A stretch of DNA of 45,005 nt from positions 1 through 45,005 of IMG/VR virus record IMGVR_UViG_3300046371_000078; one strand, written 5' to 3'. This DNA comes from a virus. Positions within the stretch are counted from its first letter, which is position 1, and every line of letters begins with the position of its first letter. The translations under genes and the position numbers were made by a program. This document shows, in pieces, positions 1-45,005 of this stretch. The notes under the pieces were generated by a model that worked only from the letters and a program-made list of their open reading frames with translations, did not search any database and had not been told where the DNA came from.

Positions 1-7
1 ATACTAC

Positions 8-35
8 TTGACAAGACTTAGTCTGTGGATATAAC
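8..35 (+). promoter_or_regulatory. Promoter P1, TTGACA-N16-TATAAC
   Basis: TTGACA at 8-13 and TATAAC at 30-35 are separated by exactly 16 bases, and the -10 lies in the context GTGGATATAACTA. Five other sites in the window share the same hexamers and the same spacing. It faces the leftmost + strand gene cluster, so it probably drives the small-protein and packaging genes. The predicted start of transcription is near base 42. Function is inferred from consensus match and repetition. Confidence 0.75.
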
Positions 36-181
36 TACTAATGTGAAACATTAGAAAAGAAGAAAAACACTAAGAAGAAAAAACAAAATAAAGAAAAAGC
101 ACTTAAATCGCAAACATAAGAGTGTGCATTTAAATGTACATATAAATGTACAGGTAAAGCTCTTGCAGAGCAGTCATATCT
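36..181 (+). other. AT-rich leader with a 10-base direct repeat and small hairpin
   Basis: This stretch before the first gene is A-rich (about 50-115), then carries two copies of TAAATGTACA at 131-140 and 143-152. A five-base-pair hairpin follows (GCTCT/AGAGC, 159-171). I see no convincing gene in it. It is probably untranslated leader from P1, and the short repeats could be a protein-binding site. No function can be assigned. Confidence 0.4.
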
Positions 182-254
182 GTGCTACAATCCGCTAAAC
201 ACCTCCAGTGGTACATCTCTAGTACTGCTAATTCGTACATTCTCAAGAATCCTC

Positions 255-282
255 TTGACAATAACAAATCCGTAGATATAAC
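255..282 (+). promoter_or_regulatory. Promoter P2, TTGACA-N16-TATAAC
   Basis: TTGACA at 255-260 and TATAAC at 277-282 are 16 bases apart. The context GTAGATATAACTAT matches promoter P3 in front of the capsid gene almost exactly. It lies inside the first open frame, which suggests that the upstream part of that frame is not coding, or that the two overlap. With P1 it makes a tandem promoter pair for the left-end operon. Confidence 0.75.
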
Positions 283-283
283 T

Positions 284-502
284 ATGTACAATATTAAGTT
301 AGAACTCCGTACAAGAGAGGGACTCGTAGAGAGTGTCTACGATTGTATTCGTAATAACACTCCCCTAAGTAGCATTCACATACCGCACTCAGATGTATTC
401 TTTGTGCGTGAAGCGTTAGAAGCTCGCTTTAAGTGTGAGCTTTCTTTGTCTCAGGTAGAGGAATACATGAAAGAAGCTGGCTGGACTGATGGCGACAACT
501 AA
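284..502 (+). CDS. Small conserved-looking phage protein, first gene of left operon
   Basis: I do not recognise a function. The frame is open from a GTG at 182, but the part before 284 holds promoter P2 and reads less like protein, so I prefer the ATG at 284 (72 residues, predicted acidic C-terminus). Neither start has a clear Shine-Dalgarno sequence. If transcription starts only at P2 (near 289), the ATG at 284 would lie upstream of the transcript, so expression would need P1. The C-terminal half is rich in predicted helix, with alternating acidic and hydrophobic residues (EALEARFKCELSLSQVEEYM). The 3' end overlaps the next gene by 14 bases. Confidence 0.5.
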   Translation: MYNIKLELRTREGLVESVYDCIRNNTPLSSIHIPHSDVFFVREALEARFKCELSLSQVEEYMKEAGWTDGDN

Positions 503-773
503 AGATGTAAAACGCACTGAGAGTGGAAGACTCACGTATCGTGGGGAAACTTTTAGTGGATATAACAAGCCTAAGCGTACTCCCGGTGCTAATAAGAAGT
601 TTGCTGTACTTGCCAAGAAAGGTGATCAAGTTAAGATAGTCCGTTTTGGTGATCCTAATATGGAGATCAAGAAGGATAACCCTGAGAGACGTAAGTCATT
701 CCGTGCTCGTCACAAGTGTGACACAGCGACAGATAAATTCACAGCCAGATACTGGTCTTGCAAAAAATGGTGA
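489..773 (+). CDS. Small basic phage protein with RxSFRARHxCD...ARYWSCKxW tail
   Basis: This is a 94-residue, Lys/Arg-rich protein. Its C-terminal half contains a distinctive run: a FGDPN element near residue 54, RKSFRARHKCD near 69-79 and ARYWSCKKW at the very end. From memory this signature recurs in small hypothetical proteins of many environmental phages; its function is unknown to me. The two cysteines and the histidine (RHKC, SC) could bind metal. It overlaps the preceding gene by 14 bases and lies 6 bases before the next, as in a translationally coupled operon. Its position before the terminase suggests a virion or packaging role, but that is inference only. Confidence 0.8.
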   Translation: MATTKDVKRTESGRLTYRGETFSGYNKPKRTPGANKKFAVLAKKGDQVKIVRFGDPNMEIKKDNPERRKSFRARHKCDTATDKFTARYWSCKKW

Positions 774-779
774 TGCACA

Positions 780-1049
780 ATGGCAAAGAAGATTAGTGGA
801 CGTTCAGGTGCCGCCGCCTCTTACAACAAAAAAGGGGAAGAGTTTATTTTCCCCCACGAAGACCCGAAAAGAATTGATGCAAAAAGAACTCTTCGCGGTA
901 TTAAAAACCCAGAATCCGTAGAAGAAATTGCAAAAGATAAAAGGAAACTAAAGGCACGTAGGGCTGTAAAGCGAATATCTGAAAAATTAAATGTTGAGCA
1001 GGCTAATGCAGGCGCATCTGTAAAACCAAATAGGATGACACGTAGTTAA
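780..1049 (+). CDS. Hypothetical basic protein, 89 aa
   Basis: An 89-residue, strongly basic protein of unknown function. It has no recognisable domain; the middle (residues 45-75) is a charged, probably helical stretch of Lys, Arg and Glu. It starts at ATG 780, just after the TGATG where the previous gene ends. Its TAA stop shares one base with the ATG of the next gene (TAATG), so translation is probably coupled. It belongs to the cluster of tiny basic proteins at the left end. Confidence 0.75.
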   Translation: MAKKISGRSGAAASYNKKGEEFIFPHEDPKRIDAKRTLRGIKNPESVEEIAKDKRKLKARRAVKRISEKLNVEQANAGASVKPNRMTRS

Positions 1050-1342
1050 TGGCTGTATCTACACGAGCTAAGGTAGCTGGTAAGCCTAAAGCTAAGCGTA
1101 ACTACCGTAAGGAATACCTTAACTACCAAGGTACACCGGAACAAAAGAAGAATAGGGCATCTCGTAATGCCGCACGTACTAAGATGGCTAAGGCCGGACT
1201 TGTACGTAAAGGGGATGGTAAGGATGTTACTCATACAACTGGAAATCCCCTAAACAACAAAAGGTTAGGTGTTGCACCTAAATCTGTAAATCGTTCATTT
1301 GCTCGTACAAATACGGCACGTAAAAAAAACCCTAGGAGTTAA
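1049..1342 (+). CDS. Small basic protein with degenerate HNH-like core
   Basis: A 97-residue basic protein. Residues about 55-80 read GDGKDVTHTTGNPLNN followed by SVNRSF and a basic ARKKNP end. This resembles the HNH nuclease pattern (D-x-H-x-x-G-N-x-x-N-N) seen in small phage proteins, but the first histidine of a canonical HNH pair appears replaced, so nuclease activity is doubtful. HNH proteins are frequent near phage terminases and help packaging in some phages. Here the gene is about 3.5 kb before the terminase. It is coupled on both sides by TAATG overlaps. An alternative is a purely structural DNA-binding protein. Confidence 0.75.
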   Translation: MAVSTRAKVAGKPKAKRNYRKEYLNYQGTPEQKKNRASRNAARTKMAKAGLVRKGDGKDVTHTTGNPLNNKRLGVAPKSVNRSFARTNTARKKNPRS

Positions 1343-2154
1343 TGATGGCAACCAGAAAGTCCAATGCGACTTTATCTAAAAAAGAACTCACTGCGTTAGA
1401 AGAAAAAGCTGAGCGCACATCGCGTGTTAAGCCGGGTGAAGGTCGCGGACTGAAGGAATTCTCAAAGCGTCAATCTGATGCAGGTAAGAAAGCCCCAAAG
1501 CCGGGCACACGTAGAGCGAAAGTACAAGCTCGCCGTGTAGCTGAGAAGAATATCCCTAAGTCTGTTCGTAGCATGATGGTATCTCCACAACAAGATGCTC
1601 AGAACAAAGCAGATTCTAAGCTCAAATCTGATAACAGACGAAACAAAGGGCCGACTAAGTCATCTGTAGAGAAGATGATTAAGGAAGCTACAGATAAAGG
1701 CAAGTCTGCTATTAAGGGTGCGAGCACTCTAGCTAAACTTGCAAAAGTCGCAGGTGGTGTATCTGCTTTCCTGTCTGCAGATAAAGTGGGCGCAGGCTCA
1801 GATAAAATACCAGCAGGTCGCAGGAATGAATTCGTTAAGCGCATGGACGCAGAGCGTAAAAAGCGTGAAGCTGAATTAAAGAAGAAAGGCTCTACAGCGG
1901 CTGATAGAAAAGGTTCTAACGCATATAAACCCAGAACTACCGAGAATCCTAAAACAACTGGTTCAGCTAAAGATCCAAAAAAAGCCTATTCTTACAATGA
2001 AGCAAAGAGAAGAGGCTTGTCTACTTATATAGGAAAGGACGGGAAGCCAAAGGCAACTGTTTCTGCTGATGAGCTAAGAAAGGCAGGCTACACTACTGGA
2101 CCAAAAGGACTACGTAAGTTTTTAAATGACCGTAAAAAAAAGGCAAGTAAATAA
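1342..2154 (+). CDS. Lys/Ala-rich basic protein, 270 aa
   Basis: A 270-residue protein very rich in Lys, Arg, Ala and Ser, probably largely disordered. A short non-polar helix is predicted near residues 125-150 (LAKLAKVAGGVSAFLS). The C-terminal 55 residues form a more ordered block (SYNEAKRRGLSTYIGKDGKP, then ADELRKAGYTTGPKGLRKFL). That block is reminiscent of a short basic DNA-binding module, but I cannot name a family. There are two adjacent ATG starts (1342, 1345). Single-base stop/start overlaps on both sides place it firmly in the operon. Confidence 0.75.
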   Translation: MMATRKSNATLSKKELTALEEKAERTSRVKPGEGRGLKEFSKRQSDAGKKAPKPGTRRAKVQARRVAEKNIPKSVRSMMVSPQQDAQNKADSKLKSDNRRNKGPTKSSVEKMIKEATDKGKSAIKGASTLAKLAKVAGGVSAFLSADKVGAGSDKIPAGRRNEFVKRMDAERKKREAELKKKGSTAADRKGSNAYKPRTTENPKTTGSAKDPKKAYSYNEAKRRGLSTYIGKDGKPKATVSADELRKAGYTTGPKGLRKFLNDRKKKASK

Positions 2155-2612
2155 TGACGGAGATGACAGACAAAGAAAAAATTTTATTCTTAGAGCGAAA
2201 AATGCGTAACAATAAAAAGGGTTCAGACGAATACATGAGGGCCTTGATTGAGTTACGTAACATTCCCGGCTCAGGTTACTCCGTTCCATCTAACACAGAT
2301 GATCAGCGAATGGCGAATGATCCATCTGAAGTAAAGCCAGAAAAATCATCTACCATGAAAGACGGCGGTATGGCTCGTGGTAAAGGCAACAAGATGTATC
2401 AACATAACTACGCCACTGGCGGTAAAGTTGTAGATAATCTGAGCATGGCATCTGGCGGTATGGCAAATACTTCAATGGCCGGTGGCGGCCCGACCGCACT
2501 TAAAAACATCCCCTCTTCAAATGAAGGTTTAAAGAAATTACCTACTCATGTGCGTAACCGTATGGGATACATGAAGAAAGGCGGAATGGTCAAGGGAAGT
2601 GGCTCTAAATAG
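2154..2612 (+). CDS. Gly/Met-rich protein with repeated GGM motifs, 152 aa
   Basis: The first 45 residues are charged and helical (EKILFLERKMRN and a following helix). The rest is low complexity and contains four GG motifs: KDGGMARG, ATGGKVVD, ASGGMANT and KKGGMVKG. The same kind of GG-hydrophobic motif recurs in six other proteins in this window, most of them structural or virion candidates. The function is unknown; association with the particle is plausible. It starts at a TAATG overlap and ends inside the start of the following gene. Confidence 0.7.
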   Translation: MTEMTDKEKILFLERKMRNNKKGSDEYMRALIELRNIPGSGYSVPSNTDDQRMANDPSEVKPEKSSTMKDGGMARGKGNKMYQHNYATGGKVVDNLSMASGGMANTSMAGGGPTALKNIPSSNEGLKKLPTHVRNRMGYMKKGGMVKGSGSK

Positions 2613-3138
2613 CATAGCCGAAGAAATACGGCAGTGGTCTAGAGAGTTTTTAGAAATCCCATCACCTATGTTGAATGGGTTACCTCCGTGCCCATACGCA
2701 AAGAAGGCGTGGCTTGAAGACAAAATTAAGTTCGACATTAACACCGGACTTGATGGTCTAGCTAAGCAGATACAAGAATACGATACACATCCATATGACA
2801 TTGTTATATGGGCAGAAGAAGAATACCCCGACATGGAATACCTTGATGGTTTTTGTGATGGGATTAACGAGGTTCTTTCGGCTTTGGGTAAAGACATTCA
2901 TTTAATGTTATTTCACCCAGACTATAGTCCCTCTGAAGCAGGGTTGCATTTTTTAGAAGAAGTAGAGTGTTTAGAAGATTCAGAACTAGATTACGCCATG
3001 ATCTTCGTTCAACGTCTATCTGTTCTAGATGATGCGGCAATAAGTCTGGAGAAAAGTGGATATTACAAACACTTTCCAAAAGACGTACATGAAAGTTTAG
3101 TTCTATACAGAAGAGGATTACGAAATGCCGCGACATAA
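2599..3138 (+). CDS. Acidic protein of unknown function, 179 aa
   Basis: Unlike its basic neighbours this 179-residue protein is acidic and looks globular. The start is a GTG at 2599, overlapping the previous gene by 14 bases with AAGG just upstream. Near residue 28 it has NGLPPCPYAKKAW, a Cys-Pro-Tyr-Ala block that looks like a conserved family signature, but I cannot assign the family. Helices follow (YPDMEYLDGFCDGINEVLS). It overlaps the next gene by 14 bases. It may be a metabolic or regulatory enzyme carried among structural genes. Confidence 0.7.
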   Translation: MALNSIAEEIRQWSREFLEIPSPMLNGLPPCPYAKKAWLEDKIKFDINTGLDGLAKQIQEYDTHPYDIVIWAEEEYPDMEYLDGFCDGINEVLSALGKDIHLMLFHPDYSPSEAGLHFLEEVECLEDSELDYAMIFVQRLSVLDDAAISLEKSGYYKHFPKDVHESLVLYRRGLRNAAT

Positions 3139-3316
3139 AGGTAAAGTTAAAACTGCCAAGAAGAAGATGATGGGTGGTGGCATGGCTAAAACTGCCAAGA
3201 AGAAGATGATGCGTGGTGGTGGTATGACCATGAAGAAAAAAATGATGGGCGGTGGCATGGCTAAAACTGCCAAGAAGAAAATGATGCGTGGTGGAATGTC
3301 CACTAAGAAGAAGTAG
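3125..3316 (+). CDS. Lys/Met/Gly repeat peptide, 63 aa
   Basis: A tiny protein built almost entirely of repeats: KTAKKKMM occurs three times and TMKKKMM once, each followed by GGGM or RGGM. It contains about 20 lysines and almost no hydrophobic residue except Met. The underlying DNA is also repetitive (3150-3300). A plausible SD (AGAGGA) precedes the ATG at 3125. The sequence resembles a nucleic-acid-binding or histone-tail-like peptide. It lies immediately before a SET-domain gene, whose family methylates lysines in such tails. The repeat is directly visible; the substrate idea is inference. Confidence 0.7.
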   Translation: MPRHKGKVKTAKKKMMGGGMAKTAKKKMMRGGGMTMKKKMMGGGMAKTAKKKMMRGGMSTKKK

Positions 3317-3319
3317 TCC

Positions 3320-3685
3320 GTGCTAAAGATTCAAGTAAAAGAATCTGAAATACATGGATTTGGAGTATTTGCTTCTGCTTTTATAGAAGAGGGCGAAATA
3401 ATTGAGTATTGCCCTTTTATTTTCTTAGAAGATAATGAAGTAGAAGATACCTCTATTTTACATGATTATTTTTTTGGGACTCCGTTTACGGACGATGAAA
3501 GATCAATAGCTCCTTTAGGGTATGCAATGCTGTACAATCACTCAGACACTCCAAATGCTGAGTGGCAGGCGTATGAAGAAGACACTGATTTAATTGTGTT
3601 TATAGCATTAAAGGATATACATAAAGGCACAGAAATTTTTCATAGCTACGGGGATGACTACTGGTCCAGCAGGAGCGAAACGTAG
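3320..3685 (+). CDS. SET-domain protein, probable protein-lysine methyltransferase
   Basis: At 121 residues this is close to a minimal SET domain. The order of motifs fits the family: GFGVFA at 13-18 (the GxG SAM-binding start), IEEGEIIEY at 22-30, GYAMLYNHSDTPNAEW at 67-82 (matching the RFxNHSxxPN core) and EIFHSYGDDYW at 105-115 (matching the GEELxxxYG core with its Tyr). SET proteins transfer methyl groups from SAM to lysine side chains; here the enzyme would act in the host cytoplasm. The start is GTG 3320. The upstream neighbour is a Lys-repeat peptide and the downstream one is coupled by TAGTG. No pre- or post-SET Cys clusters are present. The substrate is unknown. Confidence 0.85.
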   Translation: MLKIQVKESEIHGFGVFASAFIEEGEIIEYCPFIFLEDNEVEDTSILHDYFFGTPFTDDERSIAPLGYAMLYNHSDTPNAEWQAYEEDTDLIVFIALKDIHKGTEIFHSYGDDYWSSRSET

Positions 3686-3966
3686 TGGCAGATCCTAAGA
3701 AAGGAACAGGCAAAAAACCTAAAGGGTCCGATAGAAGACTCTACACTGACGAAAATCCTAAAGACACTGTTTCCATAAAATTTGCAACAGTAGAAGATGC
3801 TAAAAAAACAATAGCTAAAGTAATGCGTATTAAAAAACCATACGCTAGAAAAATACAAATTTTAACAGTGCTTGAGCAAAGAGCTAAAGTAGCTGGGAAG
3901 ATGGAGCAAGCCAGACTTGCTCGCAAAGCCAAAGAACGATTAAGAAAACAAAGAGACGATACTTAG
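3685..3966 (+). CDS. Small basic protein with GTGKKPKGSxRRLYTDENPKDTV signature
   Basis: A 93-residue basic protein. The first 40 residues carry GTGKKPKGSDRRLYTDENPK and then KDTVSIKF, a block I remember as common in small hypothetical proteins of aquatic phages and giant viruses, with no known function. The C-terminal half is helical and Lys/Arg rich (ILTVLEQRAKVAGKMEQARL). The start is GTG, sharing its G with the TAG stop of the SET gene. It is another candidate lysine-methylation substrate simply by position and composition, which is speculation. Confidence 0.75.
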   Translation: MADPKKGTGKKPKGSDRRLYTDENPKDTVSIKFATVEDAKKTIAKVMRIKKPYARKIQILTVLEQRAKVAGKMEQARLARKAKERLRKQRDDT

Positions 3967-4337
3967 TGCCTAATTTATTAAACAGTAAGTTTACCACAGG
4001 TGCAGTCACTGTATCAGCCACAAGTGGAAGTGGTAGTGCCAATGTGTTGTACACTTGTCCTGCTAACTATTCAGCTATTGTTCGTTTCTTACATGTGTCT
4101 AATGGCACGGCTAATAATAAAAAAATCTTTATACAACGGTTTGATTCTTCAGCTTCATCTTACAGTTTTATAGTTAATGGATTAAACATGTCATCTAATT
4201 CCACGCATGATGTTGTGTCGGGTTCCTTTTTTACATTACCGGCGGGAGATAAAATTGTTTGTCATATGGAAAGTGGAGCCACTATGGATGTGACAATTTC
4301 TGTTGAAGAGTATTACGATCCTGCGAGGATATCTTAA
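3966..4337 (+). CDS. Probable beta-rich virion or decoration-type protein, 123 aa
   Basis: A 123-residue protein that is Ser/Thr/Gly/Asn rich and lacks the lysine bias of its neighbours. The pattern suggests beta strands: YTCPANYSAIVRFLHVSNGT, then SYSFIVNGLNM, SGSFFTLPAGDKIVCHM and MDVTISVEEYYDP. Such small beta-sandwich proteins in structural regions are often decoration or fibre-associated components, but I recognise no specific family. The GTG start overlaps the preceding TAG (TAGTG) and its TAA overlaps the next ATG. Confidence 0.7.
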   Translation: MPNLLNSKFTTGAVTVSATSGSGSANVLYTCPANYSAIVRFLHVSNGTANNKKIFIQRFDSSASSYSFIVNGLNMSSNSTHDVVSGSFFTLPAGDKIVCHMESGATMDVTISVEEYYDPARIS

Positions 4338-4678
4338 TGACGATAAATAAACAAAGTAAATCAATTGTTAATGAGGTAGTAAAAGGTTTAAAGAAAGCCT
4401 CTAAGTCACACGCAAAGCAGGCAAAAACCTTAGCTAAAGCTACTAAAATGCTAGGCGGTGGTAAGGCTAAGTCAAGTCCAATGAACGCCGTAAATATGGC
4501 AAAAGGTGGGAGCACAGTAAATGCCGCAGGCAATTATACCAAACCCGCATTGCGAAAGCGCATATTTAATGCGGTCAAAGCTGGCGGAAAAGGTGGAGCA
4601 CCCGGCCAGTGGAGTGCACGTAAAGCACAACTCACTGCGGCCCGATATAAGAAAGCAGGTGGAGGCTACAGAGACTAA
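4337..4678 (+). CDS. Small basic protein with PGQWSARKAQ signature
   Basis: A 113-residue basic protein. Residues 1-45 form a Lys/Ala amphipathic helix, followed by a GG motif (MAKGGSTV). The C-terminal 48 residues (from NYTKPALRKRIF, then GAPGQWSARKAQ and KKAGGGYRD) form a block I recall as widespread in hypothetical proteins of marine phages. The function is unknown. TAATG overlaps couple it to both neighbours. Confidence 0.75.
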   Translation: MTINKQSKSIVNEVVKGLKKASKSHAKQAKTLAKATKMLGGGKAKSSPMNAVNMAKGGSTVNAAGNYTKPALRKRIFNAVKAGGKGGAPGQWSARKAQLTAARYKKAGGGYRD

Positions 4679-4938
4679 TGGCCCTCAAGAAGTCACAGCA
4701 GTCTCTCAAGTCGTGGACCAAGCAAAAGTGGCGTACGAAATCAGGCAAGCCTTCGACGCAAGGACCAAAGGCCACTGGGGAGCGTTATCTGCCATCCAAG
4801 GCTATCCGTGCGCTGTCGTCCAAAGAATATGCCGCAACTACGAAAGCCAAGCGCAAAGCGAAAGCCGCAGGCAAACAATTCTCTGCACAGCCTAAGAAAG
4901 TAGCGCAGAAAACTAAAGCATACAGGAAGGTAAAGTAA
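4678..4938 (+). CDS. Small basic protein with SWTKQKWRTKSGKPS signature
   Basis: An 86-residue, extremely Lys-rich protein. SLKSWTKQKWRTKSGKPS, GERYLPSKAIRALSSKEYAA and KKVAQKTKAYR are strongly patterned and familiar from small proteins of marine phages; no function is established that I know of. It ends two bases before the probable small terminase, with an SD-like GGAAGG overlapping its end. DNA binding or a role in genome packaging is plausible but unproven. Confidence 0.75.
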   Translation: MALKKSQQSLKSWTKQKWRTKSGKPSTQGPKATGERYLPSKAIRALSSKEYAATTKAKRKAKAAGKQFSAQPKKVAQKTKAYRKVK

Positions 4939-4939
4939 G

Positions 4940-5320
4940 ATGGCTAGTAAACGCCAACTGACAGAAAAACAACAGAAGTTTCTAGATGTTCTGTTTGAAG
5001 AGGCAGGCGGTAGCTTGGTGGAAGCAAAAAGACTTGCTGGTTACAGTGAAAATCAGTATACTGGCGGCATTGTTCAATCCTTGAAAGATGAAATACTTGA
5101 GCGTACAAATCTGTATCTTGCTCAATCTGCCCCACGTGCGGCCATGGCTATGGTAGGCGCACTTCACGATCCCACAGAATTAGGCATCAAAGAAAAAATG
5201 GTAGCGGCAAAAGAGGTCATGGACCGTGTCGGTATTATTAAGTCTGAAAAAATTCAGGTTGAGTCCTCTGGCGGTGTCATGATTCTCCCACCGAAACGCC
5301 CAGAGGAACATGACGAATAA
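4940..5320 (+). CDS. Probable terminase small subunit
   Basis: At 126 residues it has the size of a small terminase subunit. The N-terminus LTEKQQKFLDVLFEEAGG, followed by EAKRLAGYSENQ, is the helix-turn-helix style DNA-recognition start typical of phage small terminases. The middle is helical (APRAAMAMVGALHDPTEL) and the C-terminus contains VMILPPKRPEE, a probable contact or tail segment. It would bind the packaging start site and regulate the large subunit. One short HTH gene (5310-5753) separates it from the large terminase. The call rests on the N-terminal pattern and position. Confidence 0.7.
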   Translation: MASKRQLTEKQQKFLDVLFEEAGGSLVEAKRLAGYSENQYTGGIVQSLKDEILERTNLYLAQSAPRAAMAMVGALHDPTELGIKEKMVAAKEVMDRVGIIKSEKIQVESSGGVMILPPKRPEEHDE

Positions 5321-5753
5321 TAGAACAGCCGGTAAGTGGATACTTCCCCAGCCAGACAATATTATACAGGATGACGACTTTTTAAGTATTCCAAGAATAG
5401 CACGTACTATTCCATTTGGTTATAAAGAAGACCCTAACGATAATGATATGTTATTACCCGTACCAAGAGAATTACGGGCGTTAGAAAAAGCAAAAGATTA
5501 CTTGAAACAGTACAGTTATAGAGAAGTTGCAAACTGGCTAACTAAGCAGACAGATCGTAGCATCTCTCATATGGGTTTAAAGAAGCGTATAGATAGTGAG
5601 CAATCCCACAAAAGACGAAGTGCAACTCTCCGCGAATGGGCCAGAAGGTACGAAGCGGCGATCTCCAAAGCGGAAACCCTCGAAAGGTCGAGGCTCGGTG
5701 CAAGGAAGTCGAGGATCAACGAAGAAGAAGATCCAGACACAGCCGAACATTGA
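5310..5753 (+). CDS. HTH-like protein before the large terminase, 147 aa
   Basis: A 147-residue protein of uncertain role. It starts at ATG 5310, inside the end of the previous gene. Residues 70-95 (YSYREVANWLTKQ, then ISHMGLKKRI) read like a helix-turn-helix of the resolvase or terminase-small type. The rest is charged and helical and rich in Arg. The last 158 bases overlap in another frame with the long version of the large terminase. It could be a second DNA-recognition subunit for packaging; the alternative is a transcription factor. Confidence 0.65.
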   Translation: MTNNRTAGKWILPQPDNIIQDDDFLSIPRIARTIPFGYKEDPNDNDMLLPVPRELRALEKAKDYLKQYSYREVANWLTKQTDRSISHMGLKKRIDSEQSHKRRSATLREWARRYEAAISKAETLERSRLGARKSRINEEEDPDTAEH

Positions 5754-7206
5754 AGTGAAGGATGATCCTCAAGCTCCAGATGAGTTTGAGCCGATACGGC
5801 CTGAAGAAGAACACAACGTAATATTTAAACCGAATGCTGGCCCACAGACTGAGTTCTTGGCGGCAGGAGAACGGGAGGTTCTGTATGGAGGTGCCGCAGG
5901 CGGTGGCAAGTCTTATGCAATGTTGGCTGATCCGCTACGATTTATGGGTCATCCCTCTTTCAGTGGATTGCTACTACGACATACGAATGAGGAACTAAGA
6001 GAACTCGTTTGGAAATCTCAGGAGATGTATCCGAAGATCTGGCCCGGTATCAAATGGTCAGAGCGTAAGATGCAATGGACTGCCCCTAGTGGAGCTAGGC
6101 TGTGGTTCTCATACCTCGACAGGGACGATGATGTATTACGTTATCAAGGACAGGCATTTAGTTGGATAGGATTCGACGAATTAACACAGTGGCACACACC
6201 ATTCGCTTGGGACTATATGAGGTCTCGTTTGCGTAGTACAGCACCAGACTTACCAGTTTATATGCGAGCTACTACCAACCCCGGCGGAGCGGGACATGCT
6301 TGGGTGAAGAAGATGTTTATTGATCCTTCTCCACCGGGTAACTCGTTTAATGCAACAGATATTGAAAGCGGTAAGACATTGGCTTACCCAAAGGGGCATT
6401 CTAAAGAAGGCCAAGCATTGTTTAAACGCAAGTTTATACCTGCAATGCTAGTTGATAACCCTCATCTGTATGATCAGGGGGACTATGAAGCAATGCTCTT
6501 GTCTTTACCTGAGCATCAACGTAAACAGTTATTAGAGGGTAATTGGGATGTTGCGGAAGGTGCGGCGTTTCCTGAGTTTAACAGGCAAGTACATGTCATT
6601 GAGCCATTTGATATACCTAATAATTGGGTTAAATTCCGCGCTTGCGATTATGGTTATGGGTCCTATTCTGCTGTTGTTTGGATTGCCTGTTCTCCTGATG
6701 AACAGCTTATTGTTTATCGTGAGTTATACGTTAGTAAGGTCTTGGCGACTGATCTTGCGGATATGGTTCTGGATATGGAATCAACGGACGGAAACATTAA
6801 GTACGGAGTTTTGGACAGTTCGTGCTGGCATAAAAGGGGCGATACTGGGCCTTCGCTCGCTGAACAGATGATACAGAAAGGATGCCGGTGGAGACCCTCA
6901 GATAGATCTGCTGGCTCTCGTGTATCAGGTAAGAACGAACTACACCGTAGACTACAAGTGGACGAGTATTCAGAAGAACCACGATTAATATTCTTTAATA
7001 CTTGCACGAATTTAATTGCACAATTACCTATTATCCCACTGGACAAAAAGAATCCAGAAGATATTGATACGAAGTCAGAAGATCACCTGTATGACGCATT
7101 ACGTTATGGCATAATGTCCAGACCTCGTTTTTCAATTTGGGACTTTGATCCCTCTCACGAGCGAACTTCTAGTTTCGTGCCCGCAGACAATAAATTTGGA
7201 TATTAA
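5596..7206 (+). CDS. Terminase large subunit
   Basis: This is the ATP-driven motor and nuclease that pumps DNA into the prohead through the portal. From the GTG at 5596 (536 aa), Walker A GGAAGGGKS is at residues 98-106 and Walker B IGFDE at 191-195. The C-terminal nuclease region includes RACDYGYG near 348, GVLDSSCW near 400 and DHLYDALRYG near 500, the usual acidic residues of the RNase H-like fold. The start is uncertain: a GTG at 5755 gives 483 residues and places Walker A about 45 residues in, which fits the family better. The 5596 start would overlap the previous gene by 158 bases and add a very basic 53-residue N-terminus. The portal follows directly. Confidence 0.95.
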   Translation: MSNPTKDEVQLSANGPEGTKRRSPKRKPSKGRGSVQGSRGSTKKKIQTQPNIEVKDDPQAPDEFEPIRPEEEHNVIFKPNAGPQTEFLAAGEREVLYGGAAGGGKSYAMLADPLRFMGHPSFSGLLLRHTNEELRELVWKSQEMYPKIWPGIKWSERKMQWTAPSGARLWFSYLDRDDDVLRYQGQAFSWIGFDELTQWHTPFAWDYMRSRLRSTAPDLPVYMRATTNPGGAGHAWVKKMFIDPSPPGNSFNATDIESGKTLAYPKGHSKEGQALFKRKFIPAMLVDNPHLYDQGDYEAMLLSLPEHQRKQLLEGNWDVAEGAAFPEFNRQVHVIEPFDIPNNWVKFRACDYGYGSYSAVVWIACSPDEQLIVYRELYVSKVLATDLADMVLDMESTDGNIKYGVLDSSCWHKRGDTGPSLAEQMIQKGCRWRPSDRSAGSRVSGKNELHRRLQVDEYSEEPRLIFFNTCTNLIAQLPIIPLDKKNPEDIDTKSEDHLYDALRYGIMSRPRFSIWDFDPSHERTSSFVPADNKFGY

Positions 7207-7208
7207 AT

Positions 7209-9338
7209 ATGGAAGAAGATGATATCTTTGATGCAGACACTGCTCTGCAAATTACACTGGACGACACAGAAGAAGCTGAGCCAGAAGCGACTGAGCTACA
7301 GGCTATAGTTCGCCATGTCTTAGAAAGATATCGTAAAGCTGAGGATACTCGTCGTCAGGATGAAGATCGTTGGTTGCAAGCATATCGCAACTACCGGGGT
7401 ATCTATGGACCTGATGTGCAGTTTACCTCCGCAGAGAAGTCCCGTGTTTTTATTAAAGTTACCAAGACCAAGACCTTAGCGGCCTATGGTCAGATTATTG
7501 ACGTATTGTTTGCCGGACACAAGTTTCCTATCACAGTAGAACCTACTCGACTACCTGATGGCGTTACTGAAGCGGTCAATTTTGATATGCAACCTCAGCC
7601 TGAAGGTTCCGATCCGGTACAAGAAGGGTCTATTTATGGCTTTGAAGGGGACGGTAATGATTTTCCTCCGGGAGCTACAGCGGACATACTTCGTGAGTTA
7701 AGCCTTGGAGGACTAAGCGATAAGCTGTCAGAAGTCGATAATCTAAAAGAAGGTTACGGCGTTACAGCTACGCAGGTTACATTTGAACCTGCTCTTATTG
7801 CCGCCAAAAAGATGGAAAAGAAAATTATGGACCAGTTAGAGGAATCTTATGCTTCCAAACAACTGCGTTCAACATCATTTGAAATGGCCTTATTTGGCAC
7901 GGGGATTATGAAGGGTCCTTTTGCTGTAGATAAGGAATACCCGAATTGGGACGAGGAAGGGGAATACAACCCTATAATCAAAACAGTTCCCTCTACGTCC
8001 CATGTTTCTGTGTGGAATTTTTATCCCGATCCAGATGCGTCAAACATGGACGAGGCCCAGTATGTTATTGAGCGTCATAAAATGTCTCGCACCCAACTGC
8101 GTTCTTTGAAAAAGCGCCCCTTCTTCCGTATCAACGTAATTGATGAGGTTATTTCATTAGGCGAAGGATATGTGAAAAAGTATTGGGAAGATGATCTACG
8201 CGATTATCAGACAGAATACGATATTGAAAGATTTGAAGTTCTTGAATATTGGGGAACAATTGATCGTGAAGTGTTAGAAATTGGCGGCGTAGAGATACCC
8301 AAAGAACTTGATGAATTAGATGAAGTACAAGCTAATATCTGGTACTGTAATGGGCGTATTCTACGTGCTGTATTGAACCCATTTAAGCCTGCCAACATTC
8401 CATACTATGCAGTTCCGTATGAGTTAAACCCATACTCATTCTTCGGTGTAGGTATCGCTGAAAACATGGACGATACCCAGACACTGATGAACGGTTTCAT
8501 GCGTATGGCTGTGGACAACGCAGTCTTGTCAGGGAACTTGCTCATTGAAATTGATGAGACAAACTTAGTTCCCGGTCAAGATCTCTCAGTGTATCCGGGT
8601 AAAGTATTCCGCCGTCAAGGTGGAGCGCCGGGACAAGCTATCTTCGGGACTAAGTTTCCGAATGTTTCAGGAGAGAATATGCAACTGTTTGACAAGGCAC
8701 GTGTACTTGCCGATGAGTCAACAGGCTTCCCCTCATTCGCACACGGGCAAACAGGTGTCTCAGGCGTAGGCCGTACAGCATCTGGGATTTCTATGTTGAT
8801 GAATGCGGCGGCAGGTGGTATCAAGACAGTGATCAAGAACATTGATGACTATCTTTTAGCCCCGCTAGGCAAGTCTATGTTTTCATTCAATATGCAGTTT
8901 GACTTTGATCCTGAGATTAAAGGCGACTTAGAAGTTAAGGCACGTGGTACTGAGTCGTTGATGGCAAATGAAGTACGTAGCCAACGCCTGATGCAGTTCT
9001 TACAAGTTGCATCTAATCCGTCTCTTGCACCATTTGCTAAGTTCCCATACATCGTGCGGGAGATTGCCAAGTCCATGGATCTTGATCCTGAAAAAGTGAC
9101 TAACAGCTTTGAAGAGGCGGCATTACAACAAAAGCTGATGCAACAGAACGCTCCTCCAGCACCGGCACAGCCAGCAGGTGGCCCACCGGGAGTACAAGAT
9201 CCAACTGGAGCAGGTAACGGGAACATTGGTGTAGGACAGGCTCCCGTACCGGGAGAACAAGGATTTACAGGAAATGATCAAGGTGGACAGCCAGCATCGC
9301 CAGAAGGTGGTCAGCAAGCTCAAGCCCCTTTGCAGTAA
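7209..9338 (+). CDS. Portal protein
   Basis: A 709-residue protein directly after the large terminase and before the scaffold and capsid genes, the standard place for the portal. Size and pattern fit podovirus portals: an N-terminal helical region (HVLERYRKAEDTRRQDEDRW), a central wing and stem region (HVSVWNFYPDPDASNMDEAQ near 275 and NPYSFFGVGIAENMDDTQT near 405) and a Gln/Pro/Gly-rich tail from about 645. Twelve copies would form the channel at one capsid vertex for packaging, ejection and tail attachment. The low-complexity C-terminus hosts the start of the next gene in another frame. Confidence 0.9.
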   Translation: MEEDDIFDADTALQITLDDTEEAEPEATELQAIVRHVLERYRKAEDTRRQDEDRWLQAYRNYRGIYGPDVQFTSAEKSRVFIKVTKTKTLAAYGQIIDVLFAGHKFPITVEPTRLPDGVTEAVNFDMQPQPEGSDPVQEGSIYGFEGDGNDFPPGATADILRELSLGGLSDKLSEVDNLKEGYGVTATQVTFEPALIAAKKMEKKIMDQLEESYASKQLRSTSFEMALFGTGIMKGPFAVDKEYPNWDEEGEYNPIIKTVPSTSHVSVWNFYPDPDASNMDEAQYVIERHKMSRTQLRSLKKRPFFRINVIDEVISLGEGYVKKYWEDDLRDYQTEYDIERFEVLEYWGTIDREVLEIGGVEIPKELDELDEVQANIWYCNGRILRAVLNPFKPANIPYYAVPYELNPYSFFGVGIAENMDDTQTLMNGFMRMAVDNAVLSGNLLIEIDETNLVPGQDLSVYPGKVFRRQGGAPGQAIFGTKFPNVSGENMQLFDKARVLADESTGFPSFAHGQTGVSGVGRTASGISMLMNAAAGGIKTVIKNIDDYLLAPLGKSMFSFNMQFDFDPEIKGDLEVKARGTESLMANEVRSQRLMQFLQVASNPSLAPFAKFPYIVREIAKSMDLDPEKVTNSFEEAALQQKLMQQNAPPAPAQPAGGPPGVQDPTGAGNGNIGVGQAPVPGEQGFTGNDQGGQPASPEGGQQAQAPLQ

Positions 9339-9507
9339 TAATAGGCAATGGGAAGCATACACTGAGTATTTAGACATAATAATATCTGAACAACATAAAA
9401 AGCTAGAGCAATCAGATAATATAGTATCCATTCATCAGGCGCAGGGTGCAATACAAATACTGCGCACTCTCAAGTATCTAAAGGACGAGGCTTTAGTTAA
9501 TGGCTAG
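9274..9507 (+). CDS. Small helical protein after portal, 77 aa
   Basis: A short protein whose coding-like part (EYLDIIISEQHKKLEQSD, then SIHQAQGAIQILRTLKYLKD) is a charged alpha helix. In-frame starts are ATG 9274, GTG 9283 and GTG 9307, all inside the portal gene, so the overlap is 32-65 bases. Its stop lies inside the start of the next gene. Short helical proteins with HxAQGAI-like text follow portals in several phages as far as I recall; the role is unknown. The start is uncertain. Confidence 0.65.
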   Translation: MIKVDSQHRQKVVSKLKPLCSNNRQWEAYTEYLDIIISEQHKKLEQSDNIVSIHQAQGAIQILRTLKYLKDEALVNG

Positions 9508-10972
9508 ACGTAGAAAAAAAACTGAAGAGCAAATGAAGTTGTTTGAAGAGGGCGGGCTTAAAGATGAAGGCGGTTCCGTAGATCCCGTATCCGGCAACGA
9601 TGTCCCATCTGGGTCTACTCAAGCGGAAGTTCGTGATGATATACCAGCACAGTTAAGTGAAGGGGAGTTTGTATTTCCTGCTGATGTAGTTCGTTACATT
9701 GGTCTTGAGAATCTCATGGAGCTTCGCGCTAAAGCTAAACAAGGCTTAGCCAAGATGGAAGCCATGGGTCAGATGGGTAATGCCGATGAAGCAACCATGG
9801 ATGACTCAGGGGAATATGATAGCGAGATTGACGAACTTATTGAAAACTTTGATCCTAATAACCCTGAGACTATGGAGTTTTCACAGGGCGGAGTTGTATA
9901 CGCTCAACAGGGTGCTCTCATTCCCGGACAGATGCCACAGCAACAATTTAGTTACGGTTACCAGCCTCCTCAACAACAAGTGGGATATCAAGCTCCGCAA
10001 GTTCCCACGGGACAAATGCCCGATTATTCTAGCTTTGTATCACGGCCAGCAAAAGCCGCCGCAGGGCAAAAGACAGGAGTCACTGAACAACGTCAGTACA
10101 TCGGTCCTAATGGCGAAATGATTACTATTAATTTTATCGACGGCGTACCTCAACAAGAAGTACCAAAAGATTATAAAGTTTATAAACCGGAAGAAGTGAA
10201 ACCTCCCGCTGTCGTAACTCCTAAAGTTGTGCAACAAGATGGCGGCGGCGGAGATGGCAATAATGATGGCCCTACCGACCCTACCGCATCAATGTTAGAT
10301 GGTTTAGCGGCAAAAGGTTTTCTCAGTGAGAATATAACAAATATTGGAAAAGAGTATAACAATAAAGCCCTAATGACAGCGGGGGCGTTTTTAATATCCG
10401 GACCGGCAGGTTTTCCGGGTGCGGTTGCATCTGGGGAGATGGCAAAAAATGCCGTGGAAGAACAGCTAGCCGCACAGATGGGTATAACAGTAGAAGATTT
10501 TAATAAAAATTATGTAGAAAAATCAGGCCCATTTGGACTTAACCGGGAATATAAAACCGATAAAATTCAAAGTAAATTAAGTGAAACATACGCAATCTCC
10601 GAAGGCGAGGTTATGGGCGATGAGAAAGACACTAGCGTAGGTTCATATGATAGCGAAGGAAATCTCGTAGGTGGAGGTGCTTTTGACAGAGCTAGAAGAG
10701 ATGCACTAGACGCTGTAAAATCTGGAAACGTGGCTAAAGCAGAATCTGCAATGGAGCAGGCTAAGGCGGCGGGGTGGAAAGCCGAATCGTCTAAGGCAGA
10801 TACTTCAGGGGAGGCTTCTCAGTCTACGAGCACCCCAGATAGAGATGCGTCAGGGGATGTAGGAGGCGGACGAGGATCTGACCCATCCGGCGGTGCCTCT
10901 GGTTCCCCATTCTCTAAAGGTGGAGCAGTACAACAAACTAAACGTGCATTGAAATCATCACGCAAAAAGTGA
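9500..10972 (+). CDS. Structural-region protein with SEGEFVFPADVV domain, 490 aa
   Basis: A 490-residue protein, probably virion associated. Residues 45-85 (DDIPAQLSEGEFVFPADVV and a helix LMELRAKAKQGLAKM) form a small motif that I have seen in many marine phage structural proteins. The remainder is Gln/Pro rich (residues 130-195), followed by an Ala/Gly-rich helix near 300 and a disordered Ser/Gly tail. GG motifs occur at FSQGGVVY and FSKGGAVQ near the C-terminus. It lies between portal and scaffold. An exact role cannot be assigned. Confidence 0.7.
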   Translation: MARRRKKTEEQMKLFEEGGLKDEGGSVDPVSGNDVPSGSTQAEVRDDIPAQLSEGEFVFPADVVRYIGLENLMELRAKAKQGLAKMEAMGQMGNADEATMDDSGEYDSEIDELIENFDPNNPETMEFSQGGVVYAQQGALIPGQMPQQQFSYGYQPPQQQVGYQAPQVPTGQMPDYSSFVSRPAKAAAGQKTGVTEQRQYIGPNGEMITINFIDGVPQQEVPKDYKVYKPEEVKPPAVVTPKVVQQDGGGGDGNNDGPTDPTASMLDGLAAKGFLSENITNIGKEYNNKALMTAGAFLISGPAGFPGAVASGEMAKNAVEEQLAAQMGITVEDFNKNYVEKSGPFGLNREYKTDKIQSKLSETYAISEGEVMGDEKDTSVGSYDSEGNLVGGGAFDRARRDALDAVKSGNVAKAESAMEQAKAAGWKAESSKADTSGEASQSTSTPDRDASGDVGGGRGSDPSGGASGSPFSKGGAVQQTKRALKSSRKK

Positions 10973-11039
10973 TTTCATTTATAACTGGCTACCTAACGCC
11001 CTAAAAAGCTACCGTTAGCCCCAGACAAAGGATGAAACA

Positions 11040-11924
11040 ATGTCTACAACTACAACTGAAATGACTGAAAAAGTCGAACAAGTAAAAGTCGCATCTAGCT
11101 TTGCAAAGCGTAATGCTAACAAGAAACGCATTGAAGAAGAAGAGGCGGAGTTACAAGCCTTAATAAATGGCGAACAACAGGAAGAGCAAGCAACCGAAGA
11201 ATTGGTTGATGATGGACCTGAGCCAGAAGGAGCAGAAGAAAAGACCTTTAAGAAAAGGTATGGGGATCTGCGACGACATGCCCAAAAGAAAGAGACTGAG
11301 CTACAAGATCAGATTAATGAACTTCGTACACAGTTAGAGGCATCAACCAAGAAAGAGATTGAGTATCCGAAATCGGAATCTGAATTAGAGGCTTGGATGG
11401 AGCAGTACCCAGATGTTGCTCAGATTGTAGAAACAATTGCTATGAAAAAAGCTCACGAGCAAGCCTCTGAGTTTGAAAGTAAGTTTAAACAAATTGATGA
11501 AATGAAGCAGGAAGCACATCGGCAAAAAGCGGAAGCTGAACTGATGCAACTACATCCTGACTTTGAACAGATTCGTGACACAGACGATTTCCACAATTGG
11601 GTTGAAGAACAGCCTAAGTGGGTACAAGACGCACTGTATGATAACGACAGTGATTCTAAGTCTGCCGCTCGTGCAATTGATTTGTACAAAGCAGACATGG
11701 GCATTACAGCAAAAGCCAAGTCATCTAAGAATAAAGATGCGGCAAAGGCAGTGGGTACTCGCTCTGAGCGTTCAGCCCCTGAAAGTGACGAAACTAAATC
11801 CTTTATCAAAGAGTCGGACGTTAATCGTATGACTGCTGAGCAGTATGAATCTAAGCAAGAAGAAATTGCTGAAGCTATTCGTACAGGTAAATTTATCTAC
11901 GATTTATCTGGTTCAGCACGATAA
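11040..11924 (+). CDS. Probable capsid scaffolding protein
   Basis: A 294-residue, highly charged and almost wholly helical protein just before the major capsid gene, the normal site of the scaffold. It contains EEEEAELQALINGEQQEE, then FKKRYGDLRRHAQKKETELQ and a long coiled coil (residues 75-165), and ends with a shorter basic and helical region. Scaffolds assemble inside the prohead and leave before DNA packaging. An SD (AAAGGA) sits before the ATG. The call is based on composition and position; there is no catalytic motif, so no protease is fused here. Confidence 0.8.
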   Translation: MSTTTTEMTEKVEQVKVASSFAKRNANKKRIEEEEAELQALINGEQQEEQATEELVDDGPEPEGAEEKTFKKRYGDLRRHAQKKETELQDQINELRTQLEASTKKEIEYPKSESELEAWMEQYPDVAQIVETIAMKKAHEQASEFESKFKQIDEMKQEAHRQKAEAELMQLHPDFEQIRDTDDFHNWVEEQPKWVQDALYDNDSDSKSAARAIDLYKADMGITAKAKSSKNKDAAKAVGTRSERSAPESDETKSFIKESDVNRMTAEQYESKQEEIAEAIRTGKFIYDLSGSAR

Positions 11925-11929
11925 AAGTG

Positions 11930-11957
11930 TTGACAAATATAGTTTTGTAGATATAAC
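11930..11957 (+). promoter_or_regulatory. Promoter P3 before the major capsid gene, TTGACA-N16-TATAAC
   Basis: TTGACA at 11930-11935 and TATAAC at 11952-11957 are separated by 16 bases, with GTAGATATAACTAT around the -10 as in P2. It sits right after the scaffold stop and 249 bases before the capsid start. It would give the extra capsid transcript needed for the most abundant virion protein. The predicted start is near 11964. Confidence 0.8.
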
Positions 11958-11963
11958 TATATA

Positions 11964-12206
11964 CACCAAACATTAATATGCGGCCTCCGCAAGGACACCC
12001 GCAGTAATACAGGAGTATGGAAACGTGTTGTTATAAGTTCCTGCCAGTTCTTATAATGACACAAATCCTAATTCCACCTTCTCAGAACACCCAAACTACG
12101 CAGGCCGTGTGCTCACTTTGGCCGGTGAACATACCACCCTGATGCTAGATGGCCTCTTGCGAAGTTACACATAACCTTAACCCCAAGCAATCAAGGAGAT
12201 GTCATC
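11964..12206 (+). other. Long untranslated leader of the capsid mRNA
   Basis: About 243 bases lie between P3 and the capsid ATG. They include a small hairpin (GCGG/CCGC near 11980-11990), and 12053-12180 reads as an open frame with protein-like text (for example AGRVLTLAGEHTTLMLDGLL) but without a good start or ribosome site. It may be the remnant of a gene or a structured leader. A strong SD (AAGGAG) lies just before the capsid ATG. Confidence 0.45.
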
Positions 12207-13283
12207 ATGGCATTTACAAGTGCATCGGGCTACGGTAACCTACCTAATGGTAACTTTAGCCCCGTAATCTACTCAAAGCAGGTACAGCTTGCTTTCCGTA
12301 AGTCTTCTACTGTAGAAGATATCACTAATAACGATTACTTTGGCGAAATCGCCCAAGTTGGTGACTCTGTAAAGATCATCAAAGAGCCTGAAATTTCAGT
12401 ACAGTCTTACACTCGTGGTGCTCAAATCACAGCGCAAGATCTTGACGATGAAGATTTCTCGCTTGTAATCGACAAGTCTAACTACTTTGCATTTAAGATC
12501 GACGACATTGAAGAAGCGCACTCACACGTAAACTTCATGCAAATGGCTACAGATCGTGCGGCGTATCGTTTACGTGATCAGTATGATCAAGAAGTCATGG
12601 GATACATGGCTGGTTATAAGCAGGCATCATTGCACACTGCGGCTGGCGTTGTTAACGATCAAGTCAATGGTACTGTTGCTGTTTCTACAGCGGGTACTGA
12701 CGAGTTATTGGCGACAATGAAAATTGACGCTACTGACTTCGGCTTAAACGATGGCGGTGCGGCTAATGCTGGCGAAGCTATTGTTGTTATTCCTCGTTTA
12801 CCGGGGGCTACTGCAATTGCAACTACCCATGCTTCACCTCTTCAGGTGATTTCTCGCATGTCTCGTCTTTTAGATCAGCAGTTTGTTGATACTCAAGGAC
12901 GCTGGCTAGTTATTGACCCGGTCTTTGCTGAGACTATGAAAGACGAAGATTCTCGTCTATTCAATTCAGACTTCGGTGGTTCTGGTCTTCAGAATGGTCT
13001 TATTATTAACAATTTGCACGGTTTCCGTGTTTATGTTTCTAATAACTGCCCTGCTGTTGGTACTGGTCCTGCTGTAAGCAGTGCAACGCTACAAGCAACT
13101 AACTTTGGCGTAATTTTTGCTGGACATGATTCAGCCGTAGCTACTGCTCAGCAGATCAATAAGACTGAGACTTACCGTGATCCTGACAGCTTTGCTGACA
13201 TTGTTCGTGGTATGCATCTGTATGGTCGCAAGATCCTTCGTCCAGAAGCTATCGTCACTGCACGTTACAACACTGGCTATTAA
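12207..13283 (+). CDS. Major capsid protein
   Basis: A 358-residue protein following the scaffold, with its own promoter and the best SD of the region (AAGGAG, 8 bases before ATG). The sequence starts MAFTSASGYGNLPNGNF and contains VGDSVKIIKEPEISVQSYTR, near residue 60, which fits the capsid pattern of N-arm followed by E-loop. Further matches are DQYDQEVMGYMAGY near 128 and VIPRLPGATAIATTH near 193. The overall shape matches HK97-fold coat proteins of marine podoviruses; the fold is inferred from length, order and residue pattern. The protein is not obviously processed and no protease gene is seen. Confidence 0.9.
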   Translation: MAFTSASGYGNLPNGNFSPVIYSKQVQLAFRKSSTVEDITNNDYFGEIAQVGDSVKIIKEPEISVQSYTRGAQITAQDLDDEDFSLVIDKSNYFAFKIDDIEEAHSHVNFMQMATDRAAYRLRDQYDQEVMGYMAGYKQASLHTAAGVVNDQVNGTVAVSTAGTDELLATMKIDATDFGLNDGGAANAGEAIVVIPRLPGATAIATTHASPLQVISRMSRLLDQQFVDTQGRWLVIDPVFAETMKDEDSRLFNSDFGGSGLQNGLIINNLHGFRVYVSNNCPAVGTGPAVSSATLQATNFGVIFAGHDSAVATAQQINKTETYRDPDSFADIVRGMHLYGRKILRPEAIVTARYNTGY

Positions 13284-13298
13284 TAGGGAGAATCTAAG

Positions 13299-13784
13299 AT
13301 GGCTACAATTACAAGTTTGCTGAAACCAGCACATGGCACTTCTTCTCCGAAGAGACAGCCTTATTTTGTTGAGATGACTGTTGATCTAACAGCGCAAGCA
13401 ATCTCTTCAACCGGAGGTGACGTTGTTCAATGTCTTACTATCCCAGCTAATACGAAGATCCTTGATGCGGGTTTTCAGGTTGTTGAAAGTGCGACTATGA
13501 ACACGGGCACTAACGCTACCGCTATCCTTGGTACAGGAGCAGACGACAATGAGTATGTTGCCGCTTTTGATATTGATGGCGCGGCAGATTTAGCATACGC
13601 TCCAAGTGCGACTCCGGCGGCAGAAGTTGTTCTCGCTACTGCCGATACGTTAGACCTAACCTTTGCAGGCGATGGCGCAACGTATAGCGCAGGTAAGATA
13701 CGTGTGTTTGCTACTCTAATGGATGTTAGTGATCAAGGCATAGATGTTACGGCAGATGAAGTTGACCGTGATCAACTTGCCTGA
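13299..13784 (+). CDS. Probable capsid decoration or minor capsid protein
   Basis: A 161-residue protein 15 bases after the capsid gene with a good SD (GGGAG). The composition is typical of beta-rich accessory capsid proteins: Ala/Thr/Asp rich, few charges, repeated strands such as VVQCLTIPANTKILDAGFQV and TADTLDLTFAGDGATYSAG. The C-terminus is acidic. Genes in this position often encode cement or head-completion proteins. No family name can be given from sequence alone. Confidence 0.7.
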   Translation: MATITSLLKPAHGTSSPKRQPYFVEMTVDLTAQAISSTGGDVVQCLTIPANTKILDAGFQVVESATMNTGTNATAILGTGADDNEYVAAFDIDGAADLAYAPSATPAAEVVLATADTLDLTFAGDGATYSAGKIRVFATLMDVSDQGIDVTADEVDRDQLA

Positions 13785-13802
13785 TAAGTAAAACTTGAGT
13801 AC

Positions 13803-13823
13803 GGGGGATTTCTAGAGTCCCCC
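13803..13823 (+). terminator. Hairpin after the capsid gene pair, weak terminator
   Basis: GGGGGA at 13803-13808 pairs with TCCCCC at 13818-13823 around a nine-base loop. It lies between the decoration protein and the tail tubular gene. The tract after the stem is only partly T-rich (TGACTCTTTA), so it is more likely a partial terminator or an mRNA-stabilising hairpin that raises capsid over tail expression. Confidence 0.55.
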
Positions 13824-13851
13824 TGACTCTTTACATAGGTTAATATCTCTA

Positions 13852-14571
13852 ATGGCGTATACGTATTTAGATGTTACAAATGAAGTTCTTGCTAGGTTTA
13901 ACGAAGTAACTTTAACTTCTGCTAACTTTGCATCCTCTCGTGGGTTTCAAACACAATGCAAAAATGCAGTAAACTCTGCTATTAGAAATATTAATCAACG
14001 GGAGTATGCTTGGCCTTTTAATCACGCAGAGGCTGAGATTACCCTTGTCGTTAATCAAACAAGATATACATTACCGACTAGTACTAAATTAATAGATTAT
14101 AATACTTTTAGATTAGTGCCAGATGCATCTAAAGGTGCAACAGGAAGAAAGTTAACTTTTATAGATTACAAAGAATATATTTCCAAATTTAGTGATCAAG
14201 AGGATACTTCTAATGTGGGTGGTGCGCCTACTCATGTATTCCGTGATCCCTCTAATAAGTATGGGTTATATCCATATCCAGATAATACATATAAAATAAA
14301 ATTTGATTATTATACATTTCCTGCTGATTTATCGGCGCACGGAGATGTGCCATCAATACCTGAAAGGTTTAGGCATGTTATAGCGGATGGTGCTGTTATG
14401 TACGGTTATCAATTCCGTGGAGAAACACAACAGTATCAATTAAGCCTAGATCGTTTTGAAGAAGGCATTAAAAATATGTTAGGTGTGTTGGGCAATCGAC
14501 ATGATTATGTTCGCTCTACGTACATTCCAAGAACTAACAGATTTTCTTTTGTAAATTCTACGGTGGCCTAA
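13852..14571 (+). CDS. Tail tubular protein A-like (head-tail adaptor)
   Basis: A 239-residue protein matching the T7 gp11 type in length and pattern. It begins with a helix YLDVTNEVLARFNEV, then CKNAVNSAIRNINQREYAWP near 36-55, followed by a beta region with GLYPYPDN near 139 and a C-terminal helix (DRFEEGIKNMLGVLGNR). These proteins form the ring that joins the portal to the tail nozzle. It lies directly before the B-like protein, the usual order in podoviruses. Assignment is by pattern and context. Confidence 0.8.
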   Translation: MAYTYLDVTNEVLARFNEVTLTSANFASSRGFQTQCKNAVNSAIRNINQREYAWPFNHAEAEITLVVNQTRYTLPTSTKLIDYNTFRLVPDASKGATGRKLTFIDYKEYISKFSDQEDTSNVGGAPTHVFRDPSNKYGLYPYPDNTYKIKFDYYTFPADLSAHGDVPSIPERFRHVIADGAVMYGYQFRGETQQYQLSLDRFEEGIKNMLGVLGNRHDYVRSTYIPRTNRFSFVNSTVA

Positions 14572-14572
14572 T

Positions 14573-16288
14573 ATGGCAGATCAATCTGGCGTACAACCGT
14601 TACAATTTTCTTGTGAAGGCGGATTAGTTCTTAATCAATCCGCTTTTACACTACAGCCGGGAATGGCACTTGAATTAATAAACTTTGAATCTGATATAAA
14701 TGGAGGATATCGGAGGATAAACGGATTTGCTAAATGGAATACTACCCTAGTTCCTCAAACCAATTCTTCGTCTGAGCCAGTGCTAATGGCGGCTAGTTAT
14801 GGATTAACTGAAGTCATTGCCGCTAGAGGAGAAAGGGTATATCGGTCTACTAATAAAACAGACAAACTTAATGGCGCAATTAATAATTCTGTGACTACAA
14901 TAACTGTTGATGCTACTAATGGATTCACAACCACTGGTACATTATTAATAGGTACAGAGCAGATTACTTACACAGGAATTACCACAACAACATTTACAGG
15001 TTGTAGCAGAGGAGCAAATAATACCACTGCCGCCTCACATTCTGATGATGCTGTTGTATCACAAACTTGGACTTCTATTGACACAGGCAGAACTAACGCA
15101 ACTAAGTTTTCATTCAAAAGATATAATTTTACAGGCACGGATAAACTTTTATGGACAGACGGAGCAAACAGAGCAAGTTTTTATGATGGCTCTTCCGTAA
15201 CTGACATTACACATTCTAGTGCTCCATCTGCCCCCTCAATTGCTGAAGTGTTTCAGAACCATGTGTTTTTATCTGGTGATTCTAGCAACCCCAACGAAGT
15301 ATTTTTTAGTGCCCCTTATTTAGAAACAGATTTTTCTGCCGCTTCTGGTGCTGGAAGCATTGCTATTGACGATACAGTTGTAGCACTTAAAGTATTCCGG
15401 GATCAATTGTATATCTTTGGAAGAGAAAAAATATTTAAGTTGCTTGGTAATACAGTTGCTGATTTTCAACTACAGCCAGTTACCCGTGACTTAGGATGCT
15501 CTTCTAAGCACAGTGTTCAGGAATTAGGTGGAGACATTATCTTCTTGGCTCCTGATGGATTACGTACTATTGCTGGTACAGATAAGATTGGTGACGTTGA
15601 GTTAGGCACGATATCTAAGCCAGTGCAAATAAAATTTGATGGGCTTACTTCTTTTGATCAAATTGAATCAGTAGTGGTGCCAACAAAAACTCAGTACAGA
15701 ATATTTTTTGTAAACGAAACAGATTCTGTAGCAAATACTACAGGTATAATTGCAAGCTTAACACAAAATGGTTTTGTATTTTCTGAGCTAAAGGGCATTA
15801 AGCCTGCTTGCACAGATTATGATAATGAAAGGCAACCACAAACAGTATTGCACGGTAGTTTTGATGGGTACGTGTACTTACAAGAGAGTGGCAATACCTT
15901 TGACGGCGTTGCTATAAATGGCAGATATCGTTCTCCCGATTTAACAATGGGAGATGCGGGTATCCGTAAGGACATGCAACGTATCATTATAAACTATGCA
16001 CCAGAAGCGGCGATCAACGCCAGTTTATTTTTAAGATATGATTATGAATCTTCTGATTCAACTAACCCCGCTCAATATATTTTAAACGCTTCCGATGTTC
16101 TCGCCTTGTACGGTGCGAACACGTATGGAGGTACAGGAACATACGGCGGACAAAGAACGCCATTATTAAGACAGCCAGTAGAAGGTTCAGGGTTTGCTGT
16201 TGCGTTGCGTATAAATGATACAGCCGCATCAGCACCGTATTCACTAAAAGGATTTCAGTTGGAATTCGGAGTAGGAGCAAGGCGATAA
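14573..16288 (+). CDS. Tail tubular protein B-like (tail nozzle)
   Basis: A 571-residue protein. The start GLVLNQSAFTLQPGMALEL, followed by NGGYRRINGFAKW, is characteristic of the nozzle proteins that follow the adaptor in marine podoviruses. An inserted domain at about 105-165 (TITVDATNGFTTTGTLLIG, then TYTGITTTTFTGC) looks like a small beta module. The second half is beta-propeller-like (VFRDQLYIFGREKIFKLLG, then DIIFLAPDGLRTIAG). It would form the tube through which DNA passes and carry the fibres. The next gene starts two bases on. Confidence 0.8.
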   Translation: MADQSGVQPLQFSCEGGLVLNQSAFTLQPGMALELINFESDINGGYRRINGFAKWNTTLVPQTNSSSEPVLMAASYGLTEVIAARGERVYRSTNKTDKLNGAINNSVTTITVDATNGFTTTGTLLIGTEQITYTGITTTTFTGCSRGANNTTAASHSDDAVVSQTWTSIDTGRTNATKFSFKRYNFTGTDKLLWTDGANRASFYDGSSVTDITHSSAPSAPSIAEVFQNHVFLSGDSSNPNEVFFSAPYLETDFSAASGAGSIAIDDTVVALKVFRDQLYIFGREKIFKLLGNTVADFQLQPVTRDLGCSSKHSVQELGGDIIFLAPDGLRTIAGTDKIGDVELGTISKPVQIKFDGLTSFDQIESVVVPTKTQYRIFFVNETDSVANTTGIIASLTQNGFVFSELKGIKPACTDYDNERQPQTVLHGSFDGYVYLQESGNTFDGVAINGRYRSPDLTMGDAGIRKDMQRIIINYAPEAAINASLFLRYDYESSDSTNPAQYILNASDVLALYGANTYGGTGTYGGQRTPLLRQPVEGSGFAVALRINDTAASAPYSLKGFQLEFGVGARR

Positions 16289-16289
16289 C

Positions 16290-18824
16290 ATGGCCGGTTA
16301 TACTAGACAAAGTACATACACTGACGGTGATGTAATTAATGCGTCAGATTCTAATAATGAATTTGATCAGATACTCAGTGTATTTAGTAACACTAGTGGG
16401 CATAAACATGACGGCACTGCGGCAGAAGGACCAGTAATTGGTCTTATCGGTGATCCGGGCGTAGTAACACCCCTGAATAAAGTTGTTGTTAGCGATAGCA
16501 ACAATCGTATCGGAGTTTTTGTAGACGTAGGCTCTTCTTCTGTAGAACAGGTGCGTTTTCAAGATGGTGCGATTGTTCCTGTAACGGACAATGATGTAGA
16601 CTTGGGGGCAACTGGCGCAGAATTTAAAGACTTGCACATTGACGGTACGGCAAACATTGATAGTCTGGTTGCTGATACTGTTGACGTTAATGGCGGTACT
16701 ATTGACGGAGCGGTTATCGGGGGTTCTTCAGCGGCGGCAGTTACTACCACCAGCCTCACTGTTACATCCGGTACAGCAGTTACATCTATTGATACCGACC
16801 TTTCATCTGTATCCAGTTCAGACGACACCCTTGCGTCAGCAAAAGCAATTAAAACTTATGTCGATGCGCAAGTTACAGCACAAGATCTCGACTTTCAAGG
16901 GGACAGTGGAGGGGCACTTAGCATTGACCTTGACTCAGAATCCCTTACTATTGCAGGTGGAACTGGGATTGATACCAGTGGCTCAGGTAATACGCTTAGT
17001 GTTGCGGTAGACTCCACCGTTGCAACTTTAACTGGATCTCAAACATTAACCAATAAAACATTAACTGCTCCTATACTGTCTGGCTCTTCTTCTGCGGCAG
17101 GTTCCATCCTGTTTAAAGAAGATACTGATAATGGTACTAACAGTGCTACGCTTATCGGCCCAGCATCTACGGGAGATGTTACAATTACTTTACCTGCCTC
17201 TACAGACACTCTTGTAGGTAAAGCAACCACTGATACTCTAACTAATAAAACAATAGATGTAGATAATAATACTGTATCTAATATTGAAGTTGATAACTTA
17301 AAGTCGGGTGTTTTAGATACGGATTTGTCTTCTGTTTCTGGTTCAGATGATACATTAGCCTCTGCTAAAGCAGTTAAAGCATATGTCGATGCACAAGTAA
17401 CAGCGCAGGACTTAGACTTCCAAGGAGATTCTGGTGGAGCACTTTCTATCGACTTGGACTCTGAAACTCTTGATATCGCTGGCGGTACTGGTATTGATAC
17501 TTCTGGATCAGGGAATACTCTGACGGTTGCTATTGACTCAACAGTAACAACACTTACAGGATCACAGACTTTAACTAATAAAACATTGACTGCGCCCACA
17601 CTATCCGGTTCATCTTCAGCGGCTGGATCAATTCTGTTTAAAGAAGATACTGATAATGGTACAAATGCTGTTACATTAATCGGCCCAGCGGCAACTGCGG
17701 ATGTTACAGTAACCCTACCTTCTTCAGCGGGTACGATAGCCTTAACATCTGATGTACCTTCTGCGGGTATATCCAGTGGCAATGTTGCAACCTTTACGTC
17801 TGGTGCGGAAGATAACGATTTCTTGCGAATAGACGGCACAGCAATAGAAGGACGTTCTGCTTCAGAAGTGCTGTCAGACATTGGCGGTCAGGCCGCACTA
17901 ACATTTGGTATTTCAAATACTAATATTCCTATCTTTACAAGCGGTGTAGCTGACGATGACTTTTTAAGGATTGCAGGAACATCTGTAGAAGGCAGGTCTG
18001 CGTCAGAAGTATTGTCAGATATAGGTGGGCAAGCCAGTTTAACTTTTGGCATATCCAATACGAATGCAGTAAAAATAGATAGCAGTTCTGTTGCAGATGA
18101 TGAGTTTGCAAGATTTACAGCAAACGGTTTAGAAAGTAGAAGTGCCGCAGAAGTATTGTCAGACATTGGTGCATCAGCAGTAGCTGGTAGCTCAAGTATT
18201 GTTACAACTGGTGCTTTAGATGCCGGTTCCATTACAAGCGGCTTTGGTGCTATAAATAATGGTGATAGTGCAATTACGACTACAGGTGTTATTACTGGCG
18301 GTACTGTGGAAGCTACCGCAGATACTTCCGCTGGTGATAACGCGGCGATTGGTTTTACTGCCGCAGAAGGTCTAATCTTAACCGGTCAGGGTTCGACTAA
18401 CGATGTGACCATCAAGAATGATGCCGATGCAGATGTAATTGAGATTCCTACAGGCACAACCAACGTTACCGTGGCAGGTGGCTTGACGATTGGTGCTGTG
18501 GCGACAGCGAAGACAGACACCGATACAACCAACACTGGCAGTGTCACGCTAGACTTTTCTGCTAACCAAAACTTTGTCCTGACCCTGACAGGTAATGTCA
18601 CCTTGGCTAACCCATCTACTGAGACGGTTGGTCAAAGCGGGTTCATAGTGTGCATACAGGACTCTACCGGAGGCAGAACATTGAGTCTGGGAACGGACTA
18701 TGAAACAGCAGGTGGTGCAGGAATTACATTGTCCAGCACCGCAAGTGCTACGGACATTATTCCCTATGTCGTAGCCGCATCCAACCGCATCCTTCTGGGT
18801 GCGCCACAGTTGGCGTTCAGCTAA
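16290..18824 (+). CDS. Tail fibre protein with internal duplication
   Basis: An 844-residue, Ser/Thr/Asp/Gly-rich fibre. The N-terminus (RQSTYTDGDVINASDSNNEF) is a probable tail-attachment domain. A module of about 137 residues (starting DTDLSSVS, with DDTLASAK, YVDAQVTAQDLDFQGDSGG and SQTLTNKTLTAP) occurs twice, 175 residues apart. Three shorter units of about 47 residues follow (DDDFLRI, RSASEVLSDIGGQ). The C-terminal 100 residues form a beta-rich knob-like end. It is likely a trimeric shaft with repeats along it. The stop overlaps the next gene by one base. Confidence 0.8.
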   Translation: MAGYTRQSTYTDGDVINASDSNNEFDQILSVFSNTSGHKHDGTAAEGPVIGLIGDPGVVTPLNKVVVSDSNNRIGVFVDVGSSSVEQVRFQDGAIVPVTDNDVDLGATGAEFKDLHIDGTANIDSLVADTVDVNGGTIDGAVIGGSSAAAVTTTSLTVTSGTAVTSIDTDLSSVSSSDDTLASAKAIKTYVDAQVTAQDLDFQGDSGGALSIDLDSESLTIAGGTGIDTSGSGNTLSVAVDSTVATLTGSQTLTNKTLTAPILSGSSSAAGSILFKEDTDNGTNSATLIGPASTGDVTITLPASTDTLVGKATTDTLTNKTIDVDNNTVSNIEVDNLKSGVLDTDLSSVSGSDDTLASAKAVKAYVDAQVTAQDLDFQGDSGGALSIDLDSETLDIAGGTGIDTSGSGNTLTVAIDSTVTTLTGSQTLTNKTLTAPTLSGSSSAAGSILFKEDTDNGTNAVTLIGPAATADVTVTLPSSAGTIALTSDVPSAGISSGNVATFTSGAEDNDFLRIDGTAIEGRSASEVLSDIGGQAALTFGISNTNIPIFTSGVADDDFLRIAGTSVEGRSASEVLSDIGGQASLTFGISNTNAVKIDSSSVADDEFARFTANGLESRSAAEVLSDIGASAVAGSSSIVTTGALDAGSITSGFGAINNGDSAITTTGVITGGTVEATADTSAGDNAAIGFTAAEGLILTGQGSTNDVTIKNDADADVIEIPTGTTNVTVAGGLTIGAVATAKTDTDTTNTGSVTLDFSANQNFVLTLTGNVTLANPSTETVGQSGFIVCIQDSTGGRTLSLGTDYETAGGAGITLSSTASATDIIPYVVAASNRILLGAPQLAFS
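16791..17725 (+). repeat. Two diverged copies of a 410-base fibre module, 525-base period
   Basis: Copies run from 16791 to about 17200 and from 17316 to about 17725. The proteins are nearly identical over long stretches (for example VTAQDLDFQGDSGGALSIDL in both), whereas the DNA differs at many third codon positions. This is the pattern of an old duplication held constant at protein level. Confidence 0.75.
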
Positions 18825-21800
18825 TGAGCGGCCCATTCGGTTCATCGCAATGGATTTATAATTCCAGCACTGGTTTTTATCCGAAGACCATTAGTGGATC
18901 TTTGCGCTTTAACCGCACGGATGAAGGATATTTGAGTTTTACTCCTGCATCCGACGGTAACCGAAAGACTTGGACATATAGCACTTGGATTAAAAGATCA
19001 AGGATAAACGACTCGTCAACATTACTTGATGCATCAGTTAGCGGCGGGGTATACGACATACTCTATTTCCCTAGTGGCAATCAATTTAGATATTACAATA
19101 ATGGATCACAGCCCGGTGACAGGATGAGCAGTGCAGTTTTTAGAGATACTGCCGCTTGGTATAACGTTGTCGTAGCCGTTGATACAACTAACTCAACTGC
19201 CGCAGATCGCATCAAAGTTTACATTAACGGATCACAGATCACGGATTTCGTTATCACTCCGGTCAACTTTGATCAAAACGATGACACTAGAATTAACAGT
19301 GCTGTTGAGCATCGAATCGGGCAAAGCATACAAGGCGGCACAGCCAATCTGTCTTTCGGCGGCTACATGGCAGAGACGTTTTTTATCGACGGTACAGCGC
19401 ATGACGCTGACGCTTTTGGCGAGACTAAAAACGGTATCTGGGTTGCGAAGAACATTACATCCTCCAACTTCACAATGGGGACGAATGGCTTCCATCTGAC
19501 GTTTGAAGATGACGCGACTGTAGAGGCGTTTAACACGGTGACCTACTCAGGATTATCTGGTGATAAGGCTGTTACTGGAGTCGGATTTCAACCTGATTTC
19601 GTCTGGATAAAACAAAGAAACTCCTCGGCAGATCATCAGCTATATGATTCCGTTAGAGGTGTTACTAAGCTGTTAGAATCAAATCAAACAACGGCAGAGC
19701 AAACAAAATCAGACGGATTGAAATCTTTTGATTCTGATGGATTTACTCACGGCGTTGAATCAGCAGGGAATGACAACTCAGGAACGCACGTAGCTTGGTG
19801 TTGGGACGCAGGTGGTGCGCCTACCGCTGATAACTCAGCAGGTGCAGGTAATACACCGACAGCAGGGAGCGTGAAAATTAATGGATCTAATTCATCGTCG
19901 TCACTTGCTGGAACAATTGCGGCTACAAGACTTTCCGCTAACACTACAAACGGCTTTTCTATAATCTCCTACACTGGGAATGGCTCTAATAACTCAACAG
20001 TAGGTCATGGGCTTGGTGCTGTACCTGATTTCGTAATAACTAAAAATAGAGATAACGGAACAGATCAATGGGGTACTTGGCACTCAAGTTTAACCAGTAT
20101 TCAGTATTACATACAGTTAAACACTACTGGTGGTGAGGTCAATGGAAACGATAGGTTTGGGACAAACAATCCAACAACATCAGTAATGAATCTTGGATAT
20201 TCAGGATCGACTAACTCTAACGGTGCTAATTACATCATGTACTGTTGGGCAGAGAAGACTGGGTATTCTAAGTTTGGGTCTTATACAGGTCAGCCTAACG
20301 TAACAACAGGATTCAAACCTGCATTTATACTAATTAAAAACACCACTGATAGCGGGACTGATTGGGTTTTATGGGATAATACAAGAAACGCTGATAATGG
20401 TGACAGAATACTTAGGCCAAACCTTAGTGCGGGTGAAGCATCTGAAACAATTGATATTACTGACACAGGCTTTACAGCGGGTACAGGATCTTATGTAGGT
20501 GCTTCAGGTAAGACATACATCTATGCCGCTTTCGCAGACACAAGAGAAGCGGCTTTCTGGCTCGACTCCAGCAGTAACAACAACGATTGGCAACACGTTC
20601 ATCTAGATCATAACGATACCGTCAGCGATTCACCGACTGACAACCACTGTACGATGAGTCCAGAAGTTGTGGCCGAAAGCCAAGCCCAATCTACACTTTC
20701 TGATGGTAATTTAAATGTCGATTTAGGCACTCCGGGGTCTAGCGTAGCTCACACATACGGCACAATTGCGATCCCTGCATCAGGCAAATATTTCTTTGAG
20801 GGAACATTTAGTGATGTATCAGGTGGCCCCAGAATCGGAATATCTGTTGTGCGAACAAGTGCAAACCAATCCAGATATGTTTATATCAGTAGCGGACAAA
20901 AAATCGTAAATACTACTGCTTCATCTTATGGTGATTCATTTGCGGCAGGGGATGTCATTGGAGTAGCCGTCAACGTCGATGATAATGAAATAACATTTTT
21001 TAAAAATGGAGCTAGCCAAGGAGCGTTTACTATTGACCTGACTTTATCCACTGGTGGCTCTAGTTCTGATTACTTTCCATTTATTACGAATGGATCAGGA
21101 TCATCAAAATCAGTCGTCGATTTTAATTTTGGAGCAAGCGGTTTTGCTCACACACCGCCCGATGGTTTTGTCGCACTAAGCACAGCCAACCTACCTGACC
21201 CTGCGATAGACCCTGCACAGGATGAGACTCCTGAAGATTACTTTAATACTGTGCTTTACACTGGTAATGGTTCAACGCAAAACATCACTGGCGTTGGTTT
21301 TCAGCCTGATTGGGTCTGGATTAAAGAACGTTCCAACTCGTCAGGTCATTCTTTGTTTGATGTGATTCGTGGGGCTACAAAATATTTAGGTTCACATTCA
21401 ACAGCCGCAGAAGCTACTTCAACAGCACAACTTACGTCTTTTGATTCTGATGGGTTTACAACAGGTGCATCTGGAGGAACCAATCAATCAAGCGAAACCT
21501 ATGTAGCTTGGAACTGGAAAGCGGGTGGCTCTGGTGTATCCAACACAAACGGCTCTATCACTTCAACAGTGAGTGCGAGTACGGAGGCTGGGTTTTCCAT
21601 TGTTAAATACGTTGGAACTCAAACCGCAGGAGACACGGTTGGACACGGGCTTACTAAAGCACCAGAAATGATAATCGTGAAGAACTTAGGTTATGCCAGA
21701 AACTGGGTTGTGTATCAAGAATATATGGCAAGTGATGCGGCAACAGATCATATGCATCTAAACCGAATTTCAGAGAAAGTCGATAGCTCTGCTGATTGGG

Positions 21801-22264
21801 ACGATACCGCACCAACATCAACTGTATTTAGTCTAGGCAATGGCACAGATACAAATGACAACTCAGGCGGAGGTGTTGATCACATTGCTTACTGCTTCCA
21901 CTCAGTCGATGGATTCAGCAAGTTCGGAAGTTATGACGACAGCGTGGTTGGAAGTGATTACGAAAACACCTCACCATTCATTTACACCGGATTTAGACCT
22001 GCATTTGTCATGATTAAAGGAACAAGCGCTGGGCGTCACTGGGTCATGTACGATGACAAACGTACACCTGACAACGGTGTGTATATCAGAGCAAATACTG
22101 CCGCCTCAGAGCAAACCGATGCAACCAACAACGTCATTTCATTTAACGCTAATGGATTCAAGATTCGTGGCGGCTCTGGCGACATCAATACAACGAATGA
22201 ATCTTACATTTACATGGCGTTCGCAGATCAGCCGCTAAAGTACGCTAATGGAGGTACCGAATAA
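18824..22264 (+). CDS. Large tail/receptor-binding protein with LamG-like and SPRY-like domains
   Basis: A 1,146-residue protein. Residues about 25-145 (FNRTDEGYLSFTPASDG, then TWTYSTWIKRS and IKVYINGSQITDF) match a concanavalin/laminin-G-like jelly roll. Residues about 620-780 (YGTIAIPASGKYFFEGTF, then NEITFFKNGASQGAF) look like a SPRY domain. Two copies of a module with VTGVGFQPDFVWIKQR / ITGVGFQPDWVWIKER and SFDSDGFT lie near 245 and 815, each followed by a copy of a second unit (FKPAFILIKN / FRPAFVMIKG). These carbohydrate- or protein-binding folds suit host recognition. It is coupled to the fibre gene by TAATG. Confidence 0.8.
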   Translation: MSGPFGSSQWIYNSSTGFYPKTISGSLRFNRTDEGYLSFTPASDGNRKTWTYSTWIKRSRINDSSTLLDASVSGGVYDILYFPSGNQFRYYNNGSQPGDRMSSAVFRDTAAWYNVVVAVDTTNSTAADRIKVYINGSQITDFVITPVNFDQNDDTRINSAVEHRIGQSIQGGTANLSFGGYMAETFFIDGTAHDADAFGETKNGIWVAKNITSSNFTMGTNGFHLTFEDDATVEAFNTVTYSGLSGDKAVTGVGFQPDFVWIKQRNSSADHQLYDSVRGVTKLLESNQTTAEQTKSDGLKSFDSDGFTHGVESAGNDNSGTHVAWCWDAGGAPTADNSAGAGNTPTAGSVKINGSNSSSSLAGTIAATRLSANTTNGFSIISYTGNGSNNSTVGHGLGAVPDFVITKNRDNGTDQWGTWHSSLTSIQYYIQLNTTGGEVNGNDRFGTNNPTTSVMNLGYSGSTNSNGANYIMYCWAEKTGYSKFGSYTGQPNVTTGFKPAFILIKNTTDSGTDWVLWDNTRNADNGDRILRPNLSAGEASETIDITDTGFTAGTGSYVGASGKTYIYAAFADTREAAFWLDSSSNNNDWQHVHLDHNDTVSDSPTDNHCTMSPEVVAESQAQSTLSDGNLNVDLGTPGSSVAHTYGTIAIPASGKYFFEGTFSDVSGGPRIGISVVRTSANQSRYVYISSGQKIVNTTASSYGDSFAAGDVIGVAVNVDDNEITFFKNGASQGAFTIDLTLSTGGSSSDYFPFITNGSGSSKSVVDFNFGASGFAHTPPDGFVALSTANLPDPAIDPAQDETPEDYFNTVLYTGNGSTQNITGVGFQPDWVWIKERSNSSGHSLFDVIRGATKYLGSHSTAAEATSTAQLTSFDSDGFTTGASGGTNQSSETYVAWNWKAGGSGVSNTNGSITSTVSASTEAGFSIVKYVGTQTAGDTVGHGLTKAPEMIIVKNLGYARNWVVYQEYMASDAATDHMHLNRISEKVDSSADWDDTAPTSTVFSLGNGTDTNDNSGGGVDHIAYCFHSVDGFSKFGSYDDSVVGSDYENTSPFIYTGFRPAFVMIKGTSAGRHWVMYDDKRTPDNGVYIRANTAASEQTDATNNVISFNANGFKIRGGSGDINTTNESYIYMAFADQPLKYANGGTE

Positions 22265-22812
22265 TGTGGACTTACTCAGGTAGAGTCATCAAGCAGGGCA
22301 GGGGCTGGAAAGACGCTGAAGGCGTACAGCATCCTGCACAGTGGAATCGTTGGACAGACGAGGAGAAAGCCGCTAAGGGTCTGGTGTGGAATCAGTCATT
22401 ACAGCCTGTACCTTTTGACTCACGATTCTATTGGAGTGCTGGTGTACCTAAATCATTGGACGATATAAATGAAGTTGACTCCGAAGGCAATCCCCTCTTG
22501 GATGAAAGAGGAAATCAGGTCATCACAAGAGGACTTAAGTACAACGCTATCCAACAAACAAAAAGAACAGCGGCAGGAAAATTACAACCGACTGATTGGT
22601 ATGTTACACGAAAGGCAGAGGCGGGAACGGAGATACCAGATTCCGTATTGGATTACAGAGCGGCTGTCCGCACTGCGTCAGGAACTATTGAGACTGCAAT
22701 AACTGATGCGGCTGACCACACAGCGTTCATGGCGTTGTATAATGCGCCAGTAGATGCTGACGGTAATCCTACCGGAAACGCACCGATCAACGATTGGCCT
22801 GATGAGGTTTAA
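22264..22812 (+). CDS. Tail fibre assembly/tail-associated protein, 182 aa
   Basis: A 182-residue protein coupled to the receptor-binding gene by a TAATG overlap. The start MWTYSGRVIKQGRGWKDAEG, followed by QHPAQWNRW, is a small N-terminal domain. The C-terminal third has QPTDWYVTRKAEAGTEIP, then YRAAVRTASGTIETAI, a pattern shared with phage tail-fibre assembly proteins and with tail proteins that read DW-x-x-RxxE...P..v..YR..vR. It would act as a chaperone or small tail component for the preceding fibre. Confidence 0.6.
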   Translation: MWTYSGRVIKQGRGWKDAEGVQHPAQWNRWTDEEKAAKGLVWNQSLQPVPFDSRFYWSAGVPKSLDDINEVDSEGNPLLDERGNQVITRGLKYNAIQQTKRTAAGKLQPTDWYVTRKAEAGTEIPDSVLDYRAAVRTASGTIETAITDAADHTAFMALYNAPVDADGNPTGNAPINDWPDEV

Positions 22813-22814
22813 CA

Positions 22815-22988
22815 GTGGACACACAATCGCAACTTGAAAAGCACGAAGCTGAATGTTTGCTAAGGTACGAATCTGTGCAGGCCAGACTCGACAGCCTTGA
22901 CAAACGTATGTGGAGATTAGAAGCAATGATTATGGGATCAACCCTAGCCATTGTGTGCGCAGTCGTTGCTCTACTGGTGCAAATTTAA
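22815..22988 (+). CDS. XhlA-like small membrane protein, lysis accessory
   Basis: A 57-residue protein starting at GTG 22815. The first 35 residues are an amphipathic, coiled-coil-prone helix (YESVQARLDSLDKRMWRLE), followed by a single transmembrane segment (GSTLAIVCAVVALLVQI) up to the C-terminus. This layout is that of the XhlA family, membrane peptides that help holin/endolysin lysis. Its TAA shares one base with the next ATG. The start codon and lack of a strong SD leave some doubt, but position at the head of the lysis region supports it. Confidence 0.7.
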   Translation: MDTQSQLEKHEAECLLRYESVQARLDSLDKRMWRLEAMIMGSTLAIVCAVVALLVQI

Positions 22989-23437
22989 TGATCTTTGAAG
23001 CGATAGCCGCAGTTAAGATAGCCAACGATGCTATCGGTGCTATTAAAGAATTTGCAGGTCATATTACCTCCGTCGGTGAACTAGGCCCACAACTCACCAA
23101 ACTAGCCGATGCTAAGGAAGTCATTGAGCAGAAAGCCAAGGAAGGTTCAATGGAACACTTCTTTGAGCTTGAAAAAATTCAACAGCGTGAAGCTGAGATT
23201 AAACAACTATTTATTTACAGTGGTCGTCCCGGACTATGGGAGGATTACCAAAAGTTCATCATTACCCGGAAGCAACTAAAAGAAAATGAACGTAGACGAA
23301 TTGAACAAGCAAAAGCCCGTAAAAAAAGACTTATTAAAGAATGGTGCATTGGCATTGCTGTTACCTGTGCCGCCCTTTCTGTTGTTGGCCTTGGCATCTA
23401 TATCTTATATTGGATCATAAGCACAAAGGGCAAATAA
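22988..23437 (+). CDS. Tail-anchored membrane protein of the lysis region, 149 aa
   Basis: Starting at ATG 22988 (the TAATG overlap with the upstream gene) it has 149 residues. An N-terminal helix (MIFEAIAAVKIANDAIGAIK) is followed by a charged coiled coil (EKIQQREAEIKQLF, then IYSGRPGLWEDYQKF) and one C-terminal transmembrane helix (IGIAVTCAALSVVGLGIYIL). The conserved-looking core GPQLTKLADAKEVIEQKA and RPGLWEDYQ is familiar from proteins beside phage lysis genes, without a proven function. A longer frame from 22910 exists but overlaps the coupled upstream gene. Confidence 0.75.
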   Translation: MIFEAIAAVKIANDAIGAIKEFAGHITSVGELGPQLTKLADAKEVIEQKAKEGSMEHFFELEKIQQREAEIKQLFIYSGRPGLWEDYQKFIITRKQLKENERRRIEQAKARKKRLIKEWCIGIAVTCAALSVVGLGIYILYWIISTKGK

Positions 23438-23438
23438 A

Positions 23439-24011
23439 ATGAAAGACGACAAAAAGTATCATAGAGGTGGCAGAGTGCCCACACCTAGAGGTCAAGTGCC
23501 TCATCCACGTATAGGAAGTAGAGGAACAAGGACAAGTGACGAGCGTCTGAGAAGACAACAAGAACTAGCGGCCAGAAAAGAATTAGCTAAGCTTAAAGCT
23601 AAGGCTAAATCTACGGGTGCGAAACAATTGACTATGCAACCCACGCCCCCCGCACTGGCAAAACTTTTGAGAGATCAAGCTTTAGAAAGAGCTAGACAAC
23701 AAAGGGCTAGGCAACAAATAATGGAGCCTTCACGAGTACCCTCACGAATAGATATGGCAAAGCGGTCCATGATGCCAAGGCAATACATAGAGCAGATGTT
23801 AAGGGCAAGAAATAGAAATCGCCCTAGCCCAATTCAACAACCTCGTCCTGTTAGAGGAGCAACGCCCATTCAAGCTACTCCACAACCTATGTCTATGCCC
23901 CCACAAGTTATGGCTGGCCCTGCACCACGTAGGCCCACACAACGCCGCCGGTCGGGAAGTCAAATACGCGAAGACATGAACAGACGAATGCGAAGAACGC
24001 GGAGAAGGTAA
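23439..24011 (+). CDS. Arg/Gln/Pro-rich disordered protein, 190 aa
   Basis: A 190-residue, extremely basic protein (many Arg-Arg and Arg-Gln pairs), probably disordered except for a helical stretch near 35-95. The N-terminus carries a GG motif (YHRGGRVPTPRG) like those in other proteins of this window. The C-terminal 60 residues are Pro/Gln/Met/Arg rich and end in RRTRRR. Nucleic-acid or membrane-phosphate binding is possible. It sits in the middle of the lysis genes. Function unknown. Confidence 0.65.
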   Translation: MKDDKKYHRGGRVPTPRGQVPHPRIGSRGTRTSDERLRRQQELAARKELAKLKAKAKSTGAKQLTMQPTPPALAKLLRDQALERARQQRARQQIMEPSRVPSRIDMAKRSMMPRQYIEQMLRARNRNRPSPIQQPRPVRGATPIQATPQPMSMPPQVMAGPAPRRPTQRRRSGSQIREDMNRRMRRTRRR

Positions 24012-24012
24012 C

Positions 24013-24198
24013 GTGTGGATTGTATATGGAATCATCACGATAGCTGTACAGCCCGGTGTATTACAAATAATAGATCGTAAAGAATACGAGAATCCACAGG
24101 ATTGTTTTAAAGAAGCAATGGTAATAATGCAAAACGAAGAAGACCCGCGAGGAATGTCTTGCATACCTGTACCAGACGATAAAAAAACAGGCGTATAA
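24013..24198 (+). CDS. Small secreted or membrane-associated protein, 61 aa
   Basis: A 61-residue protein starting at GTG 24013, one base after the previous stop. The first 14 residues are hydrophobic (MWIVYGIITIAVQPG), resembling a short signal or anchor segment. Two cysteines follow (QDCFKEAM near residue 31 and GMSCIPV near 50) and could form a disulfide in the periplasm. Its position between lysis genes suggests a spanin-like or accessory role, but I cannot assign a family. Confidence 0.55.
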   Translation: MWIVYGIITIAVQPGVLQIIDRKEYENPQDCFKEAMVIMQNEEDPRGMSCIPVPDDKKTGV

Positions 24199-24216
24199 CA
24201 AAGTAGGCGGAGCAAC

Positions 24217-24582
24217 ATGATTTGGGGAACAGTATTAAGTGGAGTTGTTGATTTAGCCAAGGGCTGGGTACAAGGCAAGGCGGAAGAACGTAAAGTCAAG
24301 CACGAGGTAAAGCTTGAAAAGTTGCGTACAGACGCAGATTGGGAAGCTCGCATGGCGGATGCTACAAAGTCCTCTTGGAAAGATGAGTATCTTATAGTAC
24401 TATTGACACTTCCTCTCTGGTCACTCGCCTACGCAGTGACATTTGATTCCCCTGAAGTTATTGCCCGTGTCAAAGAAGTATTCATCGTACTTGCTGAACT
24501 TCCAGAATATTATCAATACTTACTCTATGCGTCTGTCCTAGCCTCATTTGGGTTGAAAATAAAAGATATGATTAAGAGATAA
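24217..24582 (+). CDS. Holin, three-TM type
   Basis: A 121-residue protein resembling the 3TM holin family known from gene transfer agents and alphaproteobacterial phages. Residues 1-50 form an amphipathic helix with charged heptads. SSWKDEYLIVLLTLPLWSLA near 52-71 opens the first membrane segment, AELPEYYQYLLYASVLASFG near 93-112 is the last, and IKDMIKR is the basic cytoplasmic end. Holins form inner-membrane lesions that release the endolysin, which is encoded 130 bases downstream. A SD-like GGCGGAG precedes the ATG. Confidence 0.75.
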   Translation: MIWGTVLSGVVDLAKGWVQGKAEERKVKHEVKLEKLRTDADWEARMADATKSSWKDEYLIVLLTLPLWSLAYAVTFDSPEVIARVKEVFIVLAELPEYYQYLLYASVLASFGLKIKDMIKR

Positions 24583-24592
24583 GGAGACGATT

Positions 24593-24721
24593 ATGACTGA
24601 AGAAAAGAAGCACACATGTTGTCACGATCATGCAGACGGAGAAAATCATCAGCACGAAGAAGGACATGAGTGTTGCCATGAGCATGAAAATGAAAATACA
24701 GATACAGAGGAAAAAGAGTGA
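24593..24721 (+). CDS. His/Cys-rich putative metal-binding peptide, 42 aa
   Basis: A 42-residue peptide with a perfect SD (AAGGAG, 7 bases before ATG 24593). It contains two matching clusters, CCHDH at 9-13 and CCHEH at 27-31, plus HQHEEGH between them. That makes eight His and four Cys among many Glu, the composition of a Zn, Cu or Ni chelator. The TGA stop overlaps the GTG start of the endolysin (GTGA). No family is known to me. It may buffer metal, protect the endolysin or act as a regulator; all of that is inference. Confidence 0.7.
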   Translation: MTEEKKHTCCHDHADGENHQHEEGHECCHEHENENTDTEEKE

Positions 24722-25212
24722 GTTTCTCTTCTGTAATTGAAATGGTTCTTCACCACGAAGGTGGTTATGTCAATCATCCATCCGATCCGGGTGGTGAGAC
24801 GAAGTACGGCATCAGTAAACGTGCCTACCCCGAAATTGACATAGTTAACTTAACGGAAGAAGATGCAGGAGAAATATACTTTAAAGACTACTGGTCCAAG
24901 ATCAAGGGCGATGATTTGCCTCCCGCTGTTGCTTGTGTTGTCATGGATTATGGTGTCAACTCAGGCATCTCTCGTGCGTCCACAGCATTGCAACGTGCCT
25001 GTGGAAACGAGAAGGGTGACGGCATCATCGGCCCCCACACACTTGCCTCAGTATGGACTACAGTTAAAAACGAAGGAGAAGAGTACGTAGTGAATGAGGT
25101 CACTCGTATTCGCCAAGAATTTATACGTGGCTTATCTATCTATGACACATTCGGTAAAGGATGGGAGCGTAGGATTGATGAAACACGTGCTATGGCAATG
25201 GAGCTAATCTAA
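24718..25212 (+). CDS. Endolysin, GH108-type N-acetylmuramidase
   Basis: A 164-residue peptidoglycan hydrolase. VLHHEGGYVNHPSDPGGETK, then YGIS, at residues 11-34 is the hallmark of glycoside hydrolase family 108, with the catalytic Glu in EGGY. YFKDYWSKIKGDDLPP near 54-69 and VMDYGVNSGISRA near 77-89 match the rest of that domain, and GDGIIGPHTL near 101-110 matches the C-terminal peptidoglycan-binding part. No signal peptide is seen, so it relies on the holin for access to the wall. Start GTG 24718 is set by the overlap with the upstream peptide. Confidence 0.92.
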   Translation: MSFSSVIEMVLHHEGGYVNHPSDPGGETKYGISKRAYPEIDIVNLTEEDAGEIYFKDYWSKIKGDDLPPAVACVVMDYGVNSGISRASTALQRACGNEKGDGIIGPHTLASVWTTVKNEGEEYVVNEVTRIRQEFIRGLSIYDTFGKGWERRIDETRAMAMELI

Positions 25213-25213
25213 A

Positions 25214-27667
25214 ATGTTTAATCAAGGCCAAATGGGGCGTATAGCCAGTAAGTTGGGCTATCAAGGTCCGATGCATAAGTTCAATGAGTTCTTGGCGAGT
25301 AATCCCGGTGCTCAAAGTGCTTATGCCGGTCTTGAGAACAAAGCTAAAATGATGAAGATGTCTCGTGGTGGCGCAGTGCGTAAATTTCAAGTAGGCGGAT
25401 TCAATGCTCAGGCATACTTAACAAGTAATCCAGATGTTGCTCAAGCTGGCGTAGACCCATATCAACATTATCTTCAGTATGGGCAGTATGAAGGACGCAG
25501 TCCAACAGGCGGTCGCATGGAAGCAGTTACAACGCCAGCACCTACAGCAGTTGCTCAGACCGGATTCAATGCGCAGGCGTATTCACAAGCTAATCCAGAT
25601 GTTGCTGAATCTGGAATGGACCCGTACACGCACTATGTACAGTATGGTATATACGAAGGAAGAGGGCCAGCAGGCGGTACTGCTACTTCCTCCGCATCTG
25701 CGTCTCCTTCTTCTGCTCCTGTTTCTGCCTCTACAGCAACAAACGCCGCAAATAGATCTGTATATTTTAATCCGGGTCAGATGAATACTCCAATGACAGC
25801 TACTGCAACAAGCCCAAATCAAAATATTGTTCAATCGTCTGAAGGGGTAGGTGCCCCCACTGTAGGTGCGGCAGTACCACAGATGACACCTTATGGACCC
25901 GTGCTTGATGAGTCAGGTAATCCTATTCAGCGTCAAGTATTAGACGTAGAAGGGAATCCTGTACTTGATGCAAGTGGGAATGCCATGTATGAGGCGGTGT
26001 ACCCTACAATTGCTGATTACAGTGCAACGCAAATGTTTCAGCCGGGATTACCACCGGGCGCACAACAATTAGCTCAGGGCGTTGAATTTGGTACACAGCA
26101 AGCTGTTTCACCGGCAGGTACACAGGTGGGTACGGCACCTACCGTGTCCGCTCCTGATACCGCTACAACTGCTCAAGCTACTGCTCCTATTACACCTACT
26201 GCACAACAGTATCAGGCAATGCTAGCATCAGGACAAGTGCCCGCAACCGCGCCTGCTATTGGGACAGTGTCAGCACCCGCTGTAGCTCAGTCAACTGTAC
26301 CTTCGTCTACTGAAGTGGCTGAACAGCAAGCCGCGCAGATTGATAGTGCAGTTCGTGTGACAGCACCTGATGCTCGTACATTATCTGCTGAAGAGTTAGT
26401 AACTGCACCTGCAGATGCTCAGTTCGCCACACAGTTCGCTGAACAGGTACAAGCGGCACAGGCACAGCCTACTGAGCAAGCTACTGTACAAGGTCAGCTA
26501 GCTAACCTAATGGCTGACTTTGAAGATGGTCAGACACCTGCTTGGGCGGCTGGGGCGATGCGTAATGCAACTGCCATTATGGCTCAGCGTGGCTTAGGTG
26601 CTTCATCTATGGCTGGTCAGGCTATTATCCAAGCGGCCATGGAATCTGCACTACCTATCGCTGTGCAAGACGCGCAGACAATGTCTCAGTTTGAGCAACT
26701 GAATCTGTCTAATCGTCAGGCTCGTGCAATGTTAGCGGCACAACAACGTGCCCAGTTTATTGGACAAGAGTTTGATCAGACCTTCCAAGCCCGCGTTCAG
26801 AATGCATCACGTATCTCCGACATTGCTAATATGAACTTTAATGCTGAGCAACAGATTGCATTAGAGAATGCACGTATGGCTCAGACAGTCGATCTGAATA
26901 ATTTGACCAACCGTCAGGCTGTGCAGATGGCTAACATCGCTCAGATCTCTCAGCTTGAATTGACTAACTTAAACAACCGTCAACAGGCGGCTGTACAAAA
27001 TGCTCAGTCTTTCTTGCAAATGGATATGGCTAATTTGTCTAACGATCAGCAAGCAATCATGTTTGACTCTCAGTCTAAGGTACAGGCTTTGTTATCTGAC
27101 CAAGCGGCGGAGAATGCATCTAGACAGTTCAATGCTACTTCAGAGAATCAGACTAATCAGTTCTTCGCTAACTTAACTTCTCAGGTGTCTCAGTTTAATG
27201 CGACACAAAGCAACGCCATGGAGCAGTTTAACATTGAGCAGGGTACTGCGGTGAAGAAGTTTAACTCTGAGCTACAGAATCAGCGAGATCAGTTTAATGC
27301 ACAGAATCAATTAGTTATCGCGCAGTCTAACGCCCAGTGGCGCAGAGAGATTGCAACTGCTAACACTGCCGCTATCAATGAGGCTAATGCATTTAATGCA
27401 CAAGCTGTGCTGGGTGTCAGTGAGCAAGCATACGCTAACCTATGGCAGGCGTATGAAGATGAGATGGAGTATGCTTGGCAGGGTGGCCAGAATGAGCTTG
27501 ATCGTATTAATAAGCTAGCACAGCAACGTATCTTAGCAGATGCCGAATTGAGTGCGGCTGATGCCGCCGCTGATGCATCGACAAGTTCTGCACTAGGCTC
27601 ATTCGCCGCTACCGCATTGTTCGGTACTGGTGGTAGTGCCGGATTCTTAACGAAGTTTATGCAATAG
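25214..27667 (+). CDS. Probable internal virion protein with NPDV repeats and Gln/Asn-rich coiled region, 817 aa
   Basis: An 817-residue protein at the start of the ejection-protein region. After a GG motif (MSRGGAVRKFQVGGFN, 49-64) there are two 39-residue repeats at 62-100 and 117-155. Each contains FNAQAY, NPDVA, a DPY-x-HY element and QYG-x-YEGR, text seen in bacterial surface proteins. A Thr/Ala/Pro-rich linker (155-400) leads to a long helical domain (430-760) with NLTNRQAVQMANIAQ-like repeats rich in Asn and Gln. A hydrophobic Ala-rich C-terminus (SSALGSFAATALFGTG) follows. Role as an ejected core protein is inferred from size, repeats and position. Confidence 0.7.
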   Translation: MFNQGQMGRIASKLGYQGPMHKFNEFLASNPGAQSAYAGLENKAKMMKMSRGGAVRKFQVGGFNAQAYLTSNPDVAQAGVDPYQHYLQYGQYEGRSPTGGRMEAVTTPAPTAVAQTGFNAQAYSQANPDVAESGMDPYTHYVQYGIYEGRGPAGGTATSSASASPSSAPVSASTATNAANRSVYFNPGQMNTPMTATATSPNQNIVQSSEGVGAPTVGAAVPQMTPYGPVLDESGNPIQRQVLDVEGNPVLDASGNAMYEAVYPTIADYSATQMFQPGLPPGAQQLAQGVEFGTQQAVSPAGTQVGTAPTVSAPDTATTAQATAPITPTAQQYQAMLASGQVPATAPAIGTVSAPAVAQSTVPSSTEVAEQQAAQIDSAVRVTAPDARTLSAEELVTAPADAQFATQFAEQVQAAQAQPTEQATVQGQLANLMADFEDGQTPAWAAGAMRNATAIMAQRGLGASSMAGQAIIQAAMESALPIAVQDAQTMSQFEQLNLSNRQARAMLAAQQRAQFIGQEFDQTFQARVQNASRISDIANMNFNAEQQIALENARMAQTVDLNNLTNRQAVQMANIAQISQLELTNLNNRQQAAVQNAQSFLQMDMANLSNDQQAIMFDSQSKVQALLSDQAAENASRQFNATSENQTNQFFANLTSQVSQFNATQSNAMEQFNIEQGTAVKKFNSELQNQRDQFNAQNQLVIAQSNAQWRREIATANTAAINEANAFNAQAVLGVSEQAYANLWQAYEDEMEYAWQGGQNELDRINKLAQQRILADAELSAADAAADASTSSALGSFAATALFGTGGSAGFLTKFMQ

Positions 27668-27676
27668 GTATTTAAG

Positions 27677-27886
27677 ATGTCTAACAGAATATCACAAACG
27701 TACAATGGCTTTCTTTCATACATGCAACAAAAAGAAAGCAAGGCAACGCCTAAGAAGCAGGAAACTGCTAGCGGACTAGGTGCTCGCATGAAAAGAACAA
27801 GCGCAACCCCATCTAAAACTAAGTATTCAGAACTAGATAAAGTGGCTGAGATGGTTCAGTCAATTCGTGAATATAGGAATGCATAA
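27677..27886 (+). CDS. Small basic helical protein, 69 aa
   Basis: A 69-residue, Lys/Ser/Thr-rich protein of unknown function, beginning MSNRISQTYNGFLSYMQQKE and ending in a short helix (YSELDKVAEMVQSIREYRN). It lies between two virion-protein genes, with a weak SD, and its TAA overlaps the next ATG (TAATG). Position suggests a small structural or assembly component. Confidence 0.65.
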   Translation: MSNRISQTYNGFLSYMQQKESKATPKKQETASGLGARMKRTSATPSKTKYSELDKVAEMVQSIREYRNA

Positions 27887-28416
27887 TGGCAACTCCAGAA
27901 AACCTTCTTGATGCCCCAGTAGCGGGCATGTCTTTAACTGCAGAGCCTAAGTCTCGCCCATGGCGTAGACCATCTCAGGTGTCTACTGTGGATGAAGCAG
28001 TAGCTCTGTATGCTCCCATCTTCTCAGATAAGACTACCTCTCGCATGTTGCTTGGTCAGATTCAAACGGGCATTCCTTTGACCTCTATTGCTGATCTTTT
28101 AATTACCGGCAATACAATGGAAGGTAAGCACACCTTAGATGTTGGATTGCTCGTAGCTCCCGTACTGGTAGAGACAATGATCACTATGGCTGAGATGGCT
28201 GAGATTGATTACGTCATTGGTAATGAGCGCACAGATGATGAGCCGGGTACTAAGCAGGACATTATCAATCAAGTCATGAAGAGCATCAAAGAAGAAGAGG
28301 GCACGGATGAAGAGTCAGTGCCTGAAGAACAAGAGGTTGCCCCACAAGAAGAAGAGGGCATGGATGAAGTATCACCACCGCCTCGTGGGTTAATGGCTCC
28401 AAGGAGTGCAATGTAA
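27886..28416 (+). CDS. Virion-region protein with conserved-looking helical core, 176 aa
   Basis: A 176-residue protein. Residues 35-110 form an ordered helical core (TVDEAVALYAPIFSDKTTSR, then MLLGQIQTGIPLTSIADLLI and APVLVETMITMAEMAEIDYV). The last 55 residues are very acidic (Glu/Asp rich) and end in PPPRGLMAPRSAM. Similar helical proteins occur beside internal virion genes in marine podoviruses as far as I remember; the function is unknown. It is coupled on both sides by TAATG. Confidence 0.7.
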   Translation: MATPENLLDAPVAGMSLTAEPKSRPWRRPSQVSTVDEAVALYAPIFSDKTTSRMLLGQIQTGIPLTSIADLLITGNTMEGKHTLDVGLLVAPVLVETMITMAEMAEIDYVIGNERTDDEPGTKQDIINQVMKSIKEEEGTDEESVPEEQEVAPQEEEGMDEVSPPPRGLMAPRSAM

Positions 28417-29639
28417 TGCCAGCATTAGATTTTAGAGCATTCGCCGCTGGGTTTGCCACGCAAGCACAGAAGATTGAGGAAGAGTCAGCCAAGATTGGCA
28501 TGGAACTTCTCAAGAAAGCAATGGATGATTTTCGTGAAGAGGCCAAAGACTACAAGCCTAAGTACGAAGAAGAAATACGAAACAAAAAAGAACAAGCAAC
28601 GTATCTTAGAGACTCTTTTGGATTAAGTGATACACAAGTAAAAGTTCTACTAGATCGTGGCGATTTAGGTGTTAGGGACTTTGTAGGCAAAGCAGAAAAG
28701 GCTAAGAATTTCCAGCAGTTAGATGACTATAAGGGATTGGTTAAGCTGGCAGAGGCTCAGGAACCTATTACTGGATTTGATGTCATCGACTACATTGATA
28801 GCGGCGCATACGTAAAAACTAAAGCTCCTGTTTATGTTGGGCCGGAAGCATTCAAGACAGGCGTGTTTGGCCGTGAGGTCAGCTTAGGCGGTAAGGACAC
28901 AGTAGAGTCTACTAAGTCTGCATACATTCCTGAGAAGGGTGGATATGAAGGTGATGTGCCATCGTCAATGGGTGCAACTGTAGATTTGACATCTGAACTT
29001 AAGAGGGGTGCGTTTGAGCCGATTACCGGTCCAGAGGATAAGAGGTACAGATCCGCATTTACAGAGGCTTTTGGTAGCTTTGCAGGAACTAGCCTTTTGC
29101 AAAATACGGACGGAACATTTAGGTTTTCTGACAGTAGGGCGGGTGCTAACACAAAACTAGAGCAGGATATGGAAAATGCCTACCAGCAATGGATTGCTAA
29201 CTTCAAGGACGATAAGAAAGCGGTAGACCCTACAACAATTCGTAACTTTGCGCTTTCTTATGTTAATACTCTTAATAATATAGAGAAAGAAAAGGGAGTT
29301 ACTGAACAAGACTTATTCTACAAAGAAGCGGCAGGTCTTGAGGGGTTAGCAGACACCCAAGGGTCGTCCGTTAATGCAACTGGCACTCCTACGGTAGTAA
29401 GTTCTCCTGCTACCAGTTCCACGGTCGCTCCTGCATCCCCGTCAAATGCACCAGCCGATCCTAAAGACCACCCTGTAATTAGAAGTCTAATACCAGCCCC
29501 CACACAAACCCAAATTCAATCTGGGCAGGGATCATCTAGAAGGTTACGCATAGCCAAGATAAAAAATATTCTTATTCAGGAATACGGCTACACAGACATG
29601 AAAAAAGCAGAAGCCGATGCAACGGCAATGGTACTGTAA
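28416..29639 (+). CDS. Probable internal virion protein, 407 aa
   Basis: A 407-residue protein with SD (AAGGAG) and a TAATG overlap at its start. The first 90 residues are helical (FAAGFATQAQKIEEESAKIG, then LLKKAMDDFREEAKDY). The middle has mixed strands (IDYIDSGAYVKTKAPVYVG), and a Ser/Thr/Pro/Ala linker (about 310-355) precedes a basic C-terminal helix. No enzyme motif is seen. Its place between the other large late proteins supports a virion core or ejection role. Confidence 0.65.
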   Translation: MPALDFRAFAAGFATQAQKIEEESAKIGMELLKKAMDDFREEAKDYKPKYEEEIRNKKEQATYLRDSFGLSDTQVKVLLDRGDLGVRDFVGKAEKAKNFQQLDDYKGLVKLAEAQEPITGFDVIDYIDSGAYVKTKAPVYVGPEAFKTGVFGREVSLGGKDTVESTKSAYIPEKGGYEGDVPSSMGATVDLTSELKRGAFEPITGPEDKRYRSAFTEAFGSFAGTSLLQNTDGTFRFSDSRAGANTKLEQDMENAYQQWIANFKDDKKAVDPTTIRNFALSYVNTLNNIEKEKGVTEQDLFYKEAAGLEGLADTQGSSVNATGTPTVVSSPATSSTVAPASPSNAPADPKDHPVIRSLIPAPTQTQIQSGQGSSRRLRIAKIKNILIQEYGYTDMKKAEADATAMVL

Positions 29640-29641
29640 CT

Positions 29642-32600
29642 ATGAAAAAAGGTTACAACTATCTTGATCCAGAAGACATTACTGCTGAGAACTTGAAAGC
29701 AGATGAGGATTTTCTGAATGATGCGGCAAGCTATCTGTATAAGAGCACTGAAGGCGATGTAGACCTAACTGACCCAGAGCAAATCTACGACGAGTTCGCC
29801 AAGCGGATGCGTTATCACGATGTCAATGAAGTAGACACTGTGAGTGATCTGATGTATGCACAGGAAGCAGATGACGAGAGTAAGGCTGAGATGGCCCGTC
29901 TGTTTGATGTGTATGACAAATCAGAGATGAGCACAGAAGATCTAGGTGAGAAGATTGTTGACTATGGTTATGGTATTGCAACTGCCCCATCAACTTGGCT
30001 TGGACTATTGACAGGTGGCGGTGGTAAAGCTGTGTCTGTTGCAGGACAGCAAGCAACTAAAGAGATAGTGCGTAGGACGCTCAAGGGTGCCCTTAAAGGT
30101 GCTCTCGTGGAGGGTGCTATTGGTGCTGGTCAAAGCGTGGCACAGCAAGGCACACGGATGGAGCTAGACCCTGAAAGGGAATTTAGTGGCACTGAGGTTG
30201 CTCTTACTGCAGGACTTTCAGCACTTCCCGGTGTAGCACTAGGTGGTGCGAATGCACTTCGTTTGGGTGCAAAGGAAGCGGATGCAACTTTGCTGAAACA
30301 ACAGGGTGAAGCCGCATTCGCTAAGCGAGAAGCGGAGGCAAAGGTAGCGGCAAAAGAAACTATTGCTAAGGCTCAAGACAGTGATACTAAGGCTGTATCC
30401 GAAGTAGAGGAAGTTTTAGCTGAGTTAGAAGCGTTAACGATTGATCCAACTACCGGCAAGGCCGTCAAAACAAAGCCACTAGATAAAGTTGAGATCGCAG
30501 AAGGTGAGTCCATTCAGATTGGTATTGGGCAACCAGAAGGATTTGAGATCCGTTTAGAGCAGGGCGACATTGATAAGATGACAGCCGCCATATTAGAAAT
30601 GAAAGAAGTCATTCCTAGAACTCCCGGAAATAAAATAACTGCTGACTTATCTCTTGCTATTGCCAATGGTGATATCCCATTAGATATGTATGTAAAAACA
30701 ATGGAGAAGTACAATCTAAGTGGCAGAGACATTGGATTAATTTATCAGGCTAACGTATCGAATGCCGCGAGACTTCTTAAATCAGCACAAGCTATTGGTG
30801 GAAAATCTGCCCAAGATATTCTGTTACTTAAAAAACAACTAAAAGCCGCTATTGATAAGGGGCAGGATTTAAGTGAGGCAGTAGGCGCAGATGTAAAGCT
30901 AGCAACTGAGGTTGGTCAAGAGGCGACTATTCGTGGCTATGCCAAGGATACTGCAAATAAGTTTGAGCGTGTCCGTCGATCTATTATGACTTCTCAGCCA
31001 GTCACTACATTACGTAACGTATTCGGTGGAGCATCTCGTTTAACACTGGACATGTTTGAAGAAGCTGTAGAAGTAGGGACTACCTCTTTATATAATGGCA
31101 TTGCGAAACGTGTCGGACTCAAACCAATTGAAGCAAGTAAACGCTTCTTAAATGTTGGAGACATGGGTAAGTATGTCCTAGATACATCTGAAGCAGATTT
31201 GATTGCAAACTTGTACAAGAATATAGACCAGAAAGGGTTTGATAGATTCTTCGGCAACTTTATTGACTCTTCTGTTGCAGGTACAAAAACCGATGGCGGT
31301 GGTTGGTTAACAAACATTGGGAATGGACTAAACATTCTTAACCGTATGTCTGATAACTTCTTTAAAAAGACTGCATTTGCCGGTGAGCTTAGCCGCTTAG
31401 TCAAGGCTAACTACGATGAAAGTCTTACTGACCTCATTAAAAATGGTAGGTTTAATAGTATTGATCCTAGACTTTTTAATGAGGCAATGGATAAAGCGTT
31501 TGAAATGGTGTATCAGAAGACACCTAAGGGTAAGGGTTTTTTCGCTGAGCAAGCCAGAAACTATCTGAACATTGACCAGCAGTACGGATTTGTTACAGGC
31601 TTACTAATCCCGTTCCCCCGCTTTGTAATTAACCAGATCCAGTTTATGTATGAACATGCGCCGATTATTGGCATGTTGCAAGCTGAGAAGTTAGGCGGCA
31701 AGGGCAAGGTAGCAGGAAGATCATTAGCTAAAAGAATCTCTCAACAAGCTAGTGGTGCGATGATGCTAGGCACGTTTATGAGTCTCCGGAACACCCAAGA
31801 CCCCGGAACACTTTGGTATAACGTAGAGACTGAATACGGCACTGTGGATCTTCGGCCTATGATGGGGCCAATGAACTTAGAACTATACATTGCTGACACA
31901 ATGGTAAAGTTTCGTCGTGGGGAGCCACAACCAAACCTTGTGGGTTTCTCACAGGACATGGTCCAGACTGCTATTGGCTCATCTATGAGAGCAGGGACAG
32001 GTCTTCAGCTAGTCAATGATGTGTTACCTAGTTTGCTCGGTGATCTAGATCCAGACGGTGCTACAGGCGGAAAGATTTCAATTGCTAATATGCAAACGAT
32101 TGGAAGGATTGCTGGCGATTATCTTAACACATTTACATTCCCCTTGTATTTAAGCGTAGCGAGAGATTTATATTCTCTTACTGATGAGGAAATGCGACAG
32201 ATACCCGAAACTAATGGGCTAGTAGACACAACAGACATTATGTTTGCTCGCGCTGGTAGAACACTAGGTCCAATTCGTGAAATGCTGGGTATGGAGAACG
32301 AGAAAGACCCACGTTACAGCATAATGAGATCTACTCCTGCTAAAAAGGTAGACCCACTACGTACGGCAACTACAGGATTTAACATCTCTGAGAATGCAAA
32401 CGAAGTGGAGAAGGAAGCTAACCGGCTTCAGGTCAGACCTTATGAAATCTATCGCAGATTTAAGTTTGGCCCTGCCGATGTTCGCATACGTGAAATGGTA
32501 GCAAGTGAATTACCTCAGAAAATGTCAGGGTACATTAGAGGCGAAGAGTACAAGAGGCAGAACAATGAAAACAAAAGAAAGTTCTTCAAGGAAAAAGCTA

Positions 32601-34063
32601 GGGAAATTGTTACCGGCATCTCTTCTAACATTCTAAATGAACTTGGAACTAAAATTGAACTGTTCAAAGAAAGAAATCCCGATGCCACGGAGGATATGAT
32701 CAGCGAGGAGTTTGGCTACACTATTAACGATATCATGCAGTACAGATATGAGACTGAGATATCAAAAGATAATCGTGCCGCACTTGAATCTGAAATAGGT
32801 AAGCCTACAGATGAATCTAACTTCAGTGAGTATTTTTTAGCGGGCCAAGATAAAGCCAAGCAAAAGTTAGCCTCTGGTGGTCTAGTGCAGTCATTCGCTG
32901 TAGGTGGTGACGTAGGTGATCCACTTGCCCTGTCAGAGACTGTGGCAGAAGAAGATGTTGCTACTCGTGAACAAGAAGGTGAAGACTACGTTAAGCAGAT
33001 GGTTGAGCTAGGGCTTGACCTTGCACCTGTGACTGGTGAGATACGCTCAGCGCAGGGTGCTATCAAAGACTATGAAGAGGGCAACTATGGAATGGCGGCA
33101 CTGGGTGCAATTGGGGCGTTACCCTTGTTGGGAATCCCTGCGCGTAGTGTGGCTAAAGTTGTAAAGAATGTGGATAATTTTACTGAGTTCTTCACTCCAA
33201 TCAAAATGAAAGGAAGAAAAGGAAATAAGGAAATTGTACCTTCAGAACCTGTTATGCGAGAGACTGCTGAAGCAACAAAGGACATAGACCCTAAGTTAGC
33301 TAGAGCGAAAGCGTCAGATGCGCCTAGTATCTTGCCTTCACCGGGCCGCTTCTTTGATCCAGATAGCAGAGACTTTAAACCGGGCATTCTAAACATGGCT
33401 GAAAAGAGCAATGTTGATGTTGACATGGTTTTTGGTAACTACCTTGTCCCCGGAAGAGAAACGGTAGATGTTTCTAATAAGACATTTAATAACTTGTTTG
33501 TTAGTCCTCGCACATCATTCAAACGCAGTAACAACCAGAATGCCGCTGTGGCGAAAGCTAACATGTATGATGGGCCAGACCTCACAGTAGACGAGATGAA
33601 GGCTAACTACATTGCCAAAACAGGAAAGAAAGCGAATGACGCACGTGTAATACGAACCAATCTTGTACAGCCTGAGAAGTTTAAGATAGCTACAGAGTCT
33701 GGTGAAAGGTTCCTAGATCATCCTATTGTTGCTGTACAACAGATGTCAGGCAAGCATCCTGCTAACCCAAAGCACAGTGCCCCCCACTTCTACACACTAG
33801 ACGCACAATTTAAAGGTCCAGTAAGAATGGATAGGGCTACTGCTGTAAACAAAGAGGGGAAAGCACCTCAGCCTAATCTAAGACCTGCAACAGTAGGTGG
33901 TCCAGAAGATATTCAACTTGGTAATGTGGTAGGTGAAATTCGTATAGGAACTAATAAGCACAAGCTATATGACTATGTTGAAGTAGATGGAACTAAGTCT
34001 GCACCAGAAGGATTTGAAGATATCCCTGCCTTCAATAAAGGCGGATTAATGTCACGCAAATAA
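29642..34063 (+). CDS. Giant internal/ejection virion protein with separable C-terminal domain
   Basis: A 1,473-residue protein, the largest in the window and the last late gene. Hydrophobic Gly/Ala segments near 105-200 (APSTWLGLLTGGGGK, GALVEGAIGAGQSVAQ) could cross the host membrane during ejection. A helical body runs to about 1070. Then come GG motifs (ASGGLVQSFAVGGDVGD), a hydrophobic hairpin near 1123-1180 (LGLDLAPVTGEIRS, GAIGALPLLGIPA) and a globular-looking C-terminus of about 290 residues ending in FNKGGLMSRK. The hairpin resembles the region before toxin domains in bacterial polymorphic toxins. There is no visible lysozyme motif. Role from size and order. Confidence 0.75.
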   Translation: MKKGYNYLDPEDITAENLKADEDFLNDAASYLYKSTEGDVDLTDPEQIYDEFAKRMRYHDVNEVDTVSDLMYAQEADDESKAEMARLFDVYDKSEMSTEDLGEKIVDYGYGIATAPSTWLGLLTGGGGKAVSVAGQQATKEIVRRTLKGALKGALVEGAIGAGQSVAQQGTRMELDPEREFSGTEVALTAGLSALPGVALGGANALRLGAKEADATLLKQQGEAAFAKREAEAKVAAKETIAKAQDSDTKAVSEVEEVLAELEALTIDPTTGKAVKTKPLDKVEIAEGESIQIGIGQPEGFEIRLEQGDIDKMTAAILEMKEVIPRTPGNKITADLSLAIANGDIPLDMYVKTMEKYNLSGRDIGLIYQANVSNAARLLKSAQAIGGKSAQDILLLKKQLKAAIDKGQDLSEAVGADVKLATEVGQEATIRGYAKDTANKFERVRRSIMTSQPVTTLRNVFGGASRLTLDMFEEAVEVGTTSLYNGIAKRVGLKPIEASKRFLNVGDMGKYVLDTSEADLIANLYKNIDQKGFDRFFGNFIDSSVAGTKTDGGGWLTNIGNGLNILNRMSDNFFKKTAFAGELSRLVKANYDESLTDLIKNGRFNSIDPRLFNEAMDKAFEMVYQKTPKGKGFFAEQARNYLNIDQQYGFVTGLLIPFPRFVINQIQFMYEHAPIIGMLQAEKLGGKGKVAGRSLAKRISQQASGAMMLGTFMSLRNTQDPGTLWYNVETEYGTVDLRPMMGPMNLELYIADTMVKFRRGEPQPNLVGFSQDMVQTAIGSSMRAGTGLQLVNDVLPSLLGDLDPDGATGGKISIANMQTIGRIAGDYLNTFTFPLYLSVARDLYSLTDEEMRQIPETNGLVDTTDIMFARAGRTLGPIREMLGMENEKDPRYSIMRSTPAKKVDPLRTATTGFNISENANEVEKEANRLQVRPYEIYRRFKFGPADVRIREMVASELPQKMSGYIRGEEYKRQNNENKRKFFKEKAREIVTGISSNILNELGTKIELFKERNPDATEDMISEEFGYTINDIMQYRYETEISKDNRAALESEIGKPTDESNFSEYFLAGQDKAKQKLASGGLVQSFAVGGDVGDPLALSETVAEEDVATREQEGEDYVKQMVELGLDLAPVTGEIRSAQGAIKDYEEGNYGMAALGAIGALPLLGIPARSVAKVVKNVDNFTEFFTPIKMKGRKGNKEIVPSEPVMRETAEATKDIDPKLARAKASDAPSILPSPGRFFDPDSRDFKPGILNMAEKSNVDVDMVFGNYLVPGRETVDVSNKTFNNLFVSPRTSFKRSNNQNAAVAKANMYDGPDLTVDEMKANYIAKTGKKANDARVIRTNLVQPEKFKIATESGERFLDHPIVAVQQMSGKHPANPKHSAPHFYTLDAQFKGPVRMDRATAVNKEGKAPQPNLRPATVGGPEDIQLGNVVGEIRIGTNKHKLYDYVEVDGTKSAPEGFEDIPAFNKGGLMSRK

Positions 34064-34085
34064 AAAAACCCCTCATTGCGAGGGG
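34062..34085 (-). terminator. Intrinsic terminator T1 at the end of the minus-strand arm
   Basis: On the minus strand CCCCTC and GAGGGG pair around the loop GCAAT and are followed by seven T residues. The + strand has A residues there instead, so this is a minus-strand terminator. It overlaps the stop codon of the giant + strand gene and ends both the replication operon and the small RNA candidate. Confidence 0.85.
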
Positions 34086-34156
34086 CTGTGTAGTTGCTGT
34101 AAGGGTGAGATCAAACAGCGGAGGGAAAACTACCGTAGTAGCTTCTCTCTTATAAC
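34064..34156 (-). ncRNA. Candidate small structured RNA, about 93 nt
   Basis: A promoter of the phage family (P6) starts transcription near 34156, and an intrinsic terminator ends it near 34064 with no good open frame between. The predicted RNA folds into three hairpins: a six-pair stem closed by a UACG tetraloop (34132-34147, including a G-U pair that only the minus-strand RNA can form), GCUGU/ACAGC around a 14-base loop (about 34095-34118) and the terminator stem. The pattern promoter, stems, terminator is that of bacterial sRNAs. A target is unknown. It could instead be only the 3' end of the nrdB mRNA. Confidence 0.6.
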
Positions 34157-34161
34157 TAATA

Positions 34162-34189
34162 GTTATACACTAATAAACATAAATGTCAA
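34162..34189 (-). promoter_or_regulatory. Promoter P6, minus strand, TTGACA-N16-TATAAC
   Basis: On the minus strand TTGACA (34189-34184) and TATAAC (34167-34162) are 16 bases apart, followed by TATTAG. It lies just after the 34-residue gene downstream of nrdB and points at the terminator about 75 bases away. No gene is in that span, so it should make a short RNA. Confidence 0.75.
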
Positions 34190-34198
34190 TAGGTTATA

Positions 34199-34303
34199 TC
34201 AAATCTTACGCATCTGTCGTTTAAGATGTCTGATGACAGCCTCCATTTCCTTGATCTTCTTGTTAAGTTTTTCAAATTCTTGCTTAACTTGATCTTGGCT
34301 CAT
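34199..34303 (-). CDS. Coiled-coil peptide coupled to nrdB, 34 aa
   Basis: A 34-residue peptide whose ATG overlaps the nrdB stop (ATGA). It is a single amphipathic, coiled-coil helix of Lys, Glu, Ile and Leu (VKQEFEKLNKKIKEMEAVIR). The stop lies ten bases before promoter P6. Tight overlap and codon pattern favour a real gene. A role in NrdB folding or regulation can be imagined, but nothing shows it. Confidence 0.6.
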   Translation of the reverse strand: MSQDQVKQEFEKLNKKIKEMEAVIRHLKRQMRKI

Positions 34304-35262
34304 GCGGCTTGCCACCCCCAGTCATCACCTTCCATACCTGCGGCATTGTAATCTGTCACAACACCCTCAAAGAAATTCTTGTGAGAATCTCCTGCAACCA
34401 CCCAGTCAACCCATGGTAGTGGGTTCTCTTTGACTTTGTAGTTCCCTTTAAGTCCAAGCTGAATCAGTCGTCTGTCTGCGATGTACCTAATATATTTTTT
34501 AACTTCTTCTTCGCTGAGTCCTTCCAAGTCTCCCATCTCATACGCAAGTTCAATAACTTTGTCTTCAAGAGAGACTGCATCTCTGACCATTTGGTAGATA
34601 TCTGATTTAAATTCATCTGTTACAATCCTTGGGTGTTCCTCACAGAATGTGCGGAACAGTTTAGTCATACCCTCACAGTGCATCGTCTCATCACGAATGC
34701 TCCACTCGACAATCTCACACATGCCTCGCATCTTACCTGTGCGCTGGTAGTTGAGTAGCATTACGAATGCACTGAACAAACTCATGCCTTCATTGATTAC
34801 TGACCGGGCAACTGCCTTAGCTAGACCTGACTGTGTGTTCACATCAATGTCAGCCATGAACTCAATCTTGTCAGCCATCTGTTGGTACTCTAAGAATGCG
34901 GAGAACTCTTCTTCAGGCAGACCTAGTGTGTCATTAAGTAAAGCGTAAGAACGCTGATGCACAAATTCACGATTAGCAAAGCTAGTAAGCATAGCCCGTA
35001 TTTCGTTATTTTTAAATTTAGGTATGTAAGATTCCAAGTAGTTCGTTCCAACTTGGACATCCGACTGCGTAAAGAGTCTAAGGATCTGTGTAATATGGTT
35101 TCTTTCGACATCAGTTAACTTCCCATTGCTCCACTGCGCAACATCATCTTGCAGTTTAGCTTCCCATTCACCCCAGTGTACTTTCTCATGTGAGATAGCT
35201 TTTTCCACAGCCCATGGATATAGAAACGGCTTATAAGTCTTTGATTCTTCTAGCAATGGCAT
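34300..35262 (-). CDS. nrdB: Ribonucleotide reductase class I beta subunit
   Basis: A 320-residue radical-generating subunit that partners NrdA to turn ribonucleotides into deoxyribonucleotides for phage DNA. The ligand set of the di-metal site is complete: D68, E99, H102, E158, E192 and H195 (in REFVHQRSY, INEGMSLF and RDETMHCEG). Y106 takes the position of the E. coli radical Tyr122, so a Tyr-radical subclass is likely. The start ATG 35262 has GGAG about ten bases upstream. It is separated from nrdA by three small genes, a terminator-like hairpin and its own promoter (P5). Confidence 0.95.
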   Translation of the reverse strand: MPLLEESKTYKPFLYPWAVEKAISHEKVHWGEWEAKLQDDVAQWSNGKLTDVERNHITQILRLFTQSDVQVGTNYLESYIPKFKNNEIRAMLTSFANREFVHQRSYALLNDTLGLPEEEFSAFLEYQQMADKIEFMADIDVNTQSGLAKAVARSVINEGMSLFSAFVMLLNYQRTGKMRGMCEIVEWSIRDETMHCEGMTKLFRTFCEEHPRIVTDEFKSDIYQMVRDAVSLEDKVIELAYEMGDLEGLSEEEVKKYIRYIADRRLIQLGLKGNYKVKENPLPWVDWVVAGDSHKNFFEGVVTDYNAAGMEGDDWGWQAA

Positions 35263-35287
35263 ACACCACTCCGTTTATTGTAGGGTT

Positions 35288-35309
35288 AAAAAAGCCCACC
35301 GAAGTGGGC
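35288..35309 (-). terminator. Hairpin T2 with UUCG loop and T tract upstream of nrdB
   Basis: On the minus strand GCCCAC and GTGGGC close a TTCG tetraloop and are followed by six T residues, a textbook intrinsic terminator. It lies between the 68-residue gene and nrdB, only about eight bases after the predicted start of transcripts from P5. It would stop read-through from nrdA, and in P5 transcripts it forms the 5' hairpin of the nrdB mRNA. Confidence 0.8.
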
Positions 35310-35323
35310 ACAAGTATTGAGTA

Positions 35324-35351
35324 GTTATACTCAACGAGGGAAATTAGTCAA
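35324..35351 (-). promoter_or_regulatory. Promoter P5 for nrdB, TTGACT-N16-TATAAC
   Basis: On the minus strand TTGACT (35351-35346) and TATAAC (35329-35324) are 16 bases apart, with TACT after the -10. The -35 overlaps the last codons of the 68-residue gene. It would start the nrdB mRNA near 35317, right before hairpin T2. Confidence 0.7.
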
Positions 35352-35550
35352 CCGATTTATTAGCCAATCTATTGCGAAGTTCGTTAACCTGTTGACGCAA
35401 CTCAACAATTTCTTTTGCGGCTCTCTGTGACAGTGCATCAGGTACTACCTTAGTCTGCCACCCGTTGTCAGTTTCTTCAACCATTTCAAGTGCTTGCGCC
35501 TCACGCAATGCTTTGACTAGGTCAAACTCTTCATCAAAGTCTATACTCAT
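35344..35550 (-). CDS. Small helical acidic protein, 68 aa
   Basis: A 68-residue protein starting at an ATG that overlaps the previous stop (TAATG). The N-terminus is acidic (FDEEFDLVKALREAQALEM) and the C-terminus is a coiled-coil helix (KEIVELRQQVNELRNRLA). No family is recognised. The final codons carry the -35 of promoter P5. It sits between nrdA and nrdB, so a role linked to nucleotide metabolism is possible but unproven. Confidence 0.7.
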   Translation of the reverse strand: MSIDFDEEFDLVKALREAQALEMVEETDNGWQTKVVPDALSQRAAKEIVELRQQVNELRNRLANKSVD

Positions 35551-35684
35551 TATACTCTCCCGTACTTAATAAGTATAAGCCTACTTTCTATCTTAGCTAT
35601 CAGCCTAGAGTTTTTCTTGCCCATAGCTTTCAGCAATTTCATTGAAAGCTCTAGTAATTTTTTCTCCACGGTTTGCAATGTCAT
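35550..35684 (-). CDS. Small basic peptide, 44 aa
   Basis: A 44-residue, Lys/Leu/Arg-rich amphipathic helix (VEKKLLELSMKLLKAMGKK). The ATG at 35684 overlaps the previous TGA (TGATG) and its TAA overlaps the next ATG (TAATG). That makes three genes in a coupled chain and is the main argument that it is real. Function unknown. Confidence 0.65.
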   Translation of the reverse strand: MTLQTVEKKLLELSMKLLKAMGKKNSRLIAKIESRLILIKYGRV

Positions 35685-35944
35685 CAATCGTGATCCTCGT
35701 ATCCTTCATGTTCATCATCGTAGCATCCATGCATCTGAGTGAAGAACTCATCTAGTCCTGAGTAGCACATAGCGCACATAGCCACGGGCAGTACACCTAA
35801 GTACCCATCAATGCCACCCTCAAGTTCAATGTCGAACTCGCAGTGGCAGATGGAGCACACAAGCTCGTTGTAGCTTCTATCCTTAGATGAGGGCACGTGC
35901 TCTATTGGTCCTATTGCTATCTGTAATTGTTTCTTTCTTGGCAT
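35684..35944 (-). CDS. Zinc-ribbon-like small protein, 86 aa
   Basis: From ATG 35944 (MPRKKQLQ) this protein has 86 residues; a longer frame to 35989 would run into the nrdA end. It has two CxxC pairs about 30 residues apart (LVCSICHCEF and MCAMCYSG), a zinc-ribbon layout, and an acidic tail (DDEHEGYEDHD). It lies directly after nrdA. A small zinc protein beside RNR could act as a redox or regulatory partner, but that is inference. Confidence 0.7.
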   Translation of the reverse strand: MPRKKQLQIAIGPIEHVPSSKDRSYNELVCSICHCEFDIELEGGIDGYLGVLPVAMCAMCYSGLDEFFTQMHGCYDDEHEGYEDHD

Positions 35945-35951
35945 AGTGTAT

Positions 35952-37724
35952 CTACCCTTGGCATGAGATGCACTCATCCCCATCATCATCCGATGAGAAA
36001 TCCTTCAGTGCGTTACGTTCAACTGATGCACCCACTTTGTCAGCACTTACACCGGCATTGGTACGTAAGTAATATAATCCTTTAAGTCCTTCTTTCCACG
36101 CCTTGATATGTACGGAGTTGACGTATGACTTAGGTGATCCAGCAGGGAAGAATAGGTTCACTGACTGCCCTTGACAGATAAATTCCTGTCTCTTAGCCGC
36201 ATGTTCAACAACCCACGTTTGGTCCAATTCAAAGGCTGTCTTGAAAATGCCCTTCTCATGGTCACTGAGGAAGTCCAGATGCTGGACAGAGCCTTCGCTT
36301 GCAATGATCGTTTTCCATGTGCCTTCGGTATTCTCACCGTGCTCCTCCAGTACCTTCTCTAGTTCTTTGTTCTTAACCAGATGCGCACCTGCACGTGTTC
36401 TGTGTGTGTACGCATTCGACTTGATAGGCTCAATAGATGCTGAGCACCCACATATGATAGACGAGTTAGCATTCGGAGCAATCGCAAGTAGGTGAGCATT
36501 ACGCCGCCCTGTACCTGCCATATCCGGTGCTTCACCTCTTTCTTTGCCCATCTCATATGTAGACTCCAGTGCATCTTCTTTGATCTTCTTAAAGATCTGG
36601 TAGTTCTCACTAGCCGCTTGCCACGATTCCCATGCGATACCCTTATTCTGTAGGTAACCATGGAAGCCCATCGCACCTAAGCCGATGGACCGCTCCATGT
36701 ACGCGCTGAACTTGGCTCGCTCTAGCTCTTCCGGAGCATGTCTGATAAAGAATTTAAGGACGTTGTCCAAGAGTCTGACCAGATCCTGAACCATTCTGGT
36801 GTCTCGCCACTCGTCCCACTTTTCAATGTTGACTGAGGAGAGGCAACAGACTGCTGTACGTTCTTCAGATGTAGCGAGATGGATCTCATTGCACAGGTTA
36901 CTGCCATTAATTGTGAGTCCAAGTGCTCTTTGAGAATCCGGTAACCCTCGCTGGGCTGTGTCGATAAAGTTGAGGTAAGGGCTACCTGTTCTGAAGCGAG
37001 CTTCAAGTATTCTTTGCCACAACTCTCTAGCTTGGATTGTAGATCGGATAGCTCCTGAGTCAGGGCATCGTAGTTCCCATGTTTCTCCATTTTTTACTGC
37101 CTCCATAAAAGCATCTGTAATGTTAACTGCATTAAACAAGTTAAAGCATTTGCGGTTCGCATCACCACCAGTAGGATCTTTGAACCTGACGAACTCAATG
37201 ATCTCCGGATGAGACACATCAAGATATGCGGCATACGATCCCTTACGGGTCTTGCCTTGTTTGTAGGCTGTCATCTGTGAGTCAACAACCTTCATGAATG
37301 GGATCACTCCCGGTGCCTTGTCACTGACAGGACGTACATCAGACCAATGCCCACCTACGCCACCACCCTTTACGGATAGCCAAGCAACTTCAGCATTATG
37401 ACTGATGAGAGACTCAAGATTGTCACCAACATAAGTAAGAAAGCAAGAGATTGGCAATCCTTTTGGCTTAGCATCGTCAGTCGGTGCGTTTGAAAGCACA
37501 GGACTAGCGAACATAAACCAACGCTTGCTAGCATAATCATAAATACGCTGAGCGAACTCATAGTCACCCTCACAGTAAGCAACTGCCGCACGTGCGAATG
37601 CCTGCTGTGCATACAGTTCGTTATCCAACATGTAATAGTCTTTGAGCAGGGCCATCGCCTGATCAGACAGATCTTTATCTCTGTCGAGATCTAGGGTTAT
37701 TCCCTTGTATTTTGTAGAGTCCAC
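35952..37724 (-). CDS. nrdA: Ribonucleotide reductase class I alpha subunit
   Basis: A 590-residue catalytic subunit. Key residues are present: C94 (PISCFL), N276, C278 and E280 (SNLCNE), a Cys pair at 293-294 (AVCCLSS), the radical-transfer pair Y551-Y552 (LYYLRTNAG) and the C-terminal redox pair C585/C588 (CISC). It is shorter than the E. coli enzyme and begins directly with the core, so the N-terminal ATP-cone that senses dATP appears absent; the enzyme may escape that feedback. The start is GTG sharing its G with the TAG of the previous gene. Promoter P4 lies about 130 bases upstream. Confidence 0.95.
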   Translation of the reverse strand: MDSTKYKGITLDLDRDKDLSDQAMALLKDYYMLDNELYAQQAFARAAVAYCEGDYEFAQRIYDYASKRWFMFASPVLSNAPTDDAKPKGLPISCFLTYVGDNLESLISHNAEVAWLSVKGGGVGGHWSDVRPVSDKAPGVIPFMKVVDSQMTAYKQGKTRKGSYAAYLDVSHPEIIEFVRFKDPTGGDANRKCFNLFNAVNITDAFMEAVKNGETWELRCPDSGAIRSTIQARELWQRILEARFRTGSPYLNFIDTAQRGLPDSQRALGLTINGSNLCNEIHLATSEERTAVCCLSSVNIEKWDEWRDTRMVQDLVRLLDNVLKFFIRHAPEELERAKFSAYMERSIGLGAMGFHGYLQNKGIAWESWQAASENYQIFKKIKEDALESTYEMGKERGEAPDMAGTGRRNAHLLAIAPNANSSIICGCSASIEPIKSNAYTHRTRAGAHLVKNKELEKVLEEHGENTEGTWKTIIASEGSVQHLDFLSDHEKGIFKTAFELDQTWVVEHAAKRQEFICQGQSVNLFFPAGSPKSYVNSVHIKAWKEGLKGLYYLRTNAGVSADKVGASVERNALKDFSSDDDGDECISCQG

Positions 37725-37909
37725 TAATCCAGTCCTTCAATTTCAATTCCGATCCGCTTGAGTTCCGCACCCGGAATGTCATAGATACACGAATCGAGCA
37801 CTTCGGTGACGATCTCTGTGATGCCATCTTCTGTCCTATGTCCGGGCGAAACTTCAGTTATATCCACATTGAATTCCAAGTCAACCTTTACTTCAACTTC
37901 TTGTGACAT
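37724..37909 (-). CDS. Small acidic protein before nrdA, 61 aa
   Basis: A 61-residue acidic, strand-rich protein (VEVKVDLEFNVDITEV). I recognise no family. It shares one base with the stop of the upstream gene and its TAG overlaps the nrdA GTG, so all three are coupled. It carries promoter P4 inside its reading frame. Confidence 0.7.
   Translation of the reverse strand: MSQEVEVKVDLEFNVDITEVSPGHRTEDGITEIVTEVLDSCIYDIPGAELKRIGIEIEGLD
37857..37884 (-). promoter_or_regulatory. Promoter P4 inside the gene before nrdA, TTGACT-N16-TATAAC
   Basis: On the minus strand TTGACT (37884-37879) and TATAAC (37862-37857) are 16 bases apart, with GTGGATATAACT as in P1. It lies within the coding region of the 61-residue gene, so the protein sequence VDLEFNVDIT is encoded by promoter DNA. 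It would give extra nrdA transcript. Chance similarity is the alternative, since the site is constrained by coding. Confidence 0.55.
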
Positions 37910-38238
37910 TACCAGTGTTTCCCTTCTGTCTCTTCCATCATCTCAATCATCTTGTTGAGATACCATCGTGCCTTCTTGGCATTGGTAATGGGGTCACCCT
38001 TACTCCATAGGCGTGTGCCTAAGTACTTGAGTATCTGCCATTGGCATCCCCACATAGGGGCCAGTGGGTGTAGGAATCGCATGACATCACAGATGTAGTC
38101 AAAGGTTTCAATCAGCCCAGAGTTATAGTGCTCTGGCTTATCTACCTCATCAAAGAATCTATCCTCTTCATCCTCAAGGACATCATCAAATACATCACCT
38201 ACAGATTGAATCTTTTCAATGCTCTCAGTTTCAGTCAT
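37909..38238 (-). CDS. DUF3310-type small phage protein, 109 aa
   Basis: Residues about 34-55 contain DKPEHYNSGLIETFDYI and then CDVM. Near 75-95 are QILKYLGTRLW, followed by DPITNAKKARWYLNKMIEM. The PxHYxxG...E..D..KYL.R...K....KA.WYL pattern is that of DUF3310, small proteins common in phage nucleotide and replication regions and once labelled nucleotide-kinase-like; the function is not established. Two ATGs are possible (38241, 38238). The second has better spacing from the SD GGGAG, and both overlap the previous TGA. Confidence 0.8.
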   Translation of the reverse strand: MTETESIEKIQSVGDVFDDVLEDEEDRFFDEVDKPEHYNSGLIETFDYICDVMRFLHPLAPMWGCQWQILKYLGTRLWSKGDPITNAKKARWYLNKMIEMMEETEGKHW

Positions 38239-38612
38239 CATGCACTCCCGTATGTTTTAGTATTGAAGTCAAGAGTGATTACCTTGCCGTCTTCACTACG
38301 GCTGAAGTTAGGTGACTTCTCTTGTTCTTCCATATCAACTTGGTACTCATTCTCTACAATGTAGGACAAGTTGCTCGCAAAGTATTCTTTTAAATACTCT
38401 AGAAAATCTGGGTCTTCTTCCATTAGCTGAAGAGACGCGGCTACCATGCCACACACACTGCGTATCTGAAAAATTTCATCCTCAGATAAGTCATCGTGCA
38501 ACTCTTCTTCTACGAACGCCGATACATTGCCTGTCCACTTACCGTCTTTAAACTCAGGATCAATGGCAACACCGAATGTAGAATGCTTAGCATTATCTGT
38601 TTCATCGCTCAT
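38238..38612 (-). CDS. Acidic protein of unknown function, 124 aa
   Basis: A 124-residue acidic protein in the replication operon. It has mixed strand and helix (FGVAIDPEFKDGKWTGNVSA, then FQIRSVCGMVAASLQLMEED). No motif or family is recognised. It starts four bases after the endonuclease I stop, with AAAGGTAG upstream as SD. Confidence 0.7.
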   Translation of the reverse strand: MSDETDNAKHSTFGVAIDPEFKDGKWTGNVSAFVEEELHDDLSEDEIFQIRSVCGMVAASLQLMEEDPDFLEYLKEYFASNLSYIVENEYQVDMEEQEKSPNFSRSEDGKVITLDFNTKTYGSA

Positions 38613-38616
38613 ATAA

Positions 38617-39084
38617 CTACCTTTTGATTTTTTTTAATGGGAACTGTACAAACTCACTAGGCATATGCTTAGCAGGTTTTTTTCTCTCGTCGATCCATTC
38701 CTGTGGGACATCCTTGTCCGCATACAGGAACTTATGCTTGTCACACCACATTCCATATGATGTCTTAGATCCTTTACGAATCTTAGCTCTACTATTAGTA
38801 AATACAAATCTAATGTCAAGAGTAGGGTGTTGCTTCTGTATCTCAAGATGTTTCTTGCGATCTTCGGCAGTGAACCTGCCCTTAGTCTCAATCAATATTC
38901 CATTTGGTAATAAGAAGTCGGGTGTATATGTCCGATAGTTTAGTTCTTCCCACTCTATCTTCAAGCACTCGTACTGAGCATCACAGTTTCTATCCTTTAA
39001 GGAATCAAGAACTGTGTGCTCTAGTCCGGAGCGATACCCATGCTTGATCGCATTACTTCTCGTCTTGCTTCGCTTTATACTCAT
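38617..39084 (-). CDS. Endonuclease I, T7 gp3-type Holliday junction resolvase
   Basis: A 155-residue nuclease. SGLEHTVLDSLK (19-30), YTPDFLLPNGILIETKGR (53-70) and RKKHLEIQKQHPTLDIRFVF (76-95) closely follow T7 endonuclease I. Catalytic residues correspond: E22, E39, D56, E66 and K68. In T7 the enzyme cuts branched DNA and degrades host DNA to feed nucleotide pools. Here it sits with RNR and an exonuclease in one operon. The start overlaps the exonuclease gene by 32 bases. Confidence 0.95.
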   Translation of the reverse strand: MSIKRSKTRSNAIKHGYRSGLEHTVLDSLKDRNCDAQYECLKIEWEELNYRTYTPDFLLPNGILIETKGRFTAEDRKKHLEIQKQHPTLDIRFVFTNSRAKIRKGSKTSYGMWCDKHKFLYADKDVPQEWIDERKKPAKHMPSEFVQFPLKKIKR

Positions 39085-39928
39085 CAGCTATCTCAATGTA
39101 TGCAACCATCGGCGGGTCTTTTGCCTGTGATGCAAGTGAGGGTAGCTCTTGTAGTGAGGGCCAGCACTTATATCTGTACTTACACCATCCACACTCTGTG
39201 GACAGAATTTTATTACCAGTAGGCTTCTTACGAAAGGTTTCTTCAACAGGTTCAAAGCAACGCTCAAACTTATTCTGAACTAGCTTGTCTGCCTTATCTT
39301 CTATCTCGTCCAAGATATCCTGTCTATCGACAGCCATGTCCCATGCGGACACGTACTTAAACTCGCCAGTACCTTTGTTCAGTACCCACCATCCACCGGG
39401 TTCGACGCCAAGTGCCTTAGAGTATCCTGCAAGCTGACCAATGTAGCCAAAAGAGTCATGCGATTTTAGTGTCGCATAGTCTTTGAACTTATTGTTGTAT
39501 GACCAAGGGGATGCAGACTTGATGTCATCTACACGCTTATCCATGATCAAGTCATGAGTACCGTCAATCTTATGCTTACCGACAGTCAGTGTAGATTTGA
39601 ATCCATCACTGAAGTCCACACCCGCCTCTGTCAACACTCCTTTGAAGACAGCTTCCACGATGTCACCAATCATCATGTTCATCAGGAAGTTGGCGGGCAT
39701 ATCAACACCTTCCTCAGGTGCATTTTTGTCATACCAAAGTTGGCAATAAGGTCTACCTACATTGGACATGCGCATAGTGAACTTTCGCTCACTCTGATTG
39801 AACTGTTTCTCAACAGCTTCTTGTACATCCCGTACGATGCGAGCGATAGTGGCACTGTTCATGCCACGTTTCGCCTTGCGTACATCCTCAAGATACCTGT
39901 GTATCTTTATCTCAGCAGGATGATTCAT
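39053..39928 (-). CDS. PD-(D/E)XK exonuclease with Fe-S cluster motif
   Basis: A 291-residue nuclease of the RecB/Cas4/AddB-like group. Motifs: E92 in GDIVEAVF, D126 in IDGTHD, DIK at 135-137, and Q165/Y169 in IGQLAGYSKA. Four cysteines fit an iron-sulfur cluster: C62 early on, then C246, C249 and C255 (CGWCKYRYKC) at the C-terminus. Such exonucleases digest double-strand ends and replace T7 gp6-type enzymes in this phage group. It lies between the SSB candidate and endonuclease I. It starts two bases before the SSB stop. Confidence 0.9.
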   Translation of the reverse strand: MNHPAEIKIHRYLEDVRKAKRGMNSATIARIVRDVQEAVEKQFNQSERKFTMRMSNVGRPYCQLWYDKNAPEEGVDMPANFLMNMMIGDIVEAVFKGVLTEAGVDFSDGFKSTLTVGKHKIDGTHDLIMDKRVDDIKSASPWSYNNKFKDYATLKSHDSFGYIGQLAGYSKALGVEPGGWWVLNKGTGEFKYVSAWDMAVDRQDILDEIEDKADKLVQNKFERCFEPVEETFRKKPTGNKILSTECGWCKYRYKCWPSLQELPSLASQAKDPPMVAYIEIADEYKAKQDEK

Positions 39929-39930
39929 GC

Positions 39931-40809
39931 TTAGTTCTCGTCTATGTCGATGAACTCATCCACCAGAGCATTATCATCAGCAGATAACTGGGCTACATTT
40001 TTTTCATTGTAAGAGTTAACAATGTACTGATTGTAGTTACCGATCCACTCAATGAAATCAGAGAAGCGTTGCTGATCAGCTTCCTGTAGTTCAATGTTAT
40101 TGCTCAGGTCTACCTGTTGAATAGGTAGGAAGAAGGAAGCTCCAGTAGGCAAGCTACGCTCTTCTGATGTGCAAGTAATCAGGTGCTGTACAGGTAAACG
40201 CTTTTGCCGTCCTAGCTGAATGAATGGCTCACCCATAGTCTTGAAAGCATCCTTGTTATCAATCTCCCAGATAAAGGGAGACACCTCTGTGGATACTTCG
40301 TTGCCATCTTGGTCAACTGCGTTAGTAAGTGTCACCTCACCTAGAAGTACCCGCACACGTTTGATTTGCTTCAAGAAATCCTGCTTATCCTTTGGCAGAT
40401 CTTTCCAGTTTTCAATGTAACCAGCGGGCTTGCCGCAATTGAAGCCACCTATGTTGTCTTTCAGATCTCCATTCAGATCCTCAGCCATCAATGTTTTAAC
40501 GTATGTTTTATTCTCTGCATCGTAACGCTTGTACATAAAACGCTGTACGAACACACGCAGATTGACACTCTCCGCATACACGAAAGAGTCATCAGGCATT
40601 TGAAGACGATACATACCAGCAGGTACAACCTCCATGTTCTTCATTTTGCCTTTGACTTCTACCTGACCCATCACTGGCTGATTCCAGATACGTAGGCGTG
40701 GAAGGGTAGACGATTTAGATGGGCCACTATTCATGTCAGCACCCATGCCCATAGCTTGCGCCATCTCTGCGAAGTTCGCAGTGTTGAGTGTTGCAATTTC
40801 TGTTGTCAT
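39931..40809 (-). CDS. Probable single-stranded DNA-binding protein
   Basis: From ATG 40809 (292 aa) with a perfect SD (AGGAGG, 6-7 bases upstream); an earlier TTG in frame is less likely. The core is rich in strands (LPRLRIWNQPVMGQVEVKGK, then PFIWEIDNKDAF), and the C-terminus is acidic, ending DEFIDIDEN, as in T7 gp2.5 and other SSBs that dock partner proteins. It lies directly after the DNA polymerase and before the exonuclease. The call rests on tail, position and size; no classic OB-fold motif is visible by eye. Confidence 0.6.
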   Translation of the reverse strand: MTTEIATLNTANFAEMAQAMGMGADMNSGPSKSSTLPRLRIWNQPVMGQVEVKGKMKNMEVVPAGMYRLQMPDDSFVYAESVNLRVFVQRFMYKRYDAENKTYVKTLMAEDLNGDLKDNIGGFNCGKPAGYIENWKDLPKDKQDFLKQIKRVRVLLGEVTLTNAVDQDGNEVSTEVSPFIWEIDNKDAFKTMGEPFIQLGRQKRLPVQHLITCTSEERSLPTGASFFLPIQQVDLSNNIELQEADQQRFSDFIEWIGNYNQYIVNSYNEKNVAQLSADDNALVDEFIDIDEN

Positions 40810-40810
40810 A

Positions 40811-42862
40811 TCAGACCTCCTGTTGCTCAAGCCAGTTTACACCAAGTTTAGCCTCTAATAAAAGGGGTACATTGAAATTTATTTTAAATTTATTGTCAAT
40901 GATTTCCTTCAGGTCACCATTAACTGACTCAATTACACCTATTACCTGTGCCTCTTCATCAGGATGTATGTCAATAACGATTGAGTCATGCACACTGTTC
41001 ACGATACATGATTGCATGTTAGCCATGCGTTTGTTTATCTCAATCAATATGACAGGAACAATGTCAGCAGTAGCGAATGACTGCACGGGATAGTTCTTAA
41101 TCGCTGTGAAGTTAGTCACTGTCCCATTCTTCCTACGCTTTGCATCTGGGAACGAGAACTGCCTGCCACTGGGTGTGGTGATCTTCTTGTAAGTAAGCAC
41201 TTCTTTGGCTAACTCTCTGTGCCATCTGGCGATACCTTTGTACTTCTCAGTGAAGTGTTCATAATACTTTGCTTCGGCAGGTGTTCTTCCATAGCCTGTT
41301 GCTCCGTAGAGAGGTGCAAATGTGTGTGCCTTCGCCTCCTGCCTGCTAGTTGCCTGACCCGCTTCCGAAATGACTTGTGCTGTGTATGAGTGGACATCAA
41401 AACCCTCCGTAACTTCTTTGATTGCTACCTCATCCTGCGACAGGTACGCCGCTACCCTGAACTCTAGCTGAGCGAAGTCAGCCTCCATGATCTTACCTCC
41501 TGCAAATCGGGAGATGAATACTCGTTTTACAGGAAATGTACCGCCACGCGGCATGTTCTGCATGTTAGGGTCACGCCCTGAGAACCTGCCTGTGGATGTC
41601 ATGTGCTGAGTAAGACGTACATGTAACTTACCGTCTGTCTTCAGGAAGCTCTTGATACCCTCGACAAAGCTGTTGAGATAAGTATCTACGGCACTCAGTC
41701 TACGTATCTTATATAGAAACTGGACAGCTTCATCCATGCCCTTACCTTTGGCAATACGTTCAAGATATTCTAAGTTTGTCTTGCTGGTACTGAATCCGTT
41801 AGCACTGTGCCACTTAGCTGTGGGAGGAGTGAACTTGAGTCCTGCAAGTTTAGGTAGCTCATTCAGCACATAACCTCTGCCTAAACATGTAGAGCATTTA
41901 CTTGAGTTTTTAAAGTCAGATCCATCTTTCTTCTTCTTGAAGTATGTACCGTTGCCCTTACACTCAGAACACTTCACTGCTTTAGTGCGCCTCACTGGAA
42001 CGCTTGACTCATTTATAAACCGTTTAAAGGCTGTAGGACTCATGTATGGATCAGCGTCATTGGCCCATTGCGTTTTGTTCAGTGGCCTACGTGAGTAGAT
42101 TACACAAGATAACTGTTCAGGTGAATTGAGGTTGACCGGAGTATCACCCATGAGTGATTGTACGTGCTCATTTAAATCACGTATAAGTGATAATTTCTCT
42201 TTCTCAAACTCATCGCGTACTTGCTCAAGTGCACCTGTGTCTACAGTAAATCCTGTCTGGTAGATCCTTGCCAGTAACACGCAGGTCTCCATGGTCAAAT
42301 CTACTACGTTGAGCATCTGCCTGTTGGCATCCTCCCTGTAGTCCACAGACTGGTCCCAGTACAACGATCTAGTTGCTTGAAGGTCAGCGTAAAGATATTC
42401 CTTTAGCTCCTCATACGGAATCTTATCTACTGTGTATCCCTGCTTGAGATATTCTTTTAGCGTGTCTTGCTTTTTGTAGTCTAGGTCACGCCTTTCAACA
42501 ACAGCTTCAAGTGACAGCGGCTGTTTGTTTCCTCTCTGTAACACGTACTCTGCCAACATGGTGTCCCAGACACTTCCATCATACTTAAAACCACACTCCC
42601 AAAGCCACAGCAAATCATGTGGTGCATTGTGTGCAATTAGTAAGGTTGTCTTATCTAACAGTGCCTGTATCTCTTCACAGTCACGCTTTCTGTATTCGTA
42701 TTTACAATCGTACTCGCTGTGATCAAAGGTGTAATGCTTTGGTTCACCGTCTTCCGGAAGAACACCTACCATGACCAAACTATTCTTTGGCTCATATGGA
42801 TCAAGATGTAACTTGCCATCTTTCTTTACTACTGTGTTCTCTACGTCAAGAATTAGTTTCAT
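40811..42862 (-). CDS. DNA polymerase, family A, with DnaJ-type zinc module
   Basis: A 683-residue replicative polymerase. The 3'-5' exonuclease has D6/E8 (LILDVENT), N79/D83 (HNAPHD) and Y156/D160. Polymerase motifs: A at 459-473 with D462 (EADFAQLEFR), B at 507-520 (R507, K511, Y519) and C at H625-D626. Residues 298-330 carry two CxxCxGxG units (CSECKGNG, CSTCLGRG), a half DnaJ central domain known from HMO-2011-type polymerases. The residue equivalent to E. coli 762 is F515. Motif C reads HDS rather than HDE. The start overlaps the endonuclease VII gene by 17 bases. Confidence 0.95.
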   Translation of the reverse strand: MKLILDVENTVVKKDGKLHLDPYEPKNSLVMVGVLPEDGEPKHYTFDHSEYDCKYEYRKRDCEEIQALLDKTTLLIAHNAPHDLLWLWECGFKYDGSVWDTMLAEYVLQRGNKQPLSLEAVVERRDLDYKKQDTLKEYLKQGYTVDKIPYEELKEYLYADLQATRSLYWDQSVDYREDANRQMLNVVDLTMETCVLLARIYQTGFTVDTGALEQVRDEFEKEKLSLIRDLNEHVQSLMGDTPVNLNSPEQLSCVIYSRRPLNKTQWANDADPYMSPTAFKRFINESSVPVRRTKAVKCSECKGNGTYFKKKKDGSDFKNSSKCSTCLGRGYVLNELPKLAGLKFTPPTAKWHSANGFSTSKTNLEYLERIAKGKGMDEAVQFLYKIRRLSAVDTYLNSFVEGIKSFLKTDGKLHVRLTQHMTSTGRFSGRDPNMQNMPRGGTFPVKRVFISRFAGGKIMEADFAQLEFRVAAYLSQDEVAIKEVTEGFDVHSYTAQVISEAGQATSRQEAKAHTFAPLYGATGYGRTPAEAKYYEHFTEKYKGIARWHRELAKEVLTYKKITTPSGRQFSFPDAKRRKNGTVTNFTAIKNYPVQSFATADIVPVILIEINKRMANMQSCIVNSVHDSIVIDIHPDEEAQVIGVIESVNGDLKEIIDNKFKINFNVPLLLEAKLGVNWLEQQEV

Positions 42863-43286
42863 GTTTGTGTGCCTCTAAATATATGACTGCACGTTTAATG
42901 CGTTCTACATTGTCTTTGAACGCACCTAGTCCTGAATTGCAATGATGGCATACCCAACCTCGGAATGTCTCTGTCTCATGGCAATGGTCTAGCACCCATT
43001 TCTGTAGTTTAGTTTGATTATGAATTGATATCTCATCCATATGCCTGTCACATATGGGGCAAGCATAATCTACATCCGGGTAATCATGTTGAGATTTTAG
43101 TCTATTGACTAAGGCAGAATGATTGCGACGACATGTGTTGCACATTCTTTTTATCTCACCTGAGATCATGATTTGGAACTGAGAGGATGGCTGGGCGATG
43201 GAACATTTATTACAAGTGATTGCATCTTCCCCGCAATACTCCTTCCCAAATCCAAACAGATCTTCCTGCATAAGGTCATACCTCAT
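42846..43286 (-). CDS. Recombination endonuclease VII family protein
   Basis: A 146-residue nuclease. CNKCS at 25-29 and CNTCRRNHSA near 48-57 form a zinc pair, and a second pair follows (CPICDRH near 76). The catalytic signature is WVLDHCHETETFRGWVCHHC, then NSGLGAF, of the endonuclease VII family, which uses a His-Me finger to cut Holliday junctions and mismatches. It overlaps the helicase end and the polymerase start, so it belongs to the replication operon. Together with endonuclease I the phage has two junction-cutting enzymes. Confidence 0.92.
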   Translation of the reverse strand: MRYDLMQEDLFGFGKEYCGEDAITCNKCSIAQPSSQFQIMISGEIKRMCNTCRRNHSALVNRLKSQHDYPDVDYACPICDRHMDEISIHNQTKLQKWVLDHCHETETFRGWVCHHCNSGLGAFKDNVERIKRAVIYLEAHKHETNS

Positions 43287-44487
43287 ATCGCCCGATGTAA
43301 TAGTTAAGGTTACAGGTTATTTTACCGTGCCATCCTGTTAGTTTATTCTTAGCAACATTAATATGTCTAGAGAAGCCATCGTCTTCCATGCCCTCGACTG
43401 GTAAGTCTTTAGCGATGAGTAGCATCAGGTCAGCTTCACTAGCCTTGCCCGTCTTACTGCCCTCCATCATGGATTGATTAAGAGTAGTACGACCCTCCGC
43501 TTCAGCACTCAACTGTGACATGTAGAAGATTGCACAGCCATACTCTTTGGCTATCTGTCGAGCATGAATAGCGCACAGCTTGAGACCTTCATGTGATTGA
43601 TCCGGCGCAAACTTATCGCCCATGTCAAGAATGACTACATCAGGATTGTAAGTCTTACACACCAACTCAACCCAGTGCATGGACTGTCCTGTTGCATCTT
43701 TAATCTTGATATTGTCTTTAAGTTTAGCCCACCGGGACTGAGCCTCACGTGGATTATCACGTATCTCACGCATGGTCATACCACTTGCCGCTGTTAAGTA
43801 ACGTGCGCCAACACGATGAGTTGCCTCTTCGTTACATAAGATCACACACTTAGCACCTTGTGAGGCAAAGCCATTCGGTCCAGCTACAATTGAAGCATGA
43901 AAGGATGTCTTACCTGTATTAGGTCTAGCCCCACCAACAATTAGGTGACCTGCGTTAACACCTTCCACGTTCTGTGAGAGGGTAGGTAAATTGAAGTGCC
44001 AGCGTGTTTCAAGATCATTCTTCTCAAGCAATGTCTGAATATCCAGATCATCCCACTCAATGTTTAAGTCAGGTAAGAAGTCATCACGATAGTTTTGCAT
44101 TAACTTACGCAATGGTTCCAATGATTCACCTATGCCATTAGCGTGTCGAACACCGATGTTTGCAATCTGCTTGCCTAGATACTTCTGGAATAACTTAGCA
44201 AGAATATCATTGGCTACGTCATTTCCTATTGGCTGTACCTTCCTGAGCTTATTGAAAGTATTTTTTAGTTCCTCTTCCTGTGACGTTGTCATGGAGGGAT
44301 CAGCCGCAATGTACAAGCCCTCGATCTCATCTACGGTAAGGTCACGATTGTACTTACACATAGCCTCATCAATCATTGTTTTAATCTTGCCTATGTCTTT
44401 AGTGAACAAGCGATGCGGGCACTTGTCACCTTTGTACTCATTGTAGAATTCTTTATTTAGTAGGCTCTTCAGTAGTGCCAGTTCCAT
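43276..44487 (-). CDS. DnaB-type replicative helicase (RecA-fold, SF4)
   Basis: From ATG 44487 (MELALLKSLL) with SD GGAGGT it has 403 residues; a longer in-frame start at 44520 lacks an SD. Walker A is GARPNTGKT at 186-194 and Walker B VVILDMGD at 284-291, with FYMSQLSAEAEGRT further on as the sensor-like loop. The N-terminal 180 residues are helical and no zinc or TOPRIM primase domain is seen, so primase activity must come from elsewhere. It forms a ring that unwinds DNA for the polymerase two genes downstream. Confidence 0.9.
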   Translation of the reverse strand: MELALLKSLLNKEFYNEYKGDKCPHRLFTKDIGKIKTMIDEAMCKYNRDLTVDEIEGLYIAADPSMTTSQEEELKNTFNKLRKVQPIGNDVANDILAKLFQKYLGKQIANIGVRHANGIGESLEPLRKLMQNYRDDFLPDLNIEWDDLDIQTLLEKNDLETRWHFNLPTLSQNVEGVNAGHLIVGGARPNTGKTSFHASIVAGPNGFASQGAKCVILCNEEATHRVGARYLTAASGMTMREIRDNPREAQSRWAKLKDNIKIKDATGQSMHWVELVCKTYNPDVVILDMGDKFAPDQSHEGLKLCAIHARQIAKEYGCAIFYMSQLSAEAEGRTTLNQSMMEGSKTGKASEADLMLLIAKDLPVEGMEDDGFSRHINVAKNKLTGWHGKITCNLNYYIGRYEV

Positions 44488-44626
44488 TCTTACCTCCAAA
44501 GATTCTGTCCCAGTTATCACGATACTTCCGTGTTGGAACTTTAGTTACAATTTCTTTTGGCTTCTCACGACTGTTGATCCAGTCTTGATTACGCTCATTC
44601 ATCTTGTCACGCCAGTGCTTACTCAT
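44453..44626 (-). CDS. Small Trp/Lys-rich protein, 57 aa
   Basis: A 57-residue protein (HWRDKMNERNQDWINSREKP, then RKYRDNWDRIFGG) of unknown function. The ATG at 44626 overlaps the cytochrome c stop (ATGA). The 3' end overlaps the helicase start by about 35 bases and contains its SD. The arrangement joins the cytochrome gene to the replication operon. Confidence 0.65.
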   Translation of the reverse strand: MSKHWRDKMNERNQDWINSREKPKEIVTKVPTRKYRDNWDRIFGGKNGTGTTEEPTK

Positions 44627-45005
44627 AAAGTCTCCACATAGTTTCCAATATCGCGCATGTCTTTTTTAGACATCCAACCTGCTTGACCCCACATAATATT
44701 ACTCATAGTTCCGATCGTATCACCATTCTTGTACTTGGCAAGTTTTGCTACAATCTGATCTGATGTTTGCCCAGATAATTGTGGACCCATACCACCGCTA
44801 CCATCAACACCATGACATGCGGCACACTGTGTGTAATGTTTGGCACCGATAGCAAATTCTGATGCTACCTCTTTCTTTTCAATTACCTTACGAAAACAGA
44901 ATGTGCCTCTATCTCCACAGATATTTGAGAATCCTAAACTACGATTCTCCCCCGCACCCAAATATGCAATTGAAGCACCTGTAGCCCCAAACAGTAAAAT
45001 AAACC
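44623..45005 (-). CDS. c-type cytochrome with N-terminal membrane or signal segment, cut by window edge
   Basis: The frame is open to the end of the window, so the true start lies outside. The visible part (127 residues) begins with a hydrophobic stretch (FILLFGATGASIAYLG), likely a signal peptide or anchor, followed by a spacer with extra Cys (NICGDRGTFC). The class I cytochrome c domain has the heme motif CAACH, then GGMGPQLSGQTSDQIVAKL, MSNIM as the probable distal Met ligand region and a C-terminal helix (KKDMRDIGNYVETL). It resembles c553/c4-type periplasmic electron carriers. Stop and next start overlap (ATGA). It is probably an auxiliary metabolic gene. Confidence 0.85.
   Translation of the reverse strand, partial: FILLFGATGASIAYLGAGENRSLGFSNICGDRGTFCFRKVIEKKEVASEFAIGAKHYTQCAACHGVDGSGGMGPQLSGQTSDQIVAKLAKYKNGDTIGTMSNIMWGQAGWMSKKDMRDIGNYVETL

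Follow-up and report, generated by a model that had tools for sequence, protein, structure and literature searches.

A predicted membrane-anchored cytochrome c encoded by an HMO-2011-type phage and by T4-like phages

We describe a small c-type cytochrome gene at one end of the virus record IMGVR_UViG_3300046371_000078, a linear contig of 45,005 bases that was analyzed whole (hereafter the window). The gene is almost certainly real and phage-borne, and its predicted product is very probably a heme protein: a small membrane-anchored monoheme cytochrome c in which a phage helix module appears to be fused to a c5/c553-like heme domain. The role that we consider most likely, with moderate confidence, is that of an electron carrier tethered to the membrane on its periplasmic side, which would serve host respiration while infection proceeds. 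The end of the window contains the following features, all on the minus strand:

44887..45003, minus: N-terminal phage module, comprising the rest of the membrane helix and the motif GENRSLGFSNICGDRGTFCFRK
44623..45003, minus: c-type cytochrome gene, 5' end missing (126 codons plus stop, open to the contig edge)
44626..44856, minus: predicted cytochrome c domain, monoheme, c5/c553-like (Pfam, PDB sequence matches, predicted fold)
44812..44826, minus: CAACH heme-attachment motif
44692..44694, minus: Met of NIMWGQA, likely second axial heme ligand (conserved; aligned with the bacterial Met)
44453..44626, minus: 57-codon ORF of no known family, which precedes the helicase in about 60 related loci
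43276..44487, minus: DnaB-type replicative helicase (likely start ATG at 44487, from which more distant relatives align)
42846..43286, minus: endonuclease VII-like gene
40811..42862, minus: family A DNA polymerase with a DnaJ-type zinc finger insert (HMO-2011-type mark)

The phage and its cytochrome gene

The window represents a phage of marine bacteria that belongs to the HMO-2011 type. The polymerase shares 63.5% identity with the one encoded by Puniceispirillum phage HMO-2011 and 53–61% with those of several Roseobacter CRP phages, which have genomes of 54–55 kb. A DnaJ-type insert in the family A polymerase is the defining mark of HMO-2011-type phages (PMC9038755); in the window polymerase, CSECKGNG and CSTCLGRG can both be read, and the insert matches PF00684 with an E-value of 1.4e-5 but with a score below the curated cut-off. 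The gene order in HMO-2011 and CRP-345 is integrase, primase, helicase, then polymerase. The window end reads cytochrome frame, 57-codon ORF, helicase, endonuclease VII, and polymerase, and the contig stops at the point where the primase side is expected to start. Of the HMO-2011-type core genes, the helicase and the polymerase were found, and the primase is expected in the missing part. Because the window is shorter than the genomes of the cultured relatives (45,005 bases vs. 53–55 kb), the record is judged incomplete at the cytochrome end, and approximately 10 kb of the phage genome is probably missing. Phage replication and structural genes are present throughout the contig, and we rejected the possibility that it is host DNA. 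No tRNA was found in the window. The two chains of a ribonucleotide reductase are encoded at 34300–35262 (small chain) and 35952–37724 (large chain), both on the minus strand, whereas in HMO-2011 a single adenosylcobalamin-dependent enzyme is annotated after the polymerase. Two 31-nt direct repeats (positions 7–37 and 254–284) are 77% identical, and the first copy contains TTGACA and TATAAC with a promoter-like 16-nt spacing.

Judged from complete copies in other phages, approximately seven codons of the cytochrome gene lie beyond the contig edge, and the frame covers the 3' 95% of the gene. The first-pass annotation had read in this frame a CAACH motif, a Met-ligand region, and an upstream hydrophobic segment; the motif and the segment are borne out, and the Met is a likely ligand. 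The frame matches Pfam Cytochrom_C with an E-value of 9.1e-10, above the curated cut-off and far beyond chance, and Cytochrome_CBB3 with a score just above its cut-off; its PDB matches by sequence are cytochromes c554, c552, c4, and c553. The CAACH motif (residues 67–71 of the complete protein) is kept in every copy that reaches this region. The Met of IMWGQA (Met111) is conserved in all complete viral copies and aligns with the Met of c554 and of bacterial relatives. Complete copies begin MKEVVIGFILMFGATGASIAYLG, and the hydrophobic stretch, cut by the contig edge in the window, spans residues 4–22. We built an AlphaFold model from 25 aligned sequences; the heme, which is absent from the model, would sit in a domain predicted with pLDDT values of about 85–95, while the first 53 residues are of low confidence and uninformative. 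The best Foldseek matches are the same small cytochromes (Vibrio c554, PDB 2zzs; TM 0.86 on the target). Of the marks of a class I c-type cytochrome, CXXCH is present in the sequence and the class I fold in the predicted model. Matches to NCBIfam models are all far under cut-off (SoxX: 21 of 61 bits), and no SoxD model matched.

The TGA of the cytochrome gene (44625–44623) overlaps the ATG of the 57-codon ORF (44626–44453) as ATGA, and the ORF in turn overlaps the helicase start. This arrangement had been put forward as an argument for a true phage gene and against host contamination; the overlaps are as described and the gene almost certainly does belong to the phage, but the coupling is weak evidence for it. 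In related phages, unrelated genes that precede the 57-aa ORF overlap it in the same way, so the ATGA is partly built into the ORF itself. In the approximately 60 loci that carry this ORF, the gap toward the primase is 0.7–2 kb where visible and holds varied small genes; the cytochrome domain is absent from all of them. The slot between primase and helicase that houses the cytochrome carries variable cargo, and the link of the gene to replication is one of place only. The proposed tie to replication genes thus stands as a statement about position, but T4-like phages have other neighbors for the same gene.

A phage module and relatives in T4-like phages

Scans of IMG/VR recovered six T4-like contigs (L002–L007) whose cytochromes are 87–93% identical in amino acid sequence to that of the window over the part that each holds. 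Four of them (L002–L005) contain the complete gene (133 aa), whereas in L006 and L007 a contig end truncates it. The six are closely related to one another, with flanks mostly 96–98% alike between their two groups, and the nearest named relatives of their T4-type RNase H are the Methylophilales phages Melnitz and cyanomyoviruses. A further T4-like contig, L318 (155,508 bases), encodes a 139-aa copy that is 75% identical over the heme domain. DNA similarity between the window and the T4-like contigs stops within the last codons of the cytochrome gene, which is followed by a tRNA-Arg in the T4-like contigs vs. the 57-aa ORF and helicase in the window. Such a boundary is as expected for a gene cassette in different surroundings. 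When L006 is compared with L007 and L003–L005, identity is about 98% in the upstream flanks but falls to about 87% across doxX and the cytochrome gene, a pattern suggestive of cassette exchange by recombination. Among 50,697 phage records, no relatives of the cytochrome, its N-terminal module, DoxX, or the 99-aa membrane protein were found.

Residues 1–46 of the cytochrome consist of one membrane helix and the motif RSLGFSNICG..FC. A stand-alone gene of 47–48 aa encodes this module in 17 contigs, all of the HMO-2011 type and each also encoding a helicase, primase, integrase, or polymerase of that type. In 12 of the 17, the module gene lies upstream of the helicase without an intervening integrase or primase (a primase is visible beyond it in four of these 12), so the window has its cytochrome at the position that, in related phages, is taken by the N-terminal half alone. 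A pattern scan of bacterial genomes revealed no relatives of the module, which occurs here only in viral contigs. On this sequence comparison, the window cytochrome is a fusion of a phage-specific helix module and a heme domain. The simplest history is that the module and a bacterial heme domain were fused and then exchanged among phage lineages, in either direction. A search of relatives for the same neighbor order gave a divided answer: the module recurs in HMO-2011-type contigs, but the cytochrome domain was found in no other contig of that type.

In nine contigs, the module gene directly follows a gene for a membrane protein of approximately 100 amino acids, with about 4 nt between the open frames; in L049 the order is membrane protein, module, another small gene, 57-aa ORF, and helicase. 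In the T4-like contigs, a gene for a relative of this membrane protein precedes the DoxX and cytochrome genes, and in L318 such a gene likewise lies on the upstream side of the cytochrome gene. The protein belongs to no known family (L002, 5240–5536; L235, 3656–3994; L049, 376–714), and both phage lineages encode it in the company of the module, DoxX, or the cytochrome. Other small membrane proteins, which end in LHIVTCL.IITGN.R.LGFW (PHROG 1679), are also found near DoxX or the cytochrome (L318, 5306–5461; L288, 2479–2649; L267, 4393–4575), and their ending resembles the ENRSLGF part of the module.

We estimated selection by the Nei-Gojobori method from three short sequences, so that the ratios are rough. 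Between the window and L002, dN is 0.054 and dS is 1.09 (ratio 0.05); between the window and L003, they are 0.076 and 1.12 (ratio about 0.07). Silent sites near saturation together with a low dN indicate that the gene has long been kept functional in both lineages. In the manner of an auxiliary metabolic gene, it is a host-like gene kept in phages under selection (dN/dS about 0.05 to 0.07). The module and the heme domain, compared between the window and the T4-like copies, are under comparably strong purifying selection (dN/dS 0.02–0.07). The strength of selection on both halves, along with the retention of CAACH and Met, speaks against the idea that the module is the functional part, e.g., in exclusion or lysis timing, and the heme domain its accessory; the module does occur alone in the 17 contigs, yet we regard this idea as very unlikely.

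Could the cytochrome end have come from a T4-like phage or a bacterium and been misjoined to an HMO-2011-type contig? The gene lies at the contig edge, its nearest full copies are in T4-like phages, and we found no second contig with the cytochrome-helicase junction (a pattern scan for the junction gave two chance matches). However, a random misjoin would be unlikely to fall just where the homology stops, in the last codons of the gene, and the module recurs as a gene in this slot of HMO-2011-type phages and has no relative in the bacterial scan. Moreover, over the approximately 120 nt compared, the silent sites of the window module are closer to those of the HMO-2011-type contig L156 (dS 0.42) than to those of a T4-like copy (dS 0.92). 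The T4-like relatives, the module in the same slot, and the purifying selection make misassembly or host contamination unlikely, and we consider a chimera highly improbable.

The best bacterial heme domains found are 47–50% identical; they belong to a single gammaproteobacterial order, and close copies are present in 58 of 63 genomes of that order. In a sample of 385 alphaproteobacterial genomes, the matches are weak (best E-value 1e-6, 35% identity). The heme domain is of bacterial, probably gammaproteobacterial, ancestry. When genomes were scanned with the whole-protein alignment, the patterns landed in the phage module and hence brought up no bacterial relative; a genome scan with the heme domain returned distant cytochromes only.

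Respiratory neighbors and a proposed role

In L002–L007, a DoxX gene lies directly upstream of the cytochrome, at a distance of about 0.1 kb. In L318, a gene for an SdhB-like iron-sulfur protein (5634–6338) lies about 0.4 kb downstream of it. A serine hydroxymethyltransferase gene occurs together with these two genes in L318, and C48C1, likewise a large T4-like phage (Kyanoviridae, OQ984149), encodes at 43111–43818 a protein annotated as hypothetical that is 80% identical to the SdhB-like protein. The latter resembles gammaproteobacterial proteins (up to 77%) and has no alphaproteobacterial match at the strict threshold used. The gammaproteobacterial likeness of this protein and of the heme domain hints at gammaproteobacterial hosts for those phages; the cultured relatives of the window (HMO-2011, CRP phages) infect Alphaproteobacteria. 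Neither DoxX nor the SdhB-like gene was found in the window, where the region upstream of the cytochrome is missing.

DoxX genes are present in 64 marine viral contigs (L250–L313; e.g., L291, 3992–4770; L267, 3522–4369; L285, 4001–4779). An electron carrier is encoded near DoxX in 25 of the 64 contigs, or nine of 27 clusters at 90% identity; in the other 18 clusters it is absent within the available DNA. The carriers are c5-like cytochromes (n = 6), c2-like cytochromes (n = 6), and cupredoxins (n = 13). The c2-like cytochromes have a signal-like N-terminus, and their ATG overlaps or abuts the DoxX stop. The cupredoxins are pseudoazurin-like, ten of them encoded directly upstream of DoxX and three within 2.3 kb. 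No match to profiles of these cupredoxins and c2 proteins turned up when the window and other viral loci were scanned. The swapping of carrier types beside the same membrane protein suggests, by association, that electron transfer is their shared job.

In the mechanism that we propose, the host would export the protein and mature it with its cytochrome c machinery, so that the heme domain would lie in the periplasm, and the cytochrome would carry electrons from host quinol-oxidizing enzymes to a terminal oxidase. Respiration and proton motive force might then hold up during infection, as the neighbors of the cytochrome gene, and of the DoxX gene beside it, in other marine phages lead us to suppose. 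By the positive-inside rule, the positive charges that follow the helix would favor a topology opposite to a periplasmic heme domain. The DoxX and SdhB-like neighbors in other phages make the upkeep of respiration more likely, and the position of sister genes beside respiration genes in unrelated marine phages suggests that several phages may tap or support the host respiratory chain.

Two other roles were weighed. The cytochrome could act with DoxX to feed electrons from sulfur or another reduced substrate into the chain and not serve as a bc1-oxidase link. DoxX adjoins the cytochrome in the T4-like phages and is a relative of DoxD/DoxA of thiosulfate:quinone oxidoreductase, and phage soxC, soxD, and soxYZ are known (PMC8190135). 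However, the phage DoxX has a generic DoxX domain only, no sox (including soxC) or dsr genes were recognized in the neighborhoods examined, and in L318 the companion is the SdhB-like gene, with DoxX not nearby; we judge donor oxidation to be unlikely. It is similarly doubtful that the cytochrome is a redox-stress or takeover factor, which would scavenge peroxide or NO or would block or divert the host chain. Mycobacterial DoxX proteins take part in oxidative-stress complexes, and in L257 an AhpC-type peroxiredoxin gene precedes DoxX; against this, the property that the c5-like, c2-like, and cupredoxin neighbors of DoxX have in common is one-electron transfer. Returning to the respiratory carrier, we offer a broader hypothesis tentatively, as a possibility that we hold with less than even confidence. 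At least two unrelated marine phage lineages might share a mobile respiratory module, made of a DoxX-type or SdhB-like protein and an interchangeable periplasmic one-electron carrier (anchored c5-like, c2-like, or pseudoazurin-like cupredoxin), that sustains or rewires the host aerobic chain; the window would be its HMO-2011-type member on a phage-specific anchor.

Known systems

The bacterial c5/c553/c554 type, exemplified by Vibrio parahaemolyticus c554 (PDB 2zzs), has the same single CXXCH, C-terminal Met, and predicted fold as the phage protein. The bacterial copies examined have a signal peptide-like or lipoprotein-like N-terminus and lack the phage module, whereas the phage protein has a helix module found here only in viral contigs. 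Bacterial membrane-anchored carriers of the cytochrome c-y type combine an N-terminal anchor with a class I heme domain; the comparison with the window protein is one of working principle only.

The nearest known cases are phage plastocyanin, phage SoxD, and a claimed viral oxidase. Phage SoxD forms part of sulfane dehydrogenase, and one or both heme motifs are missing from the copies reported (PMC8190135); a viral cbb3 oxidase subunit has been claimed from virome reads (PMC3474794). Both are reports of cytochrome or oxidase genes in viral sequence, but a small anchored carrier is not among them. The paper on HMO-2011-type phages (PMC9038755) does not mention a cytochrome in its main text, and in the openly accessible journal literature we found no published phage cytochrome of such a design.

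Phage support of photosynthetic electron flow is well known, whereas hardly any phage genes for carriers in heterotroph respiration have been documented. A compact cytochrome on a phage-specific anchor, common to phage lineages and under strong selection, offers a small protein with which to test respiration upkeep, and the pairing of DoxX with carriers offers a set of parallel cases for phage upkeep of the respiratory chain. Cyanophage plastocyanin (petE, PHROG 515) is likewise a small phage electron carrier, thought to maintain electron flow in infection, but it is a copper protein of phages with photosynthetic hosts, whereas the window encodes a predicted heme protein and belongs to a phage group known from heterotrophs. 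A cupredoxin beside phage DoxX matches PHROG 515 with an E-value of 7e-6.
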